This document shows, one piece after another, positions 1 through 64,000 of a stretch of DNA of 64,000 nucleotides (position 1 is the first letter of the stretch; the number at the start of each line of letters is the position of its first letter). The position numbers and the translations under genes are program-made. Below the pieces are notes generated by a model. The model had not been told where the DNA came from. It did no database searches and saw only the letters and a list, made by a program, of their open reading frames with translations. This stretch comes from Acidobacteriaceae bacterium (lineage in GTDB: Bacteria > Acidobacteriota > Terriglobia > Bryobacterales > Bryobacteraceae). The DNA lies in the NCBI GenBank assembly GCA_019244055.1, contig JAFATG010000271.1, forward strand, positions 1-64,000, in the 5' to 3' direction.

Positions 1-68
1 CGTGAGATATCCGGGCTAAGTGCGTAGAGCCTGTTGGCGGGATCGCTCAGCTGATGTCACCGAATTGG

Positions 69-152
69 TGCGGATGAGAGGACTTGAACCTCCACGCCGT
101 TGCCGGCACTAGAACCTGAATCTAGCGCGTCTGCCAATTCCGCCACATCCGC
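69..152 (-). tRNA. tRNA-Leu (anticodon CAG)
   Basis: Reverse complement GCGGATGTGGCGGAATTGGCAGACGCGCTAGATTCAGGTTCTAG...GGTTCAAGTCCTCTCATCCGC folds as a class II tRNA: 7-bp acceptor stem, loop TTCAGGT giving CAG, and a T-arm GGTTCAAGTCC. Confidence 0.95.
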
Positions 153-204
153 AAAGCTGGGAACGATTTCCAGTGTAATACAACATGCTACGATCGCGCC
201 CAAG

Positions 205-1227
205 ATGCTTCGAATCTCTGTTCTTGCCCTTCTAGGCCTATCTGGCCTTTTTCTCGCGCGCACGGAAGGCGCTGAACCTGTGCACCTGATCCTCGATACC
301 GATATCGGGAACGACGTCGATGACGCGCTCGCGCTTGCCATGATTCATGCGCTACAGAATCGCGCAGAAGTTCAACTACTCGCCGTCACAATCACCAAAG
401 ATAACCGTTATGCGGCGCCCTTCGTTGACCTGGTGAACACGTTTTACGGGCGACCCGACATTCCGATCGGCGTGGTGCGAGATGGAAAGACAAAGGACGA
501 TTCGGCCATGCTTCAAGTTCCCGCCGAGGAACGCGATGCAGCCGGGAAGCCGTTGTATTCTCACCGTCTGCGAGATGGGTCGGAGGCGGCGGAGGCCGTC
601 CAGTTGCTAACGAGCATCCTCTCGCGCCAACCCGATGAATCAGTTACGATCGCGCAGATTGGGTTCAGCACGAACCTCGCCCGCCTGCTGGATTCGCCTG
701 GAGGATCGGAATTGATAAAGCGCAAAGTGAAGGTCCTTTGCTTGATGGCAGGCAATTTCGAAAAGCCGCAGCCCGAGTACAACGTCTATACCGATCCGGA
801 ATCGGCGAAGATCCTGTTTGACAAATGGCCGACACCAATGATCTTCAGCGGCTTCGAGATCGGTCTTCAGGTTCCGTTCCCTTATGAGGCGGTCGCGTTG
901 GATTTCGGCTACGTAGCCCATCATCCGATTGCGGAGGCGTACCGGCTCTATGTCAAGAAGCCCGAGGATCATCCGAATTGGGATTCGACAGCAGTCCTCG
1001 AGGCGATTCTGCCCGACCGTGGGTATTTCGATTTATCCTCGCCTGGTCGCGTGGCCCTCGGCCCAACGAGTACAACCGTTTTTACTCCCGATGCGCATGG
1101 CAATTGCCGCTATTTGATCACCAAGCCCGATCAACTCGCGCGCGTCCGTCAATTGATTGCCGATTTGGTAACCGAGCCGCCGCAAGGAATCGCTAGCGCC
1201 GCGCTCGCTCGTCGGGTCGTGTTTTAG
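205..1227 (+). CDS. Inosine/uridine-preferring nucleoside hydrolase family protein, secreted
   Basis: N-terminal signal peptide followed by the DTDIGNDVDDALAL nucleoside hydrolase signature. The ORF start at 100 lies in the tRNA, so ATG 205 is preferred. Confidence 0.9.
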   Translation: MLRISVLALLGLSGLFLARTEGAEPVHLILDTDIGNDVDDALALAMIHALQNRAEVQLLAVTITKDNRYAAPFVDLVNTFYGRPDIPIGVVRDGKTKDDSAMLQVPAEERDAAGKPLYSHRLRDGSEAAEAVQLLTSILSRQPDESVTIAQIGFSTNLARLLDSPGGSELIKRKVKVLCLMAGNFEKPQPEYNVYTDPESAKILFDKWPTPMIFSGFEIGLQVPFPYEAVALDFGYVAHHPIAEAYRLYVKKPEDHPNWDSTAVLEAILPDRGYFDLSSPGRVALGPTSTTVFTPDAHGNCRYLITKPDQLARVRQLIADLVTEPPQGIASAALARRVVF

Positions 1228-1272
1228 CGCGCGCGACGAGCGGGCGTTCGCTCGCCAGCTAAAATCAAAGAA

Positions 1273-1695
1273 ATGCCAACCTCTTCCACGGGCGCAAAAT
1301 CCGCCGTACCCGCTAGCCGTTCGCCTTGGCTTACGGCCGCCCTTGCCTGGTTTGTGCCGGGGTCGGGCCATTTCCTCTTAGGTCGCCGGGGCCGCGCGGT
1401 CATCGTGTTCGTGACTGTTCTCATCCCGTTCGTAATCGGGCTGCTGATGCGTGGAACCATGTTTCAGCCGACGGCCGCCGGGGACGTACTCTCTCGTCTC
1501 ATTCAATGGGGTGGCTTGATCGGCGATCTCGCCGTCGGACTGCCATACTTCCTCGCTGTCTGGTTGGGATATGCGCCGCCAGATACCGCCAGCCACAACA
1601 CCGACTATGGCTCGAAGCTGCTGGTCGCGGCTGGGCTTCTTAATATACTTGCGGCGGTGGATGTCTACGAAATAGCCACGAATCAGAAGGATTAG
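1273..1695 (+). CDS. Small multi-pass membrane protein of unknown function
   Basis: 140-aa ORF with several hydrophobic segments and a WFVPGSGHFLLGRRGRA motif, co-directional with neighbours. Confidence 0.7.
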   Translation: MPTSSTGAKSAVPASRSPWLTAALAWFVPGSGHFLLGRRGRAVIVFVTVLIPFVIGLLMRGTMFQPTAAGDVLSRLIQWGGLIGDLAVGLPYFLAVWLGYAPPDTASHNTDYGSKLLVAAGLLNILAAVDVYEIATNQKD

Positions 1696-1698
1696 CAG

Positions 1699-1881
1699 AT
1701 GAAGATTTCTCTTAACCATTTCCAAATTGCCATTCTGTTCGCGGCAGTTTCGAGCGTAATGCTCGGTCTGGTGACCAAACGAACGGATCGGGAGCGGTTA
1801 CGCTACGGCCTGTACTGCTTCGGCTGTTTCCTAGCTGCTCTGTTCGGAATCGGCTGGTTTATGCATTTCCTGCACGGCTAA
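1699..1881 (+). CDS. Small two-helix membrane protein
   Basis: 60-aa ORF with two hydrophobic helices, placed between the membrane protein gene and miaB. Confidence 0.55.
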   Translation: MKISLNHFQIAILFAAVSSVMLGLVTKRTDRERLRYGLYCFGCFLAALFGIGWFMHFLHG

Positions 1882-1906
1882 AGAGCGCGAGTAATTTGAT
1901 CTCTGC

Positions 1907-3250
1907 ATGAAAACGTTCTACATCGAAACGTTCGGGTGCCAGATGAATGCACACGACTCCGAAAAGGTTGTGGGCACGCTGCTGGAGAAGGGCTACACGC
2001 AGGTCGAAGAACCCGGGCAAGCTCATCTGGTCCTCTACAACACGTGCAGCATTCGCGACAAGGCGGAGCAGAAGGTGTTTAGCCGGCTCCAACAATTCAA
2101 ACGCGAAGCGGGGAGAGGAAAGGTTTTTGGCGTGCTGGGATGTGTGGCCCAGCAGGAAGGCGAGCGAATCTTCGACCGTGCTCCCCACGTCAGCCTGGTT
2201 GCCGGCTCTGCAAGCTACACCCGGCTTCCTGACATGCTGGTGCAACTCGAGGCCGGCAATCGGCGGGTTACCGGCTTAGACTTGAACACCACCGAAACGT
2301 TCGACACCCCTTTCACTCGACGCGATAATCCGCACCGGGCTTACATTACGATTATTGAAGGATGCGACAAGGCCTGCGCCTACTGTGTAGTGCCGTTCAC
2401 GCGCGGGCCCGAGCGCAGCCGCACCAGCGAGAGTGTGATTCGCGAGGCGAGATCTCTCGCCGAACTGGGCTATACAGAGATTCAGCTCCTGGGCCAGAAT
2501 GTCAACAGCTACCGCGATCCATCTCATGCCGGTTGGGATTTCGCTCGTCTGCTAGCGGAAACCGGCAAGATTCCCGGAATCCGGCGCGTCCGGTTCACTA
2601 CGTCGCACCCGCGGGACTTTGTGCGGCCCATCGTACAGGCGATCGATGAGAACGAACTCCTCTGTGATCATGTTCACCTGCCCGTACAATCCGGTTCGTC
2701 CGAGGTGCTGTCGCGCATGCAGCGTCTTTATACGCGTGACGAATACATGCGTCGAATCGAATGGATAAAGAACGCCAGGCGTGACATCGCGATCACGACG
2801 GATATCATCGTAGGATTTCCTGGCGAGACCGAAGCCGAATTTGAAGCGACCCTACGATTGGCCGAAGAAGTCGAATATGATTCGATGTTCATCTTCAAGT
2901 ATTCCAAGCGGCCGAAAACATCTGCTCTACAATACGAGGATCACATCCCCGAGGAAGAAAAGACCCGACGTCTAATGGTGCTGCAAGAGCGGCAGCGGGC
3001 AACTCAGCTTCGCCGGAATGCAGCCTACATCGGAACGGTCCAGGAAGTCCACGTTGAAGGCTATAACCTTGCCACACGGCAGTGGATCGGGCGCACGACT
3101 CAGAATAAGACGCTGAATTTCTATGAGCCGGATTTACCGGTCCCGGCAGACGGCAAGACGTTAGTTGGCCAATATTTGGATGTGTTAGTGACCCGCTCCG
3201 GGCCGAACAGTCTGGCTGGCGAACGTGCCGCTTCGCCACCGGTGCAGTAG
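1907..3250 (+). CDS. miaB: tRNA-2-methylthio-N6-dimethylallyladenosine synthase
   Basis: N-terminal ETFGCQMNAHDSE, radical-SAM motif GCDKACAYCVVPFTRG, C-terminal TRAM region; full length. Confidence 0.95.
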   Translation: MKTFYIETFGCQMNAHDSEKVVGTLLEKGYTQVEEPGQAHLVLYNTCSIRDKAEQKVFSRLQQFKREAGRGKVFGVLGCVAQQEGERIFDRAPHVSLVAGSASYTRLPDMLVQLEAGNRRVTGLDLNTTETFDTPFTRRDNPHRAYITIIEGCDKACAYCVVPFTRGPERSRTSESVIREARSLAELGYTEIQLLGQNVNSYRDPSHAGWDFARLLAETGKIPGIRRVRFTTSHPRDFVRPIVQAIDENELLCDHVHLPVQSGSSEVLSRMQRLYTRDEYMRRIEWIKNARRDIAITTDIIVGFPGETEAEFEATLRLAEEVEYDSMFIFKYSKRPKTSALQYEDHIPEEEKTRRLMVLQERQRATQLRRNAAYIGTVQEVHVEGYNLATRQWIGRTTQNKTLNFYEPDLPVPADGKTLVGQYLDVLVTRSGPNSLAGERAASPPVQ

Positions 3251-3314
3251 CGTGGTAATAGGAGCGTGGTCCGGAGCCACGCGAGCCGGGAGCGTAAGAG
3301 GATTGGAGGCGAAC

Positions 3315-3800
3315 GTGGAAGTAGAGATGAAGATTCGCGGTTTAATGATGGACCCGATGACAAACATGCCTATTGTGGTCCTGAAAGACCTCGCTGGTGA
3401 CGCGGTTCTGCCAATCTGGGTGGGAATTTACGAGGCGAACGCAATCGCGCTAGAAATCGAAAAAGTGACCACGGCTCGTCCGATGACGCATGACCTCATT
3501 AAGATCCTGCTGATGGGGCTGGACACCGCCGTAAAGAAAGTCGTTGTCAGTGAGCTGAAGGATGACACGTTCTATGCGTTGATCTGGCTCGAGAAAGATG
3601 GGCAGCTCATGAGTGTCGATTCCCGCCCAAGTGACGCTTTGGCCCTGGCGCTCCGCCATGATTGCCCGATCTACGTCGACGATCGTGTCTTACAGACCTC
3701 CAAGAACTCGGCCACAGTTTCGGAGAAGGTGAACAACGAAGAGCTCCGGAAATGGCTGGAAAACTTAAACGACGAGGACCTGGGCCGCTACAAGATGTGA
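3315..3800 (+). CDS. Bifunctional nuclease (DUF151) family protein
   Basis: MKIRGLMMDPMTNMPIVVLKD...LPIWVGIYEANAIALEIEK is typical of the DUF151/bifunctional nuclease family. GGAGG lies 5 nt before GTG 3315 (ATG 3327 is the alternative). Confidence 0.9.
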   Translation: MEVEMKIRGLMMDPMTNMPIVVLKDLAGDAVLPIWVGIYEANAIALEIEKVTTARPMTHDLIKILLMGLDTAVKKVVVSELKDDTFYALIWLEKDGQLMSVDSRPSDALALALRHDCPIYVDDRVLQTSKNSATVSEKVNNEELRKWLENLNDEDLGRYKM

Positions 3801-3941
3801 CTTCGCCCCGCCGCGTCCCATTTGCGAACTATCTTTCCCGAAATTGAGCTGGGTTTTCCGATTCGGGCCGTTCCTCGCTAGTTTTGTCCGTTGTAGTGTT
3901 GGAACCAGAAGTGCTCGACGCCAACAGCGAAAGAGCTTACC

Positions 3942-4388
3942 GTGACACAGCGCAGCCGGGATTTGGTATCAGGCCAGATTACGCTTGACTATTTCATGAG
4001 GAAGGCCGCCGAGGGCTGGTCATTGGCGGCACTCGAATGGGTCCGAGAGATCGAACCGGGCGTCCATCCGCTCGAACCGCTGCAAGAGAGTACGGTCAAG
4101 GCAGATGTTCCCTATGGGCTTCAAGTCGCGGAAAACGGGTTGGAACTCGTTTCGAACCCACTCGAATCTACCGTCCTGCTTCTCATTTTGGAAAAGGTTG
4201 TAAAGGAGAAGCGAATCGGCGAAATCGCGAGCGAGCTCAACCGTAACGGACACCGCACTCGTGAAGGTACGCTTTGGACGGCTCCTGCCGTCTTCAACCT
4301 GCTCCCCCGCTTGATCGAAGCCGGTCCCGAACTTTTGAAGAGTCCTGCGTGGCAGGAACTCCGCGGAAGAACTAGACTTCCGAACTGA
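3942..4388 (+). CDS. Hypothetical protein with a recombinase-like helical C-terminus
   Basis: 148-aa ORF; segment IASELNRNGHRTREGTLWTAPAVFNLLPRL resembles the 'recombinase' domain of large serine recombinases. Confidence 0.6.
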   Translation: MTQRSRDLVSGQITLDYFMRKAAEGWSLAALEWVREIEPGVHPLEPLQESTVKADVPYGLQVAENGLELVSNPLESTVLLLILEKVVKEKRIGEIASELNRNGHRTREGTLWTAPAVFNLLPRLIEAGPELLKSPAWQELRGRTRLPN

Positions 4389-4407
4389 TCAGCGGGACTG
4401 CCAAGGA

Positions 4408-4947
4408 ATGGAACGATCGTACACGATCTCCCCTTCGAACGATTCCACAATTGCCGTTGAGATCTGGAGAACAGGTCTCACGAAGAAGAGGAAGCATGTG
4501 ATCTTCTTCGAGGATTTCTGTGGCGAACTCCGGCTCGCGTCTGAACAGGCCAGCGTATCGGCATTCGCACTCACAGTTAACGCGAGCAGCGCGATCTGCT
4601 GTGATAAATGGCTCTCGGGGAGACGCCGCAAGCGCGTGACTTCCTACGCGCGGGAGGTTGCTTTGGCGGCCCAGCAGTATCCCAAACTTCAGTTCGCATC
4701 TGAGCGAATCTCCACTAAGCAACTACGAGGCTTTGCCCTCGAAGGGCAGCTCAAAATCCGCGATGCGAGCCAGACCATCAAGGTTAACGCCGTTCTGACC
4801 CAGGTCAAGCGTGATTTTCAGATCGACGGTGACTCCACGTTCCGTTTGAGCCAGTTCGGGATAAGTCCGCCGCGCCGGTTTTTTGGCCTGGTCCGTGTAC
4901 AGGATGAAGTCATGGTGCGAATCCTGCTCTGGGCAAGGCAGCCCTGA
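4408..4947 (+). CDS. YceI-like domain protein
   Basis: 179-aa ORF with a YceI-like pattern (GELRLASEQASVSAFALTVNASS ... GFALEGQLKIRDASQTIKVNAVLT). Confidence 0.5.
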   Translation: MERSYTISPSNDSTIAVEIWRTGLTKKRKHVIFFEDFCGELRLASEQASVSAFALTVNASSAICCDKWLSGRRRKRVTSYAREVALAAQQYPKLQFASERISTKQLRGFALEGQLKIRDASQTIKVNAVLTQVKRDFQIDGDSTFRLSQFGISPPRRFFGLVRVQDEVMVRILLWARQP

Positions 4948-4965
4948 TTGGCCCTCGTTCTGCGT

Positions 4966-7900
4966 TCATTTCCCGGCCGGCTTGTCCTCATTTACTTTCA
5001 GAACGATGAATGTTATGTCGTCATGCTGCGGCGCGTCAGCGATCCAGGCACGCAGCTCCTTCGAAATGGCGGCGGTGATTTCCGGCATCGGCAGATGCGC
5101 GACTCGGACGAGCAACTCCTTAAGCCGCAGCTCGCCAAACTCCTCTTCGGCGGGGTTCAGGGCTTCCGTCACACCATCCGTGAATGCCATCAAGACATCG
5201 CCTGGATAGAGATCGATAACAGACTCCTGATAACTGGCCGAGGGAAACATCCCGATAATCATGCCGCCGGTGGCCAGCTCTTCGATTTCGGCGACCGAGC
5301 CCTTCGAACCGGTGCTTTTCAGGTGTCGGAGTAGGTAGGGAGGATTATGGCCAGCATTGACGTACCGAAGCTGGCGACTTTGCTCGTCGACTTGCGCATA
5401 GAAGAAAGTTGCATAGCTGGAAGCGCCCGTGGAGCGGTGAAGGAAATGGTTCATTCTGGCAGCCAGCTCGGGCAGCGAGATGTTGCCTTCAGCGGCGAGA
5501 ATGCGCAACGAAGCCTGGACCACGGCCATGATCAGAGCGGCTGCGATTCCTTTGCCGGCAATATCGGCCAGTGCGATCCCGAGGCGGCGGTCTCCTACTT
5601 GCAGGAAATCGTAGTAGTCGCCACCAACGCCACGTGCGGCCAGGGTGAACGCATCGAGTGAGCTCCCGACCGTATGCGGAGATGTTTCGGGAAGAAGGCG
5701 CTTCTGCACTTCCGTAGCGAGCGCAATATCGCGGCGCACCTTCTCCTGCTCGAGCACGCGCTCGTTGAGGCGGGCGTTCTCCAGGGTAAGCGCGAACTGT
5801 TCGGCACATGCGGCCAGGAGATTTTTTTCGGTAGTACGGTAAGACTGGCGGGCCACCGGTTCACCAAACAGGAGCAGGCCGATCAGATCGTGCTTTGTGC
5901 GGAGGGGAACGGCGAGCCGCAGGCCAGTGGTTTGGAGCAGCTCGAGCTCGGGCACATGGCCCGGCCTTTGCTCGCGCGCCCAGCGCAAAGAAGTGTCCAG
6001 GTCAGCGGAGCTAAAAGACAGGGGAGTGCTATAGAACCTGAGCCGGTTCAAGAGGAAACCCGTTTCGGGAATTCGGAAGGTGGCCGGCGCGCCTCCAGGC
6101 GATGCGGCCATGCAGCGGTATTCGTTAGGCGATAGTTTTTCGAGCAGGAACGCCGAAGCCGCGGAGAGCTTACGGCGGAGATCTTCGAGAGACGTGTGAA
6201 GCACTTCCGCGAAGGAATCGGCGCGGCGGCTGGCTTCGATGAATTCCGTGAGCAAAGTGGACTCGAGGGCCGGACCAGGCTCTTCGCCCGAAATTCGTTC
6301 CCGAACTCTTTCAAGAACGCGCCGCGCAGCGGTCCAGATCGAATCCGTTTCGTTGCGAATCGCAATCATGGGCGAAAGAAGGCTGGCGCGCCAGCCGGGA
6401 ACGAATGAGGCGATGATGCCGAGCACGATTACGGCAGCGGTAGAGAACAGATAGGGAACGGGGCTGAGCTGATGAACGCTGAAGTAGCGAACGACGGCCG
6501 CCGAAGCTCCCGCCACAGCGAGAGCGCCAACGAGCAGGCCGAAAACCGTTAGCCGCAGCCCATCAGTTATGACGAGGCGAAGCAGATCGCGGCCGGTTGC
6601 GCCGAGAGCCATGCGCGTTCCCAGTTCCGTGGTGCGCTGGCGGACCGAGTAGGAGGTCAGGCCATAAACACCGAGACAGGCTAGCAGCAAAGCAGCGAGC
6701 GCGAACACGGTGACCACGATCGATTCGATCCGCTGAAATGTCAGAGAGTCGCCCAATATGTCAGGCAGAGAGCGGATAGAGTACACAGGCTGGTTCGGAT
6801 CGACTTGACTGATGGCGCGGCGGACGGCGGATGCCAGAGCGGTCTGCGGCAGCGTGGAGCGCACGACGAAGTGCATCGGATTGATGGGGACGAGATCTTT
6901 CAGCAGGTACATCTCGGGCAGCGGGTCTTCACCCAGACCTTCATTCCGCACGGTACCGACCACTCCCACGATCTGCGCTCGGGAACCATCGGAGCTGCCG
7001 AGGCGGGCAAATTGGCCAACTGCGTTTCGGCGTGGCCAGAAGCGCCTCGCGGCCGCTTCGTCGAGGACGACCGAGATGAGGTTTTCGTTCGTATCGTGCT
7101 TGTTTAGGAAGCGACCGGCGAGCAGAGGAATGCGCAGAGTCTTGAAATAGCTGGCGTTGACTATCATCAGACTGACCTGTTGCCTGAATTCGCCGGGGCG
7201 GGAACGGTCTCCGGGAAACAGCGAGGTGACGAAGCAGCAACCATCTAGTGGTAACTGGTTCGTGAGAGCGGCGCCGCTGACGCCAGGGATGGCTTCCAGA
7301 GACATGAGCAGTTTATCGGCGTAGCTGGACGAAGCCGCGGCATTTACTGTCCCCTGACCGGATCGAGTCAGCTCAAAAGTGAGAGTGCCATCAGGATCAA
7401 AGCCGGGCCAAGTCCGGTTGAGCCGGTTGAGTTGCCACACCAGCACGGCGCCGACCGAAATGAGAGTGAACGCGAGCGCGATTTCGGCGATCACCAGTGC
7501 GTGCGAGAGTTTCCGGCTGCGAACTCCGGCAGACGCGCGAACACCATCACTGAGCACCTCATTTGGCTGCGTGCGTAGAGCCTGCCAGAGCGGTGCGAGC
7601 GAGGAGAGGGTAGCGGTCAGAAAAGCCAAAGCCAGAGCAAAGAGCGCGACCGGCCAGTTAGTCGAAATCTCGTCGGAACGAGGGATGTAATCGGCAGCCA
7701 ATGAAACGACCACGCGAACAAGCACAATACTGGCAACGATTCCGGCTGCCAGGGCGGCGAGAGAAACCAAGAGGCTTTCGGAAAAATATTGCAGAGCTAA
7801 TTGCCTCTGGCCGCCACCTAAAGCAATGCGAATGGCCGTTTCCCTCGCGCGGCCGACGGATCTGCTGACGAGAAGACCGGCCACGTTGGCGCAGGTAATG

Positions 7901-8745
7901 AAGAGCAGGAGGCCTGCGGCGCCCAGCAGCAACAGCAGGATGGGGCGGATAGACTTAACGACGGCATCCTGAAGACTGAACAGCGCCGCTGTGTAAGTAG
8001 GATCATCCGGGTGATTCTGCTTGCGGAGTTGTGAAGCGACTCGTTTGGCCTCCGCTCGTGCTTGCTCGACCGTAACACCGGGTTTGAGCCTGGCATAAGC
8101 GGTATAGAACGCGTAATGACGAAGGGCGTCTTGATTGCGGGGGGTGTTGATGGGAAGCCAAACGTCGTTCTGGGAATTCTGACTCTCCACGGTGACGAGG
8201 GGAAGGCGGAACCAGGCCGGCATCGCTCCAAGGACCGTATAGGAACGGCCGCTTAGTGTAATGGCCCGCCCGATAATACCGGGGCCGAACTGCTGAAACA
8301 GACGATGCGAAATCAGTGCTACGTTTGGTCCATCGGAGTCGGTAAAGAAGCGGCCCGCGGCGGGACGTGCTCCAAGATTCGCGATTAGCGAAGGTGAGAC
8401 CTCTATCCCGGAGATGTGCTTTGGTTGGCCGGGGAAGGTGAGATTGAAATCGCCACCAACCGGAAACCAGCCGAAGACATCAAAAGTGTGCGTTTGTTGC
8501 TCGTAGGCGAGAAGGTCGGCGAAGCTGAGCCCGGAATTACGATCGGGATCGGAGGTAGTGCCGGCGAAGAGTTGGATCCAACGCTCCCCGTGCGAGTAGG
8601 GCAGAGGTCTCAGGAGCACGGTGTCTACCACGGTGAAAATCGCGGTAGCGCAACCGATCCCGATCGCGAGCGCGAGGATGGCAAGGAAAGCCACGCCTTT
8701 GTCGCGCTCCCAGGATCTCCAAGTACGCGAGAACAACGGAAGCAT
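4966..8745 (-). CDS. ADOP/MacB-FtsX-type permease fused to a GAF and SpoIIE/PP2C serine phosphatase region
   Basis: One uninterrupted 1259-aa ORF. The N-terminal ~800 aa is a two-unit MacB_PCD/FtsX permease (LTFPGQPKHISGIEVSPSLIANLGARPAAGRFF; ELGTRMALGATGRDLLRLV). The C-terminal ~460 aa has a GAF-like region and SpoIIE motifs (ATEVQKRLLP, GGDYYDF, IADIAGKGIAAALIMA, GHNPPYLL, FTDGVTEA, DDITFIVLKV). Confidence 0.92.
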   Translation of the reverse strand: MLPLFSRTWRSWERDKGVAFLAILALAIGIGCATAIFTVVDTVLLRPLPYSHGERWIQLFAGTTSDPDRNSGLSFADLLAYEQQTHTFDVFGWFPVGGDFNLTFPGQPKHISGIEVSPSLIANLGARPAAGRFFTDSDGPNVALISHRLFQQFGPGIIGRAITLSGRSYTVLGAMPAWFRLPLVTVESQNSQNDVWLPINTPRNQDALRHYAFYTAYARLKPGVTVEQARAEAKRVASQLRKQNHPDDPTYTAALFSLQDAVVKSIRPILLLLLGAAGLLLFITCANVAGLLVSRSVGRARETAIRIALGGGQRQLALQYFSESLLVSLAALAAGIVASIVLVRVVVSLAADYIPRSDEISTNWPVALFALALAFLTATLSSLAPLWQALRTQPNEVLSDGVRASAGVRSRKLSHALVIAEIALAFTLISVGAVLVWQLNRLNRTWPGFDPDGTLTFELTRSGQGTVNAAASSSYADKLLMSLEAIPGVSGAALTNQLPLDGCCFVTSLFPGDRSRPGEFRQQVSLMIVNASYFKTLRIPLLAGRFLNKHDTNENLISVVLDEAAARRFWPRRNAVGQFARLGSSDGSRAQIVGVVGTVRNEGLGEDPLPEMYLLKDLVPINPMHFVVRSTLPQTALASAVRRAISQVDPNQPVYSIRSLPDILGDSLTFQRIESIVVTVFALAALLLACLGVYGLTSYSVRQRTTELGTRMALGATGRDLLRLVITDGLRLTVFGLLVGALAVAGASAAVVRYFSVHQLSPVPYLFSTAAVIVLGIIASFVPGWRASLLSPMIAIRNETDSIWTAARRVLERVRERISGEEPGPALESTLLTEFIEASRRADSFAEVLHTSLEDLRRKLSAASAFLLEKLSPNEYRCMAASPGGAPATFRIPETGFLLNRLRFYSTPLSFSSADLDTSLRWAREQRPGHVPELELLQTTGLRLAVPLRTKHDLIGLLLFGEPVARQSYRTTEKNLLAACAEQFALTLENARLNERVLEQEKVRRDIALATEVQKRLLPETSPHTVGSSLDAFTLAARGVGGDYYDFLQVGDRRLGIALADIAGKGIAAALIMAVVQASLRILAAEGNISLPELAARMNHFLHRSTGASSYATFFYAQVDEQSRQLRYVNAGHNPPYLLRHLKSTGSKGSVAEIEELATGGMIIGMFPSASYQESVIDLYPGDVLMAFTDGVTEALNPAEEEFGELRLKELLVRVAHLPMPEITAAISKELRAWIADAPQHDDITFIVLKVNEDKPAGK

Positions 8746-8928
8746 CTGTTAGGAATAATAGCTTCCGATTCTCGACGTCTTTAGCTTATATTGAATTTGG
8801 CGCGTCGGGCGCCGCCGTGTCCGCGGAAAGGGCTGAGCCCACCGGCGTCGGTTTTCCACAAGTTCTTAGACGAATCTTCTTTCCGCTCGTGACGCGGACG
8901 GCGGGCAACGACTTGAAAGGAGATCGTC

Positions 8929-10839
8929 ATGCCCAGAAATCTTACGATCCAGCACCCAACTCGCCGGCTGCCTCCACAACCGAATCTCGAGCAGCTCCGG
9001 AAACAGGCCAAGGATCTGCTGGAACAGTATTGCAGCGGCGAGCCGGCCGCAGTCAGGGAAGTAGAGCAGTTCGAGCGTGAGCCCGACCCTTCTGCCTTTG
9101 CCCTGAACGATGCGCAACGCGTACTCGCGCGGGCCTATGGTTTCGAGAGTTGGCCGAAGCTCAAGGCCTTCGTCGATGGAGTAAACGTCGCGACGCTCGC
9201 TGAGGCCGTCAACGGAGGCGACCTGGGGCGCGTGAGAGCTCTACTCCATGCCCGCCCCGATCTGATCGGCATGGATATGAGCGGCGGCGATGAACATCGC
9301 GCCTTGCACTACGCCGTGTTGCGCCGGGACGCAGCGATGGTTCGCCTGCTGATGGAAGCCGGTTCGGATGCGCGGAAAGGCATTTGGCCCCACCGCGATG
9401 CCACCTCGGCCTTGGCCATCGCCAGAGATCGCGAGTATCACGACATCATTGCTGCCATCGAGGAAGAGGAACGACTACGCCGCGAGGAGATGAGCTGTCC
9501 CAATGCGACGGTTTCGCCCGTACAGGATCAGATCGGCGCCGCAATCTCGCGCGGCGATGACGCAACCGCAATTCGGCTCCTGGAGGCGGACCGGTCTCTG
9601 ATTCAGGCTTGCGATCGCGACGGCGCGACCCCTCTACATCTTGCCGCGGAAGAAATGAACGAAGAGATGGTCGAGTGGCTGTTGAACCGGCGGGCGAGCG
9701 TAGGCAAACAGGATGCGCACGGGTGGACTGCTCTCGACCGGGCTGCACTCGCGGCTAATCCACGGGACGATTCAGCCAGACGATTTCCCGCCATTGCCAG
9801 GCTGTTGCTCGAACACGGCGCAGAGCTAACGATCTATGCGGCCGTCGCGCTGGGAAATGCTCGTCGTATTCGCGAGCTGGTGCTTGCCGATCCGGGCCTC
9901 CTGCGGACCACCGATTGGAGACGCGGTGGCTTGCTTACGCTTGCCGTAAATCACAAACGAATTGACATTGTCCGGCTACTACTCGATCTGGGGGCCGATG
10001 TTGATGAGCGCGTCCTGCTCGAGGAATTGGAAGAGCCTACCCTGAGCTGGGGCACGCCACTGTGGCACGCGGCGCTGACCGGGGATCGCGATATCACCGA
10101 GTTGCTGCTCGATCGCGGTGCAGACCCCAATGCCAATGTGTATGCGTCGGGTTGGCCGCTTCGGAATGCGTGGGGTCATAAGGACGATTCGGTCAAGCGG
10201 CTCTTGCTGGAGCGTGGCGCCAGGCCGCACCCCTACATGATCGCCGAGGCGCACGATGTCGACGGGGCCAGGCGTCTGCTCGGAACCGATACAACTGAGA
10301 ATCTGGCGTACGAGTTAACCTGGTCCGCTGCTGATCATGGGTGCCCGGCCATTGTCGAACTGGCGCTTCCGCGGCTTCAGTGGCCGGTTAGCGACCAAAA
10401 ATGGCATTGGATTCTGATCCAGCCGATCCGGGGTGCAATCGGTGATCACGGAAATAAGGACGGTCATTTCGCCGCCATGGCCGCTTTGCTGCAGCACGGA
10501 ATTGACCCAAACGTCTCGCGCTTTGGCCAAACCCCCCTGCATTTCGCAGCCGGATATCACGGCGGCGTGAGCGACGCGAATCGCGCGCGCTTTGCTTCCA
10601 TGCTGCTTGACTATGGAGCCAGGCTGGATCTCCGGGATGACATATTGAAATCGACACCTCTCGGCTGGGCTTGCCGCTGGGGAAGAAGCGAACTGGCCCA
10701 ATTGCTCATTGCGCGCGGCGCCCCAGCCGAGGAACCGGACGCCGAATCATGGGCAACACCCGAAGCGTGGGCTCGGAAAATGAAGCAGGATGCACTACTC
10801 CTGGTCTTGCGGGAAGCCAAGCAGAACAAGGGCTCGTGA
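8929..10839 (+). CDS. Ankyrin repeat protein
   Basis: 636 aa with many ankyrin units (DGATPLHLAAEEMNEEMVEWLLNRRASVGKQDAHGWTALDRAA, GQTPLHFAAGYHGG). SD-like GGAGA upstream of ATG. Confidence 0.92.
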   Translation: MPRNLTIQHPTRRLPPQPNLEQLRKQAKDLLEQYCSGEPAAVREVEQFEREPDPSAFALNDAQRVLARAYGFESWPKLKAFVDGVNVATLAEAVNGGDLGRVRALLHARPDLIGMDMSGGDEHRALHYAVLRRDAAMVRLLMEAGSDARKGIWPHRDATSALAIARDREYHDIIAAIEEEERLRREEMSCPNATVSPVQDQIGAAISRGDDATAIRLLEADRSLIQACDRDGATPLHLAAEEMNEEMVEWLLNRRASVGKQDAHGWTALDRAALAANPRDDSARRFPAIARLLLEHGAELTIYAAVALGNARRIRELVLADPGLLRTTDWRRGGLLTLAVNHKRIDIVRLLLDLGADVDERVLLEELEEPTLSWGTPLWHAALTGDRDITELLLDRGADPNANVYASGWPLRNAWGHKDDSVKRLLLERGARPHPYMIAEAHDVDGARRLLGTDTTENLAYELTWSAADHGCPAIVELALPRLQWPVSDQKWHWILIQPIRGAIGDHGNKDGHFAAMAALLQHGIDPNVSRFGQTPLHFAAGYHGGVSDANRARFASMLLDYGARLDLRDDILKSTPLGWACRWGRSELAQLLIARGAPAEEPDAESWATPEAWARKMKQDALLLVLREAKQNKGS

Positions 10840-10866
10840 GAGTTCATTCTCACCAGCCTCCTGTTG

Positions 10867-12267
10867 TTATCTGTGGCGTGGGCGGTGCGTGCCGGTTCTG
10901 GGCGGCGCGGCGGTCTGCACGCCCGGGATGCTCGGATCCTTGAATGTCAGCATGTACGGGTTTGCCGTATAGCTGTCGGCGACGCCCGAGAAATCCAGCT
11001 TCTGTCCAACCTTGATCTTGTCCAGCGCTGAGGCGGGAAGCGGCTGCGAGAATGCCAGCGTGGCATCCGGTGTCGTCGGCGATTGCACGCCTAGAACCAC
11101 TTTGGTCGGTCGGTCTGGCGGATCGATCGAGATCACTGTTCCAGTGAAATTCTTCACGCCTTCCGCGCCGCCCGGAATTTCCGCATCTTTGACGTTGTTC
11201 GTGAAAAATTGGTCGCCGCCGCTGCCGGTCAAACCTTGCTGAATGGAGTACCAGAGTTTAAAGGCGGGATCGGAATTGATGCGGCTTTGCAAGTCGGCCG
11301 CTTCTTTGTTGGCGAGATCGACCTGGCTGGTAACGCTATAACCCGAAGGCGGCAGAGCGTTGGCCTTCGCCTGCGATAGCACTTGATCGGCGCCCTCCGG
11401 GTTGCCATGGAAGTCTTTGTACGCCTTGTTGAAAAAATCGGTTAGCTGCTGCCGAGTTGCAGCCGGGAGCGAAGGTCCCGGGCCGGCGTATTCAGCCGCA
11501 CGGGCGTATTCAAAAAGCGCATCCGGGAATTTCTTGTCATCGTAGAGAAGCTTTGCGTATAAGGCAGAGATGTTCCCCTGATCGGGATTCGCCTGCAAGC
11601 TGTCTTTGTATTGTTCCTCGGCTCCGGCTGTATCCTTCTTCGCGGAATCAACCCAGGCGAGCGCATTGTGAGCGACAGCTTGCGCCTGACCCTTGGCCTT
11701 GGTGAAATCAGCCTCGCTGACCGTAGCGGGCTTCTTGGACGGATCAAACGCTTTGTCAATGTTGCTCAAGACACCGTTCGCTGCCGTTTCCACCTGACCG
11801 CTAACGTCCGCTGAAGGGCTCGCCCCGCCGACCGCTGGACCCCACAGGGACGTGAAATACATGGCTTGAAAATTGTTCGGATCGATCTTTAGCAAATCTT
11901 GGCACTTTTGCAGGAGCTGCTGCCGGGCGGAGGGGTCGGTCGGAGCAAGCTGCGCCAGCGTATTTACGTAATAGACGAGACGCTCCTGGTTGTAATCGGT
12001 CTGTGGGTACTTATCCGACCAGGTGTTCAGTAGCTCCAAGCGAGCCTTGGGGTCCTGCGTCTGACTCATCTTGACGTATAGGTCGTATTCCGCACGATCT
12101 TTCCAATTTTTCTGCGTTGTGGCGCCCGGTTGTTGACCAGCGGCAGGTTGTTGCCCTCCAGCAGGCTGCTGCCCGGACGCGAATGGAATCAGGACCAACC
12201 CGGTCAAAACAGCAAGTATGCCCGCCGCGCTTTTCGGCCTGCCTGCTCGGAAAAAGCAAAAGTCCAC
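10867..12267 (-). CDS. Secreted TPR-like hypothetical protein
   Basis: Signal peptide (AAGILAVLTGLVLIPFASG) followed by a Q/P/G-rich linker and TPR-like helices. GGGAGG lies just upstream of GTG 12267; the ORF reaches 12348. Confidence 0.75.
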   Translation of the reverse strand: MDFCFFRAGRPKSAAGILAVLTGLVLIPFASGQQPAGGQQPAAGQQPGATTQKNWKDRAEYDLYVKMSQTQDPKARLELLNTWSDKYPQTDYNQERLVYYVNTLAQLAPTDPSARQQLLQKCQDLLKIDPNNFQAMYFTSLWGPAVGGASPSADVSGQVETAANGVLSNIDKAFDPSKKPATVSEADFTKAKGQAQAVAHNALAWVDSAKKDTAGAEEQYKDSLQANPDQGNISALYAKLLYDDKKFPDALFEYARAAEYAGPGPSLPAATRQQLTDFFNKAYKDFHGNPEGADQVLSQAKANALPPSGYSVTSQVDLANKEAADLQSRINSDPAFKLWYSIQQGLTGSGGDQFFTNNVKDAEIPGGAEGVKNFTGTVISIDPPDRPTKVVLGVQSPTTPDATLAFSQPLPASALDKIKVGQKLDFSGVADSYTANPYMLTFKDPSIPGVQTAAPPRTGTHRPRHR

Positions 12268-12520
12268 GACAACCTCCCTCAGAGGAATTCTACGTCTTAA
12301 ATTCAAAGCGGATGCCTCCGCCCAGCCGCTGCGGAGAGCTGAACACATTCAATTATGCTGAATGCGCAAAGCCGGAGTATAACGAAATGCTCCCGTACCC
12401 GCAACCTTCCTTCCAAACTATAGATGCGGCGCTCCGAAAACTTGTTCCCAGCATGGGGTACACCAACCTCCAGTGGTTGGCTGCAACGTTTAAATATCGC
12501 ATGCTATCATCCACGTTTCC

Positions 12521-13984
12521 ATGCGCATTGCCGACTTAGGCGTAATCATCGCCTACCTGCTGTTTATTACCTGGTTTGGCGCGCGGTTCAAGGAAAAGCA
12601 GGCAACTCTCAAGGACTATTTCCTGGGCGGTAGAGGCGCGCCGTGGTGGGCAATCGCCTTCTCTATCGTTTCGGCTGAAACCAGCACTCTGACAGTGATC
12701 GGGACACCTGCCCTCTCTTTCAGCGGTAACTTCACCTTTCTGCAACTGATTCTGGGATATCTGCTGGGACGAATGATTATTGCCGTGCTCTTTCTGCCGC
12801 ATTATTTTCGGGGCGAGATGTTCACTGCCTACGAACTAATGCAGCGCCGTTTTGGCGAACCGGTGCGCCGGTTCACAGCAGGAACCTTCCTGGTATTGCG
12901 CGCTCTGGCCGAAGGCGTGCGGGTATTCGCGATTTCTATCGTAATCTCAATCGTGCTCGGGACGGGCGAAATTGCCTCTATTGCGGTGATTGTCTGTCTG
13001 ACGCTCTTCTACACTTTCGAAGGCGGCATGACCGCCGTGATCTGGACCGATGTCATCCAAATGTGTCTTTATGTAGGTGGGGCTCTCGCCAGCTTTTTCC
13101 TCATCCTGCATCTGGTTCCGGGAGGATGGCCGGAGGTGGTCGCTTTGGGGACCGCGGCCCACAAGTTTCAGCTTTTCGATTTCCGGTTCTCCTTTACCGC
13201 TGCTTTTTTTCAGCGCAACTACAGCTTTTGGGCCGGCATGCTCGGAGGATGTTTCCTCACCACCGCTAGCCATGGGACGGAGCAGTTGATGGTGCAAAGG
13301 CTTCTCGCCGCAAGGAATCAGCGCGAGAGCAGACTGGCCCTGCTTTCAAGCTGGGTCGTGGTGTTTTCGCAATTCACGCTATTTCTGCTGATCGGAGTAC
13401 TCTTGTACGTCTACTACAGAAGCGTGGGGAAACCGGCTCCGGCCATCGCGGAGCGAATCTATCCTGAATTCATTTGGAATCACCTGCCGCTGGGCGTTGC
13501 CGGACTGGTAATTGCGGCCATCCTCGCTGCTGCCATGTCTAATCTCAGCGCGGCGCTGAATGCACTCGCTTCCACTACCATCATGGATTTTGTGAAGCCC
13601 CTTCGGCCGCGTCATCCCGAGGGAGTATATTTGCGCCTGGCGCGCTGGTCAACGGTAGTCTGGGGCGGAGTTCTCTTTTCGGTCGGCTTGGCTGCCCGCC
13701 ATTGGGGAAGCGTGCTGGAGGCCGGGCTCTCCATTGCCTCAGTTCTTTACGGCGCGTTACTGGGGGTGTTTCTGCTCGGTGTGCTAACCCGGCGGCCGGG
13801 CGAATGGGCAGCCATTCTCGGCATGTGTGCAGGGCTGCTGGCCACGCTTCTCTTGCGGAAATACGTAGCGTACACGTGGTATGTGTTGATCGGTTCTTCT
13901 GCGACGTTCGCGACCGGTTATGTCGTGGGTCTATTTCTGCCACAGCAGGTCAAGACCGATGCTGTCCCACAGGTTGTCGCCTAA
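12521..13984 (+). CDS. Sodium:solute symporter (SSS) family transporter
   Basis: 487-aa multi-TM protein with DYFLGGRGAPWWAIAFSIVSAETSTLTVIGTPA typical of SSS transporters. Confidence 0.92.
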   Translation: MRIADLGVIIAYLLFITWFGARFKEKQATLKDYFLGGRGAPWWAIAFSIVSAETSTLTVIGTPALSFSGNFTFLQLILGYLLGRMIIAVLFLPHYFRGEMFTAYELMQRRFGEPVRRFTAGTFLVLRALAEGVRVFAISIVISIVLGTGEIASIAVIVCLTLFYTFEGGMTAVIWTDVIQMCLYVGGALASFFLILHLVPGGWPEVVALGTAAHKFQLFDFRFSFTAAFFQRNYSFWAGMLGGCFLTTASHGTEQLMVQRLLAARNQRESRLALLSSWVVVFSQFTLFLLIGVLLYVYYRSVGKPAPAIAERIYPEFIWNHLPLGVAGLVIAAILAAAMSNLSAALNALASTTIMDFVKPLRPRHPEGVYLRLARWSTVVWGGVLFSVGLAARHWGSVLEAGLSIASVLYGALLGVFLLGVLTRRPGEWAAILGMCAGLLATLLLRKYVAYTWYVLIGSSATFATGYVVGLFLPQQVKTDAVPQVVA

Positions 13985-13987
13985 CTT

Positions 13988-15415
13988 ATGCCGGTAAATC
14001 GTCCGTCGACCCAATCTCCAATTCCTGCCGCGGAGATCCCCGTGCAACCTCGGCCCAGTTTGCAGCGAGTCTTGGGCGTATGGAGCGCGGTAGCGATCGT
14101 CATCGGAACTGTGATCGGTAGCGGCGTCTTCCTAGTCCCCTCGACCATGATCCGCTTCGTGGGATCGGTAAAGCTTCTCTTCATCGTCTGGATCGTGGCT
14201 GGGCTTTTGAGCCTGTTTGGCGCGCTGACCTACGCCGAGCTGGCCGCCGCCATGCCCGAAGCCGGCGGGGAGTACGTCTACCTCAGCGCCGCCTATGGTC
14301 CGTTCTGGGGATACATTTACGGCTGGACACAATTCTGGGTCGCGAAGAGCGGTTCCATCGCTACGCTGGCGGCCGGATTCTATACGTATCTAACGGCCTT
14401 CGTTCCCGTTCTGGGCTCCTCAATTGTCGTTATCCCATTGCATATCGGCCCGGGCGGCAGTTTGCTGGAAATTCACTACGGGCAGCTTGTCGCGATTGGC
14501 CTGATCCTCATTTTGGCGGCTGTGAACTATGTGGGCGTGCGATCCGGCGGTAACGTGCAGCTCTTCGTCACCGTGATCAAGATGGCACTCATCGGAGGAG
14601 TGATTGCCTTCGGGTTGCTGTCCGGTAGAGGAGATTTCTCTCATTTTGGCGGAAAGATTACCGCTGCAGGGGGAATGGCGGGGTTCTTCGCTGCCATGGT
14701 CAGCGCGCTTTGGGCTTATGACGGTTGGAATAACGTCAGCATGGTTTCCTCCGAGATTCGCAACCCGCAACGCAATCTGCCTCGTTCCCTTATCGTCGGC
14801 ACTTCGGCGGTAATCGCGACCTATCTTCTAATTAATCTTGCCTACTTTTATGTGCTCAATCCCGCGCAAGTAGCCAGCAGCCACCGGGTCGCGGCCGATA
14901 TGATGTCCTACCTCCACGGAAACGCCGCGGCCGCAGCCGTCACTGTCGCCGTTTTGATTTCGATCTTTGCCGCGCTAAACGGGTCGATCCTTGCAGGCGC
15001 CCGTGTGCCGTACGCAATGGCCCGCGATGGCCTGTTCTTTCGGGCGGCTGCGGTTGTCCATCCGAAGTTCCACACACCCGGCAATTCCATGATCCTGCTG
15101 TGCCTTTGGGCGTCCGTGGTCGTTCTAAGCGGCTGGTTCGACGATCTGTATAATTTCGTGATTTTCGGTAGCTGGATTCTCTACTTAATGACCGCGGTTT
15201 CGGTATTTGTTTTGCGGAGGAAAAGGCGCGATTTATCTCGGCCGTACCGGGTGATCGGGTATCCCCTTGTGCCAGTACTATTCGTCTGCGTGGCTGCTTT
15301 GCTGCTCGTCAGCACGATCCAGACTCGTCCCCGTGAATCATTGATGGGATTAGGGCTTATGGCGGCGGGGATACCTTTCTACTTCTACTGGAAGAGCCGT
15401 GTCAAAAAGTACTAA
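13988..15415 (+). CDS. APC superfamily amino acid permease
   Basis: 475-aa multi-TM protein with VIGTVIGSGVFLVPS and AELAAAMPEAGGEYVYLSAAYGPFWGYIYGW. Starts 3 nt after the SSS gene. Confidence 0.92.
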   Translation: MPVNRPSTQSPIPAAEIPVQPRPSLQRVLGVWSAVAIVIGTVIGSGVFLVPSTMIRFVGSVKLLFIVWIVAGLLSLFGALTYAELAAAMPEAGGEYVYLSAAYGPFWGYIYGWTQFWVAKSGSIATLAAGFYTYLTAFVPVLGSSIVVIPLHIGPGGSLLEIHYGQLVAIGLILILAAVNYVGVRSGGNVQLFVTVIKMALIGGVIAFGLLSGRGDFSHFGGKITAAGGMAGFFAAMVSALWAYDGWNNVSMVSSEIRNPQRNLPRSLIVGTSAVIATYLLINLAYFYVLNPAQVASSHRVAADMMSYLHGNAAAAAVTVAVLISIFAALNGSILAGARVPYAMARDGLFFRAAAVVHPKFHTPGNSMILLCLWASVVVLSGWFDDLYNFVIFGSWILYLMTAVSVFVLRRKRRDLSRPYRVIGYPLVPVLFVCVAALLLVSTIQTRPRESLMGLGLMAAGIPFYFYWKSRVKKY

Positions 15416-15624
15416 CAAGTGAATTTCTGGATGGGGCCAGAATTTCCAGCGATTTCAACCAGTACTACTAGGACTGTTTTTGATTAGGCCCTCGAAAGTT
15501 ATATTGTATTTACCTTCAAACAACGATTAAACTTCGTCTAAATCATTGTGATCAGCGCGTTACAAATGAACAAATAAGCTGGCGTTGAGCGCTTTGGGCA
15601 GGTCAATTAAGGAGGCCCACAATT

Positions 15625-15876
15625 TTGGACGTAGATAAAATGCTCGCCGAGCTGCGGCTTGAGCGGGAGCAGATCGAAGAAGCCATTCTTACCTTAGAGC
15701 GCTTGGCGAGAGGCCGTGGCCGCAGGCGTGGTCGGCCTCCGGGATGGCTGAAAGAAGCCACGGCCGGGATGGAGGATTCGCTTTCCGACGAAGAGCCGGA
15801 AAGCACAGCCGAGCCGCGGAAGCGCGGCCGTCCGCCGGGAAGTAAGGCCAAGCAAAGCCTTGCAGCCGAAGCTTGA
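15625..15876 (+). CDS. Small protein with two AT-hook-like motifs
   Basis: 83 aa; TTG start preceded by TTAAGGAGG. Contains GRRRGRPPGW and RKRGRPPGS motifs after an N-terminal coiled-coil-like helix. Confidence 0.75.
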   Translation: MDVDKMLAELRLEREQIEEAILTLERLARGRGRRRGRPPGWLKEATAGMEDSLSDEEPESTAEPRKRGRPPGSKAKQSLAAEA

Positions 15877-15889
15877 GAGCGAGGGCGTC

Positions 15890-18226
15890 TCAATACAGCA
15901 GGTACGGCTTGCGCCGAGTCACGAAGAGAGCTGCTTGCCTCTCGGCTTTAGCCCAGGTTTCGCCTACGTCTGCGCCGGTTTTCAAGTCGCGAACAACCTC
16001 CCGATCACCAATCAGCGGAAGGCACTTTTCAAAATCTATTTTGCCGGGATAAAGTTTCTGAAGCGCAGCGGCCAGCTCGATTCCAAGCCTGGTGCTGTCA
16101 AATGAGTCGCGGTTAGTGATCACGAATCGAACTCCCTCGATTTGCTTGCCGGCGAAATTGGAAGATGTGGGCGTGAAACGAGTTGGATACACTCGCACGC
16201 CAGGAATGAATCTGGAATTCAGCAGCTCGGCTAACTTGTCGCCTTCAATCCAGTCTGCGCCAATCTGTTCAAACGGAGCGTCCGTACCGCGGCCTACGGA
16301 ATAATTGCTTGCGTATTCCAGCATCGCAATGCCCGGATAAAGGAGCGCCGCGTTCAAGCTTCGCATATTCGGCGAGGGGTTCGTCCAGAGGAGCGAGGTG
16401 CTGTCGAACCAATCGCCGCGCTCCCAATTCTGAAGCTTGATGACGTGCAGGTCCGTGCCCCAATTCTGCTCGGAGTTGGCCATCGTGGCGAGTTCGCCGA
16501 AAGTCATGCCGTGCCGCAGCGGCATGTCATAGCAGCCGATAAAGGATTCGAGGCCGCTCTCGAGCGTTGGGCCCTCAACATAAATGCCGGTAATCGGATT
16601 CGGGCGATCCAGCAGGAAAAGCGGCTTCTTGGCTTTGCCGGCTTCTTCGAGTGCATACAGCATGGTGCAGGAGTAGGTATAGAAACGCGCGCCGACATCC
16701 TGAATGTCAAAAACGATCGCATCCAGATCCTGCATCTGGCGGGCCGTCAGACGGCGCTGATCCGGCTGATACAAGCTGATAACAGGAATCCCGGTCTTCT
16801 GGTCTTTGCCGTTCGCTACGTCGGAATCCGCCGTGCCTTCGAGTCCATGCTCGGGCGAGAAAAGCGTAACCACGTGAATGCCCGCTGCGAGCATCTCATC
16901 GACATTCCTGCGCCCCTTACGATCAAGACCGGTTTGATTTGTAATGAGGCCGATACGCTTGCCTCTGAGCGGCTCGAACCCTCGCTCTTCGAGAACGTCG
17001 AGACCAAGTAGCGTCTCGGCGTTCCTGTCAACGGCGCGATGGATCCCGGCGCCGGTTATGGTTTCGTTATAGCCGGTCAAAGACACCGTTTCAGGTGCTG
17101 CGATGTGGAACCCGGCAGCTATAGCGGTTGCAATTCGCGATCGCAACGAGCTCAGCGAATGGCCGCGATGGGGATGCACGGAGTTCGTCAAGAGAATGAC
17201 GAACGAGTCCGTGGTGGGATCCATCCACATGGAAGTGCCCGTGAAGCCTGTGTGGCCGTAAGAGCCGATCGGGTATAGTTCGCCGCGATTGCTCGAAAAC
17301 GGCGAATCCATATCCCAGCCGAGCGCACGAAGAATGGGCTGATCCGCCGGGCTGGCGGGTTCAGTGAACTTCTGAATGGTGATGGGCGAGAAAATGAGCT
17401 TACCGTTGTGCTCGCCTGAGGCCAGCATCATTTGGGCGTACTTAGCCAGATCGTCAGCGGTAGTAAAGAGGCCCGCATGCCCCGCAATTCCGCCCATGTA
17501 GCGCGATGTCGGATCATGAACAACGCCAAGGAAGGGAAGGCCTGTGTCTGCATCGATCTCGGTTGGCGCAATTCTGGAGCGTAGCGAGGCCGCAGGGAGG
17601 AACCCGGTCTCGTCCATATCAAGGGGCGCGAAGACCTGCTCCTGCGCAAACTGCGCCAACGTTTCCCCTGAGAGGCGATGCACGATTTCGCCCATGAGAA
17701 TGAAATTGATATCGCTGTAAATGAAACGGGCGCCGGGCGGAGCGATGGGCTTGGTGTTCAACGCGCGTTCGATGCCGGTCTCATAACCGCTCCAGCGCGG
17801 TATCAGCTCGAGATCCGGAGGCATTCCGGAGAAATGCGTCATTAGCAGCCGGACCGTGATCGGGCTCTTGCCGCCCTGGAATTCGGGAAGATACTGGGTG
17901 ACGGGATCATCGATCCGCAGCTTGCCCTCCTCGAAAAGCCGCATCACGGACGGAGTGGTGGCTACAACTTTTGTAAGGGAAGCGGCATCGAAGATTGTGT
18001 CGAGAGTCATGGGCAGGCGCCTTGGCACCAGAGAGCGCGAGCCGTACGCTTTCCGATAGATGATATTCCCGCCGCGCCCGACAACGAGCACGGCCCCGGG
18101 AATGAGACCGGTTTGGATCGCGTCATTAATGGTCGAATCGACTTCCGGGAATTGTTGCTCTGACTCGTTCTGCCGTGGCAAGGCGAGAGGCGCCAGCAGA
18201 AGCAGCGCAAGGGCGAAGTGTTTCAT
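15890..18226 (-). CDS. Serine beta-lactamase-like hydrolase fused to DUF1343/NamZ-type exo-N-acetylmuramidase domain
   Basis: 778 aa with a signal peptide. N-terminal half has the class C beta-lactamase fold motif SLTK and YSDIN. C-terminal half has DUF1343/NamZ motifs (GLITNQTGLDRKG, FSPEHGLEG, FDIQDVGARFYTY, RPNPI). Confidence 0.9.
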   Translation of the reverse strand: MKHFALALLLLAPLALPRQNESEQQFPEVDSTINDAIQTGLIPGAVLVVGRGGNIIYRKAYGSRSLVPRRLPMTLDTIFDAASLTKVVATTPSVMRLFEEGKLRIDDPVTQYLPEFQGGKSPITVRLLMTHFSGMPPDLELIPRWSGYETGIERALNTKPIAPPGARFIYSDINFILMGEIVHRLSGETLAQFAQEQVFAPLDMDETGFLPAASLRSRIAPTEIDADTGLPFLGVVHDPTSRYMGGIAGHAGLFTTADDLAKYAQMMLASGEHNGKLIFSPITIQKFTEPASPADQPILRALGWDMDSPFSSNRGELYPIGSYGHTGFTGTSMWMDPTTDSFVILLTNSVHPHRGHSLSSLRSRIATAIAAGFHIAAPETVSLTGYNETITGAGIHRAVDRNAETLLGLDVLEERGFEPLRGKRIGLITNQTGLDRKGRRNVDEMLAAGIHVVTLFSPEHGLEGTADSDVANGKDQKTGIPVISLYQPDQRRLTARQMQDLDAIVFDIQDVGARFYTYSCTMLYALEEAGKAKKPLFLLDRPNPITGIYVEGPTLESGLESFIGCYDMPLRHGMTFGELATMANSEQNWGTDLHVIKLQNWERGDWFDSTSLLWTNPSPNMRSLNAALLYPGIAMLEYASNYSVGRGTDAPFEQIGADWIEGDKLAELLNSRFIPGVRVYPTRFTPTSSNFAGKQIEGVRFVITNRDSFDSTRLGIELAAALQKLYPGKIDFEKCLPLIGDREVVRDLKTGADVGETWAKAERQAALFVTRRKPYLLY

Positions 18227-18235
18227 GACCGGTCT

Positions 18236-18532
18236 TCAGGCTAGCTTCCCTGCGATTGCCTCTAATCGGCGGGCCAGCTCGACGTCGTTTTGGGTAATGC
18301 CGTTCACGTCGTGAGTGGATAGATCGATGCTGACGCGGTTGTACACGTTCGACCAGTCGGGGTGATGATTCATTTTCTCTATGAAGACGGAACAGGTCGC
18401 CATAAACCCAAAGGCATGTGCGAAATCGGGGAAACGATACTCGCGATGGAGTTTTCCGCCTTGAACCGTCCAGCCGGGAAGAAGTTGGAGAGCGGTCTGC
18501 AGTTCGTTTTCGCTAAGCGGGATACGGTTCAT
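18236..18532 (-). CDS. Pterin-4a-carbinolamine dehydratase
   Basis: 98 aa with the PCD pattern PGWTVQGGKLHREYRFPDFAHAFGFM...EKMNHHPDWSNVYNRVSIDLSTHDVNGIT. Confidence 0.92.
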   Translation of the reverse strand: MNRIPLSENELQTALQLLPGWTVQGGKLHREYRFPDFAHAFGFMATCSVFIEKMNHHPDWSNVYNRVSIDLSTHDVNGITQNDVELARRLEAIAGKLA

Positions 18533-18631
18533 TCCGCCATTTTGTCAGACGTGTGGTTTTCGCATGATAAAACTACGGAGCTTGTCGATTTCGCGGCATC
18601 TGTTCCGACTTTCAGTCGAAGGAGAAACGCA

Positions 18632-19117
18632 ATGCCCAAGAATACGCAAAAGATTACCCCTTTCCTATGGTTTGATCATCAGGCGGAAGAAGCAGTCGCC
18701 TTTTACACGTCGATCTTCGAAAACTCACGCGTGAAAGCAGTCACTCGCTATAGCGAAGCAGGACCGGGTCCCAAAGGTTCTGTCATGACGATCGCGTTTG
18801 AACTGGCCGGACGGGATTTCGTCGCCTTGAACGGCGGCCCTCATTTTAAGTTCACCGAGGCAATATCCTTCGTCGTTAATTGTGAGACCCAGGAAGAGAT
18901 AGATGCATTTTGGGAGAAGCTATCGGAAGGCGGCGAAGAGATACAGTGCGGATGGTTGAAGGACAAATACGGGCTGTCGTGGCAAATCGTTCCGACGCGC
19001 CTGCCCGAGCTGCTGCAAGGCAACGATCCGGAGCGGTCGGGAAGGGTAATGAAAGCTCTTTTTCAGATGAAGAAACTTGATCTTGCCGTTTTGGAACGCG
19101 CATACTGCGGGGAATAG
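18632..19117 (+). CDS. PhnB-like/VOC superfamily protein
   Basis: MPKNTQKITPFLWFDHQAEEAVAFYTSIFENSRV...YGLSWQIVPTRLPELL; typical 3-dmu-9_3-mt/PhnB-like fold. Confidence 0.9.
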   Translation: MPKNTQKITPFLWFDHQAEEAVAFYTSIFENSRVKAVTRYSEAGPGPKGSVMTIAFELAGRDFVALNGGPHFKFTEAISFVVNCETQEEIDAFWEKLSEGGEEIQCGWLKDKYGLSWQIVPTRLPELLQGNDPERSGRVMKALFQMKKLDLAVLERAYCGE

Positions 19118-19269
19118 TAGGGGAAACAGTAACGGAGTACCAAATCGCTTGCAAACTTACCAAGCAAAGTGAGAGTACCTAGTTCGACTTTCGACTAAGG
19201 TTCTTGGCTCTGACTGTTTCTAGTCAGTTAGCCGGTTCCAAAAAGATACAGGCAGATTGGGGGAAGGGG

Positions 19270-20028
19270 ATGGGTAAGCGACTTGTGTGGTTACCGGCGT
19301 TGTGTCTGCTGGCTGGGAGCATGGCTTGGGCCCAGTCAGGCAGCGCAGAGAAGCCGGCAATGTATACCTATGTTTCTACTTGGGCGGTGCCACGCGCCAT
19401 GTGGGCCGACTATCAAAAAATGGAGAGCAGCGACGACGAGTTGCTGGGCAGGGCGGTATCTGATGGGACACTCATTGCCTTCGGCAGCTACTCGGTCTTG
19501 AACCACCAGGAAGGTCAGGCAACACATGGTTCATGGTTCTCGGCGAGTTCGATGGCGAATCTGATGAAGGTACTCGAAGGACTCCGGTCGGCTCCGGATG
19601 CGACAGGTCCCGTTCTGGCGGCCTCGAAACATTGGGATTACATTCTGACGAGCCACGATTACAACGCTCATTCGGGCACATGCAAGAACGGCTATCTGCG
19701 AGTGGGCGAGTGGAGTTACAAAAAAGGCGCGAGCGATCCGGGCGGCAAAGTCATGAGGGCGGCAATGGTCGCTGTACTCCAAAAGTTATTCAGCGAAGGC
19801 GCGCTGTGTGCCTACCAGATTGACCAAGAAACCGTGCACTCTTCCGACCCGAACTCGTTCAACGTCGCCATCGTCGCTAACGGCGCGGAAGGAATCGACA
19901 AGTTCGATGCCGCTATCGACGATCTGCAGAAGAATAATCCGGCAACCGGCGCTGCATTGGATTCTCTTCTTGAACCCCACGGCCACAGGGACTTTTTGGC
20001 GCACGTGGACGCGATGGCCCACAAGTAG
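19270..20028 (+). CDS. Secreted hypothetical protein
   Basis: Clear signal peptide (LVWLPALCLLAGSMAWAQ). No recognised domain. Confidence 0.7.
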   Translation: MGKRLVWLPALCLLAGSMAWAQSGSAEKPAMYTYVSTWAVPRAMWADYQKMESSDDELLGRAVSDGTLIAFGSYSVLNHQEGQATHGSWFSASSMANLMKVLEGLRSAPDATGPVLAASKHWDYILTSHDYNAHSGTCKNGYLRVGEWSYKKGASDPGGKVMRAAMVAVLQKLFSEGALCAYQIDQETVHSSDPNSFNVAIVANGAEGIDKFDAAIDDLQKNNPATGAALDSLLEPHGHRDFLAHVDAMAHK

Positions 20029-20042
20029 GTCTGCACCTTCAG

Positions 20043-20063
20043 GGGATCACCGCAGGTGATCCC
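20043..20063. terminator. Perfect 9-bp stem / 3-nt loop hairpin between convergent genes
   Basis: GGGATCACC-GCA-GGTGATCCC lies between the stops of the + strand gene (20028) and the - strand gene (20115). No clear T-tract, so the terminator role is inferred. Confidence 0.45.
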
Positions 20064-20114
20064 TGCCTTTGCAATCCGCTCAGAATCGCAACTTTTAGCG
20101 AGTTGCTTCCTGCA

Positions 20115-20984
20115 TCACTGCCGCGCGGCTCGAAACGTGTTGCAGGCTGAAGTTTGCCCCGTCTCCAATCCTTCCCGGAACCACTGAACGCGCTGTCGCG
20201 AGCTGCCGTGCGTGAAGTTTTCCGGGCTAACGCGGCCGGTCGCCATACGTTGCAATCGATCATCGCCGACCGCCGCAGCTGCGTTCAGTGCCGATTCCAC
20301 GTCTTCTTCATGGATCATCTGCCGCTGTTGAGTTGTGTTGGCCCAAACGCCGGCAAGACAATCGGCCTGCAACTCCAGCCGAACCGACAAGGGATTTGCC
20401 TCCTGTGGATTCTCTTCGCGCAGGCGCTGCACTCTCGACTCGATACCTAGAATCTTTTGAACGTGATGCCCGAGCTCATGGGCGATCACATAGGCCTCTG
20501 CAAACTGCCCAGGCGCCCCGAACCGCTGACTCAGCTCCTGAAAAAAGCCAAGATCCAGGTAGACCTTTTCATCCGCCGGGCAGTAGAACGGACCTGTTGC
20601 CGTCTCGGCCATGCCACATGCCGACGGGTATTGATCCCGATAAAGCACCAGCTTCGCGTGGCGGTACTGCCGGTCGGTCTGCTCCGGCAAAATAGTTGTC
20701 CAGTTCTTTTGGACATCGTCGAGAACAAATGAAATGAACTCGACTTGCGGCCGCTCGCGAATGTCCTGCGCGCGGTTGGTCTCCGGCTGCGTCACAGGCG
20801 CGCTCTGATCCGACGGCGACAACAGCGTGAACAAATTGCGATGAAACAGCAGGCTGAGCACCCCCAGGAGGATCAGGCCACCGCAACCGATATGAACAGG
20901 GCCGAATCCAAATCCCCCGCCACCGCCGCTGCTGTCGCGCCGGTCCTCGATGTCGCTGCTGATTCCGCCTGGGGTCCATTCCAT
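20115..20984 (-). CDS. Putative neutral zinc metallopeptidase (YpfJ-type)
   Basis: AYVIAHELGHHVQ zinc motif; N-terminal Gly-rich region and one TM helix; ELQADCLAGVWAN. Confidence 0.9.
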   Translation of the reverse strand: MEWTPGGISSDIEDRRDSSGGGGGFGFGPVHIGCGGLILLGVLSLLFHRNLFTLLSPSDQSAPVTQPETNRAQDIRERPQVEFISFVLDDVQKNWTTILPEQTDRQYRHAKLVLYRDQYPSACGMAETATGPFYCPADEKVYLDLGFFQELSQRFGAPGQFAEAYVIAHELGHHVQKILGIESRVQRLREENPQEANPLSVRLELQADCLAGVWANTTQQRQMIHEEDVESALNAAAAVGDDRLQRMATGRVSPENFTHGSSRQRVQWFREGLETGQTSACNTFRAARQ

Positions 20985-21097
20985 GAAGACTAGACTCCAA
21001 ATACCACGAAACGATTCCAGCCCCCTCACCCGCGCAGAAAAGCGGCTATTATCATACAGTGACGAAATCACTATGCTGTCGATGCGGAGGTCAGGCA

Positions 21098-21442
21098 ATG
21101 CGCAGATTGATTGCACTCACGATGCTGACGATGGTCGCCCTAAACGCAGTAGCAGGCGCCAAGGATTCCGGAACCACTACGCTCAAAGACGTCCAGCCTG
21201 TAGGCGTAACCGACAAAAAGCACAAACATCAGCAATATGACCTGTCTTTCATATCCTCGACGGGCAAGGATTACACCTGCCGAACTGGCGAAAAGACATC
21301 AGTGAAAGCGACCGACCTTGTTGTCGGTAGCAATGTAAATTATCAAGTCGACGGCAATAAGGGGAAAATGAAAACCTCGGCCGGAAAACAGTTCAGTTGC
21401 ACCATTGTGCGCGTTGCAATTGCCCCCGCCTCTCCTCAGTAG
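21098..21442 (+). CDS. Small secreted hypothetical protein
   Basis: Signal peptide MRRLIALTMLTMVALNAVAGA followed by ~95 aa. The ORF extends upstream to 21059. Confidence 0.6.
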   Translation: MRRLIALTMLTMVALNAVAGAKDSGTTTLKDVQPVGVTDKKHKHQQYDLSFISSTGKDYTCRTGEKTSVKATDLVVGSNVNYQVDGNKGKMKTSAGKQFSCTIVRVAIAPASPQ

Positions 21443-21503
21443 GCCGCGGCGTGATTCACCCACATGCGCCATCGCTTTGTGACTGGCCGTCGGGTCTTTC
21501 CCC

Positions 21504-21532
21504 TTGACAGCTTAGGAAAGTCCCACTATACT
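21504..21532 (+). promoter_or_regulatory. Sigma70-like promoter of the padR-ADOP operon
   Basis: TTGACA-17 nt-TATACT, followed by inverted repeat ACTCCT-N9-AGGAGT, which may be a PadR operator. Confidence 0.75.
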
Positions 21533-21554
21533 CCTGATTAGCTTAGGAGTGTAA

Positions 21555-21896
21555 ATGTCCGGCCAAGCCCAACTCCTCCCAGGAACGCTCGACCTGCTTA
21601 TTCTGAAAGCCGTGTCTCTCGGCCCCCTTCATGGCTACGGCATCCTCTTGCGTATCGGGCAAATCTCTGAGCAAGCACTGCTGATCGAGCAGGGCGCGCT
21701 CTATCCCGCTTTGTTCCGTCTGGTGCGTCAGGGTCTTCTCAAAGCAAGCTGGGGTACATCGGAAAACAATCGCCGCGCCAAGTTCTACGAGCTCACCTCT
21801 CTCGGGCGCAAGCGTCTGCGCGAGGAAACCGATGGGTGGAACCGCCTTGCTACAGCAATTGCTTCTGCCCTTGCCGCTCAGCCCGAGGAAATATGA
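21555..21896 (+). CDS. PadR family transcriptional regulator
   Basis: LLPGTLDLLILKAVSLGPLHGYGILLRI...LIEQGALYPALFRLVRQGLL...AKFYELTSLGRKRL; ATGA overlap with the permease gene. Confidence 0.93.
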   Translation: MSGQAQLLPGTLDLLILKAVSLGPLHGYGILLRIGQISEQALLIEQGALYPALFRLVRQGLLKASWGTSENNRRAKFYELTSLGRKRLREETDGWNRLATAIASALAAQPEEI

Positions 21897-24547
21897 AGCT
21901 CTTGGCCTATTTTCGTTCTGTTGCGGCTAAGTTTTTCCGGCCGTCCGAGATCGAAGGCGACATGGAGGAGGAGCTTCGCTCGCACATTCAGCACCGCGCA
22001 GATGATCTCGAACGCTCCGGGCTAGATCGTGCCGAAGCGGAACGCCGCGCGCGCATCGAGTTCGGCGGCCATGCGCGCTTCAAGGAGGAATCTCGCGAAG
22101 CGCTCGGCGGCAATTTTATCGAGACTCTTAGCCAGGATGTTCGCCTCGCCGTCCGCATGCTGCGCAAATCCCCCAGCTTCACCGTCGCTGCCGTTTTGAC
22201 GCTGGCCCTAGCGATCGGCGCAAACGCCGTGGTGTTTGGGGTCTTGAATGGGCTGATCCTGCGCCCGCTGAATGTGCCTCAGCCCGAAAGCCTCTGGGGA
22301 ATCGAGCGCGGGAGCGGTAAAGCCGTGAATCAGTCCTATCCCGACTATCTCGATTTGCGCGATCGCAACCGCAGCTTTGATGGTCTGGCAGCTTATAACG
22401 TAACTTCGGTGGGGCTGGACACGGGCAATAACCCATCCGGCTCGTGGATTCTGGAAACGACGGGGAACTACTTCGACGTGCTCAGGATTCAGCCATATCT
22501 TGGCCGCTTCTTTCACGCTTCCGATGAGCATGGCCCGAACAGCGCTCCCTATATCGTGCTCACCTACGCTTATTGGCAGGCGCATTTTCAGGATGATCGC
22601 GGTGTTGTGGGCCGTGTTGTCCGGTTGAACAAGCATCCTTTTACCATCCTCGGTGTGGCGCCGCCTGAGTTCCGAGGGAGTCTGTTGTTTGCGGTTCCCG
22701 ATTTCTGGGTGCCAATAGTGAACCAGGAGCAGGTGGAGGGATCGTATGTGCTGAACGCGCGCGGAAATCGCGGCATTTTGATGGTATTAGGGCATCTGAA
22801 GGCGGGAGTTACTCCGGCACAGGCTATTTCCGATCTGAACTCAATTGGCGCCTATTTGGAAAGGAACTACCCCAAAGACGATGGTCAAATGACGTTTTCC
22901 TTAGCGCGTCCAGGTCTTTCCGGCGACTGGTTAGGAGCTCCGATACGGGCATTCCTTACGGGATTGATGCTGCTGGCGGGGTTAATTCTCGTGGCGGCAT
23001 GTGCCAATCTCGGTAGCCTGTTTGCGGCACGCGCCGCCGACCGTTCCCGCGAAGTTGCTCTGCGCCTCGCGCTGGGATCGGGCCGCGTCCGCATTCTCCG
23101 GGGACTCTTTAGCGAAGCCGTGCTGATTTCACTCGCCGGAGGCGCTGCCGGGCTATGGGGCAGCGTAGCGCTATTGCACGGGCTGAGCGTGTGGCGGCCG
23201 CTTCCAACAGCCCCTCTCAACGTGGCGGTGAACCCAGACGCAAAGGTCTATGGAGTCGCTTTGCTGTTAAGTTTAGCGAGTGGATTCCTCTTCGGCGCAG
23301 TCCCAGTGAGACAGGTGCTTCACACGGATCCATATGAGATCGTCAAGTCGGGATCAAGAACTACCGGCGGCCGGCGGATTACAGCCCGAGACCTATTGCT
23401 TGTAGTGCAAATTGCGATCTGTGCGGTACTAGTCACTTCTTCGATGGTTGCGGTGCGTGGACTGGCACGCTCGCTCGATAGCAAATTCGGTTTTGAACCG
23501 CGGAATGCAACGCTCGTAGAAACAGCTCTGAACATGGCCGGTTACAGCGGAGACAGCGTGCCCGCAATGCAAAAGCGTATGATCGAGGCTTTGGGAAAAA
23601 TTCCCGGTGTAAAGTCTGTGGGATCAGTTGATAGGCCACCGCTGTATTACGGTGCGAACGGCTCGAATGTCTTTACCGACAACACAGCAGATCTGAGGCC
23701 CTCGAATGCCGCTGCGGAAGCGATGACCTACAACATATCTCCCGAATACCTCGAGGCGGCGGGCACAGCCTTGCTCGCTGGAAGGGCCTTCACCTGGCAT
23801 GACGATAAGAATGCGCCGCGGGTGGCAGTAATCAACCAGGAGTTTGCACGCAAAATCTTTGGCTCTGCAACCAACGCCGTGGGCAAATATTACAAGATGC
23901 CGGATGGAACGCGCATCCAAGTCGTGGGCATTGCGGAAGACGGAAAATATGAGCACCTCGCCGAAGATCCAGAGCCGGCGATGTTTCTACCGATACAGCA
24001 GTCGCCGTCGACTCAGACAGTCCTTGTATTACGCTCGGAGGGTGATCCGGAGCGACTGACGGCAGCGATCCACCGCACAATGCGGGACTTGGACGCGGGA
24101 CTGCCCTTTGATATCAGAACGTGGAGCCAAGAACTGGACTCAGCTCTACTTGGTCCGCGCATGGCGACGATTTCACTGGGGGTGCTGGGCGCGATGGGCG
24201 CGATGCTGTCCATCACAGGCATCTTTGGAATGGCGGCCTATTCGGTTAGCAAGCGCCTCAAGGAGTTGGGAATTCGGATGGCGCTCGGCGCGCAGCGGAA
24301 GGAAGTGCTACAGGCCGCGTTGGGCCGGGCATTGAAACTGCTGGCTTTTGGTTCGGCGGCGGGATTGATTCTCGGGATTCTGGCGAGCCGCGTGCTCGCT
24401 TTCATCGTGTATCAGGCAACCCCCCGCGATCCGCTGGTCTTGACCGGTGTCGTTCTGGCGATGGCATGCTTCGGACTGCTCGCTACCTGGATTCCTGCGC
24501 AACGCGCGCTGTCGCTTGAACCTTCAACATTGCTGCGAGAAGAGTGA
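21893..24547 (+). CDS. ADOP-type ABC permease (MacB_PCD/FtsX), copy 1
   Basis: N-terminal ADOP domain (DMEEELRSHIQHRADDLERSGLDRAEAERRARIEFGG) plus two MacB/FtsX halves. Start ATG 21893 overlaps the padR stop. Confidence 0.93.
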   Translation: MKLLAYFRSVAAKFFRPSEIEGDMEEELRSHIQHRADDLERSGLDRAEAERRARIEFGGHARFKEESREALGGNFIETLSQDVRLAVRMLRKSPSFTVAAVLTLALAIGANAVVFGVLNGLILRPLNVPQPESLWGIERGSGKAVNQSYPDYLDLRDRNRSFDGLAAYNVTSVGLDTGNNPSGSWILETTGNYFDVLRIQPYLGRFFHASDEHGPNSAPYIVLTYAYWQAHFQDDRGVVGRVVRLNKHPFTILGVAPPEFRGSLLFAVPDFWVPIVNQEQVEGSYVLNARGNRGILMVLGHLKAGVTPAQAISDLNSIGAYLERNYPKDDGQMTFSLARPGLSGDWLGAPIRAFLTGLMLLAGLILVAACANLGSLFAARAADRSREVALRLALGSGRVRILRGLFSEAVLISLAGGAAGLWGSVALLHGLSVWRPLPTAPLNVAVNPDAKVYGVALLLSLASGFLFGAVPVRQVLHTDPYEIVKSGSRTTGGRRITARDLLLVVQIAICAVLVTSSMVAVRGLARSLDSKFGFEPRNATLVETALNMAGYSGDSVPAMQKRMIEALGKIPGVKSVGSVDRPPLYYGANGSNVFTDNTADLRPSNAAAEAMTYNISPEYLEAAGTALLAGRAFTWHDDKNAPRVAVINQEFARKIFGSATNAVGKYYKMPDGTRIQVVGIAEDGKYEHLAEDPEPAMFLPIQQSPSTQTVLVLRSEGDPERLTAAIHRTMRDLDAGLPFDIRTWSQELDSALLGPRMATISLGVLGAMGAMLSITGIFGMAAYSVSKRLKELGIRMALGAQRKEVLQAALGRALKLLAFGSAAGLILGILASRVLAFIVYQATPRDPLVLTGVVLAMACFGLLATWIPAQRALSLEPSTLLREE

Positions 24548-24628
24548 ATTGGGCTCCCTCGATCGAGATTTTGCCATCGACAGCATTTCGCTCGGGTGTG
24601 GTGTGATGACGAATGAGATTCCTGCGCT

Positions 24629-24780
24629 GTGGGCAAAACTATTCGGCTCTTGCTATTGTTTGAGGGCATCGCCTTCATCGCCGCGAGCCTGACCCACTTC
24701 GGCGTGCTGATGCATGGATATGAGCACCGGCCGGCCGGGATGGCGGAGAGCATTATTGGGGTCATCCTTCTGATCGGTTT
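24629..24780 (+). pseudogene. Fragment of a small membrane protein gene
   Basis: RLLLLFEGIAFIAASLTHFGVLMHGYEHRPAGMAESIIGVILLIGF looks like a genuine membrane protein N-terminus. It then runs into antisense SpoIIE sequence. Confidence 0.5.
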
Positions 24781-25225
24781 CCAAATTCCAGGCCATCCGG
24801 ACTGGTTGCCTCCACCAGCCCATCGGTGTAGATAAGAGACGGTCGCCGGCTTCGAGCGAAGACTCCCCTTCGGGATAGGCCTGATTCGACTGCACACCAA
24901 GAAGGAGACCACCCTCACAGGATGGCAATAACCGTTGCGTTGCTTTCCGCCAGAGTACTGGCAGTGGGTGGCCTGCGGCGGAGTAACGCACTACTCGGCT
25001 TGCGTCGTCAAGATACGCGTAGACCGCTGTTGCGTACTGCTCCTTTGTTTGGCCACGAAGGATGGAATTTAAGGCCGCAATCACTTTGTTTGGCTGGTCC
25101 AGGTTGCTGCTATTGGAAGAGATTGCCACTTTCAGCATCGATGCGACAAGCGCTGAAGGCACACCATACCCAGTGACGTCAGCGATGCACTTCCGGTTGG
25201 TGGGATTCGACCGAAAATGAATTCT
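24775..25225 (-). pseudogene. Truncated, frameshifted SpoIIE/PP2C phosphatase fragment
   Basis: Minus strand encodes IADVTGYGVPSALVASMLKVA...YATAVYAYLDDASRVVRYSAAGHPLPVLW...LEAGDRLL. YTDGLVEATSPDGLEFG then continues in a different frame. Confidence 0.85.
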
Positions 25226-25229
25226 CTCC

Positions 25230-25258
25230 TTGACAGCTTAGGAAAGTCGCACTATACT
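25230..25258 (+). promoter_or_regulatory. Duplicated sigma70-like promoter of ADOP copy 2
   Basis: TTGACA-17 nt-TATACT. The stretch cttgacagcttaggaaagtc(c/g)cactatactcctgattagcttaggagt matches the 21504 promoter region except for one base. Confidence 0.8.
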
Positions 25259-25279
25259 CCTGATTAGCTTAGGAGTCCA

Positions 25280-25315
25280 ATGTCCGGGCAAATCGAGCAA
25301 CCGGAGGAATTATGA
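25280..25315 (+). pseudogene. padR remnant: 11-codon ORF MSGQIEQPEEL overlapping the permease start
   Basis: ATG TCC GGG CAA ATC GAG CAA CCG GAG GAA TTA TGA; keeps the first codons (MSGQ) and the final PEE + ATGA overlap of the upstream padR. Confidence 0.75.
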
Positions 25316-28017
25316 AGCTCCCGGCCTATTTTCGTTCTCTTGCTAGTAAGTTTCTCCACGCTTCCGATCTCGATCACGATATGGAGGAGGAGCTTTGCTC
25401 CCATATCCAGCACCGCGCCGACGATCTCGAACGCTCCGGCCTGGACCGTGGAGAGGCACAACGCCGTGCGCGCATCGAATTCGGGGGCCATGTGCGCTTC
25501 AAAGAGGAATCCCGCGAAGCGCTCGGCGGCCACTTTATAGAAACTCTGATGCAGGATATGCGTTTCAGCGTGCGGGTGCTGCGCAAATCGCCCGGATTCA
25601 CAACCACGGCGGTGATTACGTTGACACTGGCAATCGGGGCAAATGCAGTCGTTTTCGGTGTATTGAACGGGCTGATCCTCCGCCCATTGAACCTGCCTCA
25701 CCCCGAGAGCTTGTACGGGATCGAGCGCTCGGACGACGACGATCCAGTGCAATCGTATCCGGATTACCTCGATCTTCGCGATCGAAATCGCAGCTTCGAG
25801 AGTCTGGCAGCGTATCGAATCATCGAAGCTGGGCTGGATGCGGGCAACAACGCCTCGAGGGTCTTCGGCTATGAAGTGAGCGGCAACTACTTCGATACAC
25901 TGGGCGTTCAGCCGTATCTTGGCCGCTTTTTCCACGCCTCGGATGAACATGGCCCGAACAGCGCTCCCTACATCGTGCTCTCGCATGCGTATTGGCACGC
26001 CCATTTTCAGGATGACCGTGGAGTTGTGGGCCGAGTTGTTCTGCTCAATAGGCATCCGTTCACGATCGTAGGCGTCGCCCCGGCTGGATTCCATGGAACT
26101 TTATTGTTTGCCTTTCCCGACTTCTTCTTGCCAATGGTGAACGAGGAGCAGGTGGAGGGAACAAACGTCCTGAACGCGCGCGGAATTAAGTGGATTTATC
26201 TGGCGTTGGGACATCTCAAAGCGGGCGTCACCCCCGCGCAGGCCACTGCCGATCTGAACTCGATTGCGTCCTACTTTCAGAAGACCTATCCGAAAGAGCA
26301 TGGAAAAATGAGCTACTCGTTGTCCCGCCCCAGCCTGTATGGCGATTTCCTTGGCCGTCGCGTACAGATGTTTCTTGCGGGATTGATGTTGCTCGCGGGA
26401 TTGATTCTGCTGGCGGCGTGCGCCAACCTAGGCAGCCTGTTTGCCGCGCGCGCGTCTGATCGAACGCGCGAAGTTGCTTTGCGGCTCGCGCTCGGAGCGA
26501 AACGCTCGCGCATTCTGCGTACGCTATTCACCGAAGCTGCGCTGATCTCCCTGGCTGGAGGCGCCCTCGGGTTATGGGGCAGCGTAGCGCTGTTGCGCGG
26601 CTTGAGTTTTTGGCAGCCGCTACCTCGATATCCGATATCTGTGCCCGTGAACCCGGACGCAAACGTGTATGGCGCGGCTTTGATATTGGCCCTGGTGAGT
26701 GGAATCCTATTCGGGATGGTTCCAGTTCGTCAGGTGCTCAGGACCGATCCATACGAGGTCGTCAAAGCGGGATCGACGGCGACGGTGAGCCGGCGGATTA
26801 CGGTGCGCGACCTGTTGCTGGTGGTCCAAATTGCGATCTGTGGAGTGCTGGTTACGTCATCGATGGTTGCGGTGCGAGGTCTGGTCCGTTCGCTGCACAG
26901 CAATTTGGGTTTCGATCCACGGAACGTGATGATCGTCAACACCGATCTCAGCATGGCGGGCTATAGCGGAGAAAGAGTACAGCAAATGCAAAAGCGAATG
27001 CTGGATGCGATGCGGAGAATTCCTGGTGTAGAATCCGTCGGATTGATCGACTGGCCACCACTTATTAGCGGCGCTTACGACCAATCTGAGGTCTTTACAG
27101 ACCAGGCCATCGGTCTAAGCCCAGCCGATGCCGCGGCTTCACCCTTCTCGTTTCGAATCTCACCGGAATACTTCCAGGCGGCGGGCACAGCGTTGCTAGC
27201 CGGCAGGACGTTCTCGTGGCATGACGACAAGAATGCGCCGCGCGTGGCCGTTGTAAATCGGGAATTTGCAATGAAAGTGTTCGGGTCGGCGGCAAGCGCG
27301 CTGGGTCATTTCTACAAGCTGCACGATGGAACGCGCATCCAGGTGGTGGGCATCGTGGAAAGCGGCAAATATAAGGGACTCACCGACGATGCAGCGCCGG
27401 CGATGTTTCTTCCCATTCTGCAATCGCCAACGCTGGCGACAAATCTGGTAGTCCGCTACTTTACTGAACCGCGCACAATGGCCGCCAGTCGGCCTGCGCG
27501 CTTCAATCGCGATCCCCGGCAACTGGCGGGAGCCATAAAGAATACATTGCGGGATCTCGATCGCGGGCTCCCTTCTTACATCCAAACGTGGAGCCAACAA
27601 CTGGACGACTTCGCGTTGTTTCCTTCGCATGTAGCGACGGTATCGCTGGGTGTGCTGGGCATGATGGGCGCTATGCTCTCGATCACCGGCATCTTCGGAA
27701 TGGCGGCGTACTCAGTGAGCAGGCGGTTGAAGGAGTTGGGAATTCGTATAGCCCTCGGCGCGCAGCATAAGGAAGTGTTACAGGCAGCGTTGGGGCGGGC
27801 TTTGAAATTGCTCGCTTTTGGTTCTGCGGCTGGTTTGATTCTAGGAATTCTGGCGAGTCGGGTGCTCGCTCATATCGTGTATCAGGCTACGCCACGCGAT
27901 CCGTTGGTATTGGCGGGAGTTGTTGTCGCTATGGCCTCTCTGGGGCTGGTCGCGACTTGGATTCCAGCGCAACGCGCGCTCTCGCTTGATGCTTCCACAC
28001 TGCTGCGCCAGGAGTGA
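25312..28017 (+). CDS. ADOP-type ABC permease (MacB_PCD/FtsX), copy 2
   Basis: 901 aa, clearly paralogous to the 21893..24547 product along its length. Confidence 0.93.
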   Translation: MKLPAYFRSLASKFLHASDLDHDMEEELCSHIQHRADDLERSGLDRGEAQRRARIEFGGHVRFKEESREALGGHFIETLMQDMRFSVRVLRKSPGFTTTAVITLTLAIGANAVVFGVLNGLILRPLNLPHPESLYGIERSDDDDPVQSYPDYLDLRDRNRSFESLAAYRIIEAGLDAGNNASRVFGYEVSGNYFDTLGVQPYLGRFFHASDEHGPNSAPYIVLSHAYWHAHFQDDRGVVGRVVLLNRHPFTIVGVAPAGFHGTLLFAFPDFFLPMVNEEQVEGTNVLNARGIKWIYLALGHLKAGVTPAQATADLNSIASYFQKTYPKEHGKMSYSLSRPSLYGDFLGRRVQMFLAGLMLLAGLILLAACANLGSLFAARASDRTREVALRLALGAKRSRILRTLFTEAALISLAGGALGLWGSVALLRGLSFWQPLPRYPISVPVNPDANVYGAALILALVSGILFGMVPVRQVLRTDPYEVVKAGSTATVSRRITVRDLLLVVQIAICGVLVTSSMVAVRGLVRSLHSNLGFDPRNVMIVNTDLSMAGYSGERVQQMQKRMLDAMRRIPGVESVGLIDWPPLISGAYDQSEVFTDQAIGLSPADAAASPFSFRISPEYFQAAGTALLAGRTFSWHDDKNAPRVAVVNREFAMKVFGSAASALGHFYKLHDGTRIQVVGIVESGKYKGLTDDAAPAMFLPILQSPTLATNLVVRYFTEPRTMAASRPARFNRDPRQLAGAIKNTLRDLDRGLPSYIQTWSQQLDDFALFPSHVATVSLGVLGMMGAMLSITGIFGMAAYSVSRRLKELGIRIALGAQHKEVLQAALGRALKLLAFGSAAGLILGILASRVLAHIVYQATPRDPLVLAGVVVAMASLGLVATWIPAQRALSLDASTLLRQE

Positions 28018-28040
28018 GCTGGCTCCAGACGGCGCGATTC

Positions 28041-31000
28041 TCATTGTTTCCCGAGCACTCTTACCGTCAATACTTCGAATGGCTTGAACGTGAGGTGTAC
28101 GGCATTGTTTTCTACCGGCAAACTTCGTAGATTCTCTTCTACTCCGGAACAAAGCCGAGCCGAAGATATGTTCGATCGCGTGATCTTGATGCGGGTTTTT
28201 CCCGGTTTGCCGGCGATCTCCTGCAACCGGAGGATCGTACCGTTGCCGTCCTCTGCTTCTTTCCACGTGATCAGCGCAATGTTGTCGCTTGTGCTCTCGA
28301 GAAAATTCACGCCCTCTGCTGGCAGCGGCCGAGGCGGATTTCCGGGCTTATCCTGACTCACCACGTAATCCAACTCCGCCGCTCGCATCTCTTCTAATCC
28401 GAGCTTTGTCAAAGCCCCACCATTCAGTTGTGGTGCACTCGTCAGCGCATAGCGGAATGTAAACTCCCCTCCTTGGCCCGCGCGATAGTTCGTGTGCCAG
28501 TAGTTATTCATCGCATAAGAGAAAATAGTCCCGCTTTTGGGGGTGAACGTGCCGGGCCAGGTGCCGCGATTGATGTCCCCGAAACTCGCAAGCGATGCGT
28601 CCAGCGGAACAATGCCGACCGCCAGGTTTGCATCTCGCACGGCCATCCATTGCTGCACATTGAACCACTCCAGGCTGCCACCCTTCATGATGTTCTCAGC
28701 GGGGTCTAGCCACTGCTGCTGGGTTGCGTACATGAAGTGCGGCTGCGCCACCGCAACCGGAAATGCAAAGTAAACGCCCTCCTTCCGTGTTGTGTAGTCC
28801 TTCTGCACGCGGTAACGGAACTCTATTTTCTTCTGGTCCTCAAACAGGAGGATCTCCGTATCAATGTGCGGCGTATTCGTGGTGGAGCTCGTCAGTCGAA
28901 TCGACTGTCCCCACGGCATTTTCTCGACGCCAAGGTACCTGCCGTCCGCCGCAGAGTGGACCCTCAATTGCCCCGGGGGTAATGCCGGGAACGGATTGAT
29001 CATCTGCGTGTCGCCATCGCCGCCTGTCGCGTATAGGTATTGGCCAAATTTGTATGGACTGCTCGCGTCAACTATTTCGCGCTGCAGTTGCTTATCGTAT
29101 ATGCTGTCCAGAGACCCGCTCGCCTGGTCCACTTTGATCCGGTAATACGTGTTTTCGACGGTTTCTTCAGTACTTCGCTGCGGTTCCGGGGGGCCACCCT
29201 CTTTGCTGTATTCAATGCTGAAACATTTGTAGCCAACCGCAGGTACGCCTTTCGCAACGAAGCGGATATGCAAGAATTTTTCTTTGTTCGAAAGCACTTC
29301 GAGCGGTACTTCCTCGTGCGTGCTTAAATCGACAACCTTCGGATGCTCAAACAAGTCTGTTTCTACGACGAGGTCGCGCTTCCAGTTCAGGGAATTGAAG
29401 ATGACCAGCGCGTTGGCCGGCGTATGAATATCGTTCGCGAGCTGGCTCATGGAGCGGTTCATCACATCGTTGATCTCGAGGGCCGCCCGGTCTGCCCGGT
29501 CGTCCTTGACTCTTAGTTGCTTGATCGTTTCGTCATGATCGGGCTGCGTGATCGAGTTGTAGGATGCCCATGTGTGCTCGGCAAACAGAATTATGTTTTC
29601 CCAGATGTCGGCGAGCAGTCCTTGCGGCGGATTCAGGTTCGCATCAACCGTATGCGTTGCTGTTGATAGAATTTCGGCCGACAACGCTCTGGTCTGGTTC
29701 TCGCGATCCTTCTGTTCGTAGTAGGCATCGCTTCCGATCCCGTCTTCCCAATATCCGCCGCCATCGCCCTTGAAAGTCTCTAATTGCCCGGCATAGTGTG
29801 CTTCGAGGTAATGGAAAAAATCGGGGAACGTCGAATAAATCAGCTTGGGGTAAACGTGCAGCTTGTTCCAGTCATCTGCAAATGTGGCTGTCGAAGGAAA
29901 CAGATCTGTGTTCTCGACTTGTGTTCCATAAATCAGGGCTACATCCGGCTTGTAGCTCGGCTGTGAGTACGCCTGTAAATAAATCGGAAGCGACTCGCGT
30001 ATCGCGTTGAGCTGCGGCGGCAATCCAAACAGAGTTTGCACCTGCATGTAATGCCGTGAGTACCAGAACAGCACCTTTTTCCCGTCCGGGCCGACCCACC
30101 AGAACGGCGAGTTCTCGTTCCAACGATCGTAGAAGAAGATCGGGGCCCGGTCGTTGTTCGCCGCCGCGACCCAGTACTTCACGCCGCTGCTCGCCAGTAC
30201 CGAAGGATAGCTTCCCGAATACGTCGGAACGTCGGTGATGTTCGCAAATTCGAACGGCAACCCATAACGCGTTGCCAATTCTTTCGAGGCATAAAGTGAT
30301 CGATACAGGGTTTCGAGCGATGCATAGGCGGTCAGCAGATTGCAATTCTGTGCGGGCATCGCCATCTTGCCGGTGCGGATCAGGTTCAGTATTTCCTCCT
30401 GTTTCGTTTTTGGGCGCGTGTCCAAGAGCTGCTGTAAATTCCAAGATCCGTCCATTGAGAAACGAAAATCGGGATGCTCAGTTATGAGTGCGGCGGCCTG
30501 AGTAAGAACTCTTGCTTGCGTCTCGGCAACTTTCCCCTGGTAGTCCGTAAAGCCTACATCGAGGTGTGTATGTGGAACAACATAGATGGTCCACTTGCGC
30601 TTGGCGGTCAAACTCACTTCTACGTGATGCTTCAGCTCGGGAACCACTTGCATCTTTCCTTGAATGGTCCCGTTCCACTCGGGGATGTCGAACGAGAGCC
30701 GCTCTTCCCCAAAGTCTCCCCGTGGGAACTCAGCCGTGTAGCGCTGGCCGTTTACCTCGAGAACCGCATGTCCCGCCGTCCAGGGCTGCGGAAAACGTAC
30801 AAACGCATCCACGATCTCGGTTAGCCCGCCGGGCGTCTCGCGGTAGAAAATTGTGGGTTCCACCTGCACTGTGGCCTCGCTCCTCCGCGGCGTGCGTGCG
30901 GTCTCCCGTTCCAGACTCAAACCGTCGTAACTGATGCCGCCGATTTCCTCCTCGGTGCTTGCCGTTGCCGGCTCATCCACACAGGTGATAGTGATGGCAT

Positions 31001-31448
31001 TCTGCCCTCGCTTCAAAAGGGAAGGGGGTACATCAATATCCAATGTGCTCTGCGATTCATGTGGATCAAATGCATATGAAAAATCACTGCGCGAATAACT
31101 AAGGTTCGGGTGCAGAAAAAATATCCCCGAGTGCTCGTTCACTTCAATCTGCAGCGCAGGAACTCGCGGCCTGTCAATTAGCGTCGCAACTCTCAGCGTG
31201 TAGCTGCCTTCAGTGGAATCGAGATGAAAGACAATCCGGTACGGGTGGCCTGTTCTCTGCTGTCCCGGCCAATCCGTGCCGGCGTTGCTCTTGCCAACTT
31301 CGAACGTGACGTTGTCCTTTTCAGCGCGAGAGAACTCGACGGGCGACTCATCAAATTTCCCGATTTGCCATACCATCGTCGCCTGGCCTGCAGCGCTGAT
31401 AACCGGCAAAAGAGCCAGCGCCAGTGGCCACCACTGAGTTAGCCTCAT
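28041..31448 (-). CDS. Glycoside hydrolase family 38-like alpha-mannosidase, secreted
   Basis: IYVVPHTHLDVGFTDYQGKVAE (GH38 HxHxDxG metal motif) and FSMDGSWNLQQLLD, with mannosidase C-terminal regions. ORF to 31493; internal ATG gives a signal peptide. Confidence 0.88.
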   Translation of the reverse strand: MRLTQWWPLALALLPVISAAGQATMVWQIGKFDESPVEFSRAEKDNVTFEVGKSNAGTDWPGQQRTGHPYRIVFHLDSTEGSYTLRVATLIDRPRVPALQIEVNEHSGIFFLHPNLSYSRSDFSYAFDPHESQSTLDIDVPPSLLKRGQNAITITCVDEPATASTEEEIGGISYDGLSLERETARTPRRSEATVQVEPTIFYRETPGGLTEIVDAFVRFPQPWTAGHAVLEVNGQRYTAEFPRGDFGEERLSFDIPEWNGTIQGKMQVVPELKHHVEVSLTAKRKWTIYVVPHTHLDVGFTDYQGKVAETQARVLTQAAALITEHPDFRFSMDGSWNLQQLLDTRPKTKQEEILNLIRTGKMAMPAQNCNLLTAYASLETLYRSLYASKELATRYGLPFEFANITDVPTYSGSYPSVLASSGVKYWVAAANNDRAPIFFYDRWNENSPFWWVGPDGKKVLFWYSRHYMQVQTLFGLPPQLNAIRESLPIYLQAYSQPSYKPDVALIYGTQVENTDLFPSTATFADDWNKLHVYPKLIYSTFPDFFHYLEAHYAGQLETFKGDGGGYWEDGIGSDAYYEQKDRENQTRALSAEILSTATHTVDANLNPPQGLLADIWENIILFAEHTWASYNSITQPDHDETIKQLRVKDDRADRAALEINDVMNRSMSQLANDIHTPANALVIFNSLNWKRDLVVETDLFEHPKVVDLSTHEEVPLEVLSNKEKFLHIRFVAKGVPAVGYKCFSIEYSKEGGPPEPQRSTEETVENTYYRIKVDQASGSLDSIYDKQLQREIVDASSPYKFGQYLYATGGDGDTQMINPFPALPPGQLRVHSAADGRYLGVEKMPWGQSIRLTSSTTNTPHIDTEILLFEDQKKIEFRYRVQKDYTTRKEGVYFAFPVAVAQPHFMYATQQQWLDPAENIMKGGSLEWFNVQQWMAVRDANLAVGIVPLDASLASFGDINRGTWPGTFTPKSGTIFSYAMNNYWHTNYRAGQGGEFTFRYALTSAPQLNGGALTKLGLEEMRAAELDYVVSQDKPGNPPRPLPAEGVNFLESTSDNIALITWKEAEDGNGTILRLQEIAGKPGKTRIKITRSNISSARLCSGVEENLRSLPVENNAVHLTFKPFEVLTVRVLGKQ

Positions 31449-31535
31449 CGGATATCTTTTCCTCGCGTGGATGGTGTTGCCTGCTATTGCCATCGATGAT
31501 TACGATACATTGTCTCTTTCTCTCCGGCGCGGGTT

Positions 31536-32963
31536 ATGAGCCAACGCGGCACTGTATCAATTGAACAAACACGCCTTGTCAGCGCCCGTCGATTTACGTT
31601 AGTCATTGCGACCACCGTCTCTTCTCTCGGTGGCTTCCTGTTCGGATACGACAACATTGTCATAAGCGGCGCGATCGGCCATCTATCCAGATATTTCCAG
31701 CTAAAGCCGGCCTCGATCGGATGGGCAGCGGGGTGCGCTCTCATCGGATGTCTCTTGGGCTCCGCGACGGCTGGCAGCATCGCGGACCGGTTCGGTCTAA
31801 AGCGCGGCCTTTACGGATGCGCCGCGTGTTTTGCTCTCTCTTCCGCGGGCGTGTGGATTTCGGTAAATTTTTCTCAGTACGTGGCTTGGCGCATCGTCGG
31901 CGGAATCGGAATCGGAGCCGCATCCATCGTTGCTCCCATGTACATCGCAGAGATCGCGCCCGCCAAGGTGCGCGGCCGCCTGGTGGTCCTGTATCAGTTT
32001 GGGATCGTTGCCGGCATTCTCTGCGCCGTCTACGTGAACATGCTAATCGAGCGCTCTGGCACCGTAACGTGGCAGATCGCACACGGCTGGCGATGGATGT
32101 TCGCCGCCGCGGCCATACCGGCGCTCCTGTTTGCTTTTGCCATTGGCTTATCTGAAGAAAGTCCCCGATGGCTCATGAAAGTGGGGCGGCGTGAGGAGGC
32201 GCAACATGTTCTCGCGGTGATCAATGGCGAAGCCGCGGCCAAGTCGGAAAGTGAGTCAATCAAGAGCTCTCTTGCGGAAGAGCAAGGCGGTCTGAAGGAA
32301 CTATTTAGAGGGCCATTTCGCCGCGCTCTCGCCATCGGCTTCCTGCTCGCGGCTTTCTCGCAGACGAGTGGCATCACCTGTCTGCTCTCGTTCCTCCCAG
32401 AAGTATTCAAAAGTGCCGGTCAGAAAGCTTCAGACGCATTTTTCCAATCCGTCTTAGTAGGGATTGTGAACCTCGCTTTCACTATTTTGGCAATCTGGCT
32501 CGTGGACAAAGCCGGTCGTAAAACTCTTGTCCTCTTCGGAACGTGTTTACAGGCGCTGTCTCTCGCCCTTGTCGGCTGTCTTTACATGCTCGCGAGCGCC
32601 GGCGACGGAATCCTCGGCGGCATCATGGCTTTTGTCGCCGGTCACGCAGTTGGCAATGGCGCCGTATGCTGGGTGATCATATCGGAGATCTTCCCGACCA
32701 AAGTTCGGGGCACCGCCATGTCAATCGCTACCACCGCGCTCTGGATCTTCGCGTACTTGGCCGACCAGTTTTTCCCGCTGATGCAGAGCCATCTCGGCAG
32801 CCACGGAGCATTTTTCGTTTTCTCCTCCATGGCTGCGGTCAACTTCGTGTTTGTCCTGCTCTTCGTTCCTGAGACGAAGGGCTATTCCCTCGAAGAGATC
32901 AGTCACATGTGGCTTCCGCGCTCGATCACCGGCGCGCATCCCGTTAAGGCAACGAAACGGTAA
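31536..32963 (+). CDS. MFS sugar porter family transporter
   Basis: GGFLFGYDNIVISGA, ADRFGLKRG, PMYIAEIAPAKVRGRLV and PETKGYSLEEI are sugar porter signatures. Confidence 0.93.
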   Translation: MSQRGTVSIEQTRLVSARRFTLVIATTVSSLGGFLFGYDNIVISGAIGHLSRYFQLKPASIGWAAGCALIGCLLGSATAGSIADRFGLKRGLYGCAACFALSSAGVWISVNFSQYVAWRIVGGIGIGAASIVAPMYIAEIAPAKVRGRLVVLYQFGIVAGILCAVYVNMLIERSGTVTWQIAHGWRWMFAAAAIPALLFAFAIGLSEESPRWLMKVGRREEAQHVLAVINGEAAAKSESESIKSSLAEEQGGLKELFRGPFRRALAIGFLLAAFSQTSGITCLLSFLPEVFKSAGQKASDAFFQSVLVGIVNLAFTILAIWLVDKAGRKTLVLFGTCLQALSLALVGCLYMLASAGDGILGGIMAFVAGHAVGNGAVCWVIISEIFPTKVRGTAMSIATTALWIFAYLADQFFPLMQSHLGSHGAFFVFSSMAAVNFVFVLLFVPETKGYSLEEISHMWLPRSITGAHPVKATKR

Positions 32964-32976
32964 TGAGGTCTCGCTT

Positions 32977-34047
32977 ATGAAATTGGGCTTCGGTCTATAC
33001 AGGCACATGTTGAATCCGGCTCATCTTGGGTTTGCGCGGCAGGTCGGAGCAACACACGTCGTTGTCCATTTCGTCGATTACTTCAACAAAGGCGGTCCCG
33101 CCAATCCGCGCCAGGATCAGCCAGTGGGTGAACTCGCCGGTTGGGGTTACGCAGGAGATCCGCAGCAACTCTGGACCGTCCAGGAAATGCTCGAGATCAA
33201 GAAGCAGATTGAGGACGCCGGTCTGGTCTGGGAAGCGATAGAGAACTTTGACCCGGCTCACTGGTACGATGTGCTGCTCGATGGACCGCGAAAAAGAGAA
33301 CAATTGGAAGGGCTGAAAACGATCATCCGCCGAGTCGGCGAAGCCGGCATTCCAATCATCGGATATAACTTCAGCATCGCGGGCGTGGCAGGGCGCGTTT
33401 CGGGCCCGTTCGCGCGTGGCGGAGCTATAAGCGTGGGGATGAACGGCCCGCTGGACGCTCCCATCCCAAAGGGCATGGTATGGAATATGATCTACGATCC
33501 AGCGGCTTCCAAAGGGAACGTGCCCCCGGCCACTCACGAGCAACTTTGGCAGCGCCTTACGGATTTCCTGAATGAATGCCTGCCGGTCGCGGAAGAAGCT
33601 GGTGTCCGCTTAGCCGCCCACCCTGACGATCCGCCCTTGCCGACTCTGCGTGGGCAGCCGCGCCTCGTCTACCGTCCTGATCTGTACCAAAAGCTCATCG
33701 ACATTAACGAGAGTGTTTCCAATCAGCTTGAATGTTGCGTGGGAACCTTGGCCGAAATGCGCGATAGCGATGTTTACGACACCGTCGATCGATACAGCGC
33801 GCAGCAGCGCATCGCCTACATTCATATGCGAAATGTTCGTGGAAAAGCGCCGGAGTACAAGGAAACGCATATCGATGAAGGTGACGTGGACGTGCTTCGT
33901 GTTTTTCGGATTCTGAAGAAGAACAATTTCAAAGGCATGATCATCCCGGATCATGCTCCGCAACTCACCTGTGATGCGCCTTGGCATTCAGGCATGGCGT
34001 TCGCTATGGGATACCTTCGTGCGTGTTTCAACGCCGTTGCGGCCTAG
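32977..34047 (+). CDS. uxuA: Mannonate dehydratase family protein
   Basis: UxuA-like TIM barrel sequence (NFDPAHWYDVLLDGPRKREQLEGLKTIIRRVGEAGIPIIGYNFSIAGV; RLAAHPDDPP; PDHAPQ). Confidence 0.82.
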   Translation: MKLGFGLYRHMLNPAHLGFARQVGATHVVVHFVDYFNKGGPANPRQDQPVGELAGWGYAGDPQQLWTVQEMLEIKKQIEDAGLVWEAIENFDPAHWYDVLLDGPRKREQLEGLKTIIRRVGEAGIPIIGYNFSIAGVAGRVSGPFARGGAISVGMNGPLDAPIPKGMVWNMIYDPAASKGNVPPATHEQLWQRLTDFLNECLPVAEEAGVRLAAHPDDPPLPTLRGQPRLVYRPDLYQKLIDINESVSNQLECCVGTLAEMRDSDVYDTVDRYSAQQRIAYIHMRNVRGKAPEYKETHIDEGDVDVLRVFRILKKNNFKGMIIPDHAPQLTCDAPWHSGMAFAMGYLRACFNAVAA

Positions 34048-34052
34048 CGCTC

Positions 34053-34835
34053 ATGACCGACTTTGCTGAGAAGACAGCGATTGTTACCGGAACCACCGGT
34101 ATCGGCAGGGCAATTGCGATCCGTCTCGCGCGCGGCGGAGCTCGAGTCTTAGGATGCGGCATCGATGCCCGTGCCAACGCCGTCCTTCGGAACGACGCTG
34201 CTTCGAATAGTCTCACGATAGAAGTTCAACAATGTGATGTCTCGTCTGCCGATGACGCGAAAGCCGCCGTCGAAAAGGCCGTGCTCCTGTTCGGCGGCGT
34301 CAACATCCTGATCAATGCAGCAGCAATCCATCCTTATGGCACGGTGACCGAGACGGATCTCGAGACGTGGAACCGCTGCCTCACCGTGAATGTGACGGGC
34401 ATTTTTCTTTTTGTGCGCTTCTGCGTACCGGAAATGAAGAAGCGAGGTGGTGGCGCCATTGTCAACATTGCGTCCGTCCAGGGCCACGCCTGCCAACACG
34501 GAGTCGCTGCCTATGTGACGTCAAAGGGAGCCATCCTCAGTCTGACCCGTGCGCTCGCGCTCGATTACGCGTCCGACGGAATTCGCGTGAACTCAATTAG
34601 TCCTGGCTCAATCGCTACCCCCATGCTGGAGCTCGCTGCCCGAACCTTTTCGCCGGAATTGCCCGTCGAGGACGTATTCAAACGTTTTGGAGAGGCGCAC
34701 CCGCTGGGACGTGTGGGCTCGCCGGAAGAAGTTGCCGAGTTGGCGGCCTTTCTCGCATCATCGAAAGCCGCATTCTGTACGGGTGGCGACTACTTGATCG
34801 ACGGCGGTCTGACCGCAGGGCTGGCGGTCAAATAA
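34053..34835 (+). CDS. SDR family oxidoreductase
   Basis: TGTTGIGRAIA cofactor motif, NAA, YVTSKGA active site, PGSIATPM. Confidence 0.92.
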   Translation: MTDFAEKTAIVTGTTGIGRAIAIRLARGGARVLGCGIDARANAVLRNDAASNSLTIEVQQCDVSSADDAKAAVEKAVLLFGGVNILINAAAIHPYGTVTETDLETWNRCLTVNVTGIFLFVRFCVPEMKKRGGGAIVNIASVQGHACQHGVAAYVTSKGAILSLTRALALDYASDGIRVNSISPGSIATPMLELAARTFSPELPVEDVFKRFGEAHPLGRVGSPEEVAELAAFLASSKAAFCTGGDYLIDGGLTAGLAVK

Positions 34836-34872
34836 ACCGCGAACCTGTACGGAAAAGGAGATCAACAACAGC

Positions 34873-35565
34873 ATGCCGCTTTGGGAAAACGATGATGAAG
34901 CGTTCGCGATCGCTGGAAGCGAGCTTTTCAGCTCAGTAGTGGGCGATGTGATGGACAAACTTGGCCTCGTTCACCAATTTCTCCCACCGGCCATCAAACC
35001 GCTCCGTCCTGACATGATCGTCGTCGGCCGCAGCATGCCCGTTCTTTCCGTCGATGTTTTTGGCGAACGAATTGTTGGGACCGCGAATAAGTTAATGGAG
35101 AAGCCGTTTGGCCTTATGCTCGAAGCTCTCGACGATCTCAAGCGCAACGAAGTCTATCTGAACACAGGTTCCTCACCTCGCAATGCGCTCTGGGGTGAGA
35201 TGATGAGCACGCGCGCCCTCAAGCTCGGAGCCGTTGGAGCTGTGCTGAACGGCTACAGCCGGGATACCAGAGCCGTTCTGAACATGAACTTTCCCACCTT
35301 CTCTTGGGGCAGCTATGGTCAGGATGCCGGGCCGCGCTACAAAGTCGTCGATTTTCGCATTCCCGTTGAGATCGGGGGCGTTCTGGTGAAACCCGGGGAT
35401 ACCTTGTTCGGCGACATCGACGGTGTTTGTTGCATTCCCAGAGAGGCGGAAACGGAGGTCCTTACCAAGGCGCTCGAGAAGGCGCGCGGCGAAAAGTTAG
35501 TCCGTAAAGCGCTCGAGGCGGGTAGCAGCGCTGTTGCAGCTTTCAAGGCATTTGGAATGATGTAG
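34873..35565 (+). CDS. RraA family protein (putative 4-hydroxy-4-methyl-2-oxoglutarate aldolase-like)
   Basis: DVMDKLGLVHQFLPPAIKPLRPDMIVVGRSMP; GAVGAVLNGYSRDTRAV; GDTLFGDIDGVCCIPREAE. Confidence 0.88.
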   Translation: MPLWENDDEAFAIAGSELFSSVVGDVMDKLGLVHQFLPPAIKPLRPDMIVVGRSMPVLSVDVFGERIVGTANKLMEKPFGLMLEALDDLKRNEVYLNTGSSPRNALWGEMMSTRALKLGAVGAVLNGYSRDTRAVLNMNFPTFSWGSYGQDAGPRYKVVDFRIPVEIGGVLVKPGDTLFGDIDGVCCIPREAETEVLTKALEKARGEKLVRKALEAGSSAVAAFKAFGMM

Positions 35566-35614
35566 AAGTAGTATTGTTCCAGCCCTCGCATCCGAGTCCC
35601 ATCTAGCGCAAACT

Positions 35615-36820
35615 TCACGCCTGCAGATCGCCATCATCGACTGTGTCGTCCACATTCACAAGCTTGCCGGGATTCGTGCGATTGTCGGGGTCAAGTGCCT
35701 TCTTAATTGTCCTCATCACGTCTACGGCGGGGCCGTGCTCTTCGGCGAGATACTTCATCTTTCCGATTCCGATGCCATGCTCGCCGGTGCAGGTACCGGA
35801 CATCCCAAGGGCTCGCTCTACAGTTTGCTCGGAGAATCGGCGGGCCTCCTCCATTTCCAGCGGGTTATTGGGGTCGATGACACAGTGGACATCAAAATTT
35901 CCGTCTCCCACGTGACCAACGATTGTGGCGGGAAACGAAAATGCGCGAGGTCTTCCCTGGTTAAGGCAATACACTCAGCGAGCCTGGCGATCGGTACGCA
36001 CACGTCCGTAGTGAGCACCTCGGCTCCGGGACGCAGAGCGCGCGATGCAAAATAGGCGTTGTGACGCCCGCTCCACAGTTGTTCTCTATCTTCTAGACTA
36101 GTTCTCCATTCGAAGCTGCGAGCGCCGTGCTCTACAGCAATGGATTGCAGCAGTTCGGCCCGATTTTCGACGTCGCGCTTGTCCATACCATGAAACTCAA
36201 AAAACACCGTGGGGAGTATGGGCAAATCAATCCTGGAATATCGGTTTATGGCCTCCACTTGCTTGGCATCCAAAAGTTCGACCCGCGCGGGGCGGCTCCT
36301 AAGTGAAGGCCCTCGACAACGGTTTCGACGGCATCCCGCACCGTTGCAAACGAGCAGACGGCGACCGACACGGCCTCCGGCATGGATGTAGGCGAAGCGT
36401 CACTTCGGTCAGGATGCCCAGCCTTCCCTCAGAGCCGACGAAAAGATGTGTCAGATCGTATCCGGCAGAGGATTTCCGCGCGCGGCTGCCCGTGTGAATC
36501 ACGCGCCCGTCAGCGAGTACCACCGTTCTCACGCATCGTTCCGTAACGCACTGCGGTAGTGCCGGAAGCGCGTGCTTGCTATACCTCCGATGGTGGCGTC
36601 GGCTCCCGGATCCACAAAGAACGTTAAACCCGGTGTCCTTCAAAGCTTTCACAAGTTGGACACGCGTGAGGCCCGCCTCAACAGTCGCGTCGCAGTCTTC
36701 TACGCTGATCCGGAGGATTTTGTTTAACTCGCGGAGGTCTATCGCAATACCGCCGCGTATAGCGTTGACATGACCTTCCACTGAGGTGCCCGCCCCGCTG
36801 AACTGAAACAGGTGGCATGT
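35615..36820 (-). pseudogene. GlcD/D-lactate dehydrogenase-like FAD-linked oxidase, degenerate
   Basis: FAD oxidase segments are spread over several frames: [167 protein letters not shown]. Confidence 0.92.
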
Positions 36821-36945
36821 CGCTATGCTACGGAACTGGAAAGCTGGAATCGATTCCGGAAACTTGGACCCGATTCGGTACACCCCAAGTCCGCTGTGGA
36901 ACGCAATTCAGGATCGTCAACAAACCGAGTATAGAGTAGAAGACT

Positions 36946-38640
36946 ATGAACAACGAAAATCTGGCATCGCGGCGTGATTTGCTGAAAGGAGCGGCGATGC
37001 TGACATCAATCGCGGGCGCGCCGCACGTCCTCGGGGCCCAATCCGGCGCATCGGTGAACGCGAGCGGAGATAAAATCGTCGCCGCCGATTCGCGGAATGT
37101 CGTTGAAACGACAGCGGGCAAAGTGCGTGGATATTCACATAACGGCATTCATATCTTCAAGGGCATTCCGTACGGTGCCTCGACCGCCGGAAAGAACCGC
37201 TTTATGCCGCCAGAGAAGCCCCAACCGTGGACGGGTATTCGCAGCGCACTCTGGTTTGGCGAAGTGGCGCCATATGGGCCGCGTGCTGGATGGCATTCGG
37301 ACGAGAACGCGTTCATGTTCCAGTGGAATGACGGCCAGCCGGGCGAAGATTGCCTGCGGATCAATCTGTGGACACCGGCCACCAACGATCACCGAAAGCG
37401 GCCTGTGATGGTATGGCTGCATGGTGGCGGGTACTCAGCCGGTTCGGGACAGGAATTGCTGTCCTATGATGGCGAGAACCTGGCTCGCAGGGGCGACGTT
37501 ATCCTGGTGTCGCTTAATCATCGTCTAAACACGTTTGGCTATCTCGATCTCTCGACGTTTGGTGGCGAGAAGTACGCGACTTCGGGGAACCTGGGGATGC
37601 TCGATATCGTCGCGGCGCTGGAGTGGGTACGGGACAACATTCCCGCTTTCGGAGGCGATCCGAATACTGTGATGATTTTCGGCCAGTCGGGTGGTGGGGG
37701 GAAAGTTAACACATTAATGGCGATGCCGTCGGCGCAAGGTCTGTACCACCGTGCCTGTGTGCAGAGCGGCTCGATTCTGCAAGTCAACAATCCTGAGGAT
37801 TCCGCGAAACTCGCTGCAGCCGTGTTGGCGGAGCTGAACATCTCGAAGAACAACATCGACCAGATCCAGATGATTCCGATGGAGCGATTGCTCGAAGGGG
37901 CGTTCGCGGCCCAGCGAATCATCACGCCACAGCGTTCGGGACCGCCGAGTTTCCGGCGCATAGGCCGCCAGCTCGGTTGGGCCCCGGTCGTCGATGGCAA
38001 GGTGATTCCCGTGGAGACTTGGGATCCAAAAGCTCCCGATATGTCGGCGGGCGTTCCGCTCATGGTCGGAACGGTACTGAACGAGTTTGTCAACGGCATC
38101 GGCAATCCCGATGCCTTCTCGATGACCAATGAGCAGCTCTCGGAACGATTGAAGCCGGTTTGTAGGGGACGGGAGCAGCAAGCAATCGATTTAGCGCGGC
38201 AATTGTTCCCGAAGAGCAAACCGTTTCAGCTTTACTCGATCATTCTGACGTCTTCGGTACGCGGCAGCGCGGTAAAGCAGGCGAGTCTCAAAGCCGATCT
38301 GGCAAAAGCGCCGGCCTACAATTACTGGTTCCAGTGGCAGACGCCCATACTGGATGGGCGTCCGATGGCGTTCCATTGCTCCGAACTGAGCTTCTGTTTC
38401 GATAACACAGACCGCTGCGAAACGATGACAGGAGGCGGCGAGCGGGCGCGCTCTCTCGCCGCCGCGGTGAGCGAGGCCTGGATTCGTTTCGCGCGGACTG
38501 GCGATCCGAGTCACGAAGGCTTGCCCGAGTGGCCTGCATTCACGGCTGACAAGGCGCCGACGATGATTTTCGACGACCGCTGCAAGATCGAAAACAATCC
38601 TGACGGCGCGCTGCGAGCACTGATGGACTCGGTGTCCTAG
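36946..38640 (+). CDS. Type B carboxylesterase/lipase family protein, Tat-type N-terminus
   Basis: SRRDLLKGAAML leader; FKGIPYGAS; GEDCLRINLWTPA; FGQSGGGGKVN nucleophile elbow. Confidence 0.93.
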   Translation: MNNENLASRRDLLKGAAMLTSIAGAPHVLGAQSGASVNASGDKIVAADSRNVVETTAGKVRGYSHNGIHIFKGIPYGASTAGKNRFMPPEKPQPWTGIRSALWFGEVAPYGPRAGWHSDENAFMFQWNDGQPGEDCLRINLWTPATNDHRKRPVMVWLHGGGYSAGSGQELLSYDGENLARRGDVILVSLNHRLNTFGYLDLSTFGGEKYATSGNLGMLDIVAALEWVRDNIPAFGGDPNTVMIFGQSGGGGKVNTLMAMPSAQGLYHRACVQSGSILQVNNPEDSAKLAAAVLAELNISKNNIDQIQMIPMERLLEGAFAAQRIITPQRSGPPSFRRIGRQLGWAPVVDGKVIPVETWDPKAPDMSAGVPLMVGTVLNEFVNGIGNPDAFSMTNEQLSERLKPVCRGREQQAIDLARQLFPKSKPFQLYSIILTSSVRGSAVKQASLKADLAKAPAYNYWFQWQTPILDGRPMAFHCSELSFCFDNTDRCETMTGGGERARSLAAAVSEAWIRFARTGDPSHEGLPEWPAFTADKAPTMIFDDRCKIENNPDGALRALMDSVS

Positions 38641-38701
38641 CTACGCACGTTGCCGCCGCAGATTAATGCGCTTTCAATTCCTCCTTCGGACTGCCGGGGT
38701 A

Positions 38702-38920
38702 CTACTGACCACTCGTGATAGCCGGATCGGGCCAATACATTCGCATAAACAACATGAACTCGCATTATTATTCTCGTTTGTTGGCTGAGCCGCCCCTAGC
38801 CAGTTGTAGAATTGCTTCGGATCGGAGGGCAGTGTTGCTTGTACATAAATTTTCAACGAATGGTCAGGGTTCAGACAGGCCTCGTGCCCTTGTGCTGTGC
38901 TCAGCGTATTGTAGGTCACG
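38702..38920 (-). pseudogene. C-terminal fragment of a DUF1214-like protein, frameshifted
   Basis: LNPDHSLKIYVQATLPSDPKQFYNWL in one frame and MRMYWPDPAITSGQ* in another match the usual end of DUF1214 proteins. Confidence 0.55.
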
Positions 38921-39449
38921 TGTACGTTGTCAACCAGTGTCCATCGTGATGGACCAGAACCCGTTAACGTCTATGGGCGGGGCGGTTGCTGTCTGATGTT
39001 CCTGGGCCATCGAACGCCATGACCATAGGCCGCTGTCAACAGCGAAGGCAGACATTCCCCCCTCTGCCATTCCCTCCTGTAAGGAATGATTTTCCAATCG
39101 CGGTCTGGTCCGTCAAGGTTGCGCGAAGCGCGCCGAAGGGAAACGTTGAGGGGTGATCGCGATTCGGTAGGTTTGAGTGGGAGGGAATGGCAGGTGTCCT
39201 CGCTATTGTGCATCATGATTCCTTGCTCTTGCTCCAGCTTCCATCCGCGCTCTGGTCGGCTGCTTCGCCGCACGCACATTGGGATCGGATCTGATCGAGT
39301 CGGCGCTGCTTACTGGATCGCGGTCTTGTTTTCCAACCCGTTTTCGTGTCGCAGTCGCCGAGGAAAATGCATTGCACAGCCAGGAGAGAGGACGAAGTTG
39401 CGTGCCCACCTGTAGTTCAAGCCACTGCTGGTTCTGGTTGTGGGCATCG

Positions 39450-40073
39450 GGTAGAACGGTCGGTATTGCCGCTGCGAAACCCACAATCGATGTAGCAGTA
39501 TTGCGAGTTTACGCGCAACCGCCTTGCGTTTAGATCCTTTCCCGCCGCGTTGGGACAAGTCCAATCGCCAGCAACGATATCCTAGCGGCTTCGCAATCCC
39601 CCTCGCTGTGTTGATCAGCAGCGTCCGAGCTCGGAGGAGTGCCGCCCGTGCTCGAATAAGGCTCAGGTCGCGCCGCGATTCAGCGGAACGGTGTCGAATT
39701 GGACAAAGAATAGATAGATCAACGCGAGCATATCGCGCCAACTTGAGAGCATGTTCTTGTCGCTCTTCTTCGTGCTGCCCGTAATGGCCGCCAATTCGCG
39801 GACATTAGCCATTATCACGTCATGGGTGAGTTCGGTCAGCAAGGCGCTCACCCAGAGAGAATGCGTGCCGGCTTCGAGTGCAACACGCGCACATTGCAGG
39901 CCATCGAAGCGCGCTACAAGCGCTTGCTGCGTAAGTTTAACGCGGTCTTCATGGATGATCTCACCATCCTTATCCAAGATGCAGACTTGAGCCCATCGAT
40001 CACCCAGGTCCAATCCAATCGTGAACTTACCGTGCTCGGCGTTGCGCGCCCGAGGTTCCGGCTGTTTCCGCAT
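39450..40073 (-). mobile_element. IS110-family transposase remnant (frameshifted and internally deleted)
   Basis: N-terminal IGLDLGDRWAQVCILDKDGE and VIMANVRELAAITGSTKKSDK. A frame change leads to LKLARYARVDLSILCPI...LIRARAALLRARTLLINTARGIAKPLGYR, which then joins almost directly to a KAVARKLAILLHRLWVSQ C-terminus. Confidence 0.85.
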
Positions 40074-40600
40074 TACCTGATCTCCTTTTCGGCGGAATTT
40101 ACCAGGTCGTATTCACTGCGACCTGCTCATCCCATCTGGATTGAAGCCATCCAATACCTCAATATGGAACCGCTGCGCGAACACAAGAAGGAAGCACTCC
40201 GAAAGCTGGGAGACGCAGCGTGAAGGTCTCTACAGGACTGACCAGCGCCAGGCGCTCCCAAGCCGCCCTTGCCCTGGACCCCATCCCGGCTCACACCAAC
40301 GCCGAAATGCCTCACATCCAATTTGCAGAACTTGATAAGCACGCTCGAGAAAGGCCAGACGCAGAAACGCTGCCGCCGCTTGGGGAACCGTCTGCTGAGG
40401 GAACATCTCCGCGCTCCGTTGTTGCGGGTTCGCGCCACTGGACAACTCGGCAATACATTACATTCCTAGCGCGGGGAGATCGCCTGCATGTGGCGCTTCA
40501 CCCGCAACGGCATCACTGCGCGTTAAGGTAATGTGTCCTTGAGATCAGTCCGAGGCGACTCTGCCCCATTAAGTGTGTAGAGCCGACAGATAGCCTTTGG

Positions 40601-40673
40601 TGGACGGCATGGGATTCGAACCCACGACCCCCACGTTGCGAACGTGGTGCTCTCCCAGCTGAGCTAGCCGCCC
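40601..40673 (-). tRNA. tRNA-Ala (anticodon CGC)
   Basis: Reverse complement GGGCGGCTAGCTCAGCTGGGAGAGCACCACGTTCGCAACGTGGGGGTCGTGGGTTCGAATCCCATGCCGTCCA; loop TTCGCAA gives CGC. Confidence 0.96.
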
Positions 40674-40786
40674 ACTCTCAAAGAAGCGCATCGAAACCCT
40701 TACCGCTCGTGCACTGCGGCATCGCCGCGACCCTCTCAATATACCAGCCTCCCCATGCTAGGATGGCTGTTCACTGTCCTCGCTCT

Positions 40787-41362
40787 ATGGTCCTCTCCGA
40801 CGTCGATGTTCGCCGCTACATTGAACGCGGTAAGATACGCATCTCTCCGGAACTTCCACCCGAGCAGTTCGGAAGCTGCTCGGTCGATTTCCGCTTAGGC
40901 CCCGAGTTCAGCGTGTTCGAGCACAGCCGCCATCCCTACATCGACGTGCGCGAGAAGAGCGCCATCCAGGACATTATGCGTACGGTCCAAGTAAAACCGG
41001 GCGAGCCGTTCATCCTCCAACCGCGCGAATTCGCTCTTGCTATCACGGAAGAAAGTTTGGAGTTGGACGATGACGTGCTCGGGCGTCTGGAAGGCCGCTC
41101 CAGTCTCGGCCGCATCGGTATCATCGTTCATGGAACGGCCGGCCTGTTCGATCCGGGCTGGCGCGGCAAAGCCACTCTGGAATTGAGCAATCTGGGCATT
41201 ATGCCGGTCGCGCTGTATCCGGGCATGCGCATCTGCTCGTTCACCTTTGAGCAGTTGTCGTCACCTGCGTCTGTGCCGTACTACAAGAAAGCCGGCAATA
41301 AGTACGCCGGGCAAACTCAGCCGCTCGCCAGCCGCCTCACTGCGGAAGTGAGCAAACCCTAA
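40787..41362 (+). CDS. dcd: dCTP deaminase
   Basis: [21 protein letters not shown]...[13 protein letters not shown]...[34 protein letters not shown]. Confidence 0.94.
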
Positions 41363-41790
41363 CGCCCGGACGACCCGAATCCCCCGATTCCACGCACTGA
41401 TTCCGCCAGCTCCGTCTCCTGCCACTCGATCGCCTCGTATTTCGCAACCACCATCTGCGCGATCCGGTCACCCGCATGGATCTCATACGGCTCCTTGCCG
41501 AGATTGAGCAGGATCACCTTTAGTTCGCCTCTATAGCCGGGATCGATTGTGGCGGGTGCATTTGGCAAAGTGATCGCATGCTTCAGAGCCAAGCCACTGC
41601 GCGGTCGCACCTGCACCTCATAACCGCTAGGTATCTCGAGCGCAAGCCCGGTCGGAACAGCTTGCGGTATACCTGGCTCCAGAACCGTGCCGGTCACGCA
41701 GCGAATATCCATCCCGGCATCCTCAAGGGGTCCATGCGCGTATGCGGGTAAACAGGCATTCTTATTAAGTTTCTTAATTCGGATCAACAT
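41359..41790 (-). CDS. dut: dUTP diphosphatase
   Basis: [66 protein letters not shown] cover the dUTPase motifs. Stop overlaps the dcd stop. Confidence 0.95.
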
Positions 41791-41819
41791 GCGGGACGAA
41801 TCCGTTATCATAGCGGTTC

Positions 41820-43271
41820 ATGTCCGGAACGAGTACTGGTCCACGCTCCGAACACGGCCGCGTATTGACCATTGCGCCACTGCCGCCCGAGAAGCTTGCC
41901 TACGCTCTCGCCCGGTATAGCCGTTCTCCCGATTCCATCCGAGATTCAATCGAGTGGGTGCGCACCCATGACTCGGCCAAGTTTCTGGAAAGTTTTTATT
42001 TCCAGTACGGCCATGCCTCGATCCCCGATCTCGGCCACGTGACCGTATGCTTCGAAGGTGTTTCCGAACTCGCCGCCACGGAGATCGAAGACGAGCAGCT
42101 CTGGGACGGACAAGCTCGCAGCTCGCGATTCCAGGACTTCTCCAAAACGCGCGTGATCGTTCCACCTGAGTTAAGTGCGGACGAAACCGCCATTTATGAG
42201 ACGGCTGTCGCCCGGCTCCTCGATGCCTACAGAACTGTGCAGCGCGGCGTCGCCGAATATTTCGCCGGGCAGCTTCCGAAGCCACCGGACATGCGCGAGG
42301 ACGCATACCGACGTAATCTGGATGCGCGCGCCTTCGATGTGGCCCGTTACCTGTTGCCATTCGGCGTTCCTACCGGTGTCGGGCAGGTCACGAGTATCCG
42401 CACTCTGGAGAAGCAAGTCGGCCGCCTCAAAGCTTCCGAATTTCAGGAATTGCGCGACATCGGGGTTGAGCTCTCGCGCGCCTGCGCCGCATCGCCAGCC
42501 TGTATCTGGGACGGCAATACGGCCGAACCCGTCGCCCCTACCTTGGCTCGTCATGCTGAGGCGGACGAGTACGCCGTGCGCTTGCGCGCGGACTTAAGCG
42601 AATGGGCTGCCCATCATCTGCCTAAAAGTGAGAACATCTCTGGGCCTGCAGTTGATTTGATCGAGCCCTCTGATCACGTCGCCGATATCTGCGCCACGTT
42701 GCTGTACGCCGTTACGGACTGCCCCTATCGTGAGCTCTATAAAGCGGCCTGCGCTTGGCCAGCAGCGAGGCGTCAGGAAGTTCTACAAGTTGCGCTCGGC
42801 AAGCGGGGCCGCAGGGACGAATTGCCTCGCCAGTTCCGTTCGGCTCCTTATGTTTTTGACTTGATAATGGACATCGGCGCCTATCGCGATCTTCACCGGC
42901 ACCGTCGTTGCCAGCAGACACGTCAGCATTACACCAATCAACTTGGCTACGAATCTCCTGACGTATTGGCAAAGTGCGGTTTGGAGCAAGTCTATTCGGC
43001 TGCGCTCCAGACGGCGGATGAAACGATCCGTCGCCTGCCCCAGCCAGCCGCGCAGTACTTGCTCCCCTTAGCCGCGCGTTCGCGATTCCTGTTCAAGATG
43101 GATTTCGCCGAGCTGGAATACGTGTCGCGTTTACGCAGCGGAGTAAAAGGCCACTTCTCGTATCGGAGAGTGGCTTGGGAGATGAAGCAGGCGCTTGCGG
43201 CCCTCGATCCAGTGCTCGGTGGCTTGGTGCAGGCTACGCCGCCCTGGATCGAAGATCCCCTCAAGAGATGA
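41820..43271 (+). CDS. thyX: FAD-dependent thymidylate synthase-like protein with two ThyX-like halves
   Basis: Both halves resemble ThyX. The first has ESFYFQYGHASIPDLGHVTVCFEGVSELAATEIEDEQLWDGQARSSRFQDFS. The second has FDLIMDIGAYRDLHRHRRCQQTRQHYTNQLGYESP and a ThyX-like end. Confidence 0.8.
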   Translation: MSGTSTGPRSEHGRVLTIAPLPPEKLAYALARYSRSPDSIRDSIEWVRTHDSAKFLESFYFQYGHASIPDLGHVTVCFEGVSELAATEIEDEQLWDGQARSSRFQDFSKTRVIVPPELSADETAIYETAVARLLDAYRTVQRGVAEYFAGQLPKPPDMREDAYRRNLDARAFDVARYLLPFGVPTGVGQVTSIRTLEKQVGRLKASEFQELRDIGVELSRACAASPACIWDGNTAEPVAPTLARHAEADEYAVRLRADLSEWAAHHLPKSENISGPAVDLIEPSDHVADICATLLYAVTDCPYRELYKAACAWPAARRQEVLQVALGKRGRRDELPRQFRSAPYVFDLIMDIGAYRDLHRHRRCQQTRQHYTNQLGYESPDVLAKCGLEQVYSAALQTADETIRRLPQPAAQYLLPLAARSRFLFKMDFAELEYVSRLRSGVKGHFSYRRVAWEMKQALAALDPVLGGLVQATPPWIEDPLKR

Positions 43272-43294
43272 GGGAAGATCCGCTGAAGAGATGA
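43251..43294 (+). repeat. 21-bp tandem repeat spanning the thyX-like stop codon
   Basis: gaagatcccctcaagagatga, gg, gaagatccgctgaagagatga: two copies with two mismatches. Confidence 0.8.
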
Positions 43295-43295
43295 A

Positions 43296-43847
43296 CTAAT
43301 CGAGATTCAACGTCTTCCTAACGGTGCCCCGCTCGCTCTGAATTTTCTCCTGCAGCAGCATGATCGAATAAATCAATTGTTCCGGCCGAGGCGGGCAACC
43401 CGGCACGTACACATCTACGGGGATCACCTGGTTCACGGGAATTAAGGCGTAATTGCTGAACACGCCGGTTGACGTTGCACATGCTCCCATAGAGATGACC
43501 CACTTGGGTTCGGGCATCTGTCGATAGAGCTGCCGGATAACGGGCGCCATCTTAGTCGAAACTCTTCCGGCAATAATCATGAGGTCCGACTGCCGCGGTG
43601 ATCCACGAAAAACCTCTGCCCCGAAGCGGGCTGCATCGTATCGCGAGGCCATCATCGACATCATTTCGATCGCGCAACACGCTAACCCGAAAGTCATTGG
43701 CCAGAGCGAGTTCTTCCGAGCCCAATTGAGCGCGTTGTCCAGAGTGGTGGTGATCACGCTGTCACGAACCAATGCTGAGTCGTCCTGATCGGCCCGCGCG
43801 AACAACTCAGGCGGTTGGCTAAGTACGAAAGCTTCTGAGTCGCCCAC
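43296..43847 (-). CDS. nuoB: NADH-quinone oxidoreductase subunit B
   Basis: [76 protein letters not shown]. Confidence 0.94.
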
Positions 43848-43943
43848 GGCTCAAGTATCCCATGTGCAAAACTCGCTCTGCAGCTTCCTGGCTGAACGAA
43901 TCGGGTATCTCGGCGACTCGCCGCCTAAAATCAGAAGTTACTA

Positions 43944-46181
43944 ATGCGTGTCTCCGAAATCCGATTTCTGCCTGCGGGCAGCCGTACTGAGTCCCTCGTC
44001 CGCGCTGCCGAGGAATGCGGCATTGCCCGAGAATATTGGGATATCTTCCATAAACGCCATGAGGTCTCTCTCGAAGCGCAGGAACGGATTCTTGCCGCCT
44101 TGGGTTGGGACGTCTCGAGCTATGAATCGATGGAAGCCGAGCGCCAGCGCCATTTTCGCCAGAGCTTTACTTGCCCGCTTGGGAAAACGTCTGTAGTCAG
44201 TGAAAGCGATAAGGCCGTTCTCATTACAGTTAGCGGGGCTGATAACGCTTCTCTGTGTTATGAAGTCGATCTCGAGGGTGGACAAGCGGTCGCCGGTTCC
44301 ATCGACCTGGCGCAGCTTCCTCTCGCCCGCCGCGTTGGTATCGAGGATCAGGTCTGGAGCGCATATAAGCTTTCACTACCCGCTGAGGTACCGCTCGGGT
44401 ATCACCGGCTGAAAGCTGCACTGAACGGGCACTCAATTGGCGAGACTCACGTCATCGTTTGTCCCGACGAAGCCCACCTTCCGGAGAATCTGCGCAGTTC
44501 CGGTAAAACGGCGGGCTTCAATGTCTCCCTGTACGGACTGCGTTCTGATCGCAATTGGGGATGCGGCGACTTCACTGACCTTCGACCGCTGATTGATTGG
44601 GCGAGGCATGAGGTCGGATTCAGCTTCATCGGTTTGAATCCTCTGCATGCGTTGCACAACCGCGCACCATACAACACCAGTCCGTATCTACCTCTTTCGA
44701 TCTATTACAAGAATCTGATCTATATCGATATTGAGAGCGTGCCTGAGTTCAAGATCTCCCGCTCAGCGCAGTGCCTTGCTAGTTCACCGAAGATGCAACA
44801 AAAGATTCGCGGTCTACGAGAGGCCGAGCTCGTTTGCTACGAGGAAGTGGACCGGCTCAAGCGCTGTTTCTTGAAGCTTCTATATCGTGAGTTTCGGCGC
44901 GAACGCGCGCGTGGCTCGGAACGATCTCTCGCCTTTTTGCGGTACTCGCATACTGAAGGAGACTTGCTTGACAAGTTTGCCCTTTACTGCGCTCTCGATG
45001 AAGCCCTCCACAAGGAAAATCGAAATCTCTGGACCTGGCGCGATTGGGCTCCTGAATATCAAGCCTCGGAATCAAAAGCAGTGGAGCTGTTTTCCCGTCA
45101 GCACGCCCGCTCGGTCGAGTTTTACAAATACATCCAATTCATCGCCGACGAACAGCTTCAGGCCGCACAGAGGTTCGCCAGGGAAAGCGGTATGTCGATC
45201 GGGCTCTACCACGATCTGGCCGTTGCCACCGATAGCTGTGGCTCGGATCTTTGGGGCTATCGAAACTTCTACGCGAACGGTTGCCGTGTGGGCGCGCCTC
45301 CTGACGATTTCTCACCACAGGGTCAGGATTGGGGTTTCCCGCCGCCTTCCGCCGAGGCCCACCGCGAAAACGGCTATTGTCTCTTCCGCGACACTATTCG
45401 GAAAATCGTTGCGTATGGCGGCGCTTTGCGTATCGATCACGTGATGCGGCTCTTTCGATTGTTTTGGATTCCTGAAGGCATGGAAGCGCGCCACGGCGCG
45501 TACGTGCGCGACCATGCTGTCGATCTGATGCGCATTCTCGCGCTGGAGAGCGTTCGCAGCAAGAACGTCATCATCGGCGAAGATCTCGGCACCGTAACCG
45601 ATGAAATTCGCGAGATGCTTGCGGGCTTCGGAATTCTTAGCTATCGCCTTTTTTATTTCGAAAAGGATCAGACAGGTGCGGCGTTCAAGCCGAGTCGCGA
45701 ATATTCAAGGCAGGCGCTTGTCTCGTCTACTACCCACGATTTACCGACGCTCGCCGGTTTCTGGAAGAGCCGTGACATTGAAGCCCGCCGGGCAGCCGGC
45801 TTGATCGACGAAGCTGGTTACTTGGCTCAGATGAACCAACGCAAACGTGAGAAGCAGCTCATGCTTGACCGGCTTCATTCGGAGAACTTGCTTCCTGAGT
45901 ACTACACGCGCAGGGCCGAGCAGGTCTTTGAGCTCGACGGCGATCTTCACAACGCTGTTATGGGTTTTCTCGCTCAGGTGCCTTCGATGATTCTTCTGTT
46001 GAATCAGGAAGATTTCACGAAGGAAGCGGACCAGCAGAATCTTCCGGGCAGTACCGCCCAATATCCCAATTGGCAACGCAAAATGCGGGCTAAAGTTGAA
46101 GATCTACGCTCACCCCAGTGGGCCGGGTATACAGCTATGTTGCGCAATCAGCTCGCCCGCACCGGCCGGAGTAGCCGCTAG
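43944..46181 (+). CDS. malQ: 4-alpha-glucanotransferase
   Basis: 745 aa; SLYGLRSDRNWGCGDFTDLRPLIDWA, ALRIDHVMRLFRLFWIPEG, IIGEDLGTVTDEIRE, STTHDLPTLAGFW. Confidence 0.95.
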   Translation: MRVSEIRFLPAGSRTESLVRAAEECGIAREYWDIFHKRHEVSLEAQERILAALGWDVSSYESMEAERQRHFRQSFTCPLGKTSVVSESDKAVLITVSGADNASLCYEVDLEGGQAVAGSIDLAQLPLARRVGIEDQVWSAYKLSLPAEVPLGYHRLKAALNGHSIGETHVIVCPDEAHLPENLRSSGKTAGFNVSLYGLRSDRNWGCGDFTDLRPLIDWARHEVGFSFIGLNPLHALHNRAPYNTSPYLPLSIYYKNLIYIDIESVPEFKISRSAQCLASSPKMQQKIRGLREAELVCYEEVDRLKRCFLKLLYREFRRERARGSERSLAFLRYSHTEGDLLDKFALYCALDEALHKENRNLWTWRDWAPEYQASESKAVELFSRQHARSVEFYKYIQFIADEQLQAAQRFARESGMSIGLYHDLAVATDSCGSDLWGYRNFYANGCRVGAPPDDFSPQGQDWGFPPPSAEAHRENGYCLFRDTIRKIVAYGGALRIDHVMRLFRLFWIPEGMEARHGAYVRDHAVDLMRILALESVRSKNVIIGEDLGTVTDEIREMLAGFGILSYRLFYFEKDQTGAAFKPSREYSRQALVSSTTHDLPTLAGFWKSRDIEARRAAGLIDEAGYLAQMNQRKREKQLMLDRLHSENLLPEYYTRRAEQVFELDGDLHNAVMGFLAQVPSMILLLNQEDFTKEADQQNLPGSTAQYPNWQRKMRAKVEDLRSPQWAGYTAMLRNQLARTGRSSR

Positions 46182-46456
46182 TGCTGATTTGTCTCCTCGG
46201 CCCTTCCCCGGATATTTGTGGCTGCAGCAGAGGCGCTAGCACCTCGCGTGCCTCGACCTCACGGTCGCGGCCAACCTGAATCTGTATCCGCTTCCGCAGG
46301 AACGGGTCCGCCGTTTCGATTAGCGTGCTGATCTGGTCTAAAGCAAGGAATGGAATCCCCCGCTTGCTCCAGCGATCCCTTCGCCAATGCAATCGCCACA
46401 GGATCGTCCGTGTCCAGAACGACCGCGAGTCGCAACTCCGGATCAAACGAGCTCAT
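46135..46456 (-). pseudogene. DUF2007-like small protein gene interrupted by an apparent +1 frameshift
   Basis: MSSFDPELRLAVVLDTDDPVAIALAKGSLEQAG (frame 1) continues as GIPFLALDQISTLIETADPFLRKRIQIQVGRDREVEAREVLAPLL (frame 2) across a GGGGG run. Confidence 0.6.
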
Positions 46457-46613
46457 AACTTATTTACATAATGACGTGAAACGTGTGGTGTTCGAAGCCC
46501 TTGCACCGTTATTCACCCCAAGTGCTCAGTTTCGCCTTGACAATGCCGTGCAGAGTCTTGATACTTCTATGTGTTCGCTAGCAATACCACTTACACGAAC
46601 CAGGGAGTTGTGT

Positions 46614-47162
46614 ATGAAAAAGCTTTTGTTTGCATTCGGCCTCGCAGGCGTCCAGGTTTTTGCTCAATCAAGTTCCTCCACGCCCGCCGCCCCCAATCCG
46701 AATCCGCTGAGCGCCGCGACCAAGTACATGTATGGCATGAGCAAGGGTGACGTGTTGAAATCAGCCGAAGAAATGCCGGAAGAGAACTATTCTTTCAAGC
46801 CCGTATCCACCGTCCGAAGCTTTGGCCAACTGGTTGGCCATGTTGCCGATGCCCAATACGAGTTTTGCTCTGCGGTTGTCGGAGACGGCAAGCAGCCTCC
46901 CGGAATCGAGAAGAGCAAGACTAGCAAGGCCGACCTTATCCAGGGTTTGAAAGATGCCTTCGCATACTGCGACCAAGCCTACTCCAGTATGACTGATGCC
47001 CAAGCTCCGGTAGTCGTCAAGTTCTTCAACCACGATGCGCCGAAGCTCAGTATTCTCAATTTCAACGTCGTTCACAACATGGAGCACTACGGCAATATGG
47101 TCACTTACTTGCGCATCAAAGGCTTGGTGCCCCCCTCTAGCCAGCAGCAATCCATGCAGTGA
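46614..47162 (+). CDS. Secreted DinB-like protein
   Basis: Signal peptide MKKLLFAFGLAGVQVFAQ; DinB-like NYSFKPVSTVRSFGQLVGHVADAQYEFC ... HNMEHYGNMVTYLRIKGLVPP. Confidence 0.82.
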   Translation: MKKLLFAFGLAGVQVFAQSSSSTPAAPNPNPLSAATKYMYGMSKGDVLKSAEEMPEENYSFKPVSTVRSFGQLVGHVADAQYEFCSAVVGDGKQPPGIEKSKTSKADLIQGLKDAFAYCDQAYSSMTDAQAPVVVKFFNHDAPKLSILNFNVVHNMEHYGNMVTYLRIKGLVPPSSQQQSMQ

Positions 47163-47326
47163 GCCAAATGTTTCGTCTGGCGAACTGAAAACGCGGTTCA
47201 GCGCGCTTCGTTGATCATTGCGGGTGCCTTGTATTCGGCCGTACAAACCATCGCAGATTTCCCGCTACAAATGGCCCAAGGTTGCCGTCCAGCAAGTGTG
47301 GTCGCATGACCTAGGAAGGTGAATAA

Positions 47327-48463
47327 ATGGCAACTACAAACCAATCGACTGTGGTCGCAGTCTTTCGAAACAGATCTGAAGCGGAGAGCGCCGCGGCGGA
47401 TCTGAAGGCAAACGGAATTCCTGAAAAGAATGTCTATATAGGCTCCTATTCGGATACTGGCGACTCCAGTAGTAATACCCGTACCTGGCAGGAAACTCAT
47501 CAGCATGAAGGCGGAATAAAGGGCTGGTTCAAGTCTCTCTTCGGACAGGATGACGCGGAGGCCTCAGACTCGGTTTACTACGAGAATGCAGCCAATCGCG
47601 GTGAAGTGCTCCTGAGTCTAGACGTGGATGATCAGAACGTCGATCGTGTAACCAGCATCCTGCAGAATCACAATCCAATTGACGTTGGCGAGGAGACAAC
47701 GAAAATCGGGCAGCAGACGACGGCAAGAGCGGCCGCTTCCGCTTCTCCGGCTCCAACAAGTTCCACAAAAACCAAGAGCAAAGATGCCGACCTCCCCAAG
47801 TCCATCCCAGTGGTCGAGGAAGATCTTCAGGTCGGCAAACGCCAGATTCTCCGAGGCGGCGTTCGTGTTTACTCGCGCGTCCGTGAACAGCCGGTTGAAG
47901 AGACCGTACGTCTTCGCGAGGAGCATGTGCGGGTTGAGCGCCAGCCCGCCAATCGAAGCGTTGAGGCCGGTGATTTGCAAGCCGGTCGTGACGAGGTCAT
48001 TGAAGTCCAGGAATTCGCTGAAGAGCCGGTCGTTCAGAAGCAGGCCCGGGTAGTCGAAGAGGTACGCGTTAGCAAGGATGCATCGGAACGCACAGAAACC
48101 GTGCGCGACACTGTTCGTCGCAGAGAGGTGAATGTCGAGAATTTGGGCAAGGGCGATACCGCTACGGCTGCTTCTACTACCAAGGCAAGCGGCATAGACG
48201 ACGATTTCCGAAGAGATTTCCAAACACGCTATGCGAGTTCCGGAGCCTCCTATGAAGACTACGGGCCGGCATATGAATACGGGTACCAAGCTGCCAGTGA
48301 TCCTCGCTATCAGGGCCGCAGTTGGGATGAAGTAGAATCCGATCTGCGTAGCGACTACGGCCTTCGCTATCCGAATAGTGCCTGGGAGCGCATGAAGGCT
48401 TCCGTTCGCTACGGGTGGGACAAAATCACAGGCCGTGCGCGTGGGGCGACGTCGACACGCTAG
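47327..48463 (+). CDS. Stress-type protein with N-terminal general-stress-17M-like and DUF2382 domains
   Basis: VVAVFRNRSEAESAAADLKANGIPEKNVYIGS N-terminus, then DUF2382 (IPVVEEDLQVGKRQILRGGVRVYSRVREQPVEETVRLREEHVRVERQP) and a C-terminal SxYEDYGPAYEYGYQAASDPRYQGRSWDEVESDLR segment. Confidence 0.85.
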   Translation: MATTNQSTVVAVFRNRSEAESAAADLKANGIPEKNVYIGSYSDTGDSSSNTRTWQETHQHEGGIKGWFKSLFGQDDAEASDSVYYENAANRGEVLLSLDVDDQNVDRVTSILQNHNPIDVGEETTKIGQQTTARAAASASPAPTSSTKTKSKDADLPKSIPVVEEDLQVGKRQILRGGVRVYSRVREQPVEETVRLREEHVRVERQPANRSVEAGDLQAGRDEVIEVQEFAEEPVVQKQARVVEEVRVSKDASERTETVRDTVRRREVNVENLGKGDTATAASTTKASGIDDDFRRDFQTRYASSGASYEDYGPAYEYGYQAASDPRYQGRSWDEVESDLRSDYGLRYPNSAWERMKASVRYGWDKITGRARGATSTR

Positions 48464-48475
48464 CGGGGACTTCCG

Positions 48476-49078
48476 ATGTCTATCGCCCCAGACGAGTCTG
48501 ACCTGGTCATTCCTGTCGTCCAGGAAGAAGTGAACGTAGACGCCGCTCCGGTTCTTACCGGCGGCGTCCGCGTTACCAAACACGTTCACACTCAGGACGA
48601 GGTTCTCGAGCAGGAGCTCCGCACCTCACATGCTGATGTGAAGCGTGTGAAAACAAACCGCGTGGTCGATGGCCCGCGCCAGCCGCCTCACCGCGAGGGA
48701 AACACGCTTATCATTCCTGTGGTTTCCGAAATCTTGCGGATCGAAAAGCAGTGGGTGGTCACCGAAGAGATCCATATCACGGAGCACAAAGAGACGGAAA
48801 CCGTGCAGCAGACGGTGCCTGTCCGGTACGAACAGGCCCACATCGAGCGTCTGGACGATGCCGGAAATGCTGTTGGCTCTCTCGATACACCCGCTGAATC
48901 GGTACAGACTCGCACCGCCTCTCAACCATCTCTTGTTCGGCGTGCGGCCGCCGGAGCGGAGGGCAGCAATCGTCGACTCCTGTCAGACACCCCGAGCCTG
49001 ATCTCCGATCAGAACGTCCGCCCGCGGCGCACACGGCAACCTCGTTCGCAACCAGAGGCAAAACGCCGTCAAGAGTAA
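48476..49078 (+). CDS. DUF2382 domain protein
   Basis: LVIPVVQEEVNVDAAPVLTGGVRVTKHVHTQDEVLEQELRTSHADVKRV and a second unit LIIPVVSEILRIEKQWVVTEEIHITEHKETETVQQTVPVRYEQAHIERL. Confidence 0.85.
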   Translation: MSIAPDESDLVIPVVQEEVNVDAAPVLTGGVRVTKHVHTQDEVLEQELRTSHADVKRVKTNRVVDGPRQPPHREGNTLIIPVVSEILRIEKQWVVTEEIHITEHKETETVQQTVPVRYEQAHIERLDDAGNAVGSLDTPAESVQTRTASQPSLVRRAAAGAEGSNRRLLSDTPSLISDQNVRPRRTRQPRSQPEAKRRQE

Positions 49079-50329
49079 TACTTCACCCCAAAAATCCAGG
49101 CCAAAGCTCAGGAGGTATTGCTGCCAGGGTTTGTACTGTAGAATTGCCTGCGCAAACGAGAGGGAGCAGGCGGCAATAAACAAAGCATTCGCTCTCGCAA
49201 TGGCTTGCCGCTCGCTCACAGCCAACTCTGAGTTCCATGGACCCCGGTCAATGCCCTGAGTGAAGAGACAGCTAGCAATCAAAACTGCCGGAGCCAGCGA
49301 AATGAGTCCGCTTTTCACCGCGTACGGCTCTAGCAGGGAATACAGAACGAACGCCAGCCCATCCCATGCCCACAGTTTGCGCTCATCCGCGCGCAGGACC
49401 TGAACTGCAAAGAAGATGTAGACCGCGAGAGCAATGATCACCCACGCGATAACTGCTGTATGTGGCGAAAGCGACAGGATGTTGATGTGCGGGAACCTTT
49501 TCAGGGGCGGTTCTATGGGAGTCAAGTACCGTAGCAGCAACCCGCGTAAGGATTGGCCGGGGAAGTAATAGAACTCTGAGTAGGTGGTTCCTACGCGCCC
49601 CACAGCTTCGTACCACTGGTGAAGAAGCGCCCAATAACCCGTTGCGCCAAATGCCGTAACGGGGGCTAGCCAGAGAAGAGCTAATCCAAGAGCGAATGAA
49701 ACCGCCGCCCGGATTCTGGTTCGCCGAAGAAGCCACGGCAGAAACAGAATCGGCCAGATCTTAAACGTGACTGCCAGCGCCATCAGTATCCCGGACCAGA
49801 GCGGTTGCGTTTCGGAAAGAACGAGCGCTAGAAAAATCCAGGCGATGACGAATGGCTGCACGTTCCCATACCGAACTGCCAGCACGAGATAAGCCAGCAG
49901 AAAGGTGCAGCACGCAGCAACGGAGCGGGACGTGAACCGCAGTCCGCGAATTCGGATGGCGAGCGTCACCGCTAGGGTTCCGTTGATCCATGCGGCCAGC
50001 ATCCACCAGAAGCCAGCCACCCGAAAGCTCAGGTACTTAAGAGGGAATAGAAGCAGATACGTTACGGGCGGGTAACGATACTCCATCGGGAATCCGATAC
50101 CGCTTGCCGGCCCATATGCCGGCCGCGTTCCGCTGAAAAATCCGTTCACGGCGTACCAATAGACTGCGAGATCGACGCTCTTTGTCAAGAAAAGCGAAGA
50201 GGCAATGGCCAGGATTGCGATCGAGCCGTAGATGAGGATTCTCGGTCGCTGGTTTGCGTCCTTCTGAGGAATTTCCTGGAGCCGCTGCTCCTTCGTCACG
50301 GGTGTGCCCAACTTTATTTTTCCTTCCAC
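48983..50329 (-). CDS. Glycosyltransferase family 87 (DUF2029)-like membrane protein
   Basis: 448-aa polytopic protein with GFPMEYRYPPVTYLLLFPL and FKIWPILFLPWLL typical of GT87. 3' end overlaps the DUF2382 gene antisense. Confidence 0.8.
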   Translation of the reverse strand: MEGKIKLGTPVTKEQRLQEIPQKDANQRPRILIYGSIAILAIASSLFLTKSVDLAVYWYAVNGFFSGTRPAYGPASGIGFPMEYRYPPVTYLLLFPLKYLSFRVAGFWWMLAAWINGTLAVTLAIRIRGLRFTSRSVAACCTFLLAYLVLAVRYGNVQPFVIAWIFLALVLSETQPLWSGILMALAVTFKIWPILFLPWLLRRTRIRAAVSFALGLALLWLAPVTAFGATGYWALLHQWYEAVGRVGTTYSEFYYFPGQSLRGLLLRYLTPIEPPLKRFPHINILSLSPHTAVIAWVIIALAVYIFFAVQVLRADERKLWAWDGLAFVLYSLLEPYAVKSGLISLAPAVLIASCLFTQGIDRGPWNSELAVSERQAIARANALFIAACSLSFAQAILQYKPWQQYLLSFGLDFWGEVLLLTAFCLWLRTRLPCAPRADVLIGDQARGV

Positions 50330-50520
50330 TCCAAAAACTTACCGGCCATTTTCAGGATCAACGGTTCGTTTTTCCAAGCTTCGCATGCTATCGTCGGGCA
50401 GGCTCGCGGTGCGCGGAAGCGTATCGCGAGTCATTCGTTTTAGGAGATGTAGTTACCCCTCCGATTCATTCGCTGTGCTGAAAGAATAAGCCCGACTGGA
50501 CGCCTAAAAAAGGAGCAAAT

Positions 50521-50802
50521 GTGCGAAAAATTCTCGTGATCTTGGCAATGCAACTCGCGAACCCGATGTGGACAAGCACCCGCCATACAATCAATGAACT
50601 GCATCAGCCGACGACGGTCAATCAGACCTCGTTCGTTTTGAACTGGGTGCCGGTGAGCGGGTCGGTCTCGATATATCAGAACGGCATCCGTCTGGTACCG
50701 GGCCTGGACTTTACGGTGAACGGCGGCAACCTGACCCTGCTGGTGCCGCACCTGGGGCAGCCCGGAGATTATTTCCTCGTAGATTACGACCACCAGCAAT
50801 AG
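50521..50802 (+). CDS. Small hypothetical protein with a beta-sandwich-like repeat segment
   Basis: GTG start after AAAAGGAG. Pattern SFVLNWVPVSGSVSIYQNGIRLVPGLDFTVNGGNLTLLVPHLGQPGDYFLVDY. Confidence 0.6.
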   Translation: MRKILVILAMQLANPMWTSTRHTINELHQPTTVNQTSFVLNWVPVSGSVSIYQNGIRLVPGLDFTVNGGNLTLLVPHLGQPGDYFLVDYDHQQ

Positions 50803-50945
50803 ATCGCGAAGTTTAGACCTGCGGGCGGCCGCGAGTGTCCTCCGTCCGCCCTAAATCGCTGGACACCTAACGCACTAACTGGCGAGTCCGCGCGCCCGAT
50901 TTACCTGGTTTTCTAGCGTTTGCGAAGCTTAATGCCGCATCTCTC

Positions 50946-51473
50946 TTGACTGATATTGCAATTAGCGATAAGATAATTGCAGATCGCTATATGAAGGTCG
51001 CCGAGAAAATCCGTTACCTCCGAGTCGTCGAAGGACACCTCCGCGGCCTGAATCGCGAGATGACTCAAAAGGAAGTGGTCGCCGCCGTCCGCAAGGAGCT
51101 GAAAAAATCTATCAGTCAGCCCTATCTTTCGCAGCTAGAAAACGGCAGCCGCCGCCACCTGACCAACACTACCCGTCTATTGCTCTCGAAATTTTTTCGA
51201 GTGCATCCGGGTTACCTGGTCGATGATCCCGAAGGTTTCCAAACGGAGCTGATTTCCGATCTTCGCGATCAGGAAGACAAGCTGGACCTCTGGCTCATTC
51301 AGGGCGCCGAGCGCTTCCGTCGCGATGCTCCGCTTTCGGAGGCACTGCTGAAGCTTGCCCGGCACGAAGACACTCGCAAGTGTGTCCTGCTGCTTGGAGA
51401 GGTCCTCGAAACACCGGACCTGTTGGATCGTCTGTGGGAAGTTCTCGAACCAAGAGAGGAGGTCGTCTCATGA
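50946..51473 (+). CDS. XRE-type HTH transcriptional regulator
   Basis: EKIRYLRVVEGHLRGLNREMTQKEVVAAVRKELKKSISQPYLSQLENGSRRHLTNTTRLLLSKFFRVHPGYLVDDPEG is XRE-like. True start may be 50991. Confidence 0.8.
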   Translation: MTDIAISDKIIADRYMKVAEKIRYLRVVEGHLRGLNREMTQKEVVAAVRKELKKSISQPYLSQLENGSRRHLTNTTRLLLSKFFRVHPGYLVDDPEGFQTELISDLRDQEDKLDLWLIQGAERFRRDAPLSEALLKLARHEDTRKCVLLLGEVLETPDLLDRLWEVLEPREEVVS

Positions 51474-52135
51474 GCTGGTCTGACATATACCTGCTTTGTT
51501 TCGCCGTCGGAGCCCTCTGGGCTTTGGCGTCACTGTTACTCGGCGGATTTCATCTGGGGCACAGCGGCCACGGGCATTTCCATGCCGGTCACGGCGCTCA
51601 CGCACCGGTCCATGGACATGGCGCGGTAAAGGGAGCGTCGCCGAGAGGAACGACGTCCAGTTGGGCCGGGGCGATGGTCAACCCCAGTTCCGCCGCTGTT
51701 TATCTCGCCTGGTTCGGAGGAGTCGGTTATCTGTTAACACGGCACTCGGGTCTGGGTTTCTGGATTGACCTCGCGATTGCGATCGTAGTCGGCCTCGTGG
51801 GCGCGTGGTGTCTCGCAGCGTTTCTCCGTTTCCTCCAATCGCGCGAGCAGCCGATGGACCCAGCAGACTACGAGATGGTCGGCGTTCTCGGACGCGTCGC
51901 GAGTCCCATTCGACCGAATGGCGTCGGTGAAGTGATCTACGTGCGCGATGGTGCTCGGCGGCCTCTCAACGCACGCAGTGAAGATGCGCGGGAGATTGCC
52001 CGCGGCGCGGAAGTTGTGGTCACTCGCTATGAAAAAGGAATTGCTTATGTACGTACCTGGGAGGCAATGACCCAGTCGGGTATGACATTCGGCCCGGAAT
52101 CGTCGCCAAAGGAGCAGACAAATGATATCACGTGA
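51470..52135 (+). CDS. NfeD-like membrane protein with His-rich loop
   Basis: ATGA overlap with the regulator stop; N-terminal TM, GHSGHGHFHAGHGAHAPVHGHG, further TMs and a C-terminal OB-like segment (GVLGRVASPIRPNGVGEVIYVRDGARRPLNARSEDAREIARGAEVVVTRYEKGIAYVRTWE). Confidence 0.8.
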   Translation: MSWSDIYLLCFAVGALWALASLLLGGFHLGHSGHGHFHAGHGAHAPVHGHGAVKGASPRGTTSSWAGAMVNPSSAAVYLAWFGGVGYLLTRHSGLGFWIDLAIAIVVGLVGAWCLAAFLRFLQSREQPMDPADYEMVGVLGRVASPIRPNGVGEVIYVRDGARRPLNARSEDAREIARGAEVVVTRYEKGIAYVRTWEAMTQSGMTFGPESSPKEQTNDIT

Positions 52136-53561
52136 AGTTGTATTCATCGCAGCGCTGGCTGTTCTCACACTGCTGGTGCTGATGATGGTCATGGCTACGC
52201 TGTACCGCAAGGCCGGACCGCATGAGGCCTTGATCGTGTACGGGCTTCGAGGGACGCGCATTGTCAAAGGCCGTGGGACGGTGATTTTCCCCATGGTCGA
52301 GAATTTTCGCCAGCTCTCGCTGCAGCTCATGTCGTTCGACGTGGCCCCGGTACAAGATCTGTACACGAAGCAGGGCGTCGCTGTTACCGTTGAGGCCGTT
52401 TCTCAAATCAAAGTGAAGAGCGATCCCGAATCCATTCAGACCGCCGCTGAGCAGTTTCTCACCAAGACGGATCAGGCCCGCGAAGGACTCATTCGGTTGG
52501 TCATGGAAGGGCATCTACGCGGCATCATCGGTCAGCTCTCGGTCGAGCAGATCGTGAAAGAGCCCGAGATGGTCGGCGACCGCATGCGCGCGACGTGCGC
52601 GGATGACATGGGCAAAATGGGCCTCGAGGTCATCTCGTTCACGATTAAGGAAGTGCGTGACAAAAACGAGTACATCAGCAACATGGGCCGGCCCGATATT
52701 GCGCGCATCAAGCGCGATGCCGACGTCGCCGCGGCTGAAGCCGATCGCGATACCGCTATTCGTCGCGCCGAGGCGATGCGAGCCGCTGCGGTTGCCAGAG
52801 CCCAGGCTGACCAAGAGCGTGTCCTTGCGGAAGCGTTATCGCTGGCCGCCCAGGCCCAGGCGCAGCGCGATCTCGAGATTAAGAAAGCCCAGTACGTCGA
52901 GAGCGTGAAGCGGCAGCAGGCGCAGGCCGACAAGGCCTACGAAATTCAGGCCAACGTGATGCAACAGCAAGTAACGACGGAGGCCGTTAAGATTCGCCAG
53001 ATCGAGAAGGAACAGGAGATCAAGGTACAGGAAGCGGAAATCCTTCGGCACGAAAAGGAACTCATCGCCAATGTACTGAAGAACGCTGAAATTGAGCGCC
53101 AGCGAATCGAAATGCTGGCCGAGGCCGCGCGCCGCAAAATGACCATTGAAGCCGAAGGTAGTGCGTCCGCGACCCGCCTCCAAGGTGAAGCCGATGCCGA
53201 CATCATCTTGAAGAAGGGCGAAGCGGAAGCGCGCGCCATGAATGTCAAGGCCGAGGCCTACCAGGAATGGAATCAGGCCGCCGTGGTAGACAAGCTTATC
53301 ACCGGTTTGCCCGAAGTGGTCAGAGCGTTGGCTTCGCCGCTTGCAAACATCGACAAAATCACGATCGTCTCGACCGGAGATGGCGCGTCGGGGATGAACA
53401 AGATTACGGGCGACATGACTAAGATTGCCGCTCAGATACCGGCTCTCTTCGAGACTTTATCCGGTATGCAGATGTCTGAGTTACTCGGAAAAGTTCGCAG
53501 CATTACTGATCGTTCCGCCGACTCAGGCAAAACCAACGGAAGCACAGGTACGCAGTCGTAA
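52122..53561 (+). CDS. Flotillin-like SPFH/band 7 protein
   Basis: SPFH domain (ALIVYGLRGTRIVKGRGTVIFPMVENFRQLSLQLMSFDV), long Ala/Glu coiled coil, flotillin C-terminus. 14-bp overlap with the NfeD-like gene. Confidence 0.92.
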   Translation: MISREVVFIAALAVLTLLVLMMVMATLYRKAGPHEALIVYGLRGTRIVKGRGTVIFPMVENFRQLSLQLMSFDVAPVQDLYTKQGVAVTVEAVSQIKVKSDPESIQTAAEQFLTKTDQAREGLIRLVMEGHLRGIIGQLSVEQIVKEPEMVGDRMRATCADDMGKMGLEVISFTIKEVRDKNEYISNMGRPDIARIKRDADVAAAEADRDTAIRRAEAMRAAAVARAQADQERVLAEALSLAAQAQAQRDLEIKKAQYVESVKRQQAQADKAYEIQANVMQQQVTTEAVKIRQIEKEQEIKVQEAEILRHEKELIANVLKNAEIERQRIEMLAEAARRKMTIEAEGSASATRLQGEADADIILKKGEAEARAMNVKAEAYQEWNQAAVVDKLITGLPEVVRALASPLANIDKITIVSTGDGASGMNKITGDMTKIAAQIPALFETLSGMQMSELLGKVRSITDRSADSGKTNGSTGTQS

Positions 53562-53572
53562 AGGAGTAAGCA

Positions 53573-54226
53573 ATGCCGCTACTAGATAGAGTGATGACCC
53601 TAGTCAAAGCGAATATCAATGATTTGATTGACAAAGCGGAAGACCCGGAGAAACTGCTGAAGCAGTTGCTCCTGGACATGCAGAACCAATTCATGCAGGT
53701 GAAGACACAGGTGGCGATTGCCATTGCCGGTCAGCACTTGCTCGAAAAGAAACATCAGGAGAACATGAACCAGCAAAACGAATGGCTTCGCAAAGCCGAA
53801 TTGGCGATTCAGAAGAACGAAGATGGGCTCGCGCGGGTGGCGGTGGAGCGGGCTGTCACGTACGAAAACGCCTCGAAGAATTTCGCGCAGCAGATTGAGG
53901 AACAGGCTGATCAGGTCCGGATTCTGCGTGATGCCTTGCACCGCCTGGAGCAGAAAATGACCGAAACACGAACCAGGACGGAGCTGCTAATTGCCCAACA
54001 TCGCCGCGCGAAATTAGGTCTGCGCACCGGCCTCTCCGACTCTCAAGAGTTCCGGCGTGAGCTGGCGCTCGATCGCATGCAAGGCAAAGTAATCGAGGCC
54101 GAAGCGCTCCAGCAGGGAACTCTCGAAGGCGCCAAACCGGACAAGTTCGCCATGCTCGAGAAATCAGACCAGGTGGATCGTCTACTGGCGGACCTAAGGG
54201 CGCGAGCCACTCGGGCTCTAACTTGA
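53573..54226 (+). CDS. PspA/IM30 family protein
   Basis: LLDRVMTLVKANINDLIDKAEDPEKLLKQLLLDMQNQFMQVKTQVA is a canonical PspA/IM30 N-terminus. Confidence 0.93.
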   Translation: MPLLDRVMTLVKANINDLIDKAEDPEKLLKQLLLDMQNQFMQVKTQVAIAIAGQHLLEKKHQENMNQQNEWLRKAELAIQKNEDGLARVAVERAVTYENASKNFAQQIEEQADQVRILRDALHRLEQKMTETRTRTELLIAQHRRAKLGLRTGLSDSQEFRRELALDRMQGKVIEAEALQQGTLEGAKPDKFAMLEKSDQVDRLLADLRARATRALT

Positions 54227-54246
54227 TTCGTTAAGATTCCAGTGTG

Positions 54247-55305
54247 ATGAAGGCGCTCTTGCTTTCCGAATACGGAAGATTGGAAACCGTCGAGGTCCCT
54301 ATGCCGCGTCCCGGGCCGGAAGACATTCTGGTCCGCGTCGCGGCTTGCGGTATTTGCGGCAGCGACGTACACGGCTATGATGGCTCATCTGGCCGCCGGA
54401 TTCCTCCCATCATCATGGGGCATGAGGCATCCGGTACCGTGGCCGCTGTCGGAGAACGTGTTTCAGGCCTCAGTGTCGGCGAGCATGTCACGTTTGATTC
54501 CACTGTTTACTGCGGTCACTGCGAATATTGCCGCAAAGGTCAGGTGAATCTCTGCTCGAACAGACAGGTGTTAGGCGTTTCCACTCCCGAGTACCGCCGC
54601 CAAGGAGCGTTCGCCGACTACGTTGCAGTGCCCGCGAGAATCGTCCACGTCCTTCCGGAGAGTCTGAGCTTGGAGGAAGCCGCGATGGTGGAACCGCTCG
54701 CGGTCGCTGTCCATGCGGTATCCCTTGCTCAGCTCGCCCCCAAAGGTACCGCACTCCTGATCGGAGCCGGAATGATCGGTCTGCTGGTTCTGCAAGCATT
54801 GCGCGAAGCTGGCTGCTCGCGGGTGATCGTCGCGGACATTGACGATACGCGCCTCGGGCTGGCGAAATCGCTTGGAGCCGCGGAAACCATTAATTCCAAA
54901 ACAGCCGATCTTCTCAGCGAGGTTCAGCGGATCACCTTGGGCTCAGGCGCGGATGTCGCGCTCGAGGCTGTCGGCAGCACGCCAACCATCAAAGCCGCTA
55001 TCGAAGGTGTGAAGAAGGGTGGAACGGTGGTGCTCATTGGCAACATCGCGCCGTCCGTCGAGATTCCGTTACAGACCGTAGTGAGCCGTGAGATCCGTTT
55101 GCAAGGGTCGGCCGCTTCTTCTGGTGAGTATCCGCGCTGCATCGAAATGCTGGCTCGCGGCTCCGTGCGAGTGAAACCTCTTATTAGCATCGTCGCGCCG
55201 ATCGAAGAAGGGTCGCAGTGGTTCGAGCGTCTACGCGAACGTCAGCCGAATCTCATGAAAGTGATCCTCACGCCCGGCAAAGCGGCGGAGCGCGATCGTG
55301 GATAA
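54247..55305 (+). CDS. Zinc-dependent medium-chain alcohol/sorbitol dehydrogenase
   Basis: ACGICGSDVHGYDG, GHEASGTVAAVGERVSGLSVGEHV, YCGHCEYCRKGQVNLC. Confidence 0.93.
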   Translation: MKALLLSEYGRLETVEVPMPRPGPEDILVRVAACGICGSDVHGYDGSSGRRIPPIIMGHEASGTVAAVGERVSGLSVGEHVTFDSTVYCGHCEYCRKGQVNLCSNRQVLGVSTPEYRRQGAFADYVAVPARIVHVLPESLSLEEAAMVEPLAVAVHAVSLAQLAPKGTALLIGAGMIGLLVLQALREAGCSRVIVADIDDTRLGLAKSLGAAETINSKTADLLSEVQRITLGSGADVALEAVGSTPTIKAAIEGVKKGGTVVLIGNIAPSVEIPLQTVVSREIRLQGSAASSGEYPRCIEMLARGSVRVKPLISIVAPIEEGSQWFERLRERQPNLMKVILTPGKAAERDRG

Positions 55306-56086
55306 GATCTTTGATCTAACCGGCCGCGTGGCAATTGTGACCGGTACCAGCCGCGGGCTCGGTCAGCAGTTCGCGCGCGCATTAGCCAGAGCGGGCGCTG
55401 ATCTTGTGCTCACTAGCCGCAATCGCGATCATCTCCGAAATTTCGAATCGGAGGTCATAAGCATGGGCCGCCGCGCCGTTGCGCTGGAATTGGACGTTCG
55501 CGATCAGGGCAGTATCGAAGCAATGGCCGCCTCCGCGGAGCAGGCGTACGGCAAAGTCGACATTCTGGTCAATAACGCCGGCATGAATATCCGCAAACCG
55601 GCCATCGAAGTCACTTGGGACGATTGGAATCAGATCCTGGACACCAACCTGCGCGGCAGCTTCTTCGTAGCCCAGGCGGTCGCGCGGCGTATGATCCCGG
55701 GCGGTTACGGGCGCATCATTAACATCGGCTCTGTTACCAGTGTTGCCGGATACGCCGGTCTCGCTCCGTACGGCGCCAGCCGAGGCGGTATTCGTCAATT
55801 AACCATGAGTCTTGCAGATGACTGGGGTAAACACGGCATTACGGTGAATTGCCTCGCGCCGGGCTGGTTCCGCACTGAGCAGAACAAGGTGATGTACGAA
55901 GACAAGGAATGGGTGGAGTATCTGAGCGATCGCATTCCCATTAAGCGCCCCGGTCAACCGGGCGATCTGGATTCCGCCGTGGTGTTTCTTGCCGCTGAAT
56001 CGAGCCGTTACGTGACGGGCCAAACGCTTCTGATTGACGGCGGTATCTCGACCGGTGCTGTCCGTGCGCTGCCTAGGAAGAAATAG
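55298..56086 (+). CDS. SDR family oxidoreductase (gluconate 5-dehydrogenase-like)
   Basis: VTGTSRGLGQQFARAL, NNAGMNIRKP, YGASRGG, CLAPGWFRTE; overlaps the preceding dehydrogenase by 8 bp. Confidence 0.92.
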   Translation: MDKIFDLTGRVAIVTGTSRGLGQQFARALARAGADLVLTSRNRDHLRNFESEVISMGRRAVALELDVRDQGSIEAMAASAEQAYGKVDILVNNAGMNIRKPAIEVTWDDWNQILDTNLRGSFFVAQAVARRMIPGGYGRIINIGSVTSVAGYAGLAPYGASRGGIRQLTMSLADDWGKHGITVNCLAPGWFRTEQNKVMYEDKEWVEYLSDRIPIKRPGQPGDLDSAVVFLAAESSRYVTGQTLLIDGGISTGAVRALPRKK

Positions 56087-57350
56087 CCGCAGGCTCGGGC
56101 ACATGCTCGATCCTGCCCAGCAGAAAAATATATCCCGCGATCCCGCCCAGCAGAATGACCGCCGCGGCTCCGAACGCTCGCGAAAAAGAATTGGTCGGTC
56201 CGGCGAAGTAGCCGGTCGCGATCGGCGCCACAATGCCGGAAATCTGGTTCCCGAAGTTTACAATCCCACCGATCTTTCCTACGCTATCGCGTGGCGCGAT
56301 CAACGATGGAATGGACCACGCGACCGGCGCCGCCGCCGATAATCCCCCAAGCGACAGGCTGATCCACAGAGCTGCCATGTAGGGATTCCGTGTAAACGCC
56401 GCTCCGCCCACCGCTAAACCAAGAACCATTCCCCCCACCAGAATGCTTTGCCGGACGATCGTCTCTCTATGGCCGCGCCGCACCAGCACGTCCACTAACC
56501 AGCCTCCAATTAACAAATCGGTAATAGTTCCGAAGAGCCACGGCACGCTGGTAAAAAGAATTGAGTGCTGCAGATTCATGTGCAACGCTGAAAAGTACGC
56601 CGGTAGCCAAGTAAGGAACAGATAGAAGCAATAGTTGTACGCTGCGAAGCCGATCGCCAGGCCCAGGACTTTTCGCTGACGAAGTAAATACACGAGCGGA
56701 GCGCCTTTGGTCTGCTTGGTTCTGGCATCTGGATTCGCGCCTCCCGCCTTAATGAACTCCCACTCTTCCGGTGTCAATCCACGATCGTCCTTCGGATCGC
56801 GATAGACGATGTAGAACGCCAGAAAGTAAAGAAAGCTGACCAGACCTGTGGCGGCGAAGCTTAGCCGCCACCCGAAATGAATGAGAACGATTCCGATCAG
56901 CGGAACGCCGATGCCGGAAGCGAATTTGGCCGCCGCATCGAAGAACGACGTGGCGAAGCTCCGCTCCTGCCTCGGAAACCAGTAGCCGGTCGCTTTGGCG
57001 TTTGCCGGAAAAGTCGGAGCTTCGCCGACCCCCAGCAGCAGCCGCGCGCCAACGAAGCTGCTCACGCCCGGTGCCACGGCGGCCGCAAACGACGCAAGGC
57101 TCCAGAGAAATGCGCTGATCCTGCCAATTGCCTCCACCCCGAAGCGGTCGAGCAGAACTCCCATTGGCAGTTGGAGGGCCGCGTACGTCCAGTTATAGGC
57201 ACTGACGATGTACCCGAAGGCTACATTAGAGACGCCAAATTCGTTGTGAAGCGCATCGTGAGCCACCGAGACGTTCACTCGGTCGAAATAGTTGATCAAA
57301 ACTCCGATTCCGAGCAGAACAGCGATCCGCCAGCGTCTGCGCGGGATCAT
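56073..57350 (-). CDS. MFS transporter (anion:cation symporter type; sugar-acid/hexuronate-like)
   Basis: LINYFDRVNVSVAHDAL, YNWTYAALQLPMGVLLDRFGVE, GVGEAPTFPANAKATGYWFP. Confidence 0.92.
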   Translation of the reverse strand: MIPRRRWRIAVLLGIGVLINYFDRVNVSVAHDALHNEFGVSNVAFGYIVSAYNWTYAALQLPMGVLLDRFGVEAIGRISAFLWSLASFAAAVAPGVSSFVGARLLLGVGEAPTFPANAKATGYWFPRQERSFATSFFDAAAKFASGIGVPLIGIVLIHFGWRLSFAATGLVSFLYFLAFYIVYRDPKDDRGLTPEEWEFIKAGGANPDARTKQTKGAPLVYLLRQRKVLGLAIGFAAYNYCFYLFLTWLPAYFSALHMNLQHSILFTSVPWLFGTITDLLIGGWLVDVLVRRGHRETIVRQSILVGGMVLGLAVGGAAFTRNPYMAALWISLSLGGLSAAAPVAWSIPSLIAPRDSVGKIGGIVNFGNQISGIVAPIATGYFAGPTNSFSRAFGAAAVILLGGIAGYIFLLGRIEHVPEPAAISS

Positions 57351-57360
57351 GCGTCCGAAG

Positions 57361-57918
57361 CTACTTACCCAGCCCTACGTAAACATTCACATGTTCGGCT
57401 GCGGGACTTTTTTTCAGATCTTCGTAGTAGACGTCGAAATCGGTCTTATAAGCGCGATGTAGTTCGTGCGCATCTTCGAGCGACCAAGCCCGTTGCCAAA
57501 GGCCTAAGACGATCGGCCCCGCCGCTTGGCCCTGTGACTCGAGCACCGCATAATTACCCGCTTCCACCCTCTGCACAACCATCCCCGCTGGGACGTCTTT
57601 TGTCGAGGTCACCTTCGCACCCAGCGTGTAAGTGTACATTCCGTTCCTGTCAGATTGGTAATCGCTATATACCGCAATGACTCGATCGTCCGCGCGGTTC
57701 GCTATACGTACCAGAACGTCGTCATTACGAAAGCGCTTCCAGAGCTGCGCGATTTCACCGTTGCCAGAGGCCTCCATAGCATTCGAAGTTCGCGTGGAGA
57801 TGCCAATGACATTGAAGGAATCGACATGCAGCTTGACAACATTGATTTGTTCAGCCATTGCCGTAAGTCCTACGAAAAGAGCGAGGACGCTCGTGGACAG
57901 GACAACGCCGCGCTTCAT
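57361..57918 (-). CDS. Secreted GyrI-like/effector-binding-domain protein
   Basis: Signal peptide followed by an AraC-effector-binding-like pattern (NVIGISTRTSNAMEA...IAQLWKRF...VIAVYSDYQSDRNGMYTYTLGAKV...VVQRVEAGNYAVL). Confidence 0.7.
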   Translation of the reverse strand: MKRGVVLSTSVLALFVGLTAMAEQINVVKLHVDSFNVIGISTRTSNAMEASGNGEIAQLWKRFRNDDVLVRIANRADDRVIAVYSDYQSDRNGMYTYTLGAKVTSTKDVPAGMVVQRVEAGNYAVLESQGQAAGPIVLGLWQRAWSLEDAHELHRAYKTDFDVYYEDLKKSPAAEHVNVYVGLGK

Positions 57919-57956
57919 AGAACAGCAGCATATCAAGTCGATCCCGTTCCCTTCAA

Positions 57957-58802
57957 TTACTCTGTCTCCGAGCCGTCCAACTTCTTCGGTACTGTTGCCG
58001 CAGCTGAAAGGGTGTTTGCCAATCTTGCCCGGCCGGTAATTCCCTCAAATGCTAGGCGCGCACGAGTCGGCAGCTTCGAAAAGATCGCAGTCAGCACGCG
58101 ATACCGCCAACCGGGCACGACGAACGGTTTCCGCTGCCGCATTCCGTCGAGCGACGCTTCCACTACCTGATCCGCCGTCATCCAGAATCCTGATTTGGCA
58201 AGCCGGCCCCGCTCAAATCCCATGGCATCGTGAAACTCCGAATACGTGAAACCGGGGCAGAGCGCCTGAATCACAACGTTCGATTTCATTCCCTTTAACT
58301 CGAGATATAGCCCTTCAGTAAACGCCGTCATCCAGGTCTTTGTCGCAGAATAGCTAGTCGTTCCTGGGCTACGCACAAAGGCCGATACGGAAGAAACGTT
58401 GATAATGCCGCCGTAATCACGCGCCACCATGTTCCGTAGTCCGGCATGTGTCAGGCGCACCGTTGCCATGATATGAAGCCTGTGCATTCGTTCCTGCACT
58501 TCGAGCGGAGATTCCCAGAACCTCCCTGTGGTGCCGAAACCGGCATTGTTGATGAGGAGGGCCAGCCTTTGTTCGTTGCTGATGTATTCAGCGGCCTTCG
58601 CCAGGTCTTCCTCTCGGCTGAGATCGGCCTCCACAATCTTAGATTGGGTGTCATATAGCCTTGAGAACTCCGAGGCAAGCTCTTCTAGCCGGTCCTTGCG
58701 CCGAGCAATCAGAATCAGATCGTGTCCGGGCGCAAGTTTGCGCGCGAACGTAGCCCCGATTCCGCTCGACGCCCCGGTGATTGCGATTACATTCCTAGAC
58801 AA
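57957..58802 (-). CDS. SDR family NAD(P)-dependent oxidoreductase
   Basis: ITGASSGIGATFARKLA, NNAGFGTTG, YSATKTWMTAF, LCPGFTYSEF. Confidence 0.93.
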   Translation of the reverse strand: MSRNVIAITGASSGIGATFARKLAPGHDLILIARRKDRLEELASEFSRLYDTQSKIVEADLSREEDLAKAAEYISNEQRLALLINNAGFGTTGRFWESPLEVQERMHRLHIMATVRLTHAGLRNMVARDYGGIINVSSVSAFVRSPGTTSYSATKTWMTAFTEGLYLELKGMKSNVVIQALCPGFTYSEFHDAMGFERGRLAKSGFWMTADQVVEASLDGMRQRKPFVVPGWRYRVLTAIFSKLPTRARLAFEGITGRARLANTLSAAATVPKKLDGSETE

Positions 58803-58945
58803 AATTTACTCCGGCTGTAACGAATCGGAAGACGGAATCACAAGGGAGCGAAGCCCCCGCCATGATATTGGCCTCCCGTTCGTGTTCTGCACGCACAAGT
58901 TCCTATCGTTCCTTTACTCCTTCGTTATACGATCGAGTCTACCGG

Positions 58946-59545
58946 GTGAGCGTAAATTTGGATCGTCATACTTTTGATCGAGGTTATATCGAGCGCCTGA
59001 TTCAAGGTGATGCCGAAGCAGAACGGCATTTCGCGCGCTATTTTGGCGATCTTCTCGTCATAAAGTTGCGTGCGCGCCTCCGTTCGCCTCAACTAATTGA
59101 AGATGCGCGGCAAGAGACCTTTGTTCGGGTCTTGCATGTCCTCCGAAACAAAGGCGGCCTGGAGTATCCGGAGCGGCTGGGCGCATTCGTTAACGCAGTC
59201 TGCGAAAACGTTCTCCTCGAAACATTTCGATCCGGTTCGCGACTGCAGCAGCTTCCAGAAGACGCGCCCGAACCGGTCGATCAAGGCGCGAGCGCCGAAT
59301 CCGAATTTGTAACAAGGGAGCGCAAAGCTCTCGTACGCAATCTCTTAAGCAAGTTGTCGGATACCGACCGCGAGATCCTTCGGCAGCTCTTCTTGGAAGA
59401 ACGCGATAAGGATGAGATTTGCCGCGAATTTCGCATTGACCGTGATTATCTTCGCGTCCGAGTGCATCGGGCTCTGGCGCGCTGCCGGGTAGTACTGGAC
59501 AAGGGAGAACAAACTGCCGCTCTGACAAATGCAGCGGGACAGTGA
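58946..59545 (+). CDS. ECF-type RNA polymerase sigma factor
   Basis: IEDARQETFVRVLHVLRNKGGLEYPERLGAFVNAVCENVLLETFR (region 2) and LSDTDREILRQLFLEERDKDEICREFRIDRDYLRVRVHRALARCR (region 4). GTG 58946 is the probable start. Confidence 0.9.
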   Translation: MSVNLDRHTFDRGYIERLIQGDAEAERHFARYFGDLLVIKLRARLRSPQLIEDARQETFVRVLHVLRNKGGLEYPERLGAFVNAVCENVLLETFRSGSRLQQLPEDAPEPVDQGASAESEFVTRERKALVRNLLSKLSDTDREILRQLFLEERDKDEICREFRIDRDYLRVRVHRALARCRVVLDKGEQTAALTNAAGQ

Positions 59546-59597
59546 TACGGATGGGCAGCTTATGTCACAAGACCCATAAAAGAGACCTATAAAGGCC

Positions 59598-60272
59598 ATG
59601 GATCACAAAACGGCAGAGCAGAATAGCGCGGTAGAGAAGTATCTTCTGAATGAGTTCACGACCGGCGAGCGGCAGGAATTTGAGGCACATTTCTTCGACT
59701 GCCCCATTTGCGCCGACTTGGTACGGCAGGGTGCAATTTCAATCGACAACATAAAGGGCGTTTTCCGGGAGACCCCGGCAAGAGGAGCGGTCGCCGGCAG
59801 GACGGCACGACCGGGTTCACGATGGTTTTCCTGGGTGCGTGCCCCAGTTCTTGTTCCTTCGTTGGCCGCCCTTGTTCTGGCGGCCGTGGTCAGTTACCAG
59901 AATCTGGTTTCGATCCCGCGGCTTGAACGTCCCCTAGTACTTTCCAGTGCCGTGCTGAGTTCAGTATCGCGAGGAGTTGCGCCTGTAATTAGAGTGGATC
60001 GGAAGCAGGCTCTGTTCAACTTGAATTTCGAGGTCGATTCGCCGCAAGCATATCCCTCTTATCAGTGTGAATTTCGAAATCAGGTCAATAATATTGTCCT
60101 GAGTGTTAATTCCGGCGAAAAGAAAGTGGCGAGCTTCACTCTGAATCTGCTCCTGCCCGCGAAGTTGTTCCCGCCGGGCGCATATGAGATGGTGCTTCGG
60201 CCTGATTCCAGTCCAAATCTGGAGCTGCGCCGGTATGATTTCGTTATCCAAAACCAAGGAGAGGATCACTGA
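59598..60272 (+). CDS. Membrane anti-sigma factor with zinc-finger (HxxxCxxC)
   Basis: YLLNEFTTGERQEFEAHFFDCPICADLV zinc-binding ASD-type motif, one TM (APVLVPSLAALVLAAVVSY), C-terminal ~130-aa beta-rich segment. Confidence 0.88.
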   Translation: MDHKTAEQNSAVEKYLLNEFTTGERQEFEAHFFDCPICADLVRQGAISIDNIKGVFRETPARGAVAGRTARPGSRWFSWVRAPVLVPSLAALVLAAVVSYQNLVSIPRLERPLVLSSAVLSSVSRGVAPVIRVDRKQALFNLNFEVDSPQAYPSYQCEFRNQVNNIVLSVNSGEKKVASFTLNLLLPAKLFPPGAYEMVLRPDSSPNLELRRYDFVIQNQGEDH

Positions 60273-61192
60273 TGCCCGCCGAAATAGCAAGACCTGTAGA
60301 AAGGCGCTTCTTTTTCCACGCAAATGCCGTGGCTCTTGCAGCCCACATCCGCCGCCCGGAGGATTTCTTTGTTCCTGCTGTGGCGAGCAGTTGCCTTCCG
60401 GTTACTGGCGGTCTGGCCCAAGCCGACGCTCCCGGCCAAAGCTTCAATGGCCTGATTTCGTTCGGTTCAGCCTCGACTCACGCAAAAGGTGATTTCGTCG
60501 ACCAGCGAACCGCAGCCGAATATACGCGCGGCAATCATGGCGATAACAACTTGCCGACCAGTACGATCGTTGAAAGCTCGATGAAAAGCTTGAAGATCAA
60601 CACGCCTGCGGACCCGGCGGGTGGAGCGGGCCGTGTCTTCTCGATTGACAATTTGGTTGTTCGCATGGAGAACACGTCCGATCGGCGGAGTCCGACTTCA
60701 TTCCGTTCTCTCTATGTGACGATTGATGGTGTTTCGGTAGATGGTCATCTGCTACTGGTCAAAACCAATCCGGAGATTTTCACGGAGAACGACACCAAAA
60801 AGAAACTGGAAGAAAGATTCGAGGATGACAGCGATTTCCGTAAGCAGTTCGGTCAGCAGTTCTTCTATCCGGGCGAGCCGCCGGAGCATGGCGCTTTAGA
60901 GAAATTATTTTCAAAGCACAAGATTCCTGAAGCAGATGACCTCATCTACGGAACCATTGTCACCAGCATGACTTGGGCATCTACGGCGCCTGATGGAGCC
61001 GGAATTGCGGGAAACGAGCTGAAGATTCCCGGTCTAGGTTCCATTTATTTCGGTGAAATCATTATTGAAGAAGATTTTCGGCGCATTACACTGATACGCT
61101 TTCAGCTAGGCTCTCCTAATGGCGGCGACGGTGCGGTATGCGAAGCGCAGTCCAACGGCGGCACTTGGCCGCCGCAACGCGGGGGCCTGTAA
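60272..61192 (+). CDS. Hypothetical protein in the sigma/anti-sigma/CHAT operon
   Basis: 306 aa, start overlaps the anti-sigma stop by 1 nt; SD-like GGAGAGG upstream. No recognised domain. Confidence 0.8.
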   Translation: MPAEIARPVERRFFFHANAVALAAHIRRPEDFFVPAVASSCLPVTGGLAQADAPGQSFNGLISFGSASTHAKGDFVDQRTAAEYTRGNHGDNNLPTSTIVESSMKSLKINTPADPAGGAGRVFSIDNLVVRMENTSDRRSPTSFRSLYVTIDGVSVDGHLLLVKTNPEIFTENDTKKKLEERFEDDSDFRKQFGQQFFYPGEPPEHGALEKLFSKHKIPEADDLIYGTIVTSMTWASTAPDGAGIAGNELKIPGLGSIYFGEIIIEEDFRRITLIRFQLGSPNGGDGAVCEAQSNGGTWPPQRGGL

Positions 61193-63644
61193 GGAAATCG
61201 CCACCGCCTCTGTACTGTTAATCATCTCGGCGTGCTCATCTCTGACGATACCCTCCGACCCTGAAACCTCATTCGCGCTGGCCAAGGCACAGTATCAACA
61301 CGGGCGATTTTCCGAAGCCACACATACGGCGGAAACGGGATATCGCTTATTCCAAAACCAACCGCTAAATGTATGGCATTGGAAATACAAATTCCTGCTT
61401 ACGGAACTGCTCCTTTGGAACGCGGAGACCCAGCGTGCGGAGTCACTGCTAACCGCCTCACCTCCAGAGCACTTCGCGACTCTGCAGCCTAGATACCAGA
61501 GTCTACGGGCCTATGTCGCTTTTCGCCTGAAGAGAGAAAATGAAGCAGAGGCGCTTTCAAAACAGGCCCTCGCCGGATGCCGTGCGATCGGAGATTATGA
61601 AACCGAGGCGGATCTTGACCTGCTGCTCGCTTCCTTTCTTCTCGACCCACAGCGGGCTGAGACGGCAGCTAGGGATGCGCTGACTGTAGCAACACACCAT
61701 GGCCTTTTATTCCAACGCGCCGCCGCGTTCCTCGATCTCGGGATGGTGGAAGTTGGGCGCGCACACTACGGAGATGCCATTTCCGATTTCGAAGAGTCTA
61801 GCCGCGCCGCAGCCACCATTCATGCTGATTACCTGAATTCCGTAGCAACCGGCAATCTGGCAACATGCCGCTACAACGTCGGGGAGTTTCAGCAGGCATC
61901 GGAAACCTTGCAGGGGATTTTGCCAATCCAAAGACGATGTGGCCTCGCCCCTGGATTGCGAGATAGCTATTTGGAAATTGGCAACATCTATCTTTTGCAG
62001 GGTGATCCGCAAAAGGCAATTCAGAATTACCGTACGGCGATGACGTATGTCCGTAAAGAAGATTCCCCGCGTCGATTCGCCATGATCTCTTCCGGAATCG
62101 CCCAAGCCCTGATCGCGGCCGGTTCCCTGAACGAGGCCGAGCAGTACAACAAGCAGGCGCTTGACGCTGCCGATCCAAACGATCACGCCCAGCTTGCCGA
62201 GATACATCTCAATGAGGCCGATCTCTATGCCAAGCGATCCAAGCATACAAGTGCCATCGATGCTTACAACCAGGCGCTTCAACTGGGTGCTGACACGCCT
62301 TCCGTACTCTGGAGAGCTCACGCGGGGGCAGGTTTGGAATACGCGGATGTTGGAAGCATCCAAGAGGCGACCAGAAGCTTCGATGTCGCTTTGTCGGTTA
62401 TCGAGCGCAACCGGTCAGAGCAATTGCGCAAGGATTACCAGATTACCTTTCTCTCGGAATTGATTCGTTTCTATCAGGAATACGTGGCTTTCTTGATAGA
62501 TCATGGACAGACGAGCCGGGCACTTGATATCGCAGACTCGAGCCGTGCCGCCGTGTTACGAGAGTCTCTGAACGGCGCCCCGCAAGCTCCTGTCAAGAAG
62601 ATTGAGGCCCGGATAAAGACGATTGCCAGCCGAACGTCGTGCGTGTTTCTGTTCTACTGGCTTGCTCCGAAGCGATCCTTCCTGTGGGTCATTGGGCCCA
62701 AAGGCGGCCAGGTGTTTTCTCTTCCGCCGGCGCAGGAGATTCGGAAGGATGTCGAATCGTACAGCTATCTAATTGAACAGGAGAAAATCGATCCGCGAAC
62801 CAGCGCGAATGGGGCAGGGAAGCGGTTGTTCGATACTCTGATTGCACCTGCGTGCATTCCGAAAGACAGCCGTGTCGTTATCGTCCCGGACGGACCGCTA
62901 CACAGTCTAAATTTCGAAACGCTCCCGGTTTCTGCGCCTGCTCCGCACTATTGGCTGGAGGATGTGACCGTTTCTATCGCTCCGTCCTTGAGCGTTCTAA
63001 GCGCTGCGACAGCGCCTGAGGCCTCTGAGAAGGCGTTGTTACTGATCGGGAACACCGTAACTGCCGGAACGGGATTTCCTGATCTGCCGCAATCGGCGAG
63101 GGAAATTCGTTGGATAAAGGATCACTTTCCAACGGCCCCCGCGGTGGTGTACACGGGACAGGGCGCTACGGCTGAAGCGTACACGGAGGCTCGCCCCGAC
63201 CGGTTTCGCTACATTCACTTCGCCACCCACGCGGATGCAAACGAACAGAGCCCGCTGGATTCCGCGATCGTACTTTCACCTCGGCAGAACGCCTGGAAGC
63301 TGTACGCTCGAGACGTCGCGGAAATTCCTCTCAAAGCCGATTTAGTGACAATCTCCGCATGCCGGAGTGCGGGAGCCCGCACGCTGGCCGGTGAAGGGCT
63401 TGTCGGCTTCGCATGGGCCTTCTTTCATGCTGGCGCTCAAAACGTAGTCACCAGCTTGTGGGATGTTAATGATCAATCGACAGTCGGCCTCATGGAGAAG
63501 TTTTACGCCCAGGTCGCGTCAGGGAAACCTTATGCCACAGCTCTCCGGGATGCAAAACTCGCATTGTTAAGCGAGGGATATCAGAAGCCCTACTACTGGG
63601 GCCCATTTCAGTTATCGAGCCGGTTTCTTGCTGGGCGGCCTTAG
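61119..63644 (+). CDS. TPR-CHAT domain protein with lipoprotein-like N-terminus
   Basis: TPR units followed by a CHAT peptidase-like domain with candidate dyad His (YIHFATHADANEQSPLDSAIVL) and Cys (LVTISACRSAGARTLAGEGLVGFAWAFFHAGAQNVVTSLWDVND). Lipobox-like VLLIISAC near the N-terminus. Confidence 0.9.
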   Translation: MAATVRYAKRSPTAALGRRNAGACKEIATASVLLIISACSSLTIPSDPETSFALAKAQYQHGRFSEATHTAETGYRLFQNQPLNVWHWKYKFLLTELLLWNAETQRAESLLTASPPEHFATLQPRYQSLRAYVAFRLKRENEAEALSKQALAGCRAIGDYETEADLDLLLASFLLDPQRAETAARDALTVATHHGLLFQRAAAFLDLGMVEVGRAHYGDAISDFEESSRAAATIHADYLNSVATGNLATCRYNVGEFQQASETLQGILPIQRRCGLAPGLRDSYLEIGNIYLLQGDPQKAIQNYRTAMTYVRKEDSPRRFAMISSGIAQALIAAGSLNEAEQYNKQALDAADPNDHAQLAEIHLNEADLYAKRSKHTSAIDAYNQALQLGADTPSVLWRAHAGAGLEYADVGSIQEATRSFDVALSVIERNRSEQLRKDYQITFLSELIRFYQEYVAFLIDHGQTSRALDIADSSRAAVLRESLNGAPQAPVKKIEARIKTIASRTSCVFLFYWLAPKRSFLWVIGPKGGQVFSLPPAQEIRKDVESYSYLIEQEKIDPRTSANGAGKRLFDTLIAPACIPKDSRVVIVPDGPLHSLNFETLPVSAPAPHYWLEDVTVSIAPSLSVLSAATAPEASEKALLLIGNTVTAGTGFPDLPQSAREIRWIKDHFPTAPAVVYTGQGATAEAYTEARPDRFRYIHFATHADANEQSPLDSAIVLSPRQNAWKLYARDVAEIPLKADLVTISACRSAGARTLAGEGLVGFAWAFFHAGAQNVVTSLWDVNDQSTVGLMEKFYAQVASGKPYATALRDAKLALLSEGYQKPYYWGPFQLSSRFLAGRP

Positions 63645-64000
63645 CTGATAATGCCCTTGCGCACTGCGTACAGGATCAATTCAGGGATGCTATGAAGGTT
63701 CAGTTTCTGCATGAGATTTCCGCGATGCGTATCGACTGTATGCGGGCTTAGGTTTAACAAGTCCGCAATCTCCTTTGTCGACTTGAGCTCGCCGATGAGT
63801 TGCAGTAACTCGCGTTCGCGAGGGGTTAGTAGATCGTAAGGATCTTCGACGCCCTGCTGCACAACCTGACGCACATAATCATCCGCTAGCACCTTGCTTA
63901 CGGCGGGACTGAAGTATGCTTTGCCCGCTGCCACAGCGCGAACCGCCTGGATCAGATCCGCTTCCGCCGAGTCTTTTAGGAGATAGCCGCGTGCTCCGGC
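63641..64000 (-). CDS. LuxR/NarL-family response regulator, C-terminal part (gene continues past the window)
   Basis: Frame is open to 64000 (AGARGYLLKDSAEADLIQAVRAVAAGKAYFSP). HTH: LTPRERELLQLIGELKSTKEIADLLNLSPHTVDTHRGNLMQKLNL. Confidence 0.92.
   Translation of the reverse strand, partial: AGARGYLLKDSAEADLIQAVRAVAAGKAYFSPAVSKVLADDYVRQVVQQGVEDPYDLLTPRERELLQLIGELKSTKEIADLLNLSPHTVDTHRGNLMQKLNLHSIPELILYAVRKGIIS

Follow-up and report, generated by a model that had tools for sequence, protein, structure and literature searches.

The reading frame analysed here joins an acidobacterial duplicated orphan permease (ADOP), a transporter-like membrane protein with no ATPase beside it, to a cytoplasmic phosphatase. 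The gene lies on the reverse strand of the window, by which the whole stretch of 64,000 nucleotides that was analysed is meant. In the Acidobacteriota, ADOPs form a very large family of paralogues, with tens of copies per genome.

The open reading frame at 4966-8745 runs uninterrupted from its ATG to its stop codon and encodes 1259 amino acids. Residues 8-799 were matched by the NCBIfam model TIGR03434 (ADOP family duplicated permease) with 681.9 bits against a cut-off of 622.3, and two stretches each of MacB_PCD and FtsX were found by Pfam, the structure model likewise containing two permease units. Towards the C-terminus, PF07228 (SpoIIE) matched residues 1052-1251 with 162 bits (gathering score 25), while the match of PF01590 (GAF) to residues 847-988 was marginal, at 22.9 bits against a cut-off of 22.4. 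The initial annotation had described a permease and a GAF-SpoIIE/PP2C phosphatase in one reading frame, with a boundary near nt 6350; these matches agree with it in coordinates and strand, and residue 799 ends at nt 6349. By its full-length TIGR03434 match and its two FtsX/MacB_PCD units, the fused protein is a member of the ADOP family. The following features could be assigned:

4966-8745, reverse strand: complete ADOP-GAF-SpoIIE fusion gene, 1259 aa, with homologues of the same architecture.
6349-8724, reverse strand: ADOP duplicated permease, residues 8-799 (TIGR03434, 681.9 bits; structure model; Foldseek).
7798-7851, reverse strand: first coupling-helix segment, residues 299-316, RARETAIRIALGGGQRQL (invariant residues; aligns with the TM2-TM3 region of MacB).
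6586-6636, reverse strand: second coupling-helix segment, residues 704-720, RTTELGTRMALGATGRD (invariant residues; matches MacB 'RT.EIG.RMA.GA').
6208-6348, reverse strand: helical linker of variable sequence, residues 800-846, which connects the permease's C-terminal (minor coupling) helix with the GAF domain (24-fusion alignment; low-confidence helices in the models).
5782-6207, reverse strand: GAF domain, residues 847-988 (PF01590; alpha/beta fold in the model, pLDDT mostly above 80).
5695-5835, reverse strand: signalling helix of 47 residues, 971-1017, linking GAF to PP2C (invariant residues; model).
4993-5592, reverse strand: SpoIIE/PP2C phosphatase, Pfam match to residues 1052-1251 (PF07228; invariant aspartates; Foldseek). 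The PP2C fold starts near residue 1028, at nt 5664.

Homologues were searched for with the C-terminal part, in relatives, then in 201 genomes of the family and then in 350 of the class. The retrieved loci contained 26 further fused frames, full or near-full in length (1122-1451 aa), from 23 other genomes; the fusion is present in 24 genomes including the source genome, at 32-66% identity to the query. Most hosts belong to one Bryobacterales-type family and one (G242) to another family of the class, with a 1317-aa fusion (L118) that is 32% identical to the query. Where hosts are named, they are MAGs from soil and peat that carry the labels Bryobacterales, Bryobacteraceae, Solibacteraceae, Acidobacteriaceae or Terriglobia. 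G269 possibly has a further fusion, represented by a fragment at a contig edge (L119). The distribution is patchy, with a close match in 25 of the 201 family genomes, and the source genome itself (an assembly of 6.2 Mb in 372 contigs, with 3.8% contamination) has 18 SpoIIE matches, the one in 4966-8745 being fused to an ADOP. That the fusion might be unique to this assembly, as the initial annotation had allowed for, is contradicted by this architecture search; because it recurs in many independent assemblies, a chimeric contig is untenable and was ruled out. Long match spans in Ignavibacteria and Calditrichota, considered as possible permease-SpoIIE fusions, proved to be tandem SpoIIE genes. 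The main alignment consists of 24 sequences, the query and 23 fusions, two truncated frames (L050 and L063) and the distant L118 being left out.

For residues 1-850, an AlphaFold2 model (m184ecd9eb6b4; pLDDT 78.6, pTM 0.71) shows two units, each of four transmembrane helices and a MacB-like periplasmic core. As the eight helices follow the order of MacB, both ends of the ADOP part are predicted to be cytoplasmic. The best Foldseek matches of the model were YbbP (1.4e-19, full-length alignment) and MacB (2.2e-14), followed by LolCDE and BceAB(S), and MacB was also recovered at 8e-32 in a profile search of PDB sequences (hmmsearch). The permease part is predicted on these grounds to have the MacB permease fold. 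In MacB the permease chain ends on the cytoplasmic side, with the minor coupling helix as its last element (PMC5985334), and by this topology the phosphatase would hang from the minor coupling helix of the ADOP part. The best-conserved permease segments of the 24-fusion alignment are the two coupling-helix regions, with R299, R306, A308 and G310 invariant in the first and R704, E707, G709, R711, A713 and G715 in the second; the least conserved stretch is the linker. For close pairs with measurable dS, dN/dS was about 0.06-0.4 in every domain, both periplasmic cores included. All parts of the fused gene are under purifying selection.

The model of residues 675-1259 (pLDDT 78.6) contains a GAF-like fold, the 47-residue helix and a PP2C fold, their relative placement being unsure at a pTM of 0.49. 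Clear GAF_2 matches were obtained in the unfused relatives L127 and L133. Invariant residues of the helix in the 24 fusions are R996, E999, E1001, A1010, E1012, V1013, Q1014, R1016 and L1017. The PP2C model is closest to RssB, SpoIIE, SiaA and the RsbU domain of Rv1364c (Foldseek). The best-conserved phosphatase segments carry D1043, D1061, D1190 and D1243, all invariant in the 24 fusions, which we take by homology to be the metal-binding aspartates. By its PF07228 match and these aspartates the enzyme is classified as a SpoIIE/RsbU-type PP2C phosphatase, and its metal site appears to be intact and the phosphatase catalytically complete, as judged from the sequence.

A motif scan found no ABC ATPase gene adjacent to the fused gene in the window or at 31 other loci; the single ABC-ATPase-like ORF in all flanks lies about 4 kb from its fused gene, at one of 32 loci. 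Pfam found no ATPase domain in the fused protein and none recurs in the scanned flanks, so that the nucleotide-binding domain which an ABC transporter requires, fused or as a partner, did not turn up in these searches. The lack of an ABC ATPase beside the gene had been pointed out earlier and is borne out by both searches, but its value as a mark of a special change is not. The ADOP family (TIGR03434) is defined by the lack of an adjacent ATPase, and ADOPs are not known to have partners as a family. Being the norm among ADOPs, the missing ATPase supports membership of the family and does not point to a special change in the fused protein.

The source genome contains at least 70 ADOPs: 67 that were listed, two more in the window and the fused one. 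All 67 listed ADOPs score higher (785-1007 bits) than the fused one (682 bits), and none of them lies in an open frame of more than 991 aa. The two ordinary ADOPs of the window, at 21836-24547 and 25312-28017 on the forward strand, reach 765 and 742 bits and both carry an N-terminal 'permease prefix domain 1' that the fused ADOP does not have. Between their genes, at 24653-25186 on the reverse strand, lies a truncated SpoIIE fragment covering PF07228 positions 9-127 only, with the frame broken afterwards; it is most like another phosphatase of the source genome (L010), not the fused one. An ankyrin-repeat protein is encoded at 8929-10839 on the forward strand, divergent from the fused gene.

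No conserved operon partner of the fused gene was found, its neighbours differing from locus to locus; those checked were metabolic genes (alcohol dehydrogenase, prolyl oligopeptidase, GCV_T, mandelate racemase) and one PadR regulator. Since the neighbours are not conserved and no ATPase recurs among them, the fused protein looks self-contained. A search for RsbV and RsbW genes elsewhere in the source genome, proposed in the initial annotation, returned one adjacent pair on contig C51, an RsbW-like gene (C51:16090-16461) and a STAS/RsbV-like gene (C51:15712-16020), which are candidate partners only.

On the phosphatase tree, the fused phosphatases form one group (support 91), and fused and linked phosphatases group together with a support of 93. 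Nearest to the fused group are unfused 2TM-GAF-SpoIIE genes of other Acidobacteriota (L133, L127, L232 and L149), the best unfused relatives being about 555-584 aa long with two TM helices, a GAF and a SpoIIE domain. In L133, L127 (Pyrinomonadaceae) and L232 (G493) the phosphatase gene follows immediately after an ADOP gene of the same orientation, with frame gaps of 37, 0 and -20 nt, respectively; L149 has no ADOP nearby. Among the 105 unfused SpoIIE ORFs whose upstream sequence was long enough, an ADOP stands directly in front of three of these four nearest relatives versus none of the 101 others. The corresponding Fisher p of 2e-5 is post hoc, as the tree was seen first, and applies to sequences that share ancestry and to a scan ranking that favoured loci with both genes; the adjacency counts for a link to ADOPs as supportive evidence only. 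Orthology of the ADOPs beside the unfused phosphatases was considered but is not supported, the distal ADOP of L232, and not its adjacent one, grouping with that of L133. In the first ADOP tree, L118 and L091 fell outside the main fused group; several independent origins of the fusion were not retained as an explanation, holding all fused rows together giving the better likelihood (p-AU 0.669). The most economical interpretation has this phosphatase lineage working with ADOPs, the 2-TM anchor having been replaced by an ADOP through fusion in Terriglobia. Another SpoIIE type, of about 860-960 aa, is widespread at many loci in Acidobacteriota, and two of its members (L233 and L234) have an N-terminal part resembling PDZ and several TM helices before a GAF-like part.

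The fused protein is probably, though far from certainly, a single-chain membrane receptor-phosphatase in which the periplasmic state of the ADOP sets the activity of the PP2C domain. We infer the following mechanism. The two periplasmic core domains would bind or mechanically register the state of the envelope, in the form of a ligand, a lipid, a peptide or a partner protein. The bundle of eight TM helices would open or zip as in MacB, without an ATPase of its own and in reverse, from outside to inside, and the movement would reach the C-terminal minor coupling helix, which carries the linker, GAF and PP2C. Linker and 47-residue helix would control the pairing of two PP2C domains and their recruitment of metal, a mode of activation described for RsbU, and a cytoplasmic ligand may provide a further input through the GAF domain. 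An active phosphatase would dephosphorylate an RsbV-like STAS anti-anti-sigma protein, by which a sigma factor or other target would be released. The periplasmic and transmembrane steps are thus modelled on MacB mechanotransmission run backwards. The pairing step would follow work on RsbU, where helical linkers order and dimerise the phosphatase, as has been proposed generally for GAF, PAS and receiver inputs (PMC12143880). As one ADOP chain is a pseudo-dimer with one phosphatase, RsbU-like pairing would need two ADOP chains. The receptor-phosphatase reading of the initial annotation agrees with the conservation, the topology, the models of the structure and the occurrence of the pair as two genes in relatives. 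Its further suggestion, that a mechanotransmission-type permease acts as the sensor, holds less firmly: the coupling-helix motif, through which MacB touches its ATPase, has remained among the best-conserved parts, and an ATPase in trans or a role as passive anchor may apply instead.

These preserved motifs would also fit a cryptic ATPase partner. If the protein worked as an ABC complex driven by ATP, an independent ATPase of the LolD/MacB type would dock in trans and the phosphatase would report transport flux, as BceAB does to BceS. We regard this as unlikely, since no ATPase gene recurs beside the fused genes and ADOPs are not known to have partners as a family, but the coupling helices of both halves rank with the best-conserved ADOP segments and match those of MacB. 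Moreover, YbbP and BceB, both structural matches here, belong to the fused duplicated permeases, which always work with a separate ATPase, and BceAB signals to a kinase (PMC5985334).

It is distinctly unlikely that the ADOP part merely anchors or localises the protein, with the GAF domain as the real sensor. The unfused relatives do carry the same GAF-SpoIIE module behind nothing more than a 2-TM anchor, and the module therefore exists without an attached ADOP, but some 800 aa including both periplasmic cores are kept by purifying selection, and a plain anchor would not explain the ADOP gene retained in front of three of the four nearest unfused relatives. That the phosphatase controls the ADOP from inside to outside, as FtsE controls FtsX, is very improbable: a cytoplasmic part drives the periplasmic one in MacB and FtsEX (PMC5985334, and published work on FtsEX), but SpoIIE-type phosphatases are normally the outputs of N-terminal sensor domains (PMC12143880), and the domain order here is identical.

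Split and decaying copies were also observed. In G012 (L055 position 7402, also L129) an in-frame TGA is located exactly at the permease-phosphatase junction, within the linker, and both halves are otherwise intact (ADOP 797 aa, GAF-SpoIIE part 420-426 aa). As G012 falls inside the fused group on both the ADOP and the phosphatase tree, its split is probably secondary, and given this split the covalent linkage is perhaps not always required. In G025 (L054 7198-10210) the second permease half has been lost and the phosphatase carries a frameshift; this copy is probably decaying. Despite the stop at the junction in G012 and the contig number and contamination of the source assembly, the probability that the fusion stems from faulty assembly or sequencing, or from chance read-through between adjacent genes, is negligible, given the identical join in many independent genomes and the nested position of G012.

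The receptor-phosphatase reading can be compared with known systems. With the ADOP family the protein shares the whole 800-aa duplicated permease and the lack of an ATPase beside it, but it differs in its C-terminal GAF-SpoIIE part and its lower score than the 67 listed ADOPs of the source genome. RsbU, RsbP, RsbZ and other sensor-SpoIIE PP2C proteins have the same GAF, helical linker and PP2C with intact metal site, whereas the sensor here is membrane-embedded, a duplicated permease of ABC type; PAS, GAF, receiver, HAMP and the RsbU N-terminal domain are the named inputs of RsbU-type phosphatases (PMC12143880). SLC5-STAC histidine kinases (CbrA and CrbS, 'transceptors') likewise unite a transporter with a signalling enzyme in a single polypeptide (PMC13022988), with an SLC5 symporter and a histidine kinase in place of permease and phosphatase. 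In BceAB-BceS a MacB-fold (type VII) permease is likewise coupled to a cytoplasmic signalling enzyme (PMC5985334), but as separate proteins, with a requirement for the active ATPase BceA, a histidine kinase output and one periplasmic domain. YbbP (YbbAP-TesA), the closest full-length fold match, is also a duplicated MacB-type permease with two periplasmic domains, but has two extra linking TM helices (PMC5985334), the cognate ATPase YbbA and no signalling domain. The fused protein may be likened to a transceptor such as CbrA, or to BceAB-BceS condensed into one chain with a phosphatase output. In the openly accessible literature, searches on ADOP and on SpoIIE-FtsX fusions returned no paper describing such a protein.

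ADOPs in general might be ATP-independent envelope receptors and not transporters, with the ADOP-SpoIIE proteins, fused or as operon neighbours, being those that reveal their cytoplasmic output at the sequence level; this extension is offered tentatively and we hold it to be rather doubtful. Through the conserved fusion to a phosphatase, ADOPs become accessible to a readout, as phosphatase activity could be followed against periplasmic ligands or domain swaps. If the receptor reading is true, an ABC-type permease would join the sensor modules that control RsbU-type phosphatases, and the fused protein would be a phosphatase counterpart to the CbrA transceptors.
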